Source of the DNA: Hysterangium stoloniferum
Taxonomy: Eukaryota > Basidiomycota > Agaricomycetes > Hysterangiales > Hysterangiaceae
NCBI GenBank assembly: GCA_015178975.1
Contig: WHVD01000189.1
Coordinates: 82,431-146,430, forward strand
Direction: 5' to 3'
Length of the DNA stretch: 64,000 nucleotides
Shown piece by piece: positions 1-64,000 of this stretch. The position numbers were made by a program, and so were the translations under genes. Under the pieces are notes generated by a model, which did not search any database, was not told the DNA's origin, and was given only the letters and a program-made list of their open reading frames with translations. Numbering within the stretch: position 1 is the first letter of the stretch; every line of letters begins with the position of its first letter.

Positions 1-1035
1 CGCACTAGCTGCCTTACTTTCTTCTTATACCCTGATCGCCATATGAATCAACTTAATATTTGACTTAGAGAGAGATAAAATTATAAAGCTCACCTCTAGG
101 GTCATTCCTGACCTCCTTCTAGGTTATCATAAATACAATTAAATTCTTGGTTCCGGCTAGTCAAACATCTACTCACAGCGGCGTCAACATTTGCAGGGCT
201 ATCTGTGTTCGGAGTGTCCGATGACAGGAGCGATATAACGCTCATAAGCTATAAATACGCTGCGTTAGCATTGGACACGGAGGGCTGTAGAAATATAATG
301 GCCCAAAAATCTGCCTACTTAATCATCAGTAGGAGAGACTTACAATCGATTCCACTGTGTGAACAGGTAACCAACGCTCCCCAGCTTCCTCATACCCATA
401 CTGGTCTTCTTCCGGAGGATGCTGCAAGGCAGATAAATAATTTGGGCTGTACCAATAGCATTCCTCTTGACATACCAATATAGAAATGCAAACCCCTCCA
501 TCAGGGTAAACTGCGGCAGGGGATATTGAAGAACAAAGATTCAAAATATGATAAGTATATACCATTTGGATGCCACATCGGTGTAATAAAGCGCATTTTG
601 GGTGGAAGAAGGGGAAATTCTGGCGGAAAACTTAGCCGCGCCTTCAAAAACCCGCCTTCACTGTGATCGGGTGTCACCGGAAGAGGCCGCACTAAGTCAT
701 CTTGTTCGGCTAAGTTGACAAAGATGATAGACGACTTACTACAAAGTATCGGGGGGTCTTGTATTGAGAAAGCATTCTTAGTTAGTTGCGATCCAGCGGT
801 CAGATGGAATAGGAGAAACACACCCAATAATCATTACCTCCCACTCTAAAAGATTATTATCATCCACAAGACCTGCATAGGCAACACAGATCAGATCTCT
901 CCCGAAGGTGAATGCAGACAAAGCATCGAAGCATCACTTACCAGCTGAAAAACCTTCCACAGGATGCTTGATCAAGTCTTGGAGCTGTCGTCGAAGAATC
1001 AGATTGTTTCCTCCCCCAGGAACTGACCGAGACAT
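1..1035 (-). CDS. UBE2G1-like ubiquitin-conjugating enzyme E2 (3' end beyond window)
   Basis: E2 enzyme that takes ubiquitin from E1 on a catalytic cysteine and passes it to substrates with an E3; the G class works in ER-associated and other degradative chains. Read by splicing on the minus strand: start ATG at 1035 (MSRSVPGGGNN), then GLVDDNNLLEWEVMIIG, GPPDTLYEGGF, the HPN turn split by an intron, the active-site stretch YPDGGVCISIL (catalytic Cys about residue 105), the acidic loop HPPEEDQYGYEEAGERWLP, and SPANVDAAKEVRNDP. The loop and the ERWLPVHTVESI stretch follow UBE2G1 rather than UBE2G2. At least seven introns of about 50 nt. The last roughly ten residues lie outside the window. A second G-class E2, of the other subtype, sits at 18.1-19.0 kb. 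Identity is firm; the exact partner E3 is unknown. Confidence 0.9.
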
Positions 1036-1619
1036 GATATGGATTATGGAAGATGAAGATTGCAGATGTAAAGGAGATGGGTTAGTAGACAGAAGATCGT
1101 GGTGGATCGTGGTGGATCGCGGTAGAGTTGTCTGGGCCGTCTTTGACAGACTTATTTAATTGGCTACGTTATCGGGCGCTTGTTCGACTCACTCTCTACA
1201 TTCTTCATAATGGCTAACACTAGTACAGCGTGCTCTTTAGAAATAAACCAACGGCCGCTTCTAGAGTCTCACTGTGAAAGAGACTCTTTGTATGGTCGAT
1301 TCTGCCTTTTTGTGCCACATTGCCTACTCAGAATCCACACCTTGTCTTAGCCGACTTCGTTGTTTCTCCCAGAACAATCCGGAATCGGCCATACTAGCCC
1401 GTTCATCAGTGGAATTCACATTTTGAATTACGGATAATGAATGAAGGATTGGTACACATACATATGCATAATGATGCCTGTAACCTTTACCATGTTTAAG
1501 TCTCTAGAGCTCATAGTCTCTGCAGTATTCAGCAGCCACCCATGATCAGTGTAGTGAGACCGTGCAGTTTCATTAATACACCTTACACTAAAAAAGGCAG
1601 TAGACTCAGTTTTCAGCCC
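1036..1619. other. Intergenic, no gene seen
   Basis: Stretch of 584 bp between the E2 start and the end of FOL3. It must hold the E2 promoter. A small open frame at 908-1159 only overlaps the antisense of E2 exon 1. I see no RNA gene or repeat. Confidence 0.5.
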
Positions 1620-3023
1620 CTACCTCACTAAATCCTGCTCTCTAATGAGCCTGAAAAAATCAGCAACAAGATACAGACTCCCTGCTAAAATAATTTCTTC
1701 GCCTTCTTTGACAGAATCTACTGCCCACATCAAAGCTCGTTTAATAGCTTGCAATTGTGGCTCTTCCCCATCGTGCTGAAATAAATGAACTGTTCCTTCC
1801 CCATCTTTGACGAGATCCCATGCTACGGCCTCTAACTCATGCAATGGGACATTTTTCACCCAGGGCATATCATCGACATCTGTAAATCCCACAAGGGCAA
1901 CACGATCTCCTGGACACAAAAGGGGTGACAGTGTATCCATAGGTGTCTTCCCTGGCGAAAACGAGAGACCTAATATGAAAGTTCGGGGAGAACGACGTGA
2001 ATGCATCTGTAAAACTCCTTCATTATGAATAGGCGTGACTGTCATAAGGTAGGATTGAAGAGCAGTGGCTGAGGCAGCGTTGTGAGCGCCATCTACCAAT
2101 ACGGTAACATTTCGTATATTGAGGGCTACACTCTGCAAACGGCCCGGCCATCGGGTTTCGAGAACGCCGTTATACAAAGTCGATGGTGAAATACGACCTA
2201 AGATATGTTCAAGCCGGGAGTTAACGGCTTCCTTCATAATTATGCCGAGAGTAGTCAAAGCCGTCCCGAGATTATCCAATTGATGTGCCCCGAGGAGAGG
2301 GAGATCAAATTCAAGTTCAGTCTGCCAAGGAAGGAAGTGGGTCTTGACAGGCTGGCACCCTGGGAGGTACATAGTCGCCGAGTCGCCACTCTGTCGAGGC
2401 GACACCTTGACGGCCTTCACTAAATGGGCTCCCACAGCATGGACGACCTCCCCCACCACAATCTCTACATCTGAATGACGCTGTGAGCCAAGGATACAAG
2501 GCCTTCCCTTTCTTGCGATCCCCGCCTTTTCTCGAGCAATGGCGCCAAGAGTGTTTCCTAAAAATTGCTGATGGTCCAGATCGATACTCGTGATGACAGA
2601 GGCCACAATGGCATTATCAGGGAGGACATTCGTGGCATCAAGCCGCCCTCCGAGGCCCACCTCGAATATCGCAATATCAACAAACGCTCTTTCAAATATT
2701 TGAGCGGCGGTTGCTGTCATAATCTCAAAATTGCTGGCGCCAACCCCTTTCGCATCATTCAAGTATTGAACTTCAGTTCGTACAGCACGATATGCATCCT
2801 CAGAGACGGTGTGACCATTAATAGATATTGCATCCCACACATCTATAAGATGGGGAGAGTTGAATCGACCCACAGATATATGAGATGCATGAAAGATCGA
2901 TGAGAGAATGGCGGTGACGCTCCCTTTTCCGTTTGTTCCCGCGACGTGTATCGTAAGTCGTTTATATAGAGGTAATGCATTGAAGAGCATCTTTACACGT
3001 GATAGTGAGAGATCTATGGACAT
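1620..3023 (-). CDS. FOL3: Dihydrofolate synthase (folylpolyglutamate synthase family)
   Basis: Mur-ligase-type enzyme that joins glutamate to dihydropteroate with ATP, giving dihydrofolate. Intronless, which stands out among neighbours. The chosen start gives MSIDLSLSRV, which matches the usual N terminus of Fol3 (short basic lead then LSLSR); an in-frame ATG at 3080 would add 19 residues and has no family support. Motifs: P-loop HVAGTNGKGSV, FNSPHL, FEVGLGGRLDATN, SIDLDHQQFLG with EKAGI, VLVDGAHN, and the C-terminal AGSLYLVADF. About 467 residues, the normal length. It is the Fol3 rather than the Met7 (FPGS) branch judging by the N terminus and short length. Divergent from the zinc-finger gene at 3,722; its first ~40 codons and the shared upstream region were copied in the duplication described at 2,907-6,219. 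Confidence 0.92.
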   Translation of the reverse strand: MSIDLSLSRVKMLFNALPLYKRLTIHVAGTNGKGSVTAILSSIFHASHISVGRFNSPHLIDVWDAISINGHTVSEDAYRAVRTEVQYLNDAKGVGASNFEIMTATAAQIFERAFVDIAIFEVGLGGRLDATNVLPDNAIVASVITSIDLDHQQFLGNTLGAIAREKAGIARKGRPCILGSQRHSDVEIVVGEVVHAVGAHLVKAVKVSPRQSGDSATMYLPGCQPVKTHFLPWQTELEFDLPLLGAHQLDNLGTALTTLGIIMKEAVNSRLEHILGRISPSTLYNGVLETRWPGRLQSVALNIRNVTVLVDGAHNAASATALQSYLMTVTPIHNEGVLQMHSRRSPRTFILGLSFSPGKTPMDTLSPLLCPGDRVALVGFTDVDDMPWVKNVPLHELEAVAWDLVKDGEGTVHLFQHDGEEPQLQAIKRALMWAVDSVKEGEEIILAGSLYLVADFFRLIREQDLVR

Positions 3024-3080
3024 TTTGTGTGTGAAATGTTTCACGCTAAAGGGAAATAATAACTTCACAAAAGAGAACAA

Positions 3081-3721
3081 GTCAGCGAGAAGTCACACTG
3101 GGGAGTCGTTGCAAGGTTGGAAATATCATAATTAGAAGGAACTCACGTATTTCTCTGTCTTAAAAGGCTTATATTACAAGTATGTGTCTATCAACGTAGG
3201 GGGATTTAAAGATTGAGCGGCGCCGAACTATCGGTGCGTTCCCGTTTTGTCGATCACCCCCCACACCCCGAAGGAATTTAACATTGTCAAGGCCACTTAG
3301 TCATTTCGGATGATTAAAAAAAATTAACGCTTCAGAGGTCTTATTTCCAGAGGAAATATTATAGTATAATTCGCTAATCTCCACTTCCGCCCCGCCAAAT
3401 TCACACGTGGTCCGTACCATTTTCTTCGAGATGGCCAATTACATCTCTGATTCTTAGGCCATCTGGGGGCTCTGGCGGATCGACGCATTCATATCCGTAT
3501 GTCGGTCATGGGCTAAGGGGTATCTAATGGAGTCCAGGAATCCAGCTACCAGTGTTGGTTCTGGCGATCCGCCTCCTTGTTAGTTTGACAATCTCCGCTC
3601 TTTGAACCATGGATTTCTCTGGCTACAGCGGCGACTGGCGGTTGGCGAATGGCGACTGGCTACTTCGCGCAGTATGGATAAAACCATGGGTCTAGTTGTT
3701 CTTGCATTGCAGTTCTCTAGG
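3081..3721. promoter_or_regulatory. Divergent promoter region FOL3 / zinc-finger gene copy 1
   Basis: About 640 bp between two divergent genes, so it should carry both promoters. It is the upstream part of duplication unit 1, and the same region recurs, degraded, at about 4,650-5,399. No clear TATA box close to either start was found by eye. Confidence 0.5.
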
Positions 3722-4373
3722 ATGTCATATCCATATTACCAAGTTTCTTTGTCTAAACTTTTACAAGAAGAATCCCCAAATAACACTCCCTCATCGCATA
3801 TAACTCCAAGAACCAGACTATATACGAACAGGTCAGGACATATATCGCATTCAACAAGTTCCAGCTCGTATTCATCTACTCCCACATATTCGTTTAGTCC
3901 CACTTCCTATCCATCCTCCCCAACGTTGTATTCTGGGTCATCTCGCGACTCAAATTACGAAAGGGTCAGTTCCCTCTTGCTGTCAAGTCTGGTACGGACA
4001 CTGACTACTATTTCACCACAAGAGGTCTTCCTCGGATGTTCACCAATATATCAATATCCCCTCTCCACTCAATTTCGAACAAGCGGATAGCTGGATAACT
4101 AAAGGGTTGTCCCCAGCATCCGCCGTCATGTATTATTGTGGATGGCCAGGCTGCTCATCAGATGAGATTTACCCCACCCGCAACTATGCGCAGACCCACA
4201 TATTTAACGCTCATGGAAACCAAAGTCCTTTCGTGTGTGTACTCCCCACCTGGTAAGTTGCCTGTGTACAAGACATTGGAGAATGATTTCTAATGTGCAG
4301 TTCCAGCAAAAGGGTATTTACTCGTGCTCAAGATGCTCGTTCCCATTGTCAAAGACATAACCGCCGGGCATAA
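3722..4373 (+). CDS. Small protein with two C-terminal C2H2-like zinc fingers, copy 1
   Basis: Three exons: 3722-3964, 4023-4252, 4301-4373, giving 181 residues in one frame. The N terminus (MSYPYYQVSLSKLLQEE) is followed by a Ser/Thr/Tyr-rich low-complexity middle, then two fingers: CGWPGC...HIFNAH (Cx4C) and CVLPTC...HCQRH (Cx4C, Hx3H), the second split by the last intron inside the second Cys codon. The intron at 3965-4022 hides an apparent stop. Cx4C fingers at the C terminus suggest nucleic-acid binding, but the target is unknown and I do not recognise a named family. The start is supported by the paralogue, which begins with the same residues. Confidence 0.75.
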
Positions 4374-4519
4374 AATAGGAATGTCAAGTGTACTTCCCTT
4401 GCTCGGCTGCGCCGACATCTGTGATAGAAATGTATTCAATATTTATCTGTATTAATTTATGTGTGGAAGAATCGAGTGAAAGTTGATATCTTTAGTAGGA
4501 ATCTCCTAAGTCTCTTTAG

Positions 4520-4640
4520 AATGGCAGTGACGCTCTCTTTGCCATTTTTTCCCGTGGCGTAAATCGTAAGTCCTGCATGCAGAGGCAATGCATCGAAGAG
4601 TTACACGCGAGACCTTGAGAGTGAGAGGTGTATGGGTATT
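4520..4640 (-). pseudogene. FOL3 5'-end fragment left by the duplication
   Basis: On the minus strand this keeps a decayed version of the FOL3 P-loop coding stretch (remnant of AGTNGKGSVTAI) with indels and frame breaks. The position corresponding to the FOL3 start no longer reads ATG. It is only the first tenth of the gene and cannot code for enzyme. It marks the duplication end point. Confidence 0.8.
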
Positions 4641-5399
4641 TGTGTATCAGATGCCAAGAGGAATTATGACTTCACATAAAGAACAGATAATCAATGACAA
4701 GGATACTGGCGAGCTCACATACTTTCTGTATCTTTCTTTAACACTTATATTACACACACATGTGCCTATTAATGTTTAGCCTGGCGGATAGGGCGGGATT
4801 TCAATTTGTGTAATGCATGAGATTTTGGAGCATCAAAACTCCAGGAGCGCCGAGTTATCGGTTTACTCCCATGTCGTCGGCCACTCCGATCACCCATAGG
4901 TAGGTATTCTTCATTCAGTGGTCGGTTTATATTCTCAAAATCACTTAATTATTCCGCATGATAAAAAATATTCTAACTCTCGGTGGCATTTTTTCTATGG
5001 GGCATAATTTGATTCGCCAGTCTTCATTTCCGCGTCCCCTCTGGCGACTTCGCCAGATTCACACACACATGACTCCCGTGCCAGAAAGAGCCTTGATGAA
5101 AGCCATCTTTTTCGAGGCTATCAATTACATATTTGCTACTTAGAACATATGGAAGCTCGTGTGGATCTGCACATTCCATATCGGTATGTCGGCAATAGTT
5201 AGGGCGTCTCGTGTTGGAGTCCGAGAGCTCCAGCTGCCAGTGCTGGCTCTGGCGATCCGCCCCCTTGTTGGTGAATCGATCTCCGCTCTTTCAAACCCAT
5301 GGACCTTTGGCTTCACTGGCGACTGGAGGCTGGCTACTTTGCGCAGTATGATAAAAACGCGGTTGATCTACTCGCACCTGCGTTCCAGTGGTCTCTGAG

Positions 5400-6075
5400 A
5401 TGTCATATCCGTACTACCAAGTTTCTCTGTCTAAAATGTTACACGAAGCGTCCTCAAGTAGCCCTCCCTCATCGCGCACAACTCCAAGATCCAGATCAGA
5501 TTCCCTATATACGAGCAGTTCAGGACATACATCGCATTCAACAAGCTCCAGCTTGCATTCATCTAGTCCCACTTCGTACTCATTTAATAACACTTCGTGT
5601 CCATCCTCTCCAACTTCGTATACTTCGCATTCCACGTCATCTCGCGCTTCAAATTCCGAAAGGGTAGGTTCTCCGTGGTCAAGTCTAGCATAGCGCGGAT
5701 ACTAACTACTATTTCACCACAAGAGATCTTTCTCGGGCGTTCATCAATGTGTCAATGCCCCTTCTCCACGCAATTTCGAACAAGCGGATAGCTGGATAAT
5801 CAAAGGGATGTCCTCGGAATCCGCTGTGATGTATTGGTGTGGATGGCCAGGCTGCTCATCAAATGAAACTTACACCACCCGCGACCGCGCGCGGACTCAC
5901 ATGTTTGCCACTCATCAAAATCAAAGTACCTTCCTTTGTGTACTTCCTGCCTGGTAAGTTGGCTGTGCACAATGCATTAGAGTATGATTTCTAAATGTGC
6001 AGTTCCAGCAAAAGGGTATTTACTCGTGCTCAAGATGCTCGTTCCCATTGTCATAGGCATGACCACCAGGCATAA
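5400..6075 (+). CDS. Small protein with two C-terminal C2H2-like zinc fingers, copy 2
   Basis: Paralogue of the gene at 3,722. Exons 5400-5663, 5724-5953, 6003-6075 give 188 residues. Same start (MSYPYYQVSLSK), same Ser-rich centre with extra repeats, same introns, and the same finger ligands: CGWPGC...HMFATH and CVLPAC...HCHRH. Reading through the first intron gives an early stop (codon at 5,691), so it is intact only when spliced. Keeping all finger Cys/His despite divergence elsewhere suggests that both copies have been under selection. Confidence 0.75.
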
Positions 6076-6219
6076 AGTAGGGATGACAAGTGTGCTTCCC
6101 TTGCTCGGCTGCGCCGACATCTGTAATAGAAATGTATTCAAGATTTATCTGTATTAATTTATGTGTGGAAGAATCGAGTGAAAGTTGATGTCTTTAGTAG
6201 GAACCCCCAAGTCTTTTTA

Positions 6220-6774
6220 ATATGTCCCTTGGTGCTTCCCTATCTTCAATGAATGACACGGTGCCGTGGAATTCAACGTAATATCATCCGAGATTGGGCT
6301 GAGGTTTGAAGATATTGCGCTGGCTTGAAGCCGGGAAGGCAAACGGCTTCTTAATTCCTGGATATGTGTATGTATGGACTTCTCAGCGATCCAGAATCCA
6401 GTTCATTTTACTCAATAAGTATTCAATCTCGAGTATGTTCGGTGAGTACCTTCTATTACAATCAGAGATACGCACCGCGCCATGTACCTGTAGCTCCAAG
6501 TTAAGTTGGCTCCGAGATCAGGTGATCGCCATGACGCTTTATCCATTGATTTGTCAAGGATATTTACAAACAGGACAAGTTTCTGAGTTTTGTCATTCAG
6601 ACCGAATAATTAGTGGTATAGTTTCACGCGATAACGGAACGTACAAATACAGCTTACAAAGACCCTGAGTGATCGGATCGATAAGGATACGTTAGCAGCC
6701 ATCTAACTTGACAGCAGGCAACCAACCGGCATCGTAAATGAAGTCGATAATGATTCACAAGTTATTCAGCCGTT
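6220..6774. other. Intergenic, no gene seen
   Basis: About 550 bp after the duplication. Open frames here have no family likeness, codon pattern or splice support. Confidence 0.5.
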
Positions 6775-6817
6775 CACGTGATGTCAAAAGCCAAGTACAT
6801 CGGAGATAACTATAAAG
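6775..6817 (+). promoter_or_regulatory. E-box and TATA box upstream of the transporter gene
   Basis: CACGTG palindrome at 6775-6780 and TATAAAG at 6811-6817, the latter 63 nt before the ATG at 6880. Distance suits a TATA box. The CACGTG core is a common bHLH-factor site; its use here is an inference. Confidence 0.55.
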
Positions 6818-6879
6818 GGAGCTTAGACAAGTTGCAACCTTCACATACAGCTCCATTAACCCCTCCCCTGTTCATATCA

Positions 6880-9800
6880 ATGGCACCGTGGGCAGAGAAG
6901 ACTGCCATGGACGTCGCGGTCCTATCACGAAAGTTAAAGAACTATGTATTCTCGCGTCGGTTTATTCCCGTTCTCAAGGGTGGGCGCATGATACTAATAC
7001 ATCCATGAGGTCATATATTGACGTGGTTAATCTAGGGACATTGGCGTATATGCTAGCCTTTGTTTTGATTTTTTCAAAGCGATTTGATGGACTGTCCAAA
7101 TATCCTTTGGCTTACATTAGTATGATGATTGTGGTGATTACTGGTGGTCCCGGCAAATCAGTAGGTTAGCATGAGCCAGGCCTCCTAACTACAGTGCATC
7201 AATCTTACCGATTCAATATCATCAGGGGCTTGTATCCAGGTATTATCTCCTCCATATTTTATGACTTTCGCACCTCAAAATTTTTTTCAGGCCGTCGGAT
7301 TAGCCATGATTGGTGTATTATTGGGTTCCGTCGGTTTTGTCATCCTAGCTCATCTAAGTCACTGGCCGGTGGCTCAGGGCTTCGTTTTCGCCGTTATAGT
7401 ATACTGTTCGTATACAGGTTTTCTTTTGGAATTGAGATAATGGTATTTATATTATTATTTTTTAAAGTCCTGGCTCTTGTCAAAGCGAGAGGACCCAGAT
7501 GGCTGCCATTCTCGCTGCTGTGTATATTAAATAGCTTCAATGGGGTCAGTATCCTACCGTGTCGTCATGTTGCTTCCCTCACCGCTAAATTACTAGGTCT
7601 ATACATCGTATGTGGCCTCTCATTTATTACTCCATGTTATTATTATTGGATGCAAAAATCATTAGATATATCCTCGGAAACACTTTTAGCTCTACGTATC
7701 TCATAGCATACCTCACCTCATATCTGTACGTCACGTTAATTTCTTCCTACCTTGCATCATGTTGATTGAGCTATAGCTGGGGTGCCGGAATTGTACTGTC
7801 AGTGAATATTTTAGTATTCCCCAGATCCAGCGAACGGGAATTACGTCAAACATTGGTTGGTTTTACGCCAGATTGAACTTGGTATTTTTCATCAAATTTG
7901 TCGTCGATTAGGTTCGATCCTTAGTACATGCTGGCACATTAGTCCATCTATTGTCCAAAGTAGGCGCAACGATTCTTCAGCAGTGCTTCACTCAGTATCT
8001 CCTGTAGGGATATGCAATGGAGATTAATGATGAAGAGCAGGCTCTCCGCGACCAATTGAGTCAAACTATACGGGTTAGTGATTGCATATCAGCACGAACC
8101 ATTGGACATTCCACTTACACCTCTCAGGCTGAATTTGGTTATTTAACTCAAGTTGACAATTGTTTTTATCACACTTATGACCATGCACTGATTTTTTGTA
8201 TGTAGCAAATCGAAGAGACCACAATCGAGATCAATTACTCCAAATTTTCTCTTAAAGACTACCAGGTAACTTGATAGAATTTTGTCGAGCACACAATCTT
8301 AACACTCTAAATCAGATCTTTGTCTCCAACACTCGGGGGCTCCAACAGGCAAGTTCGGAATTTAGTTGACCCCCCTTAGCTCACATATCATTAGGCTCTC
8401 ATTTCCGCCAATTCGAGTCTCTTCAGCTCTGAGAACCAAGATATACAGATGTACAAGGAACGGTGGCTCCCTGCTGCCATGACATCATTCAATAAATTCC
8501 ATCGTGCCATTGACCTAACAATTCGTGAATTAGGAACCGAGTTGGATTATAAGCCTATTGTCATTCCCGCGACAGAAGCAAGGTACAAGGAATTTATGGA
8601 ACACGGGCCTTGCGGACCTACAGCGAATGTCGATGAAGCCCGTCCCAGTGAAACATCCACTGCGATATCAATAGGACGCTTGGCAGAAGAGATGGCAATG
8701 TCAAGCATACCTCCTACTCAAACACCAACACCCAACGTGAGCCGCCAAGGTTCACTCCATGATATAGAGAAAAACACGCCAAACGACAGCACCGCAAATG
8801 CCCAACCACAGTTACCGAAGGAATCGACTAGGATAGGCACTAGGATAGGCGTACGATGCGGCATCGAGAATCTTCGAAGTCAATTCGACAAGTTCTCCAA
8901 TAAACAGCACGATATTCTTGAAGGTGCGCTCATTGATGGGAAGCTGCTAGGCTTCACAGACAGACAGTTGAAGCTGGACAAACCCGTCGGCTATCTTAGA
9001 GATATCTACGGAACTGATGGTCTTGACGATGCTCCGGATGAACCCGATTCTTCGCCTGTACTGCGTAAGAGAACTAAATCCACTGAAAATCAGACCGAAG
9101 GAGGAGACAGTTTGACAAAGTCGGAAGACCTCGATGCAGACTCAGAGACAGTGTTGGCTGAAGGACATACTTTCATTCGTACATGGGGATTCTTGTTTGC
9201 CCTGGAGTGAGAATCGGCTTCTGGCTTCAATCTCTTCGCATTGATCTCTCATTCTTTCATTCTTCCTAGGCAATTCGTGGAACAATTGGAATCTTTATGG
9301 AATAACGTCCAGGCGCCAGGAATCAAACGCAAAAAGCGTTTACATATACACTTTTTTGAGGCACTCAAGCGTCCTAACAAGAGATCGAGAGCGGATGGGG
9401 AAGATCCAGATATTCCATTACAGGAAGCACTTGCTCTTCTAGAAAAGAGACCTTACACGCTCGTTAAGCCAAATTTTTGGCAAAGACTCGATCACTTCCA
9501 AAAGCTTGTTCAAAGTCCTAAGTCCATTTTCGCTGCCAAGAGTGCTGCGGCTGCATCTGTGTTTGGTACCCTGATTTATGCAACGAGGACTAGGTCATGG
9601 TTTATTAAGTAAGACTTCGTCTTATTCAGAGCTAGAATTTATGTCAGGCTTACAAACTATGTATCTCCTCAGTTTTGCGCTTACCTCCGGGATGTTAACT
9701 ATCATAGTTGCATTGGCGCCGTACGTTACGTTATTTTCAAATGCACATTTTCAAGCAATTGATTGTTTACTCACAGTACCCTAGGTTGGTTATTGACTCT

Positions 9801-11612
9801 TTCCTCGTTTCATCATCGTGTCTGACATAAGTTTTGCCAGGCCAAAGCATGTTAAGCTTCGTTGTCCAAATAGGTGGCGCAGCCATTGGGTAGGTTGACA
9901 GCTTCGTGACAATACATGTGTTTGATATAGTGCCTTCATATCTAGCTATATTTGGGGTTTGGCTGTCCTAGAGGTTTGTTTACTATGTTCATCTCCTATC
10001 TCTTTAATAGTAATTTTCGCAGATGTTCAGGAATGTCGGGGGATACACAATAAATCCGTGAGTGCATTATTCAACTTTTATTATCCTTATACCACCTAAT
10101 CTTTAATTTCACAGTTTCGGTGTCGTTTGTATGGTGAGTGTTATCTCATCAGACCTGCAGTTCCGTCAAATCACAACCTCAAATTGTGATCACAGATATT
10201 ACCTTACGCGCTAATTATGCAGTATATTCTTTATGAGCGCCCCTCTCTCTTTGTTTTGGCCCTTTTAGCTATGAACGGAACCGGGGTATGTGTCATTCAT
10301 TGCACTTGGCACATGTGGTGATGAACAGAAAATATAGGTCCTTGTTGTGACGGAATATGTAGCCGTAGAATATCTCGGTCGCGCTAACTTTGATTCCCCT
10401 GCGCTTCGGACCGGTAAGTAGGATATGCGAAGAATTAAAATAGTCTGCAATGATTATTTACAGGAAAAGGTTGAATTTTTGGCATGCCTTTCCTCCTCGT
10501 TTTTTAAAATCCTATTTTAGCGATTAGTGCTTTGATGGTTGCTTTAGCCATAGTTGCGGTATTCCAGGTGGGGAAAGTGCCTTCTTTAAAGTGGCTTCTT
10601 CTTACACACATCCAGCTTTTCATCCTTCGAAATCCGGCGCGTCGCACTCTCCGGCAAAAGGTAGCAGCATTGACATTTGAGACACTATCGTATGCCGTGC
10701 TGCTGCAGGCATTTGGACGCGCTGTCCTAACTTCCAGTGCTGATGCTCGACCCTCTAAACCTGCTCTTTTAAGGATAGAGAAGGAGCTGAAGTATCGCGA
10801 ATTAAAGTTACAGGTACAGCGAGGCTAGTGTCATTCTGTTCATGTGTGCTGACTGTGCGATAGAGTGCTATTATAGAGACAATGCCGTTAATCAGGTATG
10901 CCTTCCATTGCTTTGATTCATTTGCTAATATCCCTCAAGTTTTGCAGCTGCCGAGCCAGAATTCTCCACTCCATTTAGAAAAGACCTTATGCTACGAATA
11001 ATAAGGGGGAATCAACTGATTTTGGGTATATCTACTCTGTTTTCGGAAATCCCATGACATTCAGGAATGTTACATTTCTTAGATCGATATCGGGAAGCAC
11101 GTGCAGCCCTTGGCACCAAGGAGTTCGAACAATTCATTTGGGTTTATTTTGCCAAAATTCTTTCCCCGTATCGGGCGCGTAATACTCGTATCCTGAAAGC
11201 CGAACTCTATTTGATTGCAAGCTCCATACAAGCAAAAGCGCCTCTTCCGCATTTTACTCCAGGAGGGATGATGACAAAGAGGGAACGAGCAAATTTCGTC
11301 CACGATGTAAGTGTTTGGCAAATCATGGCACGGCGCTCCAATGACTAATGTACACATTTTCCCTTTCAGTGTCTTCTGCTTAGCGCACGGTTTGCAAAAA
11401 CGGAAGAAGGGAAGGTTTCTATTCGGTCGCGCGAGTTCATGCGGTACATGTCTTTCATTCTATGCTCAACGGCCATCATTGAGCCTGTGATGGTACGCCT
11501 CGTCGCCTCCCCCTCTTTCTTTGATAGCCTGTACTAATGTAATCTTCGAAAATAGGATATGGAAGATGCTGCCAAAGAGCTATTTGGGGAACTTGAAAGC
11601 AAGCTTTTATAA
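6880..11612 (+). CDS. Multi-pass membrane transporter, ArAE_2_N / DUF2421 type, 31 exons
   Basis: Splicing by GT-AG rules and frame gives 31 exons and 1,028 residues with no internal stop. Exons: 6880-6959, 7010-7164, 7226-7239, 7291-7405, 7468-7544, 7597-7607, 7666-7725, 7777-7855, 7912-7959, 8008-8073, 8128-8151, 8206-8265, 8316-8348, 8395-9194, 9270-9608, 9673-9720, 9777-9784, 9841-9889, 9946-9973, 10023-10057, 10115-10133, 10196-10285, 10338-10413, 10464-10469, 10521-10567, 10616-10813, 10864-10895, 10940-11025, 11083-11306, 11370-11492, 11556-11612. An N-terminal block of hydrophobic helices (LGTLAYMLAFVLIF, LAYISMMIVVITGG, AVGLAMIGVLLGSVGFVIL, GAGIVLSVNILVFP) precedes a soluble region, then a second membrane block (ALTSGMLTIIVALAPTLG, SMLSFVVQIGGAAIG, ALISALMVALAIVAVFQ written with its junctions) and a C-terminal domain ending MEDAAKELFGELESKLL. 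This two-block plan is that of the fungal aromatic-acid-exporter-like/Bre4 family. Substrate unknown. Four microexons and one GC-AG intron (8349-8394). Confidence 0.82.
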
Positions 11613-12054
11613 GATGAACCTTACTTTAAGAAATCTGAAGGACTTCCGGTTCCGTTGCATTGAGGCCAAGACCGTTGGATAACCTTTAACACCTGTGGAT
11701 CTCCCTGGGAGCCGTATAATTCTTGGGAAAATCCTATCAGAATGATGGCAATAAGCCATTGCTAATACATCGAAGTGAATTTAAATAGTGTCAAATTTAA
11801 ATATATTCTTCAGAATTTCAAAAATCAAGGCGCCTATACAAATTCGAATGAGATGTTTTTCCCAATCCTGTCTATTAGTCTGCCTGTGTGTGTCCAGACA
11901 GAGGTTTGCCCAGTGCAGATTTAAGCGATAGACAGTCGATGATATGTATGTACCTCGGCTGTTCATCAGAAATGCACCGCCACAGGGACCAGTTTATCGG
12001 CTTGCCCCGACTGCACTCTCACCTTCCCTTATTCTGTCATCACATATCTAGGAA
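11613..12054. other. Intergenic, no gene seen
   Basis: 442 bp between the transporter stop and the Hsp70-like start; 3' end of one gene and promoter of the next. No other signal recognised. Confidence 0.5.
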
Positions 12055-15000
12055 ATGGGCTGCTGTGGTGAAGTTCGTCAGCCAGGTGACGACAAGAATG
12101 TTCAACCCGAACCTACTCCCTTTCTAGTCAGTCAACAGCCTTCGCCACACCCAGGGGCGGTACCATATCAGAATGGCTTCGTACCCCCAAACATCAGTCC
12201 TCCTCCACCGAGTCAACAATTGAATGGTTTCTCTAATGGGTATGATGTACAGAAGCAGCAGATACAGCAGATACAGCAGCCATGGCAGCAAAGTAATAAT
12301 CCAACATTCAGCTCAGCAACTTTACCCCAGACACCTCGGGGAGTTTATACACCATTCCTTGATCCGACTGTCGTCAGGCCTAATCCTGTGCACGCCGTGC
12401 CCAGATCAGATACAATGACGCCTGCAATGACTGTCTCATCTCCAATATCGCGACCAAACGCTTCTCAGTCACAACCTTTTAATACTGCTCCTGATGAAGG
12501 CCGAATATCTGTATCAATTGATTTTGGTAGTTTTCCCATCACGTTCGATATCTATATTACTTACTGGTACCAAAGGTACCACCTTCTCTGGAGTGGTATG
12601 TGAGATTAAAACTCTTTACCCAATTCATGTAGCTTCATAGTTTGTTACAGGCTTATGGGTCTTCACGTATAGCGGCGGGAAAGGTACAACAAATTCTACA
12701 ATGGCCGGGTTCGTTTGAGACTTTCCGAAAAATACCCACATGCCTCCTCTATGATGCTGAAGGGCACGTTTTGGCTTGGGGCTTAGAAGCCAAGAATGCC
12801 AGTCCAATGCCTGGTACATTGCGCTGTGAATGGCGAGCATCAACCTCAAGTCTTCAAATACTTATAATAACAATGACACTCATAGGTTTAAGCTCTTTTT
12901 GGAACCCAAAGCACTGCGCGACGAATCGACAGTGGATCCTAGATTGCCACGCATCCCTGTGAGCGCTAGATTTATCCATAGCTGGCCTGTCTATGCTCAT
13001 GCTATGAATCACACTTATGACAGCCTGGAAAGCGGCCCGTAGACCTCATCATTGACTTTTTGTCATGTCTTTGGGAATACGCAAAAATTCAGATCACACG
13101 CTCGATCGGTATCGTCGCGGATCTAGGTTCGATCTTCATCGATCTTGCCGTCCAACGAGGAACTAACGAAAGGGCTTCGTTTTACTCACACAGATGCTGC
13201 AGATGTCTGGTTGACTGTTCCAGCAGCGTGGGACGCAAAAGGCTGCGACTTGATGCGTGAAGCCGCCATTGAAGCAGGTCTAGTGCAAGCCTCGAGGGCG
13301 GGAGACCGAAATTGGAGGGATAGGCTGCGAATTATCACGTTAGTGAATCAATCGATCCACATCGTTTTGACATTGACTGTGGATCAGTGAGCCCGAGGCA
13401 GCCGCTGTGCATTGTGCTCACCTGACAGGGCTTCACCATTTAAAACCGAGCCAGAATTTTATGATTTGTGATGCTGGTGGTGGTACAGTTGTATGTCTGC
13501 CTTTTTTTATGGAAATTGCTATGGCACTTGAACATCATGGTAATGTGTCAAGGATCTTGCTGCATACAAGATTATAGGCCTTCTGCAGAATTTGGAGATT
13601 GCAGAAATCTCAGCCAGATCGGGAGCAAATTGTGGTTCCCTCTTTCTTGATCTTCGCTTCCGAGAGCTTGTTCGAACGTTATTGGCCGATCATCCTGCGC
13701 ACTTGGATCAGGCCAGTTTGGCTTATTTCATGCATGCGTTCTCAGAAACTGATAAGGTACGGGGACACGTGTTTTTCCTCCGTTTTCCATCGGCTTACGT
13801 AAACTAAGCTTGCATACCAAGGAGAAAGCGATGATGGTGTGTTTAGCCCTCGGAAAAAAAATGCCCCTGTCATTCATTTCCTATTTCAACAGATACCATG
13901 TTCCATTTCACGTGCTTTAATACAGATGGTGACTATTCTCGTACCTCTGATGCCGTCATGGTTTTTACATGCCACGTGAAATCAGATGCTGATGACCCTA
14001 ATGTCGGACTAATCAATGGAGAGCTGGCTATTCCTGGAAATCTATTACGACAGGAAGTTTTCGACCCAGTCGTGGATCAGGTTGGTCAATTACTCTCATG
14101 CTTAATCGTTTGAAAAGATTCAATAGCATGTTCTCAGGTCTTGGTTCTTATCGAAGACCAACTTAAACGGATTAACCAGCCCCTTGATGCTTTGTTGTTA
14201 GTCGGAGGTTTCTCTGCAAGCGAATACCTCTTTAAACGAGTAGATGTATGTACATGTGTTCAGTCCGACAAGATTTTTTTCATTGCATCATCTGACACTT
14301 TCGATCAGTCTCAATTTGGTCAGCGTGTTAAGGTTATTGCGCGACCTTCGGATGCGGATACAGCAACGGCTCGTGGAGCGGCACAATATGGCCTTGCGCG
14401 CCGGCCGTTGGTATCGAGTGTTATTGCGCCTCTCGCTTACATCATGAAGGTTGAATTAATATTTTATTTTCCCACACCAGCATTGTAAAATATTAAATCT
14501 CATCAGGTTAAACTTCCTGCCGAGCCAGAAGACTGGCAAAAACGCCCCGCGTACATAAGAGAGAACAATGCAGGAGTACCGATATGCGAGAATCGGTATG
14601 TGGAGTTGTTATATTCAAGAATATCCGATTGCTTAACATGAACCACCCTGACTCCTTTCCGATTTCGTCAGGCTGCAGTACCTGGTTGCCAAGGGTGCTA
14701 TCTTGCGCAAGGGGCAGCGGATTAAGACTAAGGTCAGGATCTGTTTGACTGTGTATGCGATCGCCACTGATTTCTGATTTCGCCAAAGTTTTGCAAGTTT
14801 TCTTCTACCCCACAAGGTGATTTCATAAATAACCATATAATTTTTTATTAGGATAACTAATGTTTTGGCTTACTTGTCCCATTACAGATCGCACCTTCGA
14901 GGCTGTACTATACACTTCGGATAGCGAACAAATCATGAGGTACACCGATGAGGTCGGTCCGAATTCAGCCGGATTGCTCGGTGTCGAAGTACTAACACAC

Positions 15001-15314
15001 CAATCGTAGGGCGCCTGTTCGGAGTTATGCAAAGTAATGAATTCTTGACTTTATGGCCTAAATTATTCAACTTCTTCTCCCTCTAGTGGACTGTAGACTT
15101 GGGGACACTGCCCTCGTTCCAACAACAAGCAAGCATTTCACAGCCAAACGGTTTCTATACGGGTAAATGAATTGTCTTGTTTCACCTGACGACGACACTC
15201 ATGTGTTTGTCAGAATTTGAACTAGGGCTGTCCGTTGATAGCGCTGAAGTGCGCGGTGTGCTCATCTATGATAACCAGGAGATGGGGGATATTGTATTTC
15301 ATTTCTTGTCATGA
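12055..15314 (+). CDS. Hsp70-like ATPase (HSP12A-type) with long Pro/Gln-rich N terminus
   Basis: Actin-like ATPase fold of the Hsp70 superfamily. About 155 residues of Pro/Gln/Ser-rich leader (first exon 12055-12526) precede the nucleotide-binding domain: phosphate-1 loop DFGTTFSGVAYG, IITEPEAAAVHC, phosphate-2 MICDAGGGTVDLAAYK, and adenosine motif ALLLVGGFSASEYL. The phosphate-1 loop is split by introns; its exon 12576-12595 is only 20 nt. The C-terminal part (EFELGLSVDSAEVRGVLIY, end FHFLS) is short, and I see no typical substrate-binding domain or EEVD. This matches the divergent fungal Hsp70-like/HSP12A group, of unclear client range. The protein starts MGCCGE, a possible lipid-modification site. 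Roughly 12 exons; small errors in a few middle junctions (13.8-14.0 kb) are possible. Confidence 0.82.
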
Positions 15315-15966
15315 TTACTCATGGGGAAGATGCACTGCCAAATGAAGTGCATGGATCTCTGGCCATATCTGTTGAACGTGTTTGATGCTTTATATCAAGT
15401 AATACAAGGGGATGCAGGGAATATTATTACGATCATATCAGGATTGATTTAGCACGGTAATAATAACACATCGCGTTGCTAAATGCCCACGGTTATTTTG
15501 TAACATGTGCCTGTGTGGATTTGCCTGCTCTTGTCTCTTTCCCGGCTTGCCATCCGGTGGCATCTCGTAAGTGACGCACCCAAAGTCGATTACCAAGGCT
15601 GTGTTAAGACGCCAAGATAACGCCGATTGGGTTCTTTCCGTTTTAGCTTCTCATAAATTTATTTTGATTTTGACTTTGATTTAGCGCTAGCGTCTTCTAA
15701 CCCAAAACAGATACTAATGTCTGCTTCACCTGTGCTCTTTGCTATGAAAAAAATAAAATAAAATAAAAAATAACCCCCTCTTAACGGGTCACTCTGCTCT
15801 CCCGGACTAAACCGAGTCAGACTTTTCCCCGACCCAGACGCTTGCATGTTCATCGCACTATGACCCTGCCCGGCAGACCGTATAAAATATCTCTCTGTTC
15901 TTTCACCATGTGTTCACTTGTCTCTTTGCTTGATTTCCCCCGCTTTTTTGGCCTTACTCACCCCCA
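15315..15966. promoter_or_regulatory. Intergenic with ALO1 TATA box
   Basis: 652 bp. TATAAAAT at 15881-15888 lies 86 nt before the ALO1 ATG. A run of AAATA repeats near 15,750 is simple sequence. Nothing else recognised. Confidence 0.5.
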
Positions 15967-17776
15967 ATGCTTGTCAACGGCGATGTCATTCCTTCCAAGG
16001 ACTTCTCTGCCTTGTCTGACAACGATATCCGCCTCGCTCTTGACGCTGTGACTGTCCCAGTTCACTCCGACAGGGCTAGCTTTCGCAACTGGAGTAAGAC
16101 GTACAGCTGCAGGCCTCGCACGGTTTTCGAACCAGAGAACGATGACCAGTGTCGCCTTATCGTTGAGCTTGCACGAAGAGAGAAGACAAGCGTACGCGCA
16201 TGCGGTGCGGCTCACTCTCCATCAGATCTGGCTTGCACTTCAGGGTACTTGCTACGGACAGATAGACTCGACCGGGTTTTGCAGGTTTGTTATCTGCTTT
16301 CCATGAATCCCACGTGATCACAGCAGTTGAGATCGCTGGCGCTGGTCGGCTGACCTGGTGGTGCATCTCTCAGCCACCAGCCACATCCACATCTTCGTCG
16401 ATAAGTGTTGCATGCTGATACCCCTTTCTTTCCAGGTCAATGTCAAGGAAAACTATATCGTCGTCCAAGCCGGTATCTCGCTTCATACAATGCATAAGCG
16501 CCTTGCACACTATGGTCTTGCCATGTCTAATGTCGGATCCATTTCGGACCAGTCGCTCGGAGGTGTAATCACGACGGCCACGCATGGTTCTGGGGTCGGC
16601 TATGCTGTGATTCCGAACCATGTCTTGGAATTAACTCTCTTAGTCGCCGATGGATCCTGTGTTTCTTGCTCGAGACATAGCAGACCTGATTTATTTCTAG
16701 CAACGCTGTCCGGCTTGGGAACAACCGGCTTCGTTTTGACCGTCAAACTTTCTGTTGAACCGGCGTTCAACCTTCGAGAAGTACGCAGCTTGGTCGATTT
16801 CGATGCCGGCCTCCAGCGTCTTGACTCCATTGCAAGTTCTGCGGAACACGTCCGTATCTGGTGGTTCCCTCAACAACGCTCCTGGCGCGTGATGGCCTCC
16901 AGCCGGACGAGCGAGGTCAGTGGTGACATTTTCCTCTGCATTTCTTCCCACTTCATCATTTCGTGAACCTTATTGGAACATTTATACAGGCACCCAACGC
17001 AGTTTCCTCATGGTTTTGGAACGAGCTTATCGGATTCCAACTGATCCAACTCCTCCTCTTTTTCGGGCGTTTTTGGTCGTATCTAACCACATTAGGATCG
17101 GCTCTTGCGTGTTGGCTCATGTCTGACTCCCAAGTGGTAGTCGACGTTAGCCATAAAATCTTCAATTTGGACTGCAGGGTACGTACAAATTGTTTTTTGT
17201 TTTTTTTTAAAAAAAGAACCTATTTGAAGTTTTTTCATAATTGAAACTATTTTTAGTACCCACAATATGCTATCGAATGGGCTATACCTTATGAACAGAC
17301 GCAGAGTTGTCTCCAAGAGTTAGAAAAATGGCTGGAACGGGAGATGGCTGATCCACAGGGCATTCGGCCTCATTTCCCAATCGAGATCCGTTTTACAAAA
17401 GCTGATGACATTTGGTTGAGTCCGAGTTATGGACGGAAGTCCACCTGGATAGGAATAATCCAATATAAGTGAGATACCACTTTCTTTCATATGCCATTTT
17501 AATAATTGAAAGTACAGACCTTATAATTACCCTGTATCATATCGCCGCTATTTTCAAGGCTTCACCGATATTGTTACAAAGTACAAAGGTCGGCCTCACT
17601 GGGCCAAAGATCATGCATTTCGCGCCGCGACCCTTCACAAGCTATATCCCCGCTTTGGGGATTTCATAAATTTAATCAGTAACATGGATCCTTGTGGCAT
17701 TTTCAGGAACGAATATATCCAACGACACTTTTTCGACGAGGACGTCAATGCCCGAGTATTTAAGGAACGACCATAA
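15967..17776 (+). CDS. ALO1: D-arabinono-1,4-lactone oxidase
   Basis: FAD enzyme of the outer mitochondrial membrane that makes D-erythroascorbic acid from D-arabinono-1,4-lactone. Five exons (15967-16284, 16436-16915, 16990-17178, 17257-17468, 17518-17776) give 485 residues. The FAD domain includes CGAAHSPSDL, in which His is the expected covalent flavin site, and SDQSLGGVITTATHGSG. The C-terminal half has a hydrophobic stretch (FQLIQLLLFFGRFWSYL) typical of the family and the HWAK motif (RPHWAKDH). The first intron is 151 nt, long for this locus. End NARVFKERP. The length is slightly below that of yeast Alo1. A TATA box lies 86 nt upstream. Convergent with the E2 gene at 18,081. Confidence 0.93.
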
Positions 17777-18080
17777 TGCTCCTCTTATCTCCTTTCATTC
17801 TGCCTCTTTTTTCTATAAATTGATTAATCGCCTTACAGTAATGAATTTATGTGATATAAACCTAGGCCAGATCTGTTGAACTAATCGTAATTCATGACTG
17901 TTAAACGCGTATCATTTCTTTTTACCACCTGATGCACCACCTATAACCCAGACAAGATCCTTTACAATTAATATTTATCATCATTATCGGACTTGGGCGG
18001 AGAATGCTAGCTCATTCCAATGAAATTTACCCAAGTTTGAAGCCGGGGCATGTTTAACCGATACTAATGAGCAAGGGAAT
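17777..18080. other. Convergent intergenic region
   Basis: 304 bp between two stop codons facing each other; presumably both 3' UTRs and terminators. No further feature seen. Confidence 0.5.
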
Positions 18081-18958
18081 TTATAGACCCAGTTGTTCGT
18101 GAATAGAAGCCTTTACGATCCGCACGTATTCCTTCATCAAGTCCTTCTTTTGAGAAGGCAATGACTAAAGACGGAAATCGAGTGACGTACCTCCTTGTTA
18201 TCCCGATAAAGCTTGCAACAATCAATGTTAGCACCGCTTTCAAGATTGGGTTCGGCCTGTGCGTGGTTATTAGGAAGTAGTCAGATCAGTGAGGTCATAA
18301 TCTTGGCTATTTAATGATGTAAAATGGGAACGTGCCAGCATGGAAATCACACTCAGAATCACTTTCTCGACACTTTGCACGGGAGACCATCGTTCCGAGG
18401 CCTTTTCGTACATTGTCGGATCGTCGCCCGGTGTGTGCAGTATCGAAATACAGACGGTGCCGTCAGGGTAAACTGTCCTCCGTCAACTATTACGGCAGCG
18501 AGAGAAGGGCGATGTTTCAAAGCGTACTGTTTGGGTGAAAAAGCGGAGGATCAAACTTCATCTTGAAAGGTGAGAGTGGGTAATCTGAGGGCTGTAGGAA
18601 CATGAGTTGAAAACGGTCGGCGGACGGCTCTAAGGATCACAAACAAAGGTGAGCTTCGCGACGAAGACACCTCCTTCCTTGATCGTGTTTAGTAAGGAAA
18701 TGCATGCGGATAGAAGGGGCCGTTTAGACTAACAAAAGGCGTGTCTTTGGGTCCACTGATCAGTGCCTCCCAAGTAAAGAAATCAGTTTCAGAGATGGGT
18801 CCAGCCGTGAACATGCCATCGGGAGAACCTGACACCAAGTAAGGTTATTTCACATTGTTCATTATATTTCATCTAGATTGCGTACCATTAGCTGTGAGTT
18901 GTTTATATTCTGTCATGAGTCGCCTCAGGGCAGTAGCATTGGAGCTTCGGTTATTCAT
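18081..18958 (-). CDS. UBC7: Ubc7/UBE2G2-like ubiquitin-conjugating enzyme E2
   Basis: E2 of ER-associated degradation, normally recruited by Cue1-type factors and used by Hrd1/Doa10-type ligases. Spliced minus-strand reading gives about 177 residues: [56 protein letters not shown], active site [12 protein letters not shown] (Cys about 96), acidic loop [43 protein letters not shown], end HEQLGL. The loop plus EPNxESGANID follow yeast Ubc7/UBE2G2, in contrast to the UBE2G1-like gene at the window start. The intron at 18257-18335 uses a GC donor (CTG|GCACGT). Start chosen by family length. Confidence 0.92.
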
Positions 18959-19202
18959 GTTGTGGTGGTTCAGAAGGAGCGCAGGGCGCTCGATTGACAC
19001 ACCTTACGCCACGTGGGGCGCGGTGATCGGAGTATGGATGACTTCCTCAGACGTTGACTAACTCGATGAGAGTACTTTATGAGATTTTCTTTGCATCCAT
19101 TTTAAGCCAATCAATTTATCATTCCGAATATCTACGAAATAATCTAGATTCTACGGCCTCCGTCTGCTAGGATAATCATGAGACCCAGTCTCACTATCCG
19201 AT

Positions 19203-20944
19203 TTAGAGATATGGTGGTCCCAGGGCTAATCGACAAATCACACTTGAATGATTAGCTGATAGATAAGACTTTGAGCTCACCCTTTCGGAAAATGTCAAGT
19301 GTAAATTCTACCACGAGGAGTAGCACACCTCCCCCTGGAGCAAGTCGGACAATTTTAGGCACAAATCCTTTGTATAGGGCTACTGCACCCTCTTCACGTA
19401 AGATTGTTAGAAGCCTAAGTGAGACAGGGGAAAAAAAATGGTCGGCTCGTGCATTTCCAGGAATCGAGTCAAAGCTCACGCGGGATAAGTCCAATTGTAT
19501 TTTGGCACCTGTCCAGGAGGCAGTTTTGAGGCTCCTTGGATTCGCGATTTTACGACCTATGAAAACGGTAAACAGCGCTCATATCTAATCCCGCTGTACG
19601 CACATCAAATCTCCGAAGTCCGTAAGTTACAATTGCGGACGGGCTAGAATGAAAAAACGATAATCTCACGGAGTGTTCAAACAGGTTCCAACAGTACCTC
19701 CTATGGCCCCCGCTAGGAAATTATTGAATAATTCGGAGCCACGCGTCTAGGTGACTTCTTAAGAGATTCTGTCACATTTGCCATGCTTGCGACCTCACCT
19801 GTGCCTTAGGAAGTAACGCGCGGACTTGAAAGATGGAGCTATAGAAGCACTAGCACCGGGTGGAAGGGTCTTCGATTAGTTCAACATGCGTACCCAAAAT
19901 ATCCCCCGTTCCACCAAACATGTCTAATCAGCGTGCATTTTTTAGAGCGATGATCTATGTACGCTTGTAAGGCGAAAATACCTCCAAAATGTGGCCTCCA
20001 TGCCGGCATACATTCCCAAGATGCCGTCCGTCCGGACGATATGCTTGACGGCAGCCATAGGGCCTGCAAGTGTACTAGATTTGTCCTGTAATCTACGCTT
20101 ATAGTTAGTGATATGAAATCCGCAAGGGTTCACTCGACGTGCTTGATTTTGACTAGTTCGAATGGCACCACCTTATGAATTTATATACGTTAAGAAGGAA
20201 GACAAATGTGGCAGGAAAACAGAACGTACGACAATACTCTCGGTTGCCCCAGCTGCGCAACCGGTCGCAATTGAGATAGACTGGGTCATCGAGGTTGTGC
20301 CTCCAATGGACAAGAATGTTTTGCCCCAGAAGTCATTAGCCGCGCTGGACCAGGCAACTAGTTGTTTGCAATTGGATGGAGGATCTGCAGATTTACGTAC
20401 AATTTCACAGCCCTTTTCGGAGCTTCTAACATCAGTGGCGCAGCAAGGCCTGATAGGGGTTGTGTATTAAAAATCTCTTCGTGAATTAGGTGCTATGTTG
20501 ATCACACCTCGATACAGTCTCCCAAATCTGCATGATTCTCGTCAAGGAACCATCGCTAATGCTCAGATGCAGATCGCTCACCCCTCCTGAGCTACTATTG
20601 CACGGAGACTTCCGACTAGCCCGACAGTCGACTTCCCTGTCTCTAACTGCATCCGAGTTTTCACAACATCTGTGCACAGATACAAGAATGATATATTTGG
20701 GCCAGTCTAAACTTAGTCATCACTTACCAAGAGGATAAAACGTCAGGATCTCGCTGACAGGATTTGGAACGTAAACCAAATGGATATTTGTAGACAATTT
20801 ACTATGCAATTACCTGATACCCGCTATGGCTCCAGCAGCAAAATTGGCTGCGAAAGGCAAAGCTGGATGAAAAGGTCAGCCTGAATGAGTGAATAATTTA
20901 TTTAAACAATTCGTACGCTTTCTCTGTACGGGGGTAGAAGACAT
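19203..20944 (-). CDS. ODC1: Mitochondrial 2-oxodicarboxylate carrier (SLC25 family)
   Basis: Inner-membrane carrier exchanging 2-oxoadipate/2-oxoglutarate, linked to lysine metabolism. Starts MSSTPVQRK (ATG 20944) and shows the three mitochondrial-carrier repeats: PLPFAANFAAGAIAGISEI with PLDVVKTR; TGCAAGATESIVVVPFELVKI; LFNNFLAGAIGGTVGTCLN with PFDVVKSRIQ. Last exon 19203-19225 restores the family ending (FRKALGPPYL). The FD of the third signature comes from a 7-nt exon at 19604-19610 (minus). About 11 exons. One junction near 20,130 is uncertain: the best frame puts a few extra basic residues after VKI. GYFG and RTDGILGMYAGMEATFWRH also match this carrier. Divergent from SRP9 with 128 bp between starts. 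Confidence 0.87.
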
Positions 20945-21072
20945 GGTGGGAGGGAAGAGGAGGGTTTATAAACTTAAATATTAAAACCATGCTGGCAGTA
21001 TTCCGATCCAAATAGAGCGTCTATTGACAGATTTTCGATCGTTGCCGATTTCCGTTACTGGTTGTGACTGCG
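20945..21072. promoter_or_regulatory. Bidirectional promoter ODC1 / SRP9
   Basis: Only 128 bp separate the two divergent start codons, so both promoters must share this stretch. No clear TATA box was identified. Confidence 0.6.
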
Positions 21073-21569
21073 ATGGTGTACATCACCAATTGGCAGGAGT
21101 TCCAAGAGGCAGCTGAGAGTCTGTACCAAAAGTCACCTAGAGATGTAAGCATGTCTCTTTGTTTTTGTTATTCTTGTCCTCTATATTGTTATCTTCAGAC
21201 ACGATACTGTGTGAAATGGCGGGCTACGGAAGGCCATCTTGTTCTTAAAATTACGGATAACACTGCCGTCAGTGTCTCTTTACATATAATGGTACCCGAA
21301 CTGATATCATCTGTACTCAGTGTATAAAATATAAAACACATTCGTCCATATTCCTGAATCGGTTCGAGACACTGAATCTCTCCCTAATGCGAAAGATGCA
21401 GAATTGGAAGCCAGCATCCACACCTGCTGAAGACCACGTAACCGTTGCTTCTGAAGGTTTGCCTAGTGCATCTGTGCCCAACATTTCATTGTCGGGCGGG
21501 TCTGGTATTACAGGTTCTAGCCCCGCGGCAGGGGGTGTGAAGAAGAAAAAGGGAAAGAAGAAGAAGTAG
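21073..21569 (+). CDS. SRP9: Signal recognition particle 9 kDa subunit (SRP9/SRP21-type)
   Basis: Binds the Alu domain of SRP RNA with SRP14 in elongation arrest. Exons 21073-21144, 21199-21267, 21321-21569 give 129 residues. The SRP9 fold is read in MVYITNWQEFQEAAESLY, RYCVKWRATEGHLVLKITD and CIKYKTHSS, followed by RFETLNLSLMRKMQN. A Gly/Ser-rich linker leads to a lysine-rich tail (KKKKGKKKK), as in fungal SRP21-type proteins, which are longer than animal SRP9. The ATG at 21073 was chosen over an upstream in-frame GTG. Confidence 0.88.
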
Positions 21570-22378
21570 TATTTGAACAATTGCAGGTGTGTAAGCTATT
21601 CGTCATGGATGAAAATCTGACGGGTCAATTCCAAGTAAGGTGGCAGCTTTCGGTCGCGTTGGGGTGCTTCCACTCATAGACAACAGTCAAATCGACATCT
21701 AGAACACCTGCTACCACGTACGTCATGAAATATGGGCAAATACACTTCTGTCCGTTATTCTCTGCACGTTCAAATTAATGCTCATTTGTCACTTCAATTG
21801 TTCGTTATCGACACGTCAGCTATCCTATCGGAGCGGAACAACTGATCACAAGAGTATTGAAATGCTTTAGACAAGTCCCATACAAAGCTTCCCTTATGAT
21901 TAGCACATTGAATGTACACGTACACTGGGAAAGATCCGCCACAGGGCCGAAGAAGCTATCAGCCCATCAGCTGCTATTACAGTCTCAATAAAGCGAGTGA
22001 GAAGGAGTCGCAGGATCGTCGGGGTTGCCACCGTCAGCTTTGCAGGGTTGCAATGCTATTTGCAAGATTCTGAGGGCATCTTCTCTTCCCACTTAAATTG
22101 AGCTAAGAATACCAATGAGAGACGTAAACAAATAGCAACTTCAAGATCGGCATCGTGGCAGCTCTAGGAAGATTTGTTTTCCCAACTGTTACATAATTTA
22201 AACTGGTGTATTGAACAATCCAAAAAAAAACATTTGTGTCAGATCTGTCTATTCCTGATTAAATGTCCTGTCTGTACGAAGCAAATGAGCACAAATCGCC
22301 CGGATTCTTTGAGTTATTTGCACATGTAAGCATGGGCCAAATTTCCAAATCAGGAAACTTTTGAAGCCCTCTTCGACC
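21570..22378. other. Intergenic with a possible unrecognised minus-strand gene
   Basis: 809 bp. On the minus strand short stretches look coding: EDALRILQIALQPCKADGG (about 22,075-22,005) and LDVDLTVVYEWKHPNATES (about 21,710-21,640) followed by a stop, each near plausible splice sites. I could not join them into one frame and recognise no family. It may be a small spliced gene or chance. The NOC2 promoter must also lie here. Confidence 0.25.
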
Positions 22379-25098
22379 ATGGGTAAGAAGGCACCCAAGG
22401 CATCGCGCAAGCTTGCAGCGAAAGGGGAGCTGAAGCGACAGATACAGGAGCGTCATAAGCACCAGAAAGTAAAGAAACAAATTAATATCAGGAAGGCGCA
22501 AAAGGCAGCGAAAGCCAACGGGAAATCTAAGGGTAGAGGCCACGATAAGGGTGAAGATGGCGATGAAGAGGATGACGAGGAGGATGGAACAAAAGACAAT
22601 AAGTAAGTTTGTCTTTAATTGTGTGAAGTATATGCTGAGAGATGTTAGGTTTCAGGGCATGTCCGTGGATGCCTTTTTGGGTGCTGGATTTATGAATGGT
22701 AAAGGAGAGAGTGTGGGTCTTTTTGTTTCATTATCTCTTTTCATAGTCTCATTAATTTTGTAGGATAACTCTGGATCGGATAATGACGATGACGATGACG
22801 AGGATGAAGATCAGGGTAGCGAAGACGGGTCGTTTGCTTCAGTGGACGAACTCTCAGGTTCGTGAGGTTTTTCTTTTACCCGAAGACATCCATTCTCAGC
22901 TATGACATTATTCAGACGAGGGAGAGGTCCATTTGCAGGAATTGTCGAAGTTGGCAGAGAAGGATCCAGAATTTTATAAATATCTGCAAGAAAATGATCA
23001 AGAACTTTTGGAGTTCGATCCTGCGTCGGTTGATGTAGATGATGCAATGGAGGGTGATTATGGGGGAGAAGAGATGGAAGAAATGCCTATCCTAACGAGG
23101 GAAATCCTAAAAAGCTGGCAAAAAGCTCTTCTAGAGGTGCGGTCTTTCCCGTTGCTGCAACTGCTCGCTAATGGTGTCATCATATCGCTAGCAACGGTCT
23201 CTTCGTGCATTAAGAAAGCTATTAGTAGCCTTTCGCTCAGCGGCACACATTCAGGATGATGATGATAGTAATGTCCATCTTGCCTGGCGGATCGATAACC
23301 CGACAGGTATGCCGCGTTGTGACAGCCTACCCTTCGACCTTCATTGACATGGAATATTAAAGTTTTTGCAAAGTTGGTAAAAACTGCTCTTCGATACACT
23401 CCCGTCATCCTGGATCATCATATTCCTTACAAGACCCTACCAAATGGGAAATTGTAAGGGGGCGTATTCGTCAATGTTCGTGATGCTAACTGCATCCGTA
23501 GCAAACAGCCACCTACATCAAAGAAGTTCAAGGCGTTAACCAAGCTTCTTTTATCGCATTTCCACAACGTCATTCACGTCATTTCATCACTCCCACAACA
23601 TTCATCTGCAGAAGAGACAGAGGACGGCAAGGACGTCGAGATGACTATTCTCGCGCTCGGGGAAAGCTCAAAATTGTTGCCATATGTCATTGGCAGCAGG
23701 AAGGCTGTGAAAGTATATCTCAAGGTAATATAATTCAGCATCGCTCTTTGATCTCAATTGAATCTTTTTGGCGGAGGACAGATGTGTCTCGATCTTTGGT
23801 CATCTGCACAAGACAGTGTACGTATCGCTGCATTCCTTGCAATTAGGCGATTGGGATCTGCTAGCGACGAAGCCATCCTTGACCTTGTTCTCAAAGTCCG
23901 CTGTTTTAACTATGTATTCCTTCTACTTCTAACAATCACCATAATAGGGAACCTATCTCACGCTTGTCCGCTCTTGCAAAAGCACCTCTTCACATACTCT
24001 GCCGAGCATCACTCTCATGAAAAATTCTGCTTCGGAGCTATATTGTTTACCCGGCCACGACAACGCTGCTTATCAACATGCGTTCGGCTACATCCGTCAG
24101 CTTGCTATCCTACTTCGTGGCGGGATGAAGTCAATGACCAAAGTAAGCCGCCGTTTCTCCGTCAGTGACATATATTTGAATATTAACATGCGTCTTTCAG
24201 GAATCTTACAAACAAGTCTACAATTGGCAATTCGTGCATTGCGTGGATTTTTGGACTCTGGTCCTCGCTAGGGCGTGTGGTCGAGAAGCCACTCTGACAG
24301 CGACACGTGAAAGCGAGCTGAAGGCCCTGATATACCCATTAGTGCAGATTTCCCTTGGTGCTATTCAGTATGTAGTTTGTTTTACACTTGTAAACTGCGC
24401 TTTTATTGTCGTAAAACAGGTTAATACCAACTCCTCGGTCATACCCGTATCATCTCCAGATACTTCGCTCTCTCCTTCATCTATCGCGGCATACAACGAC
24501 GTATATCCCGCTCACCTCTCATATTCTTCCCATACTCCAATATAGCCTCTCCCCATCTACCTCTGGAAAGTCGTCAAGTCTTCGTCCGTTGCCTCTTGAT
24601 ACTACAATCCGGTCCCCTGCTCCTTACCTACGCACCCGGATTTATGCAGAGACTCTCGCGGAAGAGGCGGTCTTTGTTCTTGCAGAATGGATGGGAACAG
24701 CACAGGTTCAGGGAAGTATCGCGTTCCCTGAAATTTGCGTCCCTATCAAGATGGTTTTAAGGAAAAGTCTCAAGGGTTCAAAAGGCGCCAAGCAGGCGGC
24801 TTCGGTTAAGATGTTGATTGAACGAATGGAGGAGGGGGCAAAATGGATAGAAGAGCGGAGACGAGGAGTGAAGTTTGCGCCTGCTGATGTGGACGATGTT
24901 CATGGTTGGGAGGAGGATGTACGACTAAAGTTGGGTGATACGCCTGTTGGTAAGGCACTGAAAATCTTGCGTAAAGCGAGAGAGAAAAGGATGAAATTGT
25001 TAGAGAAGGTAAACCCGTTTGTTACCTTACACCGCATTTGACTTACGCCCTTTGTTCATTAGGCTAGGGACGGCGAAGATGAAGTCCTAGACACATAG
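22379..25098 (+). CDS. NOC2: Nucleolar complex protein 2
   Basis: Ribosome-biogenesis factor; Noc2 pairs with Noc1/Mak21 and Noc3 to move 60S precursors from nucleolus to nucleoplasm. The ATG at 22379 has a good context (ACCATGG). N terminus very basic (MGKKAPKASRKLAAKGELKR), then acidic runs (SGSDNDDDDDEDEDQGSEDG) and LQELSKLAEKDPEFYKYL, typical of Noc2. The conserved repeat domain follows: TALRYTPVILDHHIPYK, VILSLP-like HVISSLPQHS, MCLDLWSSAQDSVRIAAFL, YIRQLAILLRGGMKSM, YNWQFVHCVDFWTLVL, YPLVQISLGAIQ. C terminus LEKARDGEDEVLDT. About ten short introns. Convergent with the METTL14-like gene, 142 bp between stops. Confidence 0.92.
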
Positions 25099-25240
25099 CT
25101 GCCATTATTTTTGTATTATCTTTTAATTCTGATATCGATTTACGATTTCAAGTATTAGCCCATGACAGAAAGCAAAACGATATACAACTAGTTTATCAAT
25201 ACACAAAATACAGTGATGATATAGCGAATACATAGCGCAA

Positions 25241-27528
25241 TCAGTATCCCCAGCCTCCATTCATATTCATTTGTGCTCCAAATGCAGGCTGACCATTGAA
25301 GCCATTTTGAAATGCGGGGCCTCCAACAGACCCATCCCCAAATCCACCAGCATTGATATTCATACTCATTCCCGTACCTGGTATACCGCCCATCCCAGCC
25401 ATCCCCATACCTACCCCCATACCCATACCCATTAGCTGCGGCATACCCATGTTCATTTGTGGAGGCATCATCATACCACCCATCATTGCAGGATTATGCA
25501 TTCCAATCGGCATGCCCATTTGATTCTGCATAAGGCCAGGGTTCATGACGCCATGTCCCATACGCATCGGCGGTCCCATCATTGGATACGGTCCGCCAGC
25601 CATACCATTTGAAGGTATCCCACCTCCGCCAGAAAATGCAGCTTGAACAGGGACGAGGTGGGGTGACACACCCATTCCCATGCCCATAGGCATCGGGCCA
25701 CCCATATTCATGCTCCCCATGCCCATGCTCGCTGGCATATTCGGCGATGTCATGGACATCGCCATAGTGCCGGCATGGCTGTTTTGATGATGGTTGTTTT
25801 GAGTTCCGTTGCGAACGGGCGACTTCGGGCGGAGCGCGTCGATTTCTGCAAGGCACCTTCAGCAATTTGTCATGAAAATGGATCAAGCAATACTCACCTG
25901 GTGTACTTGGTACAATAACTCTTCCTGGGGCTGGTGAATAGGCAAACTCGCGAAGCTCACGCTCCCACCGTTCTCTTTGCCATAAAACAGCACCTTCCAA
26001 GCCTTCCATTTCCCTGGCCAACTCAGCAGCTTTTAGAATATCAGCCTCCAGCTGCGCTTTGGTATCGGCTTCCGTTTTCGGTTCGTCCTCGTCCTCATCG
26101 TCTCCTGCCACACTGCTTGCCCGGGAATCAACTTCTTCCTTCTCATCCACGTCGACACGATCCACAGCGCTCATATCACCTTCATCGTCGAGTAAGACGG
26201 TTACCCAACCACGGCGGAGTTGATGACCTGGTCGACGGCGACCAAATATTTCCAACCGACGAGCACCAAGACAAAATGATTCGATTAGAGAATACATTTC
26301 GGGAGGTTTGCGCGTTGGGTCTTAATCGAATATTAGAACATTGTCCGGATAAAAATGGATTGCAGCGAACCTTCTGGGTCTCCTTCCCAAATAATGACAT
26401 CCGTATCTGCCGTAGATATATTAACAGCCGATCAAGGAACAACATAGATAATAGAAATATATACCGATGTTACAATGTACGAACCAATTGTCTGTTGATC
26501 GGCGGACTGTTCCTCGGATACCCATCAAGCAATGCTGCTTTGTCCTTGTAAAAAGGGAAGAGGTAGGGGGGTCTGTCTAAAGGAGCAACAGCGTCATGCG
26601 GATGTACTACAGTGTCATGTCCAACCTCAACCTCCCGTATCGTAAACAGAACGAAAATGGATCGAGAGGTACACAACAGACAGATGCAAATATAAACTAA
26701 GAAAAAAGTACGAACCCCTGGACCTTTGTTGCACTTCTTATTAGTTTTAACCCAGACAACATCCTCGCATCTGCGATAACCCCAACGAGTGAGAACCTCC
26801 CGTCCGCGTTCGAGGCCGTCGCCAGCACCGCTTCCGACCCACATAAATATGAAGCTTGGATCACCAGCGAGTTGGGTGACCGGAAATTCGGAAAGGGCTT
26901 CCCATGAAAATGATGGAGAATGGTATGGAGGGTCCAGAAGGATAACATCGAATTTAGAAGGCGCCATTTTGCGTAAACGGGTAAGAGGGAGATAGTGGGG
27001 TGGTAACGAGGAAGCTTCTACGGCAGCTTTCTTAAGGTGAAGCAGTCGTTGTTGCTTCGGATATCTGCGCATTCGTTAGCTATGAGTGTAGGTAAGGGCA
27101 CGGACTCACTCTTCAAACCGTTTGTCCAATTCTGCTCCTAAAACCCAGTTTTGAGGCCATTCTCCGCCATCAACGTAACGTTGTGAATAGTCGTTTCGAA
27201 AAGTTTCCTCCTCTGGAACATAATGGGCATACCTTGCCATTCGTACACGCTTCTCAGGCGGGAGGTCCGTTCGTAACTGGGGGTCTCTGTCATCCTCTCG
27301 TTCGTGCCACAGCTCTTGAGTGCAACTCTTTGGCGAAGTTGGAGATGGCGGTGGTGAAGGAGATGGAGTCCTCAGCAATGGAAGCTGGAGGATTTCATCT
27401 GGTGGACTCGGTAGAGAGCGGAGAGTATCCCGGCGAGACTTCTGGGATGCACGAGCGTGTGAGACGAGCGCGGTATGGGCGGCGAGAAGGTGGTTGATAT
27501 CAGCCAGTGTTTCCGTTGTGGTAGACAT
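25241..27528 (-). CDS. METTL14/Kar4-like MT-A70 family protein
   Basis: Member of the mRNA N6-adenosine methyltransferase family; METTL14 is normally the RNA-binding partner of catalytic METTL3. Exons (minus) 27110-27528, 26716-27064, 26465-26576, 26371-26406, 25898-26320, 25241-25845 give 647 residues. Diagnostic stretches: [73 protein letters not shown], and [20 protein letters not shown]; all match METTL14 more than METTL3. The motif is DPPY, where animal METTL14 has EPPL and METTL3 has DPPW. An acidic/coil region follows, then a roughly 170-residue Met/Gly/Pro-rich tail ending GGWGY. Activity cannot be judged from sequence alone. Confidence 0.87.
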
Positions 27529-28668
27529 CTTTGAGTATAGAAGCAGAGTTAGATTGGGATATTATAGCATAGACGACGACGAACTGAGGATAACCCTGCT
27601 GTTTGGTCGAGAGGCGGCCAACCTGGAGTTGGGACTTCTGAACCAATTTTGCCACCGTCCCGGTGCCTGCTGCCCCAAATGCACAAATCCCCAAGTTCAC
27701 AAACTCCAATGCACGACAAAATGGCTCTCCTAACGGTAACAACAAAAACACAAACGAACTTCAGAAGTTAAGAACTGTCACGTTCAGCTTTCAGTCTCAG
27801 CCGGACGTCTCAGATTTACTTACCACCAGCTGACAGCCAGACTCTGTGAACATATGAAGAAATTATGAGATCTGCAGGATAAATAATTGATATAATCTCT
27901 CAATATTGAGAGTTGATGTCTCTGCTAGCATCCCACTTTTATTTTGGCCCTGTAAAGTTTAACACTTGTAGGTTTATTGTCTGCACAGAATATTAATGCT
28001 GAGGTTCATCTATGTTGTCTTAACCTTGTATATATAATGGTACTGGCAGCCAGACCATTTAACCATCATTGAAACCAATGCATCTGGCTATACTCTGGCT
28101 GCCATCCTCACTTTTGATGGAAATCCATTCTATTGCCTTTTTTTCTTGCACTTTTACCTCTACAGAACTCAATTATGATGTTCATCATAAAGAACCTCTT
28201 TTAACTTTGTCACTAGGAGCAATGTAGACATGCATAGTTTGCAGTGAGACACTTCTTATGCTGGTGTTAATGGAGGCATGGCCATATGATAGCTTGTTTT
28301 GTGCCATAGGAGGGCACAATGGTTGCAACTGATAAGCAGTTAAATGCAGTCACCCTTTTACCTGGAAAAAAAATTGTGTTAGTACTTGAACTACAATGAG
28401 CATGACAGCTTACAATCTTCACTCACCTTTTCCATACCTCAAAAGATTTATTTGGACCATCATAGGTGATTATATCCATTATGGCTGACTGGGAAAATTA
28501 GGTTAATTCAGTTTGTTCTTGATTATCTTTCACGTGCGTATGCAGGGCTGCCGTGAGCTTGCAGCATAATTACAAAAATACTTCATGTTTCCATTATATG
28601 AATCAGAAGGCAAAGACGTATGGTAGATAAAACGGATAAAACGTAGCCATCGCAAACAAGTACGCAGA
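27529..28668. other. Long intergenic region, partly transposon-derived
   Basis: 1,140 bp. Apart from the gypsy scrap at 28,050-28,215 no gene was recognised. AT content rises in the middle, in line with old inserted DNA. Confidence 0.45.
28050..28215 (+). pseudogene. Decayed Ty3/gypsy RNase H fragment
   Basis: Translates as WQPDHLTIIETNASGYTLAA, then ILTFDG and YDVHHKEPL. It aligns in order with the intact gypsy RNase H of this window ([28 protein letters not shown]). Both ends are lost and the frame shifts. It is the only transposon trace left of 33 kb. Confidence 0.75.
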
Positions 28669-29571
28669 TTAGCTACCTTGAGGTTGGTCCACCTGTCCAC
28701 GCTGACGTCGTTCTCGTCGTCTTTTTACGTCCCAGTTGTACACGCGTGCCGTATTTACCTCCATTACAGTAATTTGTTCTCGGAGAAATTCAAGGTCCTA
28801 GTAAAAAACAAACGATGAAGCCGCTGAAGAGGAGTCGCTGAACATGTAAAATGACTTACTTGAATGGCATTTTCTCGATTCTGTTCAGCTGCGAAGAGTT
28901 TTGTGGAAAGAAGCTCTGTGGCTTCTGATAAACTATATGAAAGCATCACGTTCGCCTATGTGGAGTTGTTACTGGGTAAGAAGTTTTGTTAAACAACTGT
29001 AAAAGGAACATACTCCAAGCCATAGGTATACGACCTCTGTATCATCAAGTTCCGCTTCCGCATATAATGTATCGTTAAGTTCGAACGCTGTCGTTAGAGG
29101 TTTTGTGGATGTCGAATCTTCATCGAGGTCATCTGCTAGATCATCCACATCGTCAGGACCTTTCAATCTTCCTTCCTATAAACAACATTGCTATCAAACA
29201 TACAAGGAAGTTATAATAAAGCGGGCGTACCCGTCTATCTTGTAAAAACTGCACCATTGTTAATGTTTTCTTGATGTCTGGTATCTTCTCATCCAGTGCC
29301 TTTCGACGTTGGGAGAGATTTAATTCCATGTAACGATACTTTCTGCAATAATTTTTAGAAAATAATACGTCTATGTAATCATTACAACTCACGCGATCGC
29401 TTCTTGGAATTGTTTTAGTGTGCTCTCTATCTCAACATCTGGTCCGCCAATGTGTTCTACAACATCAGACTAGAATCTCTGTAAGCGTGACGTAGTACCA
29501 GTATGTAATGTACTTACAACAAAAGGCGCATGAGGTATTCCTCTCGGGTTCGTCTTGACAGTATTTGCCAT
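28669..29571 (-). CDS. PAC10: Prefoldin subunit 3
   Basis: Alpha-type prefoldin subunit (VBP1/Pac10) of the hexamer that hands actin and tubulin to the CCT chaperonin. Spliced reading gives about 209 residues in six exons: [27 protein letters not shown], the first coiled coil ([20 protein letters not shown]), [20 protein letters not shown] with [13 protein letters not shown] in the beta-hairpin region, and the second coiled coil ([36 protein letters not shown]). NWDVKRRR is the usual family ending; a short basic tail follows. Divergent from MRD1. Confidence 0.92.
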
Positions 29572-29758
29572 TCGGAACTTTGGAGCGTAGAATGAAGAGG
29601 AGGTACTTTTAGGAAGCGAAGTTACATAAGTTTGCTTCCGCTCAAAAACTTCGTTACCTCCACTCTGCCTCCACCGAGTTTGAATAGCTCCCTCATCACT
29701 GACCACGATATCCTTCAAGTGACCAAGTGACCATCTTAATCTTCTTTATATCCCTTTA
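29572..29758. promoter_or_regulatory. Bidirectional promoter PAC10 / MRD1
   Basis: 187 bp between divergent start codons. It contains two GACCAAGTGACC-like repeats near 29,720-29,735. No TATA box is clear. Confidence 0.5.
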
Positions 29759-32700
29759 ATGAGTCGGCTCTTGATAAAAAATATACCAGTAAATGCCACT
29801 CCAGAGTCTCTACGCACCCACTTATCGTCTACGAAAAACGGTTCGTTGACGATTACGGATCTTCACATAGCCAAAAAACCAGATGGTACACCTCGTCGTT
29901 TTGCGTTCGTTGGTTTCAAGAGTGAAGAGCAAGCGACTGCTGCGACGCAGTATTTTCACGGCACATTTTTGGGGTCACAGAAGATTACTGTAGAAGTTGT
30001 AAAGGTATCGGTCTTGTTTCGTTCTAACTAGCTTACATTGTTTTAATGATTTGATAAAAGGGTGTTAAAGATGCGCCAACACCCAGACCGAACAAACGGC
30101 CACGGCTGAACGGGCCTGACACTTCGAAGGGACCTTCAGGTGTTAAAACATTTACTAAAACCGTTTCTACCAAGACGACAGAATCTAAGGGAGATGATGC
30201 TTTAACAACTGAATTTCTTTCGATTATGAATCCAGGACGAAAGGGTCCAGCATGGGCAGACGGCCAGGCATCAAATCATCCGATTCCTTTACAATCAGAA
30301 AAGGAAAAGCACCAAATATTCACAAGAACAGCACAAGACACTGATATGAAAGATGACCCTATTACTACTGATAATGCTACTTCTGACCTTGACTGGTTGA
30401 AGTCCCGTATGTCAATGGGCATCCGTCAAGTTAAAGACTTCGAGCAATCTGATGATGACCAGGAGGCCCAGGATCACCAGCCGCTGGTACCAACCACGGT
30501 AATGCTTATTTCTCTCGTTAATTGTGTCTTCGTCTTGATTTGAGTAGGTGGCAGAAGATGTTTCCGATGATCCGAAGCAAGTAACGCGGCAAACTATACT
30601 GGCAACCGCCCGTCTTTTTGTCCGCAACTTAACATTTTTTTGCACATCGGAAGAACTTCGAGAGTTGTTTGCCCCTTTTGGGGAAATCCAACAGGTGAAT
30701 TCTACTTCCCTTTTTTTTTTTGGTCGCATTGCGCAGCCGCATGATGTATAATCACATAGGGACATCAGATCATCTTCAAAGAGATGGGATGCTGATCCTC
30801 AGGGAAACCGATAGTAGAAATAGTCTGAACTGAATCAACTTCCATAGCCTTCGCAGTCTCATAATCACTTTCGCTGACACAAATCATCTTTTAGGTAAAT
30901 ACCTCTGTTCAACCTTCGAGTCTGTCAAACAGACATTACGTGATGTATAAAATAAATAGGGACATCATAACCAACTTCAAAGGAGTTGGGATGCTGATCC
31001 TCAGGGAAACCGATAGTAGAAAATTATCTGACCTCCCCCCCCCCTGTTTTTTGCGGTTTCATTGATCACTTTGCTGATATGGTAACTTTTTAGGTGACTA
31101 TTAATTTGATTTCTTCATCAAGCGAACGTTGTTATATGATGTATAAAATGCATAGGGACATCAGACCCGCTCTGAAGGAGTCGGGGATGTTGACCCTCTG
31201 GGAAACCGATAGTAGAAAATATCTGAATCTAGATTACGCCACTCCCTTAACGCTAGTGGCTGACAAAACGATTTAGGTTCATATTCCTCTTACGCCCGAA
31301 CATACATCTAAAGGGCTTGCTTTTGTAACTTACGCTAACTCAGCGGACGCGGTCTCTGCATGGGAAGCTTTGGATGGTACCACATTCCAAGGTCGACTTC
31401 TTCATATTTTAGCAGGAGTGGAACGGCGGAAGGACGCTGCTATCACAGAAGGTATTACTTATCTATGGCTTTAGTCATATCTGACAAATACTCAAGGTGG
31501 AAAGAAGAAGAGTCTCAAGGAGGAGAGAGGAGAAAAACGGAGAAAGGAAGCTGGAAAGGAATTTAATTGGGGCATGTTGTATATGAACGTAAGATTATTC
31601 CCATCCCCGCCGTGAGCTACTTTTTGACCAAACTTACTATTACATAGAGTGATGCTGTGGCAACTTCAATTGCCGATAGAATGAACATCTCCAAGGCGGA
31701 TATACTTGGAGCATCGGAGTCTGAGGAAGGAGGCACCTCACATAATCCCGCTGTCAAGTTAGCATTGGCAGAGACGCATGTCATTCAAGAGACGAGGCGA
31801 TATTTTGAGGATGTATGCACGCTTTTATTTTACCCAGGTGTCTGTGTTAACCTTGGTATTAGCAAGGTGTTGTGTTGGAATCTCTAGCTAATCGGTCCAC
31901 TCCACGATCACGGACCATTATCTTGGTCAAGAACATCCCGTACGGCACGACAACGGAGACATTACGAACGATGTTTGAGCCCCATGGGGTCATTGCGCGA
32001 TTATTAATTCCACCTTCTGGGACATTGGCAGTCGTTGAATATACTCATATTGAGGAGGCCAGCCGTGCTTTCCGGGCCCTGGCATACAGACGCTTGGGAA
32101 ACTCCATTGTTTACCTGGAATGGGCACCCGAAGGTCTGCTAGTGGATGATACAGCTCGTGGATCAGCCACAGCTGTCAAGCCGGTCACAATTCCTGAGCA
32201 AGAAGAGAAAACGGTCGACGAACAACTTTCGATACGAAGAGGATCAACCCTTTTTGTCAAGAACCTCTCTTTTACTACTACTACGGAACGATTTGCTGCT
32301 ATATTCCGCAATCTTCCTTCTTTCTCTTTTGCTCGAATTCAGATGAAACCTTCCCCGGCAAATCATAAGGTCAAGGCACAGCCAGAACAAGAGAAGCTGA
32401 GCATGGGATATGGATTTGTAGGATTTGCGGATCCGGAGGCCGCACAAAAGGCATTGAAGAGTATGCAAGGCTTTGTATTGGATGGGCATAAATTGCACGT
32501 TACATTTGCTGGTCGTGGGGCCGATAATGACGATAAACAAGACCTTGGTATAGGGAAGGCGAAGACCACCAAAATGATTGTGAAGAACGTGCCATTCGAG
32601 GCGAGCAAGAAGGATATTCGCGATCTCTTTGGGTAAGCAAGTATTTATGCCCCTGGTTCAAGTGGATACTGATTGTTCATTGAAGTGTTTATGGGACGCT

Positions 32701-32980
32701 CAAGTCAGTTCGGTTACCCAAAAACTTCGATGCCCGTGCGAGAGGTTTTGCTTTCTTAGATTTCGTATCACGACAAGAAGCAGAAAATGCTTTCTCTGCC
32801 TTACGACATACCCATTTACTTGGTCGACATCTTGTTCTGGATTGGGCTACAGAAGGAGAGCAGGATGTTGAAGCCCTCAGGAGGAAGGTCGGCGTTGGTT
32901 TTGGTAAAGGTGGAGAATTACCTGGCAGGAAAAGGAAGCTGGACATCGCAGTGGATGGAGGTGAGGATGAGGATGTGTAG
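29759..32980 (+). CDS. MRD1: Multiple RNA-binding domain protein 1 (five RRMs)
   Basis: Nucleolar RNA-binding protein (RBM19 in animals) needed for the A0-A2 cleavages that release 18S rRNA. Exons 29759-30004, 30061-30498, 30548-30694, 31277-31451, 31497-31588, 31648-31812, 31863-32632, 32686-32980 give 775 residues. Five RRMs by RNP2 motifs: LLIKNIPV, LFVRNLTF, ILVKNIPY, LFVKNLSF, MIVKNVPF. RNP1-like GYGFVGFA and GFAFLDFV are visible. Between RRM1 and RRM2 is a linker with DLDWLKSRMSMG. C terminus basic then acidic (GRKRKLDIAVDGGEDEDV). The third intron (30695-31276, 582 nt) is tenfold longer than the others and has unusual internal structure. Confidence 0.93.
30742..30828 (+). ncRNA. Candidate intronic box C/D RNA unit 1
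   Basis: Starts ATGATGTA (one base off the C-box consensus) and ends CTGA (D box), 87 nt apart, with an internal GATGCTGA as possible D'. The core CAGGGAAACCGATAGTAG is conserved in all three units. Ribosome-factor introns often host snoRNAs. Flanking terminal stem is weak and no target was checked. Confidence 0.4.
30941..31031 (+). ncRNA. Candidate intronic box C/D RNA unit 2
   Basis: GTGATGTA to CTGA, 91 nt, with internal GATGCTGA and the same conserved core. Closest to the consensus of the three. Confidence 0.4.
31137..31226 (+). ncRNA. Candidate intronic box C/D RNA unit 3
   Basis: ATGATGTA to CTGA, 90 nt. The internal box reads GTTGA instead of GCTGA, so the D' box may be lost while C, D and the 18-nt core are kept. 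Confidence 0.38.
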
Positions 32981-33059
32981 ATTCAAGCTGTATGATTGTG
33001 TATATCTCAGTGTTGAGGCTCAAATTCTTGATATCCGAAAATCTCATAGAAAACTTAAA

Positions 33060-33485
33060 AGTTCTCCTCAGAATGTTCAAGTTTTTGAAAATGGAGAGAA
33101 AAAATTATATTCTGGGTCGATTTTGCAATGGCAGCAAAGAGATTGCATGATGGTGAGCCACACAACGAACATGAAGCTCGAGCTGGTATGGAAGCCTGCC
33201 AATGCCGCTATGTCAGAACAACTTAAATCCCTTGAAGATGCACATACCTGGACTCTAGTCGAACCACTATCCAATGTCAATGTCATCGGATGTTGCTGGG
33301 TCTTCAGAAGGAAACGTGATGCTGGTGGCAATGTCGTGAAGTATAAGGCTAGCCTCATTGCACAGGGATTCAAACAAACGCCTGGTATTGATTTTGGCGA
33401 TACGTTTGCACATGTTGCAAAGCTAACAACAAACCGCATTGTCCTGGCCCTATTCTCTTCAAAAACCTTATTGACATCAAAATGA
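33060..33485 (+). pseudogene. Ty1/copia reverse transcriptase fragment
   Basis: N-terminal part of a copia-type reverse transcriptase: AMSEQLKSLEDAHTWTLVEP, IGCCWVFRRKRDAGGNVVKY, KASLIAQGFKQTPGIDFGDTF, then AHVAKLTTNRIVLAL before a stop. The catalytic YVDD part is missing. It starts within about 100 bp of the MRD1 stop, the border between the gene half and the transposon half. Confidence 0.85.
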
Positions 33486-33972
33486 TACACCCCCATATTC
33501 GGCCCAACATCTTCTCTTCACAACAATCCACTTCGAGTTTCAGATCTAGGTAATATCCAATTAAGTCACTAGAATCACTAGTAGTTGGTGTTCCAACTAA
33601 CAAGTCCTCCAGAGCACTCAATAGTGTCTCAACAAATTTCTCAGCATGACATGGTAGATACCCTAACTCCAATCTTTCTTCACTTGGAATTTCTGACTTG
33701 GCTAATGATAACATCATGTCTCGATGGTGCAACATTCTTGGATCACCATTATAAGTCCTTCTCAATCTAACAGTACTAGGATACAAGTAAGTCTTGTTCT
33801 TATCTATATCCTCTCTGTCAGTAACTTTCTTTACTGGTTCAAAGCTACAATGCTGAATGGGTGAAGCAGGTATAGTAACATTCAAGAATCTATCATGTAT
33901 TTCAGAACTAAGTTCTGTTAATGGAGATAGTTCTTGAGTCATTTCTGCTTTAAGGATAGGTGTTGCTAACAT
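33485..33972 (-). other. Unassigned open frame next to an LTR-like repeat
   Basis: A 160-codon frame starting MLATPILKAEMTQEL. It lies downstream, in its own direction, of repeat copy A (34,318-35,350), as a gag gene would lie after a 5' LTR. I recognise no domain and see no zinc knuckle. It may be the remains of gag of that repeat's parent element. Confidence 0.3.
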
Positions 33973-34317
33973 TGGAAGCTTTTAAAATGTAGCAGCTAGA
34001 TGTGAATATGTATATGAAACAGATATGAATATAAACTAATGTAACTAAGTAAACTAAAGGAGCTAATTTACTGAACACTCAGTTGTCAGCTAAAGAGCTT
34101 AATCCCAGAGGCACAGGACTGACTACCTGGTTATTTTCTGGAGAACTAAAGGACTGTCTTAATTTAAGAACCAGTCCCAACAGTTGGTGTTCCTTTTTAA
34201 TAAAGCCTTATAAAGGTGAATTCCTTGAGATAATATAAGGCCTGTTTGTAATCAGTAAACTACTTAAGAAACTGAACTGCTAATTGAACACAGTATTTCC
34301 CAGAATGTCCACCAATT

Positions 34318-35350
34318 TGTGATGTATTAGTCTTATTTTAATAATATTTCACTAGAAAAGTATGAGCTGTACTTTTCTGTGAAAACAATTACTAAAATAG
34401 GAATAACAATGCACTGATTCCAAATCAGGATTCTACTCCAATTCTAGCTAGCTTATATATAATTTAGACTATTTATCAAATAGTAAAATTATTTATAAAC
34501 AAGTCAAAGAATTAACTGTTAATAGAGCACTGCTTGATGAATATATGCTATATTTAAGTTAACCTGCAGGGTCTACTGTGACACTAACTTATCAGGAGCT
34601 TAATGTAGTAGAATATCCTTAGTATTTATTTGTACTAAAACACTTAAGATATTTTGTGAATATGCTTTACTGATTCACAATAAATGAACAATGGAACAGG
34701 GATTATTTGTAATGTAATAAACAGTCAAATTACTCAAATAGAGGTGACTGAAGTCTTAGACTACAAATCACAATGTAAAAGAAACTATAATAATCAGTAC
34801 TCAATTAAGAGGTGACTATGTTATAAGATTATTTTATATAGTATTGGTTGATAACCAACAACTCTAACTGAGGTGGAAATAATATATAAAAGCCAACTAT
34901 TCAATTAAGAAGTGGCAAGGGGAACAATGTTTGGTCAACAACTCAGATTGAGGTGACAGGGGAACATAATTACATATGTAGTGCCAACAACTCTAACAGA
35001 GGTGGCAGGGATCCAACAACTCAGATTAAGGTGGAAGTATTTGTCCAACAGCCCAGATTGGGGTGGATATATGCTGCTTGCTGCAGTGGCACACTGATGT
35101 GGCTGATAAAAATGTAGTAAAAATGTCTATTATTCAAGGCTGGAGCTGAGCTTCTTATATACATTTTAGTCTGAGACATTTTAGAAGATTCTAGAACCCT
35201 ATAGAATATTCTACAATATTCTATCTACTGTTTGTACCTATTTTTAACTGTTATACCTCGAAACTACTGGAATATTCCAGGAGTTTATGCTATATTCCGA
35301 AATAGCCTATACATATGTATGTGACAGTATTTTCACGTGTATGCTTTGCA
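34318..35350. repeat. AT-rich LTR-like repeat F, copy A
   Basis: Begins TGTGATGTATTAG and matches copy B (54,426-55,640) over about 1 kb with indels. Inside are about seven short degenerate units of the form CCAACAACTCAGATTGAGG, each able to pair CTCA with TGAG. Near the end both copies share ATTCTACAATATTCTATCTA. Edges on the right are unclear. Likely a solo LTR or LTR remnant. Confidence 0.6.
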
Positions 35351-36606
35351 TATCATGTCACATACTAAGTAGCTGCCTGTCTCCTGGTTTGATACTATTA
35401 TATAGTTATTATATTTATTTTAGCTAATTATAAATATAATACTATTTTATTACAATAATACATATATAAATATATATTGCCTTGACTATGCATGATTATA
35501 TCACATTGCATTTTGTCCTTGTCGGAGTTTGAAATGTCATGTGAATATCACATGATCTCTCGTGTTTAATGCTAGCCAACAAATTTTATTTTATTAAAAC
35601 AAAAAAGAATTAAATTCATATCTACATAGCTTAGAGCTTAGATTTAACTAAAAAATATGAAATAAATTGAAAAAATTCAATTTTTCAATTCTCTTTGTTT
35701 TTTGAGGGGAAATTAAAGGAAAAATCACTAAATACCTAACACACTCACTTGGGTGTCCATATTTTGGAGGGCAGATATATCCAGAGTGTTTACAGATACT
35801 CAGACTTCCTGGGGGCTCTGGATGTCCAGAGTCCAGAGAGTTCTGGATATTGAGCATACAGAAAGACAGAAGGGATAAGAAACTAAGTCAAGATTAAAAC
35901 TAAGGAGTAAGTACATGACTATGGAAGACTACTGTATATAGATGTTCTAATAATTGTACTACTAATTTAGGAGTGTAATAAAACCTATTTGGAACTGTTT
36001 CCAAACTAAGCATACAATAACAAGTCAGATAAATGAGGATACAAGGATGGGGACAGATTGGGGAATAAGAGCAAGAACAATAAACAAACAAATGAACATC
36101 TGTCAACCAGTCAGTTACCAAATGCAGAACAAAGGAAGTGAGTCAGAATATCCACAGATATCTGATACTATCCAGAAATGGATCCTAACACTATAATGAC
36201 TAAGTGTGCATATTTCTGGGAAAGCCACAATTTATGGGCAGGTTTGAACCTTGGCATAGAGAAGTGACAAGTGTTGACAGGGATGATCAGGTGAAGGTCA
36301 AGTCATGGATTAAAGATGTATATAGAGCAAACACATGGAGTCTGGGCAGAGTCCAGGTTGGGAAATCACCAAGAACACTTGGAGATGCTAGCTGGGAAAG
36401 GGCTGAGTCTGATGGTTCCAGGTCATACCAGGAGGTGTCTAGTTGAGGGCAGAATACCAAAATGGGATTTGAGGTGAACGGTACTTGCAGGATGAGGGTC
36501 AGGTTCCAGTGGATTCTGGATCTTGATACTAGTCTGGAAGATAGTTCAGAACTTGATATGATATCCAGGAAATACCCCTGGAGTCTCTGGGAACAGATCT
36601 TCACAA
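35351..36606. repeat. AT-rich degenerate repeat region with LTR traces
   Basis: No gene. Part of it (about 35,790-35,895) resembles the LTR of the chromovirus at 37,354 (shared GAGCATACAGAAAGAC-like and AGAAACTAAGTC stretches), so it seems to be an old related LTR. The rest has no recognised match within the window. Confidence 0.45.
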
Positions 36607-37353
36607 GTGGTAGTGAAATATTCTAAGTTCTTATGGTCAGTGACAACATCAATCAGTGTTCCCAAACCTTTGAGGTAATGACACCAGGTCTTGAACACCT
36701 CAAAAATGGCAAGAAGTTCTTTGCCACAGATGTCATAATTAAGTTCTGTAGAGGTAAAGGTCCTGGAAAGGAAGGCAACTGACTGAATTTCTCCATCAGA
36801 AGTAATAATGGAAAGAATTGCAGCTAGTGTGTAATCAGATGCATCAGTTTCAACAATTATTGGGCAGTCCAGTTGCCAGTGTGTAAGGACAGGTGCTGAT
36901 ATGAAAATGTCTTTGAGTTGTTGAAAGGCTGCTCTGCATTGATCTGTAAAGTTTCACAGGGCGCCTTTATGAGTAAGTTGAGTAAGGGGAACTGAAATGT
37001 CTGAATAGTTGTGGATGAAACAATGGTAATAAGTTTGGCAAATCCAAGAAAAGACTGAATGTCTTTAACCTTTCAGGGTTCTGGCCATTTGTGGATAGTC
37101 CAGATTTTATCTTCATCCATTGTATGTAAGTCCATTGGGTCCCATAATGAAGCCTAGATATTTGATATGATCAACATCAGAAGAACATTTATGTATCACA
37201 ACAGGTGAAACAGCCCATGCTTTTGGAGCCTCTGAAACACTTCACAAACATGTTCATCATGTTGTGTCAGGTCCTCTGAATAAATGAGGATGTCATCAAG
37301 GTATATGATAACACAAACATCTAGTAGATCACTGAGGATGTCATTCATAAATC
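36607..37353 (-). pseudogene. Old gypsy element, RNase H and RT part (piece 1)
   Basis: Minus strand reads, with many breaks, RFMNDILSDLLDVCVIIYLD, the palm, and further down the RNase H region (ETDASDYTLAAIL-like, [17 protein letters not shown]-like). It ends exactly where the chromovirus starts at 37,354, and its sequence continues on the other side at 45,385. Confidence 0.82.
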
Positions 37354-38712
37354 TGTTAAGTGCCGTGTCGGGAACTTATTCCAGAACTATCGGAAAGTCA
37401 CCGGGAAGTCGGAAACTATCGGATAGGGTCAGGATGTCGGCTTCAGCTTATGTGCTGTGCCTCTACACAAACACTCAAAGTCCTTAATTTCAGAGGTGAG
37501 ACTTATGATGGAAGATACAGATATTCAGAGTTCCGAAGAGTTCCAAATATCGAGCGTGCAGAAAGACGGAAGAAGGAATAAGAAACTAAGTCGATATCAG
37601 ATCTAAGTGTTAGGATACACACACAGGCCGGGTTTCCAGAGAAACCCGCGGGATATCCGGTAGGACTTGGCTTCAGCTTATAGGCTGCGCCCTCACTAGA
37701 TTGTGTTGTCCAATTTCAGACAGGCGGACGGGAGTCCCGGGGAGTCCGGGCGGGGGTTCGTGGGTTGTGAGTTGTGAGTTGTGAGTCGAGATGGTCGAGA
37801 GAGTTTAGATGCATCAGAGCCCGTGGGCTCCAACTAGTGTGAGTGGTCTGATAAGAGTAGGGTTTAGAGAGGAAAATGTATTAGATTACTGGGGGGGAAT
37901 CTAAGCTAATTTTCTGACTGGATTGTATGTATGTACAACATCTGCCAGTTTATATAGACCGTGGAATGCATGACATACCGAATCCAGTAATAATGAGACG
38001 AAACAAGCAAAACATAAAACGGGAATAGTAAACACCAAGTTGGTGTTAGGAACGGGACGGAACGGAGCGGAGTCCGAATCGTGACAAAGCATAACCCATA
38101 ACAGGAAATGGAGCAGGAGTGGAGTCCTAAATCGTGACAGGTCATTTGACTAAAATGGGAACAGGGCTCGATTAGAGCGGTGACGGGATTCTGAGCGGGT
38201 TCCAGTGACTGATGCGTGGGATGAAGATGGACATAGACAGAGACGGGATCCGGGGGAAGTCCGGTGACTGATATGTATCTTAATGAGGTCGAACGTAACG
38301 AGTCTTGACGTGACGGAGTCCAGGCAGGAAATCCTATAAACAGACGATTGGTGCTTGTAGCACGTGGGGGCGTACGAGTTAGTGCCCGGAGTCTGGCGGG
38401 ATTGTCCGGTCGTAACACTAAGGTAAAGTACAAATTTGCGGAAACTAATATAGGTCTTCTCGTTATTGTACTACAAACTGAGACCATAATAAGATGGAAA
38501 TGGAAGTATTCTTAAAATGGAAATACAATAAGACATATCGGGGAGACAATATTCTGAAATGGGAATATAATAGACAAATGAGTGAATACTTGTCAATGGA
38601 CAAATTACCAAATGTGGAACAAGGGAAGAATGCGGAAGATACGGTAACTATGATGTTCCGTAGTCGGAGATCGGAAGTCGGATATTGAAACATCTGGGAA
38701 TGGGTCGTAACA
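37354..38712 (-). repeat. 3' LTR of element 1, interrupted by a solo LTR
   Basis: TGTTAAG...TAACA. Removing the nested insert and one target copy leaves 544 bp against 543 bp in the other LTR. Many differences between the two are CpG transitions. Confidence 0.92.
37608..38417. mobile_element. Solo LTR of family A (810 bp) nested in element 1
   Basis: TGTTAGG...CGTAACA, flanked by CTAAG at 37,603-37,607 and 38,418-38,422. The other LTR of element 1 has a single CTAAG at the matching point, so the empty site is seen. It sits three bases past the 11-nt priming match of the host LTR. Confidence 0.93.
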
Positions 38713-38840
38713 GTACCCCCCTGTTAGGCCGAAGTCCCATAGAGGCGATTAGGTACTGAGTGATTGAAGCGACAGCTGATTATTATGTGTCGTGAATTTT
38801 ACACAATTATGGAGGTGAGAGTTTCGGCTATTGTTCTGAG

Positions 38841-38847
38841 TATAAAA
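38841..38847 (+). promoter_or_regulatory. TATA box of the antisense gene in element 1
   Basis: TATAAAA 56 nt before the ATG at 38,897, outside the LTR. The sister element has TATAAG 57 nt before its ATG, in the same place. Confidence 0.6.
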
Positions 38848-38896
38848 ACCTCCAAATATTCGAATTAATATTTTTGTTTCTTTATCCACAACTTGC

Positions 38897-39869
38897 ATGT
38901 CGATTCGTTGGCCATTATTCATCACTACCCCGGAAGATTCAGATACTGAAATTGCTGTACTTCAAAAAATGTCGAAGGTCACAGAACTTCAACAAAAACG
39001 ACAAAGGATGGAGGAGTTGAAGCGACGACAGGAGGAGGAGGAAAAGGCGTTGATGCAGGAGTTGAAAGAGGTGGAAGAGGCAGAAAAACAGGAGTTGGAG
39101 TGGGTGAAGGCGGAAAAGAAGCGTGGATACGGAAAACGGCGGAGGTTCAGAAAAAGAAGGAAGAGGTGGAAAGATTACAGTGGGAGTCAGAGGCGGCGAA
39201 AAAACTTAAGGAGATAAGGGAAGGAAAGGTAAGTTCGATCCATAAATTTTCTGTGGTTCCAACCGATAACTATTGGGTACAGCAAAAAGCCGTGGAGGTG
39301 GAAGTAGAGGGAGAGGCTGGGCCTTCGAGTCCTAAAGTAAGTGCATCTACAAAAGGTCGGTAATTGATTAACTTCCGAAACAGAAGCCAAAGGTCAAGGC
39401 TCCGGAATGGATGGAAGTCGTCCACGACACTCCATGTTATCAATGTTCCATACGGAATATGACATGTTGGAAACAGAAGGTAAAATGGGGTGGAACTTGC
39501 TATCCCTGCGCAGTTCTTAAACTTCCGTGCACTCTCGCCTCGAAAAGGGTTCCAAAAGGTGAGAAGGCTCAGAAGGCTAATGATGTGGAAAGTTCGGGAG
39601 CGGCCAAAGCTGTGGAAACTGAGGTGCCGAAAATGGATAGTACGGGCATTGAGCTCCTCAAGGACACCGTTGATGCGTTGGTCTTTATCGGGACGGAAGT
39701 CATGAAAATGCGGGATACACTAGATCGCCATAATGAGATACAGGAAAAGGGTTTCCGTTCATTGATCTGGAATTTCTGGAGGCAAAACGAGTTTCTGGAG
39801 AAGGTTTGGAGTATCAGAGACTCTAAAATAGTCCTAATAATATTTTTTTTTTTGACTTGCAAAACCTAA
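38897..39869 (+). pseudogene. Antisense accessory gene of element 1: coiled coil plus GAL4-spaced Cys6 cluster (one frameshift)
   Basis: Lies between the pol stop and the 3' LTR, on the strand opposite to pol. Exons 38897-39228, 39283-39336, 39384-39869. Exon 1 codes for a long charged coiled coil (KRQRMEELKRRQEEEEKAL) and loses one base near 39,110, so it is 332 nt instead of a multiple of three. Exon 2 ends GPSSPK. Exon 3 has CYQCSIRNMTC...CYPCAVLKLPC: spacing Cx2Cx6Cx10Cx2Cx6C, as in fungal Zn2Cys6 clusters, then a second helical region. The gene in the element at 56.6 kb has the same exons and the same spacing. About 290 residues if the frame were whole. Function unknown. Confidence 0.8.
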
Positions 39870-39934
39870 AAGTGAGTGTGATATCAGAAATGTCAGAAGT
39901 GTCGGAGACTGAACAGAAAGAAAACAGAAAAGGG

Positions 39935-42900
39935 TTAGAGTGATGATAAAGGTCCGGGTTTGCTTGGATAAGCTGTGTGGAAGTCAGTAACAATTTCCAT
40001 AGCGTGTCCAAGTTCCGTGGCCAATATCCATGAAGTTTCCTCGTCGGTACCTTCATAACCTGCCCATTTGACTAAATAGAGCAATTTACAAGTATGTCGG
40101 CGATTGTCAATTTTAGAATCCAAAATTTCGGAAACTTCAAATTCAGGTTCTCTGTCAATGATGACCAGAGGGGACAGAGGTTGAATACATTCCAGGATTT
40201 TGTTAGGAACACAAGGTTCTAACATTGAAACGTGGAAAATGGGATGGACTGCTCGCATACTATTGGGAAGTTGGAGAGTCCATGAGAGTGAACCGGCTTG
40301 TGCTATAATTTCAAAAGGGCCTAAGAATTTCTCAGTGAGTTTTCTAGAAGGTTGGGTAGTACGGAAGAATTGAGCTTTTACAAAAACCTGATCACCAATT
40401 TTAAAATTAGGAGGCAGGATCCTGTTTTTGTCTGTGGAATGTTGATAATATTCCTGTGTGGAAGAAATAGCTTTCCAAAGTTCTTGATGTAATTCATCGA
40501 GGTCGGTAATAAATTCTTGAGCACGAACAGAAGCCAAATCTCATTCGGAATGTACTGTGAGATTCAGATTATAGCCTTTGTTGGTGAAAAAGGGAGAGAC
40601 ACCGGTAGTTGCATTCAGAGAGTTATTGTAGGCGAATTCCGCGATCGGAAGAAGGGATTTCCAGTTGTCCTGTTGATAATTGCAATAGATGCAGAGATAT
40701 TGTTCCAATGTTTGATTAACGCATTCCATTTGTCCATCACCTTCCAGGTGATATCCCGAGGTGAAGTGTAGTTTCATGTTGAGGGCTTTTCCGAGGGCCT
40801 GGAAGAAATGGGAGATGAACTTGGAGCCTCGATTGGAAGTTACGTGAGATGGAACTCCGTGTTTGGAATCTGCTAATTGTAAGGATGTGATTGTATCATG
40901 AGTGGGTATGAAAATGCCTTGTTTCGAGAATCGATCCACAACAACTAGAATGGATGTAAAGCCTTCAGACGTCAGAAGTTGTTCGATAAAATCCATGGAA
41001 ATTGAGTTCCAGGGTTTTTCCAGTGTCGTGAGTTGCTTGAGAAGGCCGTATGGCTTGTGCCTCTGGGTTTTGGAGCATAAGCAGGTGGTGCATGACTTAC
41101 AGAACTGGGTTATGAAATCTTGGAGGTTGGGCCAAGTGTATTCTCTACGGATTAAACCAAGAGTATTGTTAATGCCATAATGTCCAGAGATTGGATGATT
41201 GTGTTTATACTGAAGTACACGGAGTCGGAGATTGTTGGAATCTGGAACATAGATACGTCCATCGAGACGGATAAAGCCTTGAGAGTCTTGTGACCATCGG
41301 TTGGTCGGGATTGTCAGGAACTTCTAGGTGTGGCTTGAGAGCTGGATCAGAAGTGAGTGCGGAAAGGATATCTTGATGTAATTGCTCAATGTCCATAATC
41401 ATGATGCTACGCATAATTGGATAGTAGAGGGAAGTCACTCGAATAGATGTGGAAAGTTGTTGCATTGTAAAAACTGGTTTCAAGTTATGCGGATTAACAA
41501 CGGCGTAGTTACTTTCCCCCTCTTTAGGATAGACATCCCATTGTCGAGTCATGGCATCTGGTTTTCCACCAAGATGTCCAGGTCGGAAACAGATAATCAT
41601 GTTGAAAGTGGAAAGGAATTCAGACCAGCGGGCTTGCCGGTGGGTTAAAAGTTTAGTGGTAGAAAAATATTCGAGATTTTTGTGATCAGTAACAATGTCA
41701 ATGGGAGTTGTGGAACCTTCGAGATACTGGCGCCAATGTTTGAAAGCCTTGAAAATCGCCAAAAGTTCCTTATCATGAACATCATAGTTGAGTTTGGACA
41801 CTTTCAGTGTCCGAGAAAGGAATGCGACTGGATGAATTTCACCATCAGAATCTTGAATGGAAAGAATCACAGCAATTGCATAATCGGAAGCATTGGTTTC
41901 CACAATAATCGGAACATCAGGTTTCCAATGGGAAAGAATCGGGGCAGAAGTAAAAGCATTTTTTAAAGTCTGGAAGGCGGAGCAGCATTTGTCGTCAAAG
42001 ACCCATGGTTGAGTTTTACGGGTAAGACGAGTGAGTGGTACTGTAATATCCAAGTAATTCCAAATAAAATGATGGTAAAAGTTGGCGAAACCTAAAAATG
42101 ACTGAATGTCCTTGACTTTCCATGGTTCGGGCCAATCACGGACAACTTGAACCTTGGTTTCGTCCATACGAAGACCCTCAGGTCTGATAATGAAACCTAA
42201 GTATTCAATAGAATCCATGTCAAAGTAGCATTTTTTACTGTTGGCGAGAAGACCGTTTTTACGGAGTCTTCAGAAAACTTCACAGACCTGTTCATTGTGA
42301 AGAGCAGGATCCTCGGAAAATACCAAAATGTCGTCCAAATAGACTATAACACATACGTCAAGCATGTCAGAAAATATATCATTAACAAAACGTTGAAAAG
42401 TGGAAGGTGCATTGGTAAGGCCGAACGGTATAACCAACCATTCAAAGGATCCATAGTGAGTCCGAAAAGCAGTTTTCCATTCATCACCCTCGGCAATTCG
42501 AACCAAATGATAAGCGTGTTTGAGGTCTATTTTGGTGTAAATTCGAGCTTTCCGTGGGGTGTCGAGTAAATTGGTAACGAGTGGAAGTGGATACTTATCT
42601 TTCTGTGTGATGGAATTTAATCCTCTGAAATCAACACAGAGTCGAAGGGAGCCATCCTTCTTTCTGACGAAAAGGATGGGTGCTCTGTACGGAGACTTTG
42701 AGGGACGGATAAAACCTATCGACAGATGTTCATCCAGGAACTCCCAAATAGACGAAAGTTCTGATTGGGACAATGGGTAAATAGGTCCTAACAGAGGGTT
42801 TGAACTGGGCTCAATATCAATTTTTAAGTCGTAGGGCCTATGTGGTGCAAGCCTGTCAGCTTTTTGCTTACTGAAAATGTCCGTGAAATCATGGTATTTT

Positions 42901-43620
42901 TCGGGAACTCCTTCCAGGTCGGCTTTTAGCTTGGATAATTCTGGAGTCACAAAACATCCAGATGCTTCATCAACTTTTAAGCTGATGGAAAAACATTGCA
43001 AACCATCCAGTTCACTCGCCCTAACAAATGCCAAAGCATTGATGAGAGAGATTTTTGGAGGCCCGGATGTTTCAGTAGAAGCCGTTGATGCCATTGATGC
43101 CAAAAAGGCATTGGCCAGAAAAGACGCTGCAGGAGGAACTGAAGTGTCAGGAATCCAGAAATTAATACTGCCCAATACCCAGTCAATCAACAGATTATAT
43201 CGGGTGAGCCAGTTGTATCCAAGAACTACCGAACAGCTAGAGTCCAACTGTGTTACGAAAAAGGTAACCGTCTGGGATGTTCCACAAGGGAACCAGATAG
43301 ACATGTCGCAGGCTTGGGTAATTGCCGTATTGCTAGTGCCATCAAACAAATGCAAGGAAATTGTGGGAACAGAATAGAGTTTCAGATTATGTTTTGTGGC
43401 AAAGGTGGTATCTACAAAACAGTGTGTGGAGCTGGAATCTATCAGAGCTCAGAACACTAAATTTCCAAGAAAGTCAGAGACAAGTTTTACAAATAATGAA
43501 TTGGGATTAGAGAGAGCGGACACGTTGAGACGGATAATCTCGGAAACATGGAGAGAGTCAACGCAACCCTCTGTCCGTGCAGATTCCGGAGGGTTGCTTA
43601 CTCTTTTTTTGACTCCGTAG
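39935..43620 (-). pseudogene. pol of element 1 (protease, RT, RNase H, integrase, chromodomain), disabled
   Basis: Protease at about 43,470-43,400 with DSS in place of the DSG active site (ALIDSSSTHCFVD). [50 protein letters not shown]. RNase H: VETNASDYAIAVIL. Integrase has TSNRGSKF where the young sister has TSDRGSEF, so the second catalytic Asp is Asn, and about 30 nt are missing just before. Chromodomain near the end: [24 protein letters not shown] at 42,268-42,270 replaces CGA, and several frames are joined only across shifts. Ends PGPLSSL. Confidence 0.9.
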
Positions 43621-44806
43621 CGGGTTTCTCCTTAGATGTTGTAGCCATAGTGGAAGTTACCACACGAGCCTTGGAAGAGTTAGATTTAACCGTACAGTCA
43701 GAAACCTTGTGTCTGCCTTTCCTGCAGAAAAGGCAAAGGTCATTGTCCATACGTCGTTGTTTCTCCTTCGGGGTGAGTTTACCATCGGTGCCCAACAAAT
43801 GGGAAATGTCGGGTTTATTGGAAGTTGACTGTTTATCCTTGTTGGATTTCTTGTCTTTTTTCTGGTCAGAATTTGATTTGCCAGTATTAGTGCCAGAGTT
43901 GCCGGTGTTATTGCCTGAGTTGTTGCCGAAAGACTTGCTAGTCGATGCTTTGTTGTTCTGAGAACGTTCTGTCAGGTTCTCTCGAGAGACCTCAGCTTTT
44001 CATTCCCAATAACGGGCATCAGATGTTTGAGCTTTAATCCGCATGAGTTGGAGAGCTTTAGGCTTCCCATCTTTGCGGATTTCATCTTTAAGGCATGATG
44101 GAAGTCCCATATAGAAATGGTGCCTGAGGGCGGAATCGTCCCATCCACATCATGCGGTGAGGGTATTGAACTTGATGAGATAATCGGAAACTCGTTGATT
44201 GTCCTTCATCTTAAGTGTCATTAAATCATTTTCTGCTTTGCCGGATTGATCGTAAGGTCTGAAATTAGTTTCCAGTTCTTCCACAAAAGCGTCCCAGTCA
44301 TCGAGCCATATGGGTGTCTCATCGGATATTCCGGATAGTCCGGGTTCGAACCAATCCTGAGTGGTATCCTTGAGATAAGAGAGCACGAAATTGACTTTTC
44401 GACTGTCAGATTTAAATGCAGTGGGTCAATCACGGAAACTGAAGCGGCATTGGAGAAGGAAATTCTTCAATTTTTTCGGATCCTTGCTGGTAAATGGTTT
44501 GGGTTCTTTGACTCCGGTGCGGGATGATTCTTTACTGTCCTCAGCGGATTTCAAATAGTCAGCGAATTTCACAATGGAGTTGATAAACAACATTTCAGTC
44601 GGTTCATCGGAAGATTTCTTTTTCGATGATTCTGGCTGATCTTCTGCTTCGTTGTCAGAAGTGTGGGGAATATTGGGATCCTTCGTTACCTCGGTAACCT
44701 CAGTAACTTCTCCGACTGAAGCTGATGTTGTCAGCTGAATTGGGGTTTCGGGTTGAGTGGTGTAAAGTTGGGATGGTCCTTTGGCAGCTTTGCATTTGGG
44801 ACCCAT
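43598..44806 (-). pseudogene. gag of element 1
   Basis: Starts MGPKCKAAKGPSQ just after the leader. Capsid-like region (WFEPGLSGISDETP, DAFVEELETNFRPYDQSG) and a C-terminal zinc knuckle CLFCRKGRHKVSDC (Cx2Cx4Hx4C). Broken by a stop near 44,428 and at least one frameshift near 44,150-44,000. Ends TESKKE. Confidence 0.85.
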
Positions 44807-44828
44807 GATGAGCGAGTTGCAGAGTTGA

Positions 44829-44839
44829 GATCTGATATA
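44829..44839 (-). other. Self-complementary primer-binding site of element 1
   Basis: Two bases inside the 5' LTR. Plus strand AGATCTGATAT; its exact reverse complement ATATCAGATCT occurs in both LTRs (45,081-45,091 and 37,594-37,604). An RNA starting there could fold back and prime at this site. Confidence 0.75.
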
Positions 44840-44841
44840 CT

Positions 44842-45384
44842 GTTAAGTGCCGTGTCGGGAACTTATTCGGGAACTATCAGAAAGTCACCGGGAAGTTGGA
44901 AACTATCGGATAGGGTCAGGACATCGGCTTCAGCTTATGTGCTGCACCTCTACGCAAACACTCAAAGTCCTTAATTTCAGAGGTGAGACTTACAATGGAA
45001 GATATGGATATTCAGAGTTCCGAAGAGTTCCAAATATTGAGCGTACAGAAAGATGGAAGAAGGAATAAGAAACTAAATCGATATCAGATCTAAGGTAAAG
45101 TACAAATTTGCGGAAACTAATATAGGTCTTCTCGTTATTGTACTACAAACTGAGACCATAATAAGACGGAAATGGAAGTATTCTTAAAATGGAAATACAA
45201 TAAGACATATTGGGGAGACAATATTCTGAAACAGGAATATAATAGACAAATGAGTGAATACTTGTCAATGGACAAATTACCAAATGTGGAACAAGGGAAG
45301 AATGCAGAAGATACAGTAACTATGATGTTCTGTAGTCGGAGATCGGAAGTCAGATATTGAAACATCCGGAAACTGGTCGTAACA
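44842..45384 (-). repeat. 5' LTR of element 1 (543 bp)
   Basis: TGTTAAG...GTAACA, followed by the AAATC target copy. It is the uninterrupted allele used to prove the nested solo LTR in the partner LTR. Confidence 0.93.
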
Positions 45385-45664
45385 AAATCACTGGAAGGCC
45401 ACTAGGGCCTTAGTGAGCCCAAACAGTATAACCAAATATTCAAAAGAACCATAGCATGTAGAACATCATTTCTCATCCATCACCTTTGGTGATCCACACC
45501 AAGTGGTAGACATGGTGCAAATTGATCTTGGTATAGATGTGGGCTCTTTGAGGGGGATCTAAAAGGTCTGAAATGAGTGGAAGAGGGTACCTATCCTTTT
45601 TTGTGACTTTGTGACTTTGTTGAGTCCTCTAAAATCTATGCAAAGGCATAACAACCCATTCTTC
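45385..45664 (-). pseudogene. Old gypsy element, RT palm (piece 2)
   Basis: Minus strand continues piece 1: YGSFEYLVILFGLTKALVAF then, upstream, KNGLLCLCIDFRGLNKVT-like. The reading runs across the element 1 insertion without loss except the target copy. It ends at the copia insertion at 45,665. Confidence 0.85.
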
Positions 45665-45722
45665 TGTTAGAACTCATATAGTGTTGTACATTGTTGGTTT
45701 ATTTTAGTAAGGGCTTTGTCAC

Positions 45723-46513
45723 TGTTAAGAACTGGAAACTGACTAATGTCGGTGGCCTTAGACGGAAAATGCGAGTGTGAAATCAGAATATACTGTTAAG
45801 AACTGGAAACTGACTAATGTCGGTGGCCGACAGGGACCGATCGGAAGGACTTGGCTTCAGCTTATGGGCTGCGCCCTCGCAAATATCCGCAGGATGTCCT
45901 TAAATTTCGGGCGGGCGAAGACTAGTCCTAGTGAGTACCTTTCGGCGTGATACCGATCGGAATCGAAGGACAAGTCGAGCGTCGGGCCAAGGGGTCGGGG
46001 CCGGAAGTGGGCGAGCGCACGCGAAGGCGGATGGGGGAAGTCTTAGTATGAGAGTGATACAGGTGTATGAGGGTATTCTGAGTCGATATTCTGATTGTCC
46101 AGTAACTACAATTACAGCGGGTTCATATACAAGTAACAGGCGTCTGGAAAATACTAATGGGGAGAAGGGCGGAACACGGTATTAACAATAAGCTTGACTA
46201 GGAACGGGAAGTTTATGATTAGTTCGGAGGCCGATGATAACCGAGAGCGGAATTACGATAAAAGGAAATGGTTCGAGGACTACAAATATAGATAGACATA
46301 TGCGAAACATAAGATTGAACGGATCAACATAATAAAGGGGACGTATCAAAGTTTGACCAGACAATACGAGTTATTTGACGTGGGTGTAAATGGAGTTTGA
46401 TCTTCGCGAAACATTCGTCAGCTTCGGGGCCGATGGTTTCCGAGGGGACGACTTGAAACGTTGACAAGTGGCGATAACCTCGGGGCCGATAGGGTTGCGA
46501 CACGGTCGTAACA
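45723..46513 (-). mobile_element. Deleted family B element: LTR stub, leader, full LTR
   Basis: Target duplication GTCAC on both sides (45,718-45,722; 46,514-46,518). Inside: first 36 bp of a family B LTR, 35 bp of leader including the priming match AATCAGAATAT (45,781-45,791), then a full 720-bp LTR (45,794-46,513). A deletion has joined the 3' LTR directly to the leader just outside gag. Confidence 0.85.
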
Positions 46514-46556
46514 GTCACCCCCTCACCTGCATGAAAAACCCATGGTATATTCTTAC

Positions 46557-47272
46557 AGGTTATGGGCCCCACCAGTTGCCTCTAATTTGCTTAACTACTG
46601 CTACTACATATATCTAAACCACATCCCTTTATTGTTGTCAACATTGCGACTCACCTTTCATCTTTGAGTGCAATGAGAGGTGGACCTGCAAAGTAGGATA
46701 TGGGGACTAATGAAGATATGTACTATGGAGTGGCAGCAGTATATGGAGTGTGGTTTATTGAGAATGGACTCACAGATTGTTGTACATCAAATGTGATGTT
46801 CTGAGCACATCCACAGGTTTTATGAAGACAACTATTTTCAACTTTGAGTTCTGTGAACTGACTTTTGTGAGTAGGCTTATTGTCCCACAAGTGGCCAAGC
46901 TGAATTATTTCATGTAATTTTGCATGGACTAAGAGTTTTGAGCAGGGCTCTGAGGTCTAGCATCTGAAATCTGGGAGGATGTGTACTAGGAGTTCTGAGC
47001 CTGAGGTACAATTTGATGCTAATGTAGCAGATGTGTGGTCTGGGAGGTTGGGAGAATATGTTCTAGGAAGCAAGGATGCTCAGAGGTTCAATTCAATGCC
47101 AAATTGTACCAGATGAATCTTGCATCTAGTGGGTGCAGTGGATGTGTTTTCAATTTTCAGATGGATTTTTGGATGGATTTTGTGTCAAGTAAGTGCATTT
47201 TTCTTTTGTGTTAAAAAGGTGTTTAATTTTTTGTTTGGGATGTATGGATCTATGATGAGTTCTCAACAACAT
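46557..47272. other. Gene-free interior of copia element E
   Basis: 716 bp with no usable frame. Low CpG content. No domain recognised. Confidence 0.45.
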
Positions 47273-48079
47273 TGTTAAGGTTGCATGCAGGGCTTAGCAG
47301 AGGATTTCCAGGGAAACCTGTGGGTATAATGGTAGGACTTGGCTTCAGCTTATAGGCTATGCCCTCGCGAGATTGTAGCATCCAATTTCAAACAGGTGGA
47401 CAGGAAACCCAGGAAGTCCAGGTGTAGTTGATAGGTTGGGGGTTGATAGGTTGAAGGACCAGTCGGGAAGCCCACAGGCTCTGATGAGGTCAAGGGGTCA
47501 GAGGTCGAGCAATAGATAGGTCAGAGCCTGTGGCTCCAATGTGGCTCCAACAAGGTAAATAGCAGTGTGTTTCAAAGAGAGGACTAGAGCAGAAAATATA
47601 CTAAGATTACTGGGGAGATCTAAGCTGATTTTCTGACTGGATTGTATGTACAACATCTGCCAGACTATATAGACTGTGGAATGTATGTTATACCAAATCC
47701 AGTAATAATGAGATCCAAACAAGTAATCATGAAATAAGATACGTAAACACCAAATTAGGTGTTAGGAATGGAACAGAATGGAGGCAGAGTCTGAAACATG
47801 ACAGGTCATTAGACCATAATGGGAATGGGACTCAGTTAGAGAGCTGTCAGGTTATCTGGGCAGAGCCTGGTGACTGGTGTGTGGAATGGGATAGACAGGC
47901 TTTGACGTGTGCAGGTCCCAGTGGGGTCTGGTGACTGATGTGTGAGACACAGAGGGTTGGGCATAGACAGGCTTGATGTCCAGGTCCCAGTGGGTTTTCC
48001 AGTTTACTGTAACTTGATATAGCAAGTCAGGTGCATGTAGGATAGGGTCCAGAGCCTGGCAGGTTTTCTGGTCCTAACA
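47273..48079. mobile_element. Solo LTR of family A (807 bp), old copy
   Basis: TGTTAAGG...CTAACA, aligned along its length with the family A LTR at 37,608. Flanks AACAT and GACAT form a target duplication with one change. Strongly CpG-depleted. Confidence 0.8.
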
Positions 48080-48241
48080 GACATGCAAAGTGGGCATGTT
48101 AGAACTCATATAGTGTTGTATGTCATTGGTTTATTTGATTATTGGCTAGGTAGTGCTTTACAGTAGCTTAGTTATTGGCTTTATTTTAGTAAGGGCTTTG
48201 TCACCCCCTCACCTACATGAAAAACCCATCATGTATTCTTA

Positions 48242-48382
48242 CACCTTCTTCCTATGAGAAGAATTGGAGCACCATAAGATGATGTGGAGGGCCATATGAA
48301 GCTGACACAAAGGTGTTCATCTATAAACTCTCTAAGAGAAACCAGTTCAGATTGTGAGAGTGAGTAAATATGAACAAGAGGA
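48242..48382 (-). pseudogene. Old gypsy element, RT N-terminal part (piece 3)
   Basis: Minus strand reads HPLVHIYSLSQSELVSLREF, IDEHLCVSFIWPSTSSYGAP, ILLIGRR. It matches the RT start of the intact sister ([20 protein letters not shown]). It lies between two insertions. Confidence 0.87.
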
Positions 48383-49782
48383 TGTTCATTGTGTGTGGTT
48401 TGGACCCATATGTACCCACATGTACTTACCGTAGCGCTATCTGCGTGTTGGCAATCTACCACTGCCGGTCATTCGAGTTTGAGTCTGAGTCTGAGTTTGG
48501 TCACTTCTGGTGACTTCTGTGTCCTTCTATCTACTATTCCAACAGGTTATGGGCCCCAGCTTCCACTAAATCTCCATCAATTTCACATAATTCCCTTATC
48601 AGTACTCCTATTCCGACACCTCCTGAATCCTTCCATCCAACATCATGTCCTCTGGTCTTACCTCCATCTTCTCTAGTGCCCCTCTCCTTGTTGAGGACAA
48701 CTACTATGAGTGGAAGAGAGCAATGAAGATGTGTTTCCTGGGTGCTGCCTTTACCTGGATCACTGATGATCCCAATGCTGTTGTCCCTACAGATAAGGTC
48801 ACAGAGGATGGACAGGCAGCCTTCTTTATCTATTCTCACATTTCTTTTCAACTCCAGTCAAAGGTGTATGATATCAGCTCTGGATTGGCATCCTGGAAGG
48901 CTGTTCATGCCTATTTTCAGAAGTCTACCATGGGTCGTAGGGTCAAAGCTGTAGAAGCCTTTATGGCAACTAAACAGGATCCTTCCAAACCTATTAGGTG
49001 TATATCCAATCGATTCAGAAGTCTCGTCAAGTGCTGGAAGGTCTTGGAGTTCCATTCAGTGATGTTTTCATTGGTGACATCATTCTTGTTGGTCTCCATC
49101 CTTCCTATCATACTGTTCACACTAGCATTCTTACTGCCAAGACTGAACCCTCACTTTCTGATATCATCGACATTCTCATTGGTTCCTCCACTTCAGTTAT
49201 TGATATCAAAACTGAGCCGATCGAGACTTCATTTTTAGCCCGGGGTGGACGAACTACCAGAGGTGATTTACATTCTTCAGGTCAGAAATCAGAATATGGA
49301 GCTATTCCCAATCATCCTTTAGAGGATGATAAAGGGTATCGTTGGTGCAATCCTGCCAATGAAGGTCACTGTCATCATTGTGGAAGACCCAATCATCATT
49401 CAGTCACCTGCATTTATGATATGCCTTCTCACATCAAGGATCACATCATGTCAGGATCATCTCATTCTCCTGATCATGCCAATTCCACCCAAGTTCATTT
49501 TTCAGGTGGTGCTTACTCTGGTCTGGTTCATTCTTCACACTCTTCCCCTAGATTATCTTGAGCCCCTTCTCCTAAGAATGATTCACATCCCTTTGTTGTG
49601 CTTCGCATTTAGTTTTTACATTTGGTGGGTGTGTGGTTTGGACCCATATGTACCAACATGTACTTACTGTAGTGCTATCTGCGTGTTGGCAATCTACCAC
49701 CACTGGTCATTCGAGTTTGAGTCTGAGTCTGAGTTTGGTCACTTCTGGTGACTTCTGTGTCCTTCTATCTACTATTCCAACA
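48383..49782 (+). mobile_element. 1,400-bp gag-only copia-like element
   Basis: Target duplication GAGGA at 48,378-48,382 and 49,783-49,787. Terminal repeats of about 160 bp (48,383-48,545; right copy about 49,620-49,782), nearly identical from TGTGTGGTTTGGACC to ATTCCAACA. GGTTATGGGCCCC, an initiator-tRNA-like primer site, follows the left repeat. Only a gag frame lies inside, so movement would need enzymes from another element. The high similarity of the repeats suggests a fairly recent insertion into an old gypsy element. Confidence 0.85.
48645..49561 (+). pseudogene. Copia-type gag with zinc knuckle, one frameshift
   Basis: Starts MSSGLTSIFSSAPLL and shows the UBN2/gag-like stretches NYYEWKRAMKMCFLGAAF and SKVYDISSGLASWKAVHAYF. 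The frame shifts near 49,000. The second half has VGLHPSYHTVHTSIL and the knuckle CHHCGRPNHHSVTC (Cx2Cx4Hx4C). Ends HSSPRLS. No protease or polymerase follows. Confidence 0.8.
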
Positions 49783-50877
49783 GAGGAGGGTCCACACTGT
49801 CTTCAAGGTCAATCTTGAGGTCATAGGTTCTATAAAGCACCAAAGTGTTGGCACACCATTTGTGTAAGGGCAACCCCTGCTACCAATAGTATTCACACTA
49901 GGCTAGCAGGAGGGAATCTGAAGAGAAACAGTCTAAGGAATTCCCCCTGTGAGATGTGACCCATAGGCACCCAGTAGTCTAAAAATAGTTAACTCTACCT
50001 AATACAGAACAGGAACCCTTCCCACAATGGAACATTAATGCTACAAGCTCCTGAAGTTAGTAACCTACTCCTCAGAGGGATGTATTAGCCAGAGTAGTTG
50101 ATATCTGCAAGGAGAGGGAAAGGCATGGGGTTGGACTGTGGACTCAGGGACTTCAATAAGAGGAAATGGTGCTCCTGGGGTCTGTGACAGAGGGTCCCCT
50201 GATAATTTGCTGAAAATGTCCACAAAGTCATGGTACTTCTCTGGGATGCTGTTGAGGAAAAGGTAGTCACAGACATAAAGGTGCTGAGCTGAGAGACATT
50301 TTTAAAGAGAACATCTGGGATCCATCCATCTTACTGGGGTGTAAACCACATCAGCATTAACTAAAGAAATGGACAGGATGTCTGTCATGGAGGGGGTGGC
50401 CAGTGAAGCCACTGCTGCCCTGGCTGAAACTGAAGAAGCTGGAGTTCAACTGTCAGGCACCCAGAAAGTGTAGATGTCCCAATACCTAGTCAATCAACAG
50501 ATTGAAGTGGGTAAGCCAGTTGTATCCAAGGATGACTGTAAAACTCAAATCCAACTGTGTCATATAAAATGTGAGCTGCTGAAGAGTTCCACATAGAAAA
50601 CAACTGCAAGGTTGCAAACTTGAGTTATGACACTATTACTGGTGCCATCAAAGAGTTGTAGGGGGATCAGATCAACCCATTGAGTTTTGAGCTTGTGAAT
50701 GGTGAGAAAATTGGTGTCCATGAAGCAATGGGTCAATCCAGAGTCCACAAAGGCTTTAAAATTTGAAGAGGTGTGTGCTGAAGTCAAGGAGATGAAAAGA
50801 GAATTGGGGTCTAAAAGAGCAGACACATTGAGCTGGAGGCCATAGTTAACAGTTTATGAGCTTGAGTTTGAATATAC
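49783..50877 (-). pseudogene. Old gypsy element, linker and protease (piece 4)
   Basis: Minus strand: a decayed YDLKIDLED stretch next to the insertion, FSANYQGTL region, then protease with SALLDPNSLFISLTSAH, AFVDSGLTHCFMD (DSG kept), and [18 protein letters not shown]. Gag is gone. The leader next to the LTR reads GTATATTC in pol direction, as in the family B element. Confidence 0.83.
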
Positions 50878-51187
50878 TGTTAAGATCTAAGCAAAATGGG
50901 AGGAGGCTCTAAGCCAGGGGGCTGATGATGGGAACTAAGTCAATCAGGTGGCTGATGATAGAGATTGTACTAGTCAGGAGGCCAGACTCTATAAGCATAG
51001 TGGAGCTTGGCTTCAACTTATGTGTTGCACCCTCACACAAACTGTTAGGGTGCTCCAGTATTTTAAACAGAGCAGATAGTATGATAGGAACAAAGATCAA
51101 CACTTAGCTCAATCAACTGGAGGGCTGAATTACTAAGGGTCATAAGGTAAGGAGTTGTGGCTTGTTGAAGATACCTTTGAGGGTATT
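50878..51187 (-). repeat. Truncated 5' LTR of the old gypsy element
   Basis: TGTTAAG start next to the piece 4 leader. Contains CTTCAACTTATGTGTTGCAC, a variant of the LTR hairpin motif found in the other families. Cut by the LTR that begins at 51,188. Confidence 0.7.
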
Positions 51188-51947
51188 TGTTACAACTGTG
51201 TCACAACTGTGTCACAACCCAATGGTCCCTAAGGATATTACTGTCAACTGACATTTCAAGTTATCGATCAATTCATCGCATCGGAAACCATCGGTCACCC
51301 AACACTGACATATGCCTTCATGGCAATCAAACCCTGTTTATGCCCCTGTCAAATTATACTCGTACTATCTAGTTATGCTTTGATACATCCCTTTTTATTA
51401 TGATGATCCATTCTACTCTATGTTTCACATATGCCCGTATATACTTGTAACCCGTGGACTATTTCCTTTTCTTGTAATTCCACTCTCGGTTAATTCATGG
51501 CCTCTGAACTTATTGTAACCTTCCGGTTCCTAGTCAAGCTTATTTGTCAATAGTACACTCCGCTCTTCCCTTAGTTAGTATTTTATAGATGCCAATAACT
51601 TGTATATGAATCCACTGTAGTTGTAGTTACTAGGCAATCAGAATATCGACTCAGAACACCCATATATGTACATCTCTATAAGCCTTGCACTAAGAACCCT
51701 GCTCTCTGCCTCTGCATGCATTCGCCCACCCTCAGCCTCCAACCCCTCAGCCTCCAACCCCTTGGCCCAAAACCCAGCTCATCCTTCGTTTCAGATCGGT
51801 AACTCACCGTGAGGAATTCGACAGGGCTAGTCCTCACCCACCCAAAATTTAAGGACACCCAACAGTAACTTGCAAGGGTGCAGCACATAAGCTGAAGCCA
51901 AGTCCTTCTGATCAGTTCCCATTGGCCTACTGACAATAGTCAGTTTC

Positions 51948-53488
51948 TGTTAGGGTACGTACATGGTGGGTCTCCGGAGAAACTCGGGAATATCCAGTAG
52001 GACTTGGCTTCAGCTTATAGGCTGTGCCCTCGCTAGATCGTGTTGTCCAATTTCAGACAGGTGGACAGGAATCCCAGGGAGTCCAGGTGGGGGTCGTGGG
52101 TCAAGGGGTCGTAGGTCGGAGGTCGTGGGTCGTGAGTCGAGATAGGTAAGAGAGATAGATGTGCCGGAGCCCGTGGGCTCAGACTAGTGTGAGTGGTGTA
52201 ATTCAAGTAGGAGTTTAGAGCGGAAAATGTATTAGATTACTGGGGGGAATCTAAGCCGATTTTCTGACTGGATTGTATGTACAATGTCTGCCAGTTTAAA
52301 TAGATTGTGGAGTGAATGTCATACCGAATCCAGTAATGATGAAATGAAATGAGCAAAACATAAAATGGGAATAGTAAACACCAAATTGGTGTTAGGAATG
52401 GGATGGAACAGAGCAGAGTCTGAATAGTGACAAATCATAAACCATAACAGGAAACAGAGTGGGAGCAGAGTCCGAATCGTGACAGGTCATTTGACTAAAA
52501 TGGGAATGGGGCTCTGTTAGAGGGATGACGGGTTTTCTGAGCGGGGTCTGGTGACTGATGCGCGGGACGAGATCGGACATAGACAGAGACGGAGTCCAGT
52601 GGGTTTTCTGGTGACTGAAACACAACATAACGAAGATGAACGTAGACAAGTCTGACATACGGAGTCCAGTGGGAATTCCAGTAAACTGATAATGGGTGCG
52701 TATAGGGTGTGGGTGTGTGTTAAGAACTGAAAACTGACTAATGTCAGTGGCTGACAAGGACCGATCGGAAGGACTTGGCTTCAGCTTATGTGCTGCGCCC
52801 TCGCAAATGTCTGTAGGGTGTCCTTAGATTTCGGATGGGCAAAGACTAATCCTAAAGAGCTCCTTTCGGCGAGATACCGATTGGAACCGAAGGACAAGTC
52901 GAGCATCGGGCCAAGGGGTCGGGGCCGGGAGTGGGTGAGCACACACAAAGGTGGATGGGGGGATTCTTAGTATGAGACTGTACAGATGTATGAGGGTATT
53001 CTGAGTCGATATTCTGATTGCCTAGTAACTACAACTACAGCGGGTTCATATACAAGTAACAGGTGTCTAGAAAATACTAATGGGGAGAAGGGCGGAAAAC
53101 GGTATTAACAATAAGCTTGACTAGGAACGGGAAGTTTATGATTAGTTCGGAGGCCGATGATAACTGAGAGCGGGATTACGATAAAAGAAAATAGTTCAAG
53201 GACTAGAAATATAGATAGACATATGTGAAACATAAGATTGAACGGATCAACATAATAAAAGGGATGTATCAAAAGTTTGACCAGACAATATGAGTTATTT
53301 TGATGTGGGCGTAAATGGAGTTTGATCTTTGCGAAAACATACGTCAGCTTCGGGGCCGATGGTTTCCGAAGTGGTGACTTGAAAACATTGTAAGTGGCGA
53401 TAACCTCAGGACCGATAGGGTTGCGACACGGTCATAACAGTGCATATAAGTTAGTGCCTGGAGTCCGGCGGGATTTCCGGTCATAACA
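51948..53488. mobile_element. Solo LTR of family A nested in family B LTR
   Basis: TGTTAGGG...CATAACA, flanked by GTTTC at 51,943-51,947 and 53,489-53,493. It is itself split by another family B LTR at 52,718-53,439. Confidence 0.88.
52718..53439. mobile_element. Solo LTR of family B (722 bp), innermost of the nest
   Basis: TGTTAAGAACTG...CATAACA. Its borders GTGTG and GTGCA agree at three of five bases, so the target copy has decayed or was shifted. Third level of nesting: B inside A inside B. Confidence 0.8.
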
Positions 53489-53541
53489 GTTTCTGTTCTT
53501 AACAGTATATTCTGATTTCACACTCACATTTTCCGTCAATC

Positions 53542-54425
53542 ATGCCTCTGAGGAAGAAGGATGCTAAGCCAAGTGGCAAAGCAGAATCTTCCACTCTCAA
53601 GTCTCCATTCCTGTATACAGCCCAAGCTACTCTGAAAACCCCGCAACCAGAAACCTCCGAAGAATCCTGCTTTGTGGAAATTACTGGCAATGCTGAAGAA
53701 GTTACTGAAGCCACCGAACCCAAAGCACCTGAAGAGGTTAACAATCAGTCAGCTCCGGGACCCAAACCTGAGGATAGTGACCAGTCCCTACCTCAGGCTA
53801 GTGGTCCTACAAAGTCCGCAAAACACAAACTGGATTTCTCTCCTAACAAAACATGGGAATTGTTCTCAGGTACCTTAGGATCCCTTGGTGATTTCCTTAA
53901 GAACAATACCAAGGAAAAAGAACCTGGGCAAACCCGAGTCAATAAACCCGAACCATTTACTGGCTCAAACCTGAAGAAACTACTGACATTTCTTATGCAA
54001 TGTTGATTAAACTTTTGGGACTGCCCGGCTGCTTTTGCAACCGATGACCAAAAGGTAAACTTTGCGCTCTCTTACCTCAAGGATTCCGCAGCAGCCTGGT
54101 TTGAACCTGCATTTTCTGGCCTCACTTCTGAAGATCCCGATTGGCTTCATGATTGGGATGCCTTTGTTGAGGAACTCAAAACAAACTTCGGCCCCTATGA
54201 CCAAACCGGAAATGCCGAGACCGTACTTTCTTATCTCAAAATGAAAGACACCCAACGCATCACCAACTACATCATCCAGTTCAACAACCTCGCTGCACAT
54301 TGTGACTGGGACAATTTGGCCCTCCATTACCAGTTTTACTCCAGCCTCCCATCTCACCTCAAAGATGAAGTTTCCAAAGGAGAGACTGGTAAACCGAAGA
54401 CTCTCCCCCTCATGCGTCTAAAGGC
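53542..54425 (+). pseudogene. Family B gag, truncated
   Basis: MPLRKKDAKPSGKAESS start, coiled Glu-rich lead, TWELFSGTLGSLGDFL, then after a stop (54,003) and a frame change the capsid part: WFEPAFSGLTSEDPDWLHD, AFVEELKTNFGPYDQTGNAE, RITNYIIQFNNLAAHCDWD. Same protein as the gag at 62,296-63,592. Cut after MRLKA by the repeat at 54,426; the knuckle is lost. Confidence 0.87.
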
Positions 54426-55640
54426 TGTGATGTATTAGCCTTATTTTAATACTATCTTCTGAAAAAGGAGTCCAGTGCTCTATCAAAATGTGCAAATACT
54501 CAATTCACTGCAAGGTAAAAATAATTTATGTATTTGATATTAATCAGTGGCAGCCTGAATAGACTTAGAACCCCTGAAGTCAAGAGTTTACTTGAATATA
54601 TGCACCCTACTTCGCAAAGAAGGTTTTGAGAGCTGCTTGTGCAAGCTTGTTCTTTTTCTGTGAAAATATGTACTTAAAATATGAATAACAATTCACTGAT
54701 TCAGAATCTAGATTCTTCGATTCTAGCTAGTTTATATATATTTTATACTATTTATCAAACAGTAAAAATATTTATAAACAGGTCAAAAGATTAGATATAG
54801 AATAAAACACTATTTGGCTAATATATGCTTTATTTACACTAACCTACAGGGTCTACTGTGATACTGACTTATCAGGATCTTAATGTAGTCTTTAAAGATC
54901 TTGCAAGGATATTCTCAGTATTTATTGATGCTCAACACTTAAGATGTTTTGTGAATATGCTTTACTGATTCACAATAAATGAGTAATGAAACAGGGATTA
55001 TTTGTAATGTAATAAACAGTCAAATTACTCAACTAGAGGTGACTGAAGTTTTAGACTACAAATAACAATGTAAAGAAAACTAATAATCAATACTGAATTA
55101 AGAGGTGACTATAGTATAAAGGATTACATAATACCAGAAGCTCAACAAGAGGTGGCAGGGAATCCTGATTGGTCAGAAGAGTGACCAGGGGGTAGGACTA
55201 TTGTCAGAAGCTCAACAAGAGGTGACAAAGGGATCCTGAGTTAACTTAGATCAGCAGCTCAACTAGAGGTGACTAAGTGTTTGTATTTATTTGTCCAACA
55301 GCCCAACTAGGGGTGGAATAACTGCTTGCTGCAGTGGCACACTGATGTGGCTGATAAAATGTAGTAAAGATGATATGATATTCAAGGCTGGAGCTGAGCT
55401 CCTTGTATACATTTTAGTCTGAGACATTTAGAAGATTCTAGAAGATTGAGATGTCATTTAGAATTTTCTAGAGCATTGTGGAAGGTTCTAACTACTAAGA
55501 CACTATAGAATGTTCTTGGCATAATAGAACATTCTGGAATCTTATAGAATATTCTACAATATTCTATCTACTATTAGTACCTATTATCTACTATTCCTTT
55601 GGAAGCCACTGGAATATTCCAGGGAATTTCCGGTTTCTGC
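54426..55640. repeat. AT-rich LTR-like repeat F, copy B
   Basis: Starts TGTGATGTATTAG inside gag. Shares with copy A (34,318-35,350) the blocks CTACAGGGTCTACTGTGA-like, AACAGGGATTATTTGTAATG and GCTTGCTGCAGTGGCACACT in the same order. It has fewer internal CTCA/TGAG units. The right edge is not sharp. Confidence 0.65.
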
Positions 55641-55749
55641 TATAGTAGCATACATGATGACATAATGCTCTCACGCTTGTGTGCGTATGACACCCTTCAC
55701 ATCTTGTGACTGTCACATGCCTTTGTGACCATCGCGTGCCTTTGTGACC

Positions 55750-56061
55750 TCCTAAAATGGATTTGAACTCAGTTATTACTTCAATTTTAGATGTGATCTG
55801 AACTTGTTGTTTAGGACACACTTTTACCAGAGTTTTTATTCTAAGTCCAGACAAATGTTTACCCCTTATAGAAACCTCAAGTTTGAACATAGGTTTAAAA
55901 ATAAAATAAAACCCTAAGTTTTGTAATGACCTTAAACTAATTGCCCACTCCTCACTTTGTCTGGACTTAGAATAAAAACTCTGGTAAAAGTGTGTTCTAA
56001 ACAACAAGTTCAGATCATGTCTAAAATTGAAGTAATAACTGAGTTCATATCCATTTTAGGA
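55750..56061. mobile_element. 312-bp foldback element (MITE-like inverted repeat)
   Basis: Arms 55,750-55,855 and 55,956-56,061, each 106 bp and reverse complementary with only a few mismatches, around a 100-nt spacer. Termini TCCTAAAATGG / CCATTTTAGGA. No coding capacity. No clear target duplication at the edges. Confidence 0.85.
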
Positions 56062-56581
56062 CTTAAAGTTTTGTAAACAGGTTTAAATAATATTTTAGTG
56101 CCGCCTTAAATGTTGTAACTCCTGATGTGTAAGAGGTTCCATTTTGGGCTAACCACAACACGTTGAGTCGCATTGACTTCTACAGCAATTAATCTACTCA
56201 TACACAGTTTGCATTCATCGTCATTTTACATGACAATGATAATAATTAACCCATTTATGAAGGACCCTACATGCTCTATGATGATCCCCAAGGACCTGAG
56301 TGTACTTTGTTATTTAGTACAGCCTCGATGTGTCAAACTCTCATCAAGGCTTGTTACTCCTTCAATTCAAAGTTGGTTTGGTAAGTGGATTCAGTGGTTT
56401 ATCTGTACACCCGCATCTGTCTCTAATTATCTTTGCAGTGTGCCAGCTCAACTATACTGCAACAGTCAAATGTTCACACCAATCCTAAACCTAGGTCTTA
56501 ACCCATATGATGTCAGGCGTACATGCAACATGAAGAAAGATAGCTCGTGCTACGAGGATCGAGGGTACATATGTATCCTGT
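56062..56581. other. Unassigned spacer before element 3
   Basis: About 520 bp. An open frame at 56,173-56,601 (starts MTSTAINLLIHSLHSSSF) has no recognised family and runs into the LTR, so I do not call it a gene. Confidence 0.4.
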
Positions 56582-57304
56582 TGTTAAGAACTAGAAACTG
56601 ACTAATGTCGGTGGCCGACGGGGACCGATCAGAAGGACTTGGCTTCAGCTTATATGCTGCGCCCTCGCAAATATCCGTAGGTTGTCCTTAAATTTCGGAC
56701 AGGCGAAGACTAAATCCTAAGAAGAACTTTTCGGCAAGACACCGATCGGAACCGAAGGAAAAGTCAGGTGTCGGGCCAAGGGGTCAGGGCCGAGAGTGGG
56801 CGAGCGCACGCGAAGGCGGAAGAGAGATTCTCCTAGTATGAGACTGCTACAGACGTATGAGGGTATTCTGAGTCGATATTCTGATTGCCTAGTAACTACA
56901 ATTACAGCGAGTTCATATACAAGTAACAGGCGTCTAGAAAGTACTAATGGGGAGGGGGGCGGAAAACGGCATTAACAATAAGCTTGACTAGGAACAGGAA
57001 GTTTATGATTAGTTCGGAGGCCGATGATAACCGAGAATGGAAATTACGATAAAAGGAAATAGTTCGAGGACTACAAATATAGTTAGACATATGTGGAACA
57101 TAAGATGAGACGGATCAACATGATGAAAGGGACATATCAAAACATAACCAGACAGAAAGGCGTAGTCGGGTTTGATTGACCGGAGAGCATACGTCAGCGT
57201 CGGGGGTCCGACGGCTTCCGAGGTGTTGTATTGTCGGAGACGTATAACGAGGGTATTCCGTCGGGGGCCGTCGGTTTGCGAAGGGTTACGACACAGTCGT
57301 AACA
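56582..57304 (-). repeat. 3' LTR of element 3 (723 bp)
   Basis: TGTTAAGAACTAG...CGTAACA. Contains the hairpin motif near 56,645 and the 11-nt priming match ATATTCTGATT at 56,876-56,886, which would place the start of the R region 418 nt from the LTR's outer pol-side end. Confidence 0.92.
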
Positions 57305-57420
57305 GTATCCCCTCATTTGGCCGAAATCCCAAGGAGGCCGAAAATCTAGATCGTGTACGTAAAACAACGTCGGTTACGGGTTGTGTGTCAGAACGTCATG
57401 TGACCGGTAAAATTTTCGCA

Positions 57421-57426
57421 TATAAG
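57421..57426 (+). promoter_or_regulatory. TATA box of the antisense gene in element 3
   Basis: TATAAG 57 nt before the ATG at 57,478, outside the LTR; the equivalent gene in element 1 has TATAAAA at 56 nt. Confidence 0.6.
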
Positions 57427-57477
57427 AAATGGGAGGTTACAAGGCGCTTTACTCTTCAATCTTTCCTCCAAAACACA

Positions 57478-58485
57478 ATGTCAATGAACACTGGGGCGAA
57501 GACCATCCCTGTGAGGCTGACGGTAACTCCCGCGTCGGGTCCGAGTGGGACGCTGAATGCACTAGAGCGTCGTCGCCAACTCGAGGCAAGGAAAAAGGCA
57601 CGCGAGGAAGAGGAACGAAAGGAGATGGAGGAGCTGAAAGCGATTGAGGTGGCCGAGGCGGAGGAGAAGAGACGGGCGGAGGTGGAAGCTACGCGCAAGC
57701 GTCGGGAGGCTGATCTTGCGAGGAAAAAACAGCAGGAGGCTGGTCGGGCCCGAGAGGAGGAGGCGAGAAAGAAACGAGAAGGGAAGGTAAGTTAGGAGAA
57801 ATACCGCACTGCGAATCTCTACTAATGTTTTCTTCTCAGCGAAAGGCAGTATCACCGTCGGTCTCCGATGAAGAGGACGAGGAAGATGAGGATGAGGCTG
57901 CGGGGCCTTCGAGCCCGAAGGTATTTATGCATATATATATTTTTTTTTGCTGTTACTGACTTTTAGTGATAGAGACAAAAAGGAGTCCCAAAGGCGGGGC
58001 CTGAAAACGATCCTAGGTGTAACCGCTGCACTGCTCGGAACCGGGCTTGCCATCCTCGGGCGAACGGTCGGGGCCGCACATGTCAAGAGTGTGCGAGTCA
58101 AAAACTTGGTTGTACCTACCCGGGGGCCGACGTGGGTGTGATCTACGGAGAGCGCCAGACAGACGCGATGGAGGAACAGAACCGCCTTATGCGGTTGTAC
58201 TTCTCGGAGACCACTCGGTGGCGAAACGAGTCTCTGCGACAGCAGGGGCTCCTACAAGAGCAAATGCGACTGCTGGGAGTGGCTATTGGAGAACAGACAG
58301 CCATGTTACAGTGGGTCGGGGGGCAGCTCGAGCAGTATCTCGAGCTGCCTAGTTCGGACGAAGTTGAGCCGGTTAGGGCCTTGGAGGAAACTGGAGGGAA
58401 GGGAATATCGGTTGCCGTCGGTGAAGCAAGAGCTTCGGAGGCCGAGGAGGAAGGGGAAGTAGTGGAGGGTACTTTGGGTAGTTAG
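57478..58485 (+). CDS. Antisense accessory gene of element 3: coiled coil plus GAL4-spaced Cys6 cluster
   Basis: Intact. Exons 57478-57786, 57840-57920, 57973-58485 give 300 residues. Residues 25-103 form a highly charged helix (ERRRQLEARKKAREEEERK onward). Exon 2 is acidic and ends GPSSPK. Exon 3 opens with CNRCTARNRAC...CQECASQKLGC (about residues 146-171): Cx2Cx6Cx10Cx2Cx6C, fitting fungal Zn2Cys6 DNA-binding clusters, followed by a second helical region (RQTDAMEEQNRLMRLYFSE) and an acidic C terminus. A cluster, a dimer-like coil and an acidic end resemble a transcription factor; this is inference. It lies opposite to pol, starting 174 nt inside the 3' LTR, with its own TATA box. Element 1 has the same gene with the same introns. 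Confidence 0.83.
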
Positions 58486-58609
58486 CAAAATAATAATTGA
58501 TTTTATCCCCTTTTTTTTTGAAACGTGAATTGAAAATTGAAAATTGAAAGCATCGACTAGTGAGACTTGATGTTTGAAGAACCGGAGGCCGTCGGTTACC
58601 GTGCGAGGA

Positions 58610-61600
58610 CTAAAGAGAGTCTAAAGGACCGGGCTTATTTGGATACGTTTGATGGAAAGCTAAAACAATTTCCGATGCATTGCCAAGTTCGGTGGCTAGA
58701 ATCCAGGAAGTTTCTTCATCTGTACCTTCATAGCCAGTCCATTTGACCAAATAAAGTAACTTGCACGATCGCCTGCGATTGTCGATCTTGGAGTCTAGGA
58801 TTTCCGATATTTCAAATTCGGGTTCCCCGTCGATGATCACGGGTGGGGGTGGTGGTTGTATGCGATCGGGTATACTGTTAGCAACACAAGGTTCTAACAT
58901 GGATACATGAAATACCGGGTGTACTGCACGCATGTTGTCGGGGAGCCGAAGCGTCCATGAAAGCGTGCCGGCTTGTGCTATAACTTCAAAAGGACCTAAA
59001 TATTTTTCAGAGAGCTTCTTAGAAGGTCTAGTGGTTCGGAAAAACTCGGCTTTAACGAATACTCGGTCTCCGATCTTGAAATCAGGAGGTGGAAGTCGGT
59101 TTTTATCCGCAGACCGTTGGTATCGTTCTTGAGCCATTGCGATAGTTTTACGAAGTTCTTGATGTAGCTCGTCAAGGTTTGTAACAAAGTCTTGAGCACG
59201 GGCGGATGCGAGATCGCATTCCGGGTGGATTGCGATGTTGGGGTTGTAGCCTTTATTTGCGAAGAAAGGCGAAATGCCAGTAGTGGCATTTGGTGCGTTG
59301 TTGTATGCGAATTCGGCCAGCGGTAGTAGTGATTTCCAATTGTCTTGTTGATAGTTGCAATAGACACGGATGTATTGCTCCAAGGTTTGATTCATGCGTT
59401 CGGTTTGTCCATCGCCTTCCGGGTGATAGCCCGAAGTGAAGTGTAACTTTATGTCTAGTGCTTTTCCGAGTGACCTAAAGAAGTGAGAGACAAACTCGGA
59501 GCCGCGATCGGATGTGACATGCGACGGAACGCCATGCTTGGAAAATACATGGGTAACGAATAATTCAGCTAACTGTACAGATGTTATCGTGTCATATGTT
59601 GGAATGAAAATACTTTGCTTTGAGAGCCGATCCACAACAACTAGGATTGCTGTGTGACCTTCGGATGCTGGCAGGTGCTCGATAAAATCCATAGAAATCG
59701 AGTTCCAGGGTTTTTCCGGTATCGGTAATTGTTTGAGTAGGCCATATGGTTTGTGTCGCTGTGATTTAGAGCGTAAACACGTAGTACAGGATTTACAATA
59801 GTGCTTAACAAAATCTCGGATGCCGGGCCATGTATATTCTCTTCTAATGAGTGAGAGGGTCTTATTGAGGCCGAAATGTCCTGAGATTGGGTGGTCATGC
59901 TTATGTTGTAGGATTCGCAGCCGAAGGGTGTCGGAATCCGGTACATAAATGCGATTGTCAAGTCGAATGAAACCTTGTGAGTCTAATGACCATCGGGGTT
60001 GATCGGGGTCGGACGGGTTATCGAGGTGTGCTTTGGTGACTGGGTCTAATGGAATTGCCGATAGTATGTCTTGATGTAACTTTTCGGTATCCATAAGGAT
60101 AACACTTCGCAAGACTGGATGAATGAGGTAAGTGGCTCGGATAGATGCGGACAGTTGTTCCGATGAAAACATAGGTTTGAAATTATGCGGGTTAACTGTG
60201 GCGTAGTCGCTACTCCCCTCTTTAGGATAGACGTCCCATTGTCTAGTCATAGCGTCGGGTTTTTCCACCAAGGCGGCCGGGACAGAAGCGGATTACCATG
60301 TTGAAAGCGGAGAGGTATTCGGACCATCGAGCTTGTCGACGGGTGAGAAGTTTTGTGGTTGAAAAGTAAACTAAATTTTTGTGGTCTGTAATAACATCTA
60401 CCGGGTGGGCCGAGCCCTCCAAAATAATGTCACCATGTCTTGAAAGCTTCAAAGATTGCGAGTAATTCCTTATCGTGAACGTCGTAGTTGAGTTCGGGCG
60501 CCGAAAATGTGCGAGACAGAAAAGCTACTGGGTGTACTTCACCATCGGTGTCCAGAATGGACAATATCGCGGCAAGCGCATAGTCCGAAGCATCAGTTTC
60601 CACGATGAGTTGAACGTCGGGTTTCCAGTGCGACAAAATAGGGGCGGATGTAAATGCACTTTTCAATTCCTGGAATGCCGATCGGCATTCGTCGGAGAAA
60701 TTCCACGGGGTGTCTTTGCGAGTAAGACGAGTGAGCGGAACGGTAATTTTTGAGTAATTGTGAATGAAACGGCGATAAAAATTGGCGAAGCCTAAAAAGG
60801 ACTGAATATCTTTAACCTTTCGGGTTCCGGCCAATCTTGAATGACTTGAATTTTAGAGTCGTCCATGCGGAGACCGTCGGGTTCCATCATGAAGCCTAAG
60901 TATTCAACCGTGTCGACATCAAAAGAACATTTTTTACCATTCGCAAAAAGACCATGTTTTCGGAGTCTTCGGAGGACTTCACGGACGTGTTCATCATGAA
61001 GTGTAGGGTCTTCGGAGAAGATGAGGATGTCGTCTAGGTACACAATGACAAAGACGTCAAGTAGGTCGGAAAAGACGTCGTTGATAAAACGTTGAAAGAC
61101 CGACGGAGCGTTGGTGAGGCCGAAAGGCATCACTAACCATTCAAAGGAACCATAGCGAGTGCGAAAAGCTGTTTTCCATTCGTCACCTTCGGCGATCCGA
61201 ACCAAATGATAGGCGTGTTTGAGATCTATCTTTGTATAAATTCGGGCCTTTCGAGGGGCGTCGAGTAAATCGGAGATTAGTGGTAATGGGTACTTGTCTT
61301 TTCGAGTAATCGCGTTTAGTCCTCGAAAGTCAACGCAAAGTCGAAGGGAACCGTCTTTTTTCCGAACGAATAGGACAGGGGCTCCATAGGGAGACTTTGA
61401 GGGTCGGATAAAACCTATAGCCAAGTGTTCATCCAAGAAATCTCGGATAGCCGATAGTTCGGACTGCGAGAGAGGATAAACCGGACCTAGGGGCGGATGT
61501 GAACCATCTTCAATATCAATTTTCAAATCGTAAGGCCTGTGAGGGGCGAGTCGATCGGCTTTTTGTTTACTGAAGACATCTGCAAATTCATGGTATTTTT

Positions 61601-62422
61601 TAGGAACACCTTCTAAATCTGCGATCGGTTCGGTCACCGGGGATGCGAAGTGACCGGTGACTTCGTCAACTTTAAGATTGACTGTAAATGCTCGGGAGCC
61701 GTCCAGCTTGATGGCTCTCATAAAAGCTGCGGCGTTTATTAGAGAGACGGGCGGCGGAGAGCTCGGATTTGCCACGGGGCCGGAGGTGCTGTAGAGGCCA
61801 TATTTGCCGAAACAGGCGGAAACGGACCAGTCGTATTGGGTGCCGACGGGGTTCGGAAATGGATACTGCCCAATACCCAATCAATCAACGGATTATAGCG
61901 GGTGAGCCAGTTATGTCCTAGAACCACGGAGCAGCTTGAGTCCAACTGTGTTACAAAAAACGTAACTGTCTGAAAGGTTCCACACGGGAACCGAAGTCGG
62001 AGTTCGCAGGTTTGCGAGATTACGGAGTTTGAGGTACCATCAAAAAGTCGGAGCGGAATCGGATCTATTGCATAGGTTTTCAACTGATTTTTTCTGGAAA
62101 AACTTGTATCTATAAAACAATGGGTTGAACCTGAATCTATGAGAGCTCGAAAAGTGAAACTCCCGAGAGGTTCCGAAGTAAGATTTATGAACAAAGAATT
62201 AGGATCATACAATGCGGATGCGTTAAGATGACAATTTTCCGGTGTGCGAGGAGATTCAACGCAACTCTCCAACCGCACGGAATCCAGAGAGTTGCTTAAT
62301 CTTTTTTCGACTCGGCAGCCGGCTTGGCCGGTTGTGAGGTCGTGGCCGTATTGGCCGATCGGGCTTTTGTGGCTTTTGGGCATGCAGCGACTCGGTGTCC
62401 GGGATCTGCACACAACAAACAA
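58610..62422 (-). CDS. pol of element 3: protease, RT, RNase H, integrase, chromodomain (a few frame breaks)
   Basis: Protease [13 protein letters not shown] with [18 protein letters not shown] (about 62,140-61,870). [42 protein letters not shown], catalytic [10 protein letters not shown]. RNase [16 protein letters not shown]. Integrase: [13 protein letters not shown] with CKSCTTC zinc site, [15 protein letters not shown] and [10 protein letters not shown] (D, D and E all present). Chromodomain [20 protein letters not shown], end PGPLDSL. Frames break near 61,860, 60,830, 60,440 and 60,260, each by one or two bases. All catalytic residues are kept, so the breaks are either very recent or sequence errors. 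Chromodomains steer integration toward marked chromatin. Confidence 0.9.
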
Positions 62423-63592
62423 AGGTTGTTGTCCATTCGGCGTTGCTTTTCCTGTGGTAGGAGCTTGCCATCGGAGCCGAGTTTGCCAGTTAGGTCGGGT
62501 TTGTCTTTGTCTTGAGACTTATTCGACTGTTTGCCCTTGCCTTTTTTGTCGTTAGACCCTTTGTTTTCGGACTTCTTATTGGAAGTCGAGTTGCCAGTTA
62601 TATTGGTGTTTTGGTTACCAGACTTGTTGGCATTTTTGTTGTCCGATGATTTTTTGTCCGACGGGTTTTCGCGACTGATTTCCGAACGTCGTTCCCAGTA
62701 TCGAGCGTCTGCGTTTTGGGCTTTCAGGCGCATGAGAGGGAGGGTTTTCGGCTTGCCGGTCTCTCCTTTGGAAACTTCGTCTTTGAGGCGAGACGGAAGG
62801 CCGGAGTAAAACTGGTATCGGAGGGCCGAATCGCCCCAGTCGCAACGCGCGGCGAGGTTGTTGAACTGGACGATATAATCGGTGATGCGCTGAGTGTCTT
62901 TCATTTTGAGATTAGAAAGCGCGGTTTCTGCATCGCCAGTTTGGTCGTAGGGGCCGAAGTTGGTTTCAAGTTCCTCGACAAAGGCATCCAATCGTGGAGC
63001 CAATCGGGGTCTTCAGAGGTGAGGCCAGAGAATGCGGGTTCGAACCAGGCTGCTGCGGAATCCTTAAGGTATGAGAGTGCGAAGTTTACCTTTCGGTCAT
63101 CCGTTGCGAATGCAGCCGGGCGGTCCCGAAAGTTGAATCGACATTGCATGAGAAATGTCGGCAATTTCTTCGGGTTTGAGCCAGTAAATGGCTCGGGTTT
63201 GTGACTTGGGTTTGCCCAGGTTCCTTTTCCTTGATATTGCTTTTAAGGAATTCATTAAGGGATCCTAGTGTACCTGAAAACAATTCCCATGTTTCTTCAG
63301 GGGTCGAGAGCCGGTTTCTTCTTTGCAGACTTCTTGGAGCCACTAGCCTGAGGTTGGTCGCCATCCTCGGGTTCGTGTTCCGAAACTGGTTGATTGTTAA
63401 TCTCCTCAGTTGCTTCGGGTCGGTTGCTTCGGTTACTTCTTCAGCATCGCCGGTAATCTCCACAAAGCGAGATTCTTCGGAGGTTTCTGGTAACGGAGTT
63501 TTCTGAGTAGCTCGGGCTGTATACAGGAAAGGAGACTTGAGAGTGGAAGATTCTGCTTCGCCGCTAGGCTTGGCATTTTTCCTCGGAGGCAT
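62296..63592 (-). CDS. gag of element 3 (with frame breaks)
   Basis: MPPRKNAKPSGEAESS start, TWELFSGTLGSLNEFLK, capsid part WFEPAFSGLTSEDPDWLHDW, AFVEELETNFGPYDQTGDAE and RITDYIVQFNNLAARCDWG, Asn/Lys-rich linker, zinc knuckle [14 protein letters not shown] (Cx2Cx4Hx4C), end AAESKKD. Compared with the gag at 53,542 the frame slips near 63,410, 63,200 and 63,000, each a one-base change. The gag stop overlaps the start of the protease frame. Confidence 0.85.
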
Positions 63593-63619
63593 GATTAGAC
63601 GGAAAAAATGCGAGTGTAA

Positions 63620-63630
63620 AATCAGAATAT
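63620..63630 (-). other. Self-complementary primer-binding site of element 3
   Basis: AATCAGAATAT on the plus strand, two bases inside the 5' LTR. Its exact reverse complement ATATTCTGATT lies in both LTRs (63,923-63,933 and 56,876-56,886). Confidence 0.78.
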
Positions 63631-63632
63631 AC

Positions 63633-64000
63633 TGTTAAGAACTAGAAACTGACTAATGTCGGTGGCCGACGGGACCGATCGGAAGGACTTGGCTTCAGCT
63701 TATATGCTGCGCCCTCGCAAATATCCGTAGGTTGTCCTTAAATTTCGGACAGGCGAAGACTAAATCCTAAGAAGAACTTTCGGCAAGACACCGATCGGAA
63801 CCGAAGGAAAAGTCAGGTGTCGGGCCAAGGGTCGGGCCGAGAGTGGGCGAGCGCACGCGAAGGCGGAAGAGAGATTCTCCTAGTATGAGACTGCTACAGA
63901 CGTATGAGGGTATTCTGAGTCGATATTCTGATTGCCTAGTAACTACAATTACAGCGAGTTCATATACAAGTAACAGGCGTCTAGAAAGTACTAATGGGGA
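63633..64000 (-). repeat. 5' LTR of element 3 (first 368 bp in window)
   Basis: TGTTAAGAACTAG onward, nearly identical to 56,582-56,949 of the left LTR. The rest is outside the window. Confidence 0.92.

Follow-up and report, generated by a model that had tools for sequence, protein, structure and literature searches.

The window, i.e., the whole stretch of 64,000 nucleotides of Hysterangium stoloniferum DNA that was analysed, contains two chromoviruses, element 1 and element 2, each of which carries an additional gene between the pol stop and the 3' LTR, on the strand opposite to pol. In element 2, the following features can be assigned (copy types A to D are defined further below):

57478-58485, + strand: antisense gene of element 2, three exons, 300 amino acids, between pol and the 3' LTR of a young chromovirus
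57422-57427, + strand: TATA box, 56 nt ahead of the ATG, present in 20 of 21 aligned A/B rows
57478-57786, + strand: exon 1, starting with the ATG at 57478, charged and coiled-coil-like, ending in GK
57787-57839, + strand: intron 1, 53 nt, from the splice-site alignment
57840-57920, + strand: exon 2, acidic, ending in SSPK
57921-57972, + strand: intron 2, 52 nt, from the splice-site alignment
57973-58485, + strand: exon 3 including the stop codon, with zinc cluster, coiled coil and acidic tail
58018-58113, + strand: Zn2Cys6-like cluster Cx2Cx6Cx10Cx2Cx6C in exon 3, from pattern scan and Foldseek
58132-58344, + strand: predicted long helix, exon 3 residues 54-124, probably a coiled coil
58613-60292, - strand: pol end, encoding integrase and chromodomain and running towards the antisense gene
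56582-57306, - strand: 3' LTR, from the LTR repeat match
57132-57306, - strand: outer U3, differing between A- and B-type cassettes, with inverted CGG/CCG pairs inside
63632-64000, - strand: 5' LTR, partial, cut by the contig end, from the LTR repeat match

The initial annotation had placed element 2 at 56,582-64,000; its 3' LTR does begin at 56582, but the 5' LTR is truncated by the contig end. The part of the 5' LTR within the window matches the 3' LTR at 362 of 365 aligned bases, indicating that the element is young. Its pol is that of a chromovirus, with a Chromo domain (PF00385, 28.1 bits against a cut-off of 25.1), integrase domains and RVT_1. The antisense gene of element 1 follows the same plan in a decayed form:

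38897-39869, + strand: antisense gene of element 1, decayed
38841-38846, + strand: TATA box, 56 nt before the ATG at 38897
38897-39228, + strand: exon 1, reading frame disrupted in the element 1 copy, from translation and alignment to relatives
39229-39282, + strand: intron 1, from the splice-site alignment
39283-39336, + strand: exon 2, from the alignment of relatives
39337-39383, + strand: intron 2, from the splice-site alignment
39384-39869, + strand: exon 3, shortened, with the six cysteines at 39435-39530, from alignment and pattern scan
39938-41582, - strand: pol end, in two frames, from the pol comparison

The gene model and the copies bear out the proposed three-exon gene, antisense between pol and the 3' LTR, with introns after GK and SSPK. 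The distances between TATA box and ATG, given earlier as 56 and 57 nt, are 56 nt in both genes. Both genes had been taken to encode a full protein, which holds for element 2 (300 aa) but not for element 1, where exon 1 carries a frame change and exon 3 is short: 146 of its residues align to relatives, most of which have frames of about 220 residues. Similarly, the two chromoviruses had been assigned to different families; they are distinct but related, with 75% protein identity over 461 residues of pol.

Elsewhere in the window, an LTR-like pair at 45794-46363 and 52718-53287 is 87-88% identical to the element 2 LTR and has a B-like outer end. The region between the two contains copia-type gag frames and no match to the antisense gene, and the pair represents either a composite element of unusual make-up or two solo LTRs. 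Inside this copia-type gag region lies a 168-nt direct repeat (48391-48558 and 49629-49796, 93% identity). A frame of 490 codons at 1620-3092 matches the Mur ligase middle domain (PF08245) and is likely a host gene.

The six cysteines with the spacing Cx2Cx6Cx10Cx2Cx6C are found in both genes, as had been described. In all six frames of the window, the wider pattern C..Cx6Cx4-14C..Cx4-8C has two matches, which are the two antisense genes, and no match in 100 mononucleotide shuffles of the window, which rules out a chance origin of the motif. Zn2Cys6 domains (PF00172) are defined by six cysteines in the spacing Cx2Cx6C ... Cx2Cx6-8C. Among 27 exon 3 proteins, which are of types A, B and D except for a single C row, nine columns are invariant, namely the six cysteines, one glycine, one lysine and one glutamine; in a wider set of 39 exon 3 proteins, the C copy L059 is devoid of the first cysteine. 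A PF00172 match at E<=10 is present in 34 of 39 cluster fragments, with two short fragments above the cut-off of 21 bits (L037, 23.0; L020, 22.9); for the whole exon 3, the same two copies score 18.4 and 16.7 bits, and the window fragment scores 11.9 bits. A Foldseek search with the predicted cluster returns Zn2Cys6 factors on ranks 1-17 of 19. The prediction superimposes on the clusters of Ppr1 and Gal4 at 1.3 Å over 36 and 35 residues, respectively, and is followed by a long predicted helix, as in Gal4, Hap1 and Ppr1. A separate AlphaFold model of the 54-residue cluster in isolation has a pLDDT of 59. Sequence searches of the PDB gave four irrelevant matches (E 0.13-1.2), and none with a profile. 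Taken together, spacing, Foldseek ranks and the alignment to Ppr1 and Gal4 support the earlier GAL4-type reading in that the region is predicted to look like the Zn2Cys6 cluster of Gal4, with a long coiled coil after it.

Retroviral accessory proteins serve steps such as RNA export, nuclear entry and integration-site choice. It is conceivable, though unlikely, that the antisense product is a nucleic-acid-binding helper of this kind that does not regulate U3: precedents are named in the accessible part of PMC7264820, and the chromodomain integrase next door makes targeting thinkable, but the cluster looks like those of sequence-specific fungal transcription factors. A DNA-binding regulator is the preferred reading of the protein.

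Copies of the gene were sought across the 111 Mb genome of H. stoloniferum. Type A denotes the gene of element 2, type B genes are 53-70% identical to A, type D denotes the gene of element 1, and type C is a third type met in L021. Exon 3 has at least 151 matches of type A, at least 150 of type D and at least 150 of type C. Forty copies were fetched from the A and D match lists across the range of identities, mostly with open exon 3 frames, so that the figures given below for kept cysteines, splice sites and dN/dS lean towards intact copies. Each of the 40 fetched loci has a pol match next to the gene and opposite to it in strand, at a distance of about 1.1 kb in L030. The same arrangement, with the gene antisense to an adjacent pol of a chromovirus, is seen in L059, the single C locus retrieved with its surroundings. 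Among the matches listed, 116 of 150 pol C-termini have an exon 3 within 1.5 kb; all 116 pairs are convergent and none lies on the same strand, with a median gap of 109 nt. Also among the matches listed, 34 of 150 pol ends are without an exon 3 and 34 of 150 exon 3 rows without a pol end, which may reflect gene loss or a listing effect. In these listed pairs and fetched loci, the homologues lie antisense beside pol and not mainly as host genes, and the number of matches per type together with the convergence with pol rules out a host gene captured by a single copy.

A protein search with the alignments as query retrieved two predicted proteins of H. stoloniferum, P0001 and P0002; with residues 100-300 of the 300-aa protein as a single query, no match was found. 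P0001 is 99% identical to the window over residues 65-201, and the next genomic place is 91% identical. Stop codons within exon 3 matches are mostly TGA in the A and D lists, which is what decay of CGA to TGA at CpG sites would produce; the C list contains TAG as well. At L020:5386-6150, a C-type exon 3 frame continues directly into integrase sequence, apparently because one element was inserted into or recombined with another.

The splice sites are well preserved among the fetched copies. In the 21 A/B rows, including the window, the donor GT of intron 1 is present in 21 and its acceptor AG in 20, and those of intron 2 are present in 20 and 18, respectively; the corresponding numbers in the 21 D rows are 20, 20, 21 and 21. 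In the A/B set and in the D set alike, 20 of 21 rows retain the TATA box and 20 of 21 the ATG. Intron interiors and lengths drift in both alignments, while donors, CTAAT/CTGAC-like sequences and acceptors are retained. In the independently annotated P0002, a charged stretch ending in GK joins HKAAE directly, a junction of the kind expected from splicing of intron 1, as far as the annotation can tell.

The copies also carry the signature of protein-level constraint, in keeping with the long maintenance that had been suspected from the divergence of the two proteins. Its median dN/dS is about 0.2-0.3 overall in the fetched, mostly intact copies. For exon 3, the medians are 0.20 in A (6 pairs), 0.18 in B (42 of 45 pairs; range 0.08-0.66) and 0.21 in D (136 pairs; range 0.08-0.48), and for exon 1 they are 0.18 in A (3 pairs) and 0.19 in B (45 pairs). 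These values are based on 17 of the 20 D loci, on four A copies (window, L020, L021, L022) and ten B copies for exon 3, and on three A and ten B copies for exon 1; pairs were excluded if their dS was undefined or below 0.05, which for exon 3 of B removed 3 of the 45 pairs. In a frame control with smaller sets, the ratio is 0.20-0.31 in frame and 0.77-1.69 in frames +1, +2, -0 and -2. The low values of frame -1 (0.23-0.34) mirror the real frame, since third positions are shared and each of nine copies checked has 2 to 6 stops in frame -1. Constraint on the gene is similar to that on pol, for which most comparable pairs have a dN/dS of 0.07-0.40. All six cysteines are present in 17 of 17 D and 16 of 16 A/B rows of the dN/dS sets, which had been picked as intact, with both TGT and TGC in use at most cysteine positions; the Cys6 motif is present in 38 of the 40 fetched loci and absent in L036 and L041. 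Convergence with pol and a TATA box of its own would also suit a gene of which the antisense transcript alone matters, through dsRNA or interference with pol RNA, with an incidental reading frame. This is highly improbable, because the in-frame constraint, the kept splice sites with drifting introns and the kept cysteines all point to a protein.

Types A and B differ far more in the gene than in the neighbouring pol. Relative to L025, a B carrier, the window element is 94-100% identical per 100 bp over 63700-58901 and 90-91% identical over 58900-58701, and then drops to 51-79% over 58700-57101, which comprises the pol stop, the antisense gene and the outer U3, before rising to 82-94% in the inner LTR. 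Between these two copies, dS amounts to 0.15 for pol and to 2.3 for exon 3, indicating that the gene segment was exchanged; accelerated protein evolution alone is thereby ruled out as the explanation of the difference between A and B. In trees of 14 rows, in which L021 is represented by one of its two pol pieces, the gene tree separates A from B with 100/100 support, the branches between them being 0.39 and 0.24, and the separating branches in the pol tree are about 0.02. The best 40 of 2030 integrase candidates are 98-100% identical in DNA to that of the window over about 1400 bases; of these 40, 14 are accompanied by an A-type exon 3 (81-100%), 18 by a B-type exon 3 (63-65%) and eight by none listed, and for one of the eight, on C3, a DNA search detected part of an A-type gene. 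The B carriers are young too, as the LTR pairs of L025-L027 are 98-99% identical.

L021:1650-2900 is a mosaic: its flanks are B-type, and the gene that they enclose is A-type, the A-type part extending roughly from the TATA box up to the stop. The sampled pol piece of L021 groups with the B pols, and uniting the five A carriers is rejected by the AU test (p 0.006). The gene type matches the outer U3 type in 17 of 18 aligned copies, read by eye (L031, L034 and L038 left out), and L021 rules out strict co-inheritance of the two. At the level of sequence, the identity drop at the pol stop, the A/B split that is deep in the gene tree and shallow in the pol tree, and the L021 mosaic together demonstrate that elements have exchanged the gene within a 3' cassette, usually with the outer U3 and once without it (L021). 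The 3' cassette varies far more than pol, and nearly the same gag-pol receives a different putative regulator and usually a different outer U3.

The outer U3 also contains candidate binding sites. In 18 A/B copies, which are kin and not independent, it harbours 21 CGGN2-4CCG pairs, compared to 2.2 expected and a maximum of 9 in 200 shuffles. Spacings are 3-4 in A copies, 2 in young B copies and 3 in L029 and L030; six of the 18 copies are without such a pair. In element 2, CGGN3CCG occurs 11 times in gag-pol (58613-63631; 1.3 in shuffles) and 11 times in 56582-58612 (0.7 in shuffles), and in A/B copies a spacing of 3 is the commonest or near-commonest; the enrichment in gag-pol may point to binding over the whole element or to some CpGs being more likely to survive than others. 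The D-type spacing CGGN5CCG occurs six times in element 1 and hardly recurs in six relatives. The sequence TCGGKTACSG is found beside the gene in 9 of 42 sequences scanned, all of them A/B.

The favoured explanation, with a probability of roughly one half, is that these chromoviruses carry an antisense accessory Zn2Cys6-like regulator, which acts on their own U3, more likely positively, and is exchanged as part of a 3' cassette. Its mRNA would run from the 3' end of the element towards pol and would be spliced; the introns would be spared through retrotransposition, because the genomic (pol-sense) RNA carries them in reverse orientation. The protein would dimerise via its coiled coil and bind CGG-type sites, most likely the inverted CGG/CCG pairs found in the outer U3 of the element that encodes it. 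The bound protein would more probably raise the expression of its own family, as an activator or anti-silencer, than repress it, and exchange of the 3' cassette would hand nearly the same gag-pol another regulator.

That a protein held about as tightly as pol is found in multiplying copies is, in our judgement, what makes a positive role likelier than repression. Conversely, the protein may bind U3 and shut its own family down, providing copy-number or superinfection control from which exchange would yield escape types, comparable to phage immunity regions and to copy number control of yeast Ty1. Deeply different regulator types among elements with 98-100% identical integrases, and the co-variation of gene and outer U3 in most fetched copies, fit the specificity module that such a repressor would form. 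It appears doubtful: for a gene that makes its own copy spread less, one would not expect constraint close to that on pol, and L021 separates the gene from U3. For the favoured regulator, a comparably tentative extension by analogy is that the gene and its U3 target sites constitute a trans/cis specificity module that is swapped between near-identical elements, so that the set of copies controlled, or escaped from, would differ from type to type within one nucleus. Retrotransposon specificity cassettes of this kind would be akin to the immunity regions swapped between phages.

LTR elements have long been known to contain antisense accessory genes, with no function assigned to them. The product described here combines a recognisable DNA-binding architecture with many copies, measurable constraint, natural recombinants and candidate sites, which together make the question of function directly testable. 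The elements also show how a putative regulator evolves as a module that retroelements can exchange. A literature search, mostly without subscription papers and hence no proof of absence, retrieved nothing on a Zn2Cys6 product of an antisense accessory gene, on conserved introns in such a gene, or on its exchange between near-identical elements.

The antisense protein shares its Cys spacing with Gal4, Hap1, Ppr1, Pho7 and Leu3, and its cluster fold and the helix after the cluster are predicted to resemble theirs; it differs from Gal4-type factors in being retroelement-encoded and short, with most members below the PF00172 cut-off. Copy number control of yeast Ty1 is self-encoded, and its specificity moves between elements by recombination (accessible part of PMC7055915), but the Ty1 factor is Gag-derived, acts on particles and is not an antisense DNA-binding gene. 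A model for the possible role of the gene is VANC of the Arabidopsis VANDAL elements, described in the accessible part of PMC5735166 as an element-encoded, sequence-specific DNA-binding anti-silencing protein with targets that differ between related elements; VANDALs are, however, DNA transposons of a plant host, and VANC is a different protein. The plant elements Grande, RIRE2 and Retand contain antisense accessory ORFs in the same place and orientation as the Hysterangium genes; according to the accessible parts of PMC7264820 and PMC11963269, Grande gene23 possesses a promoter of its own and its product is nuclear, and the Retand product is predicted to bind DNA. Retand belongs to a non-chromovirus lineage and its product is a TRP28 domain (PF04195), unlike the Hysterangium proteins: TRP28 has no match at E<=1 in the 300-aa protein or in either exon 3. 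A fungal counterpart in placement and orientation is brtn of the Boty-like elements of Botrytis cinerea, an additional antisense gene in the interval between pol and the 3' LTR of a fungal Gypsy element (accessible part of PMC7264820); one Boty-like gag-pol is described with a CHROMO domain. This likeness is one of placement and domain description, and the host of brtn is an ascomycete, in contrast to the basidiomycete host here. Antisense accessory genes are already known from Boty-like and plant elements; what the Hysterangium elements add is a putatively spliced, Zn2Cys6-like regulator on an exchangeable 3' cassette.
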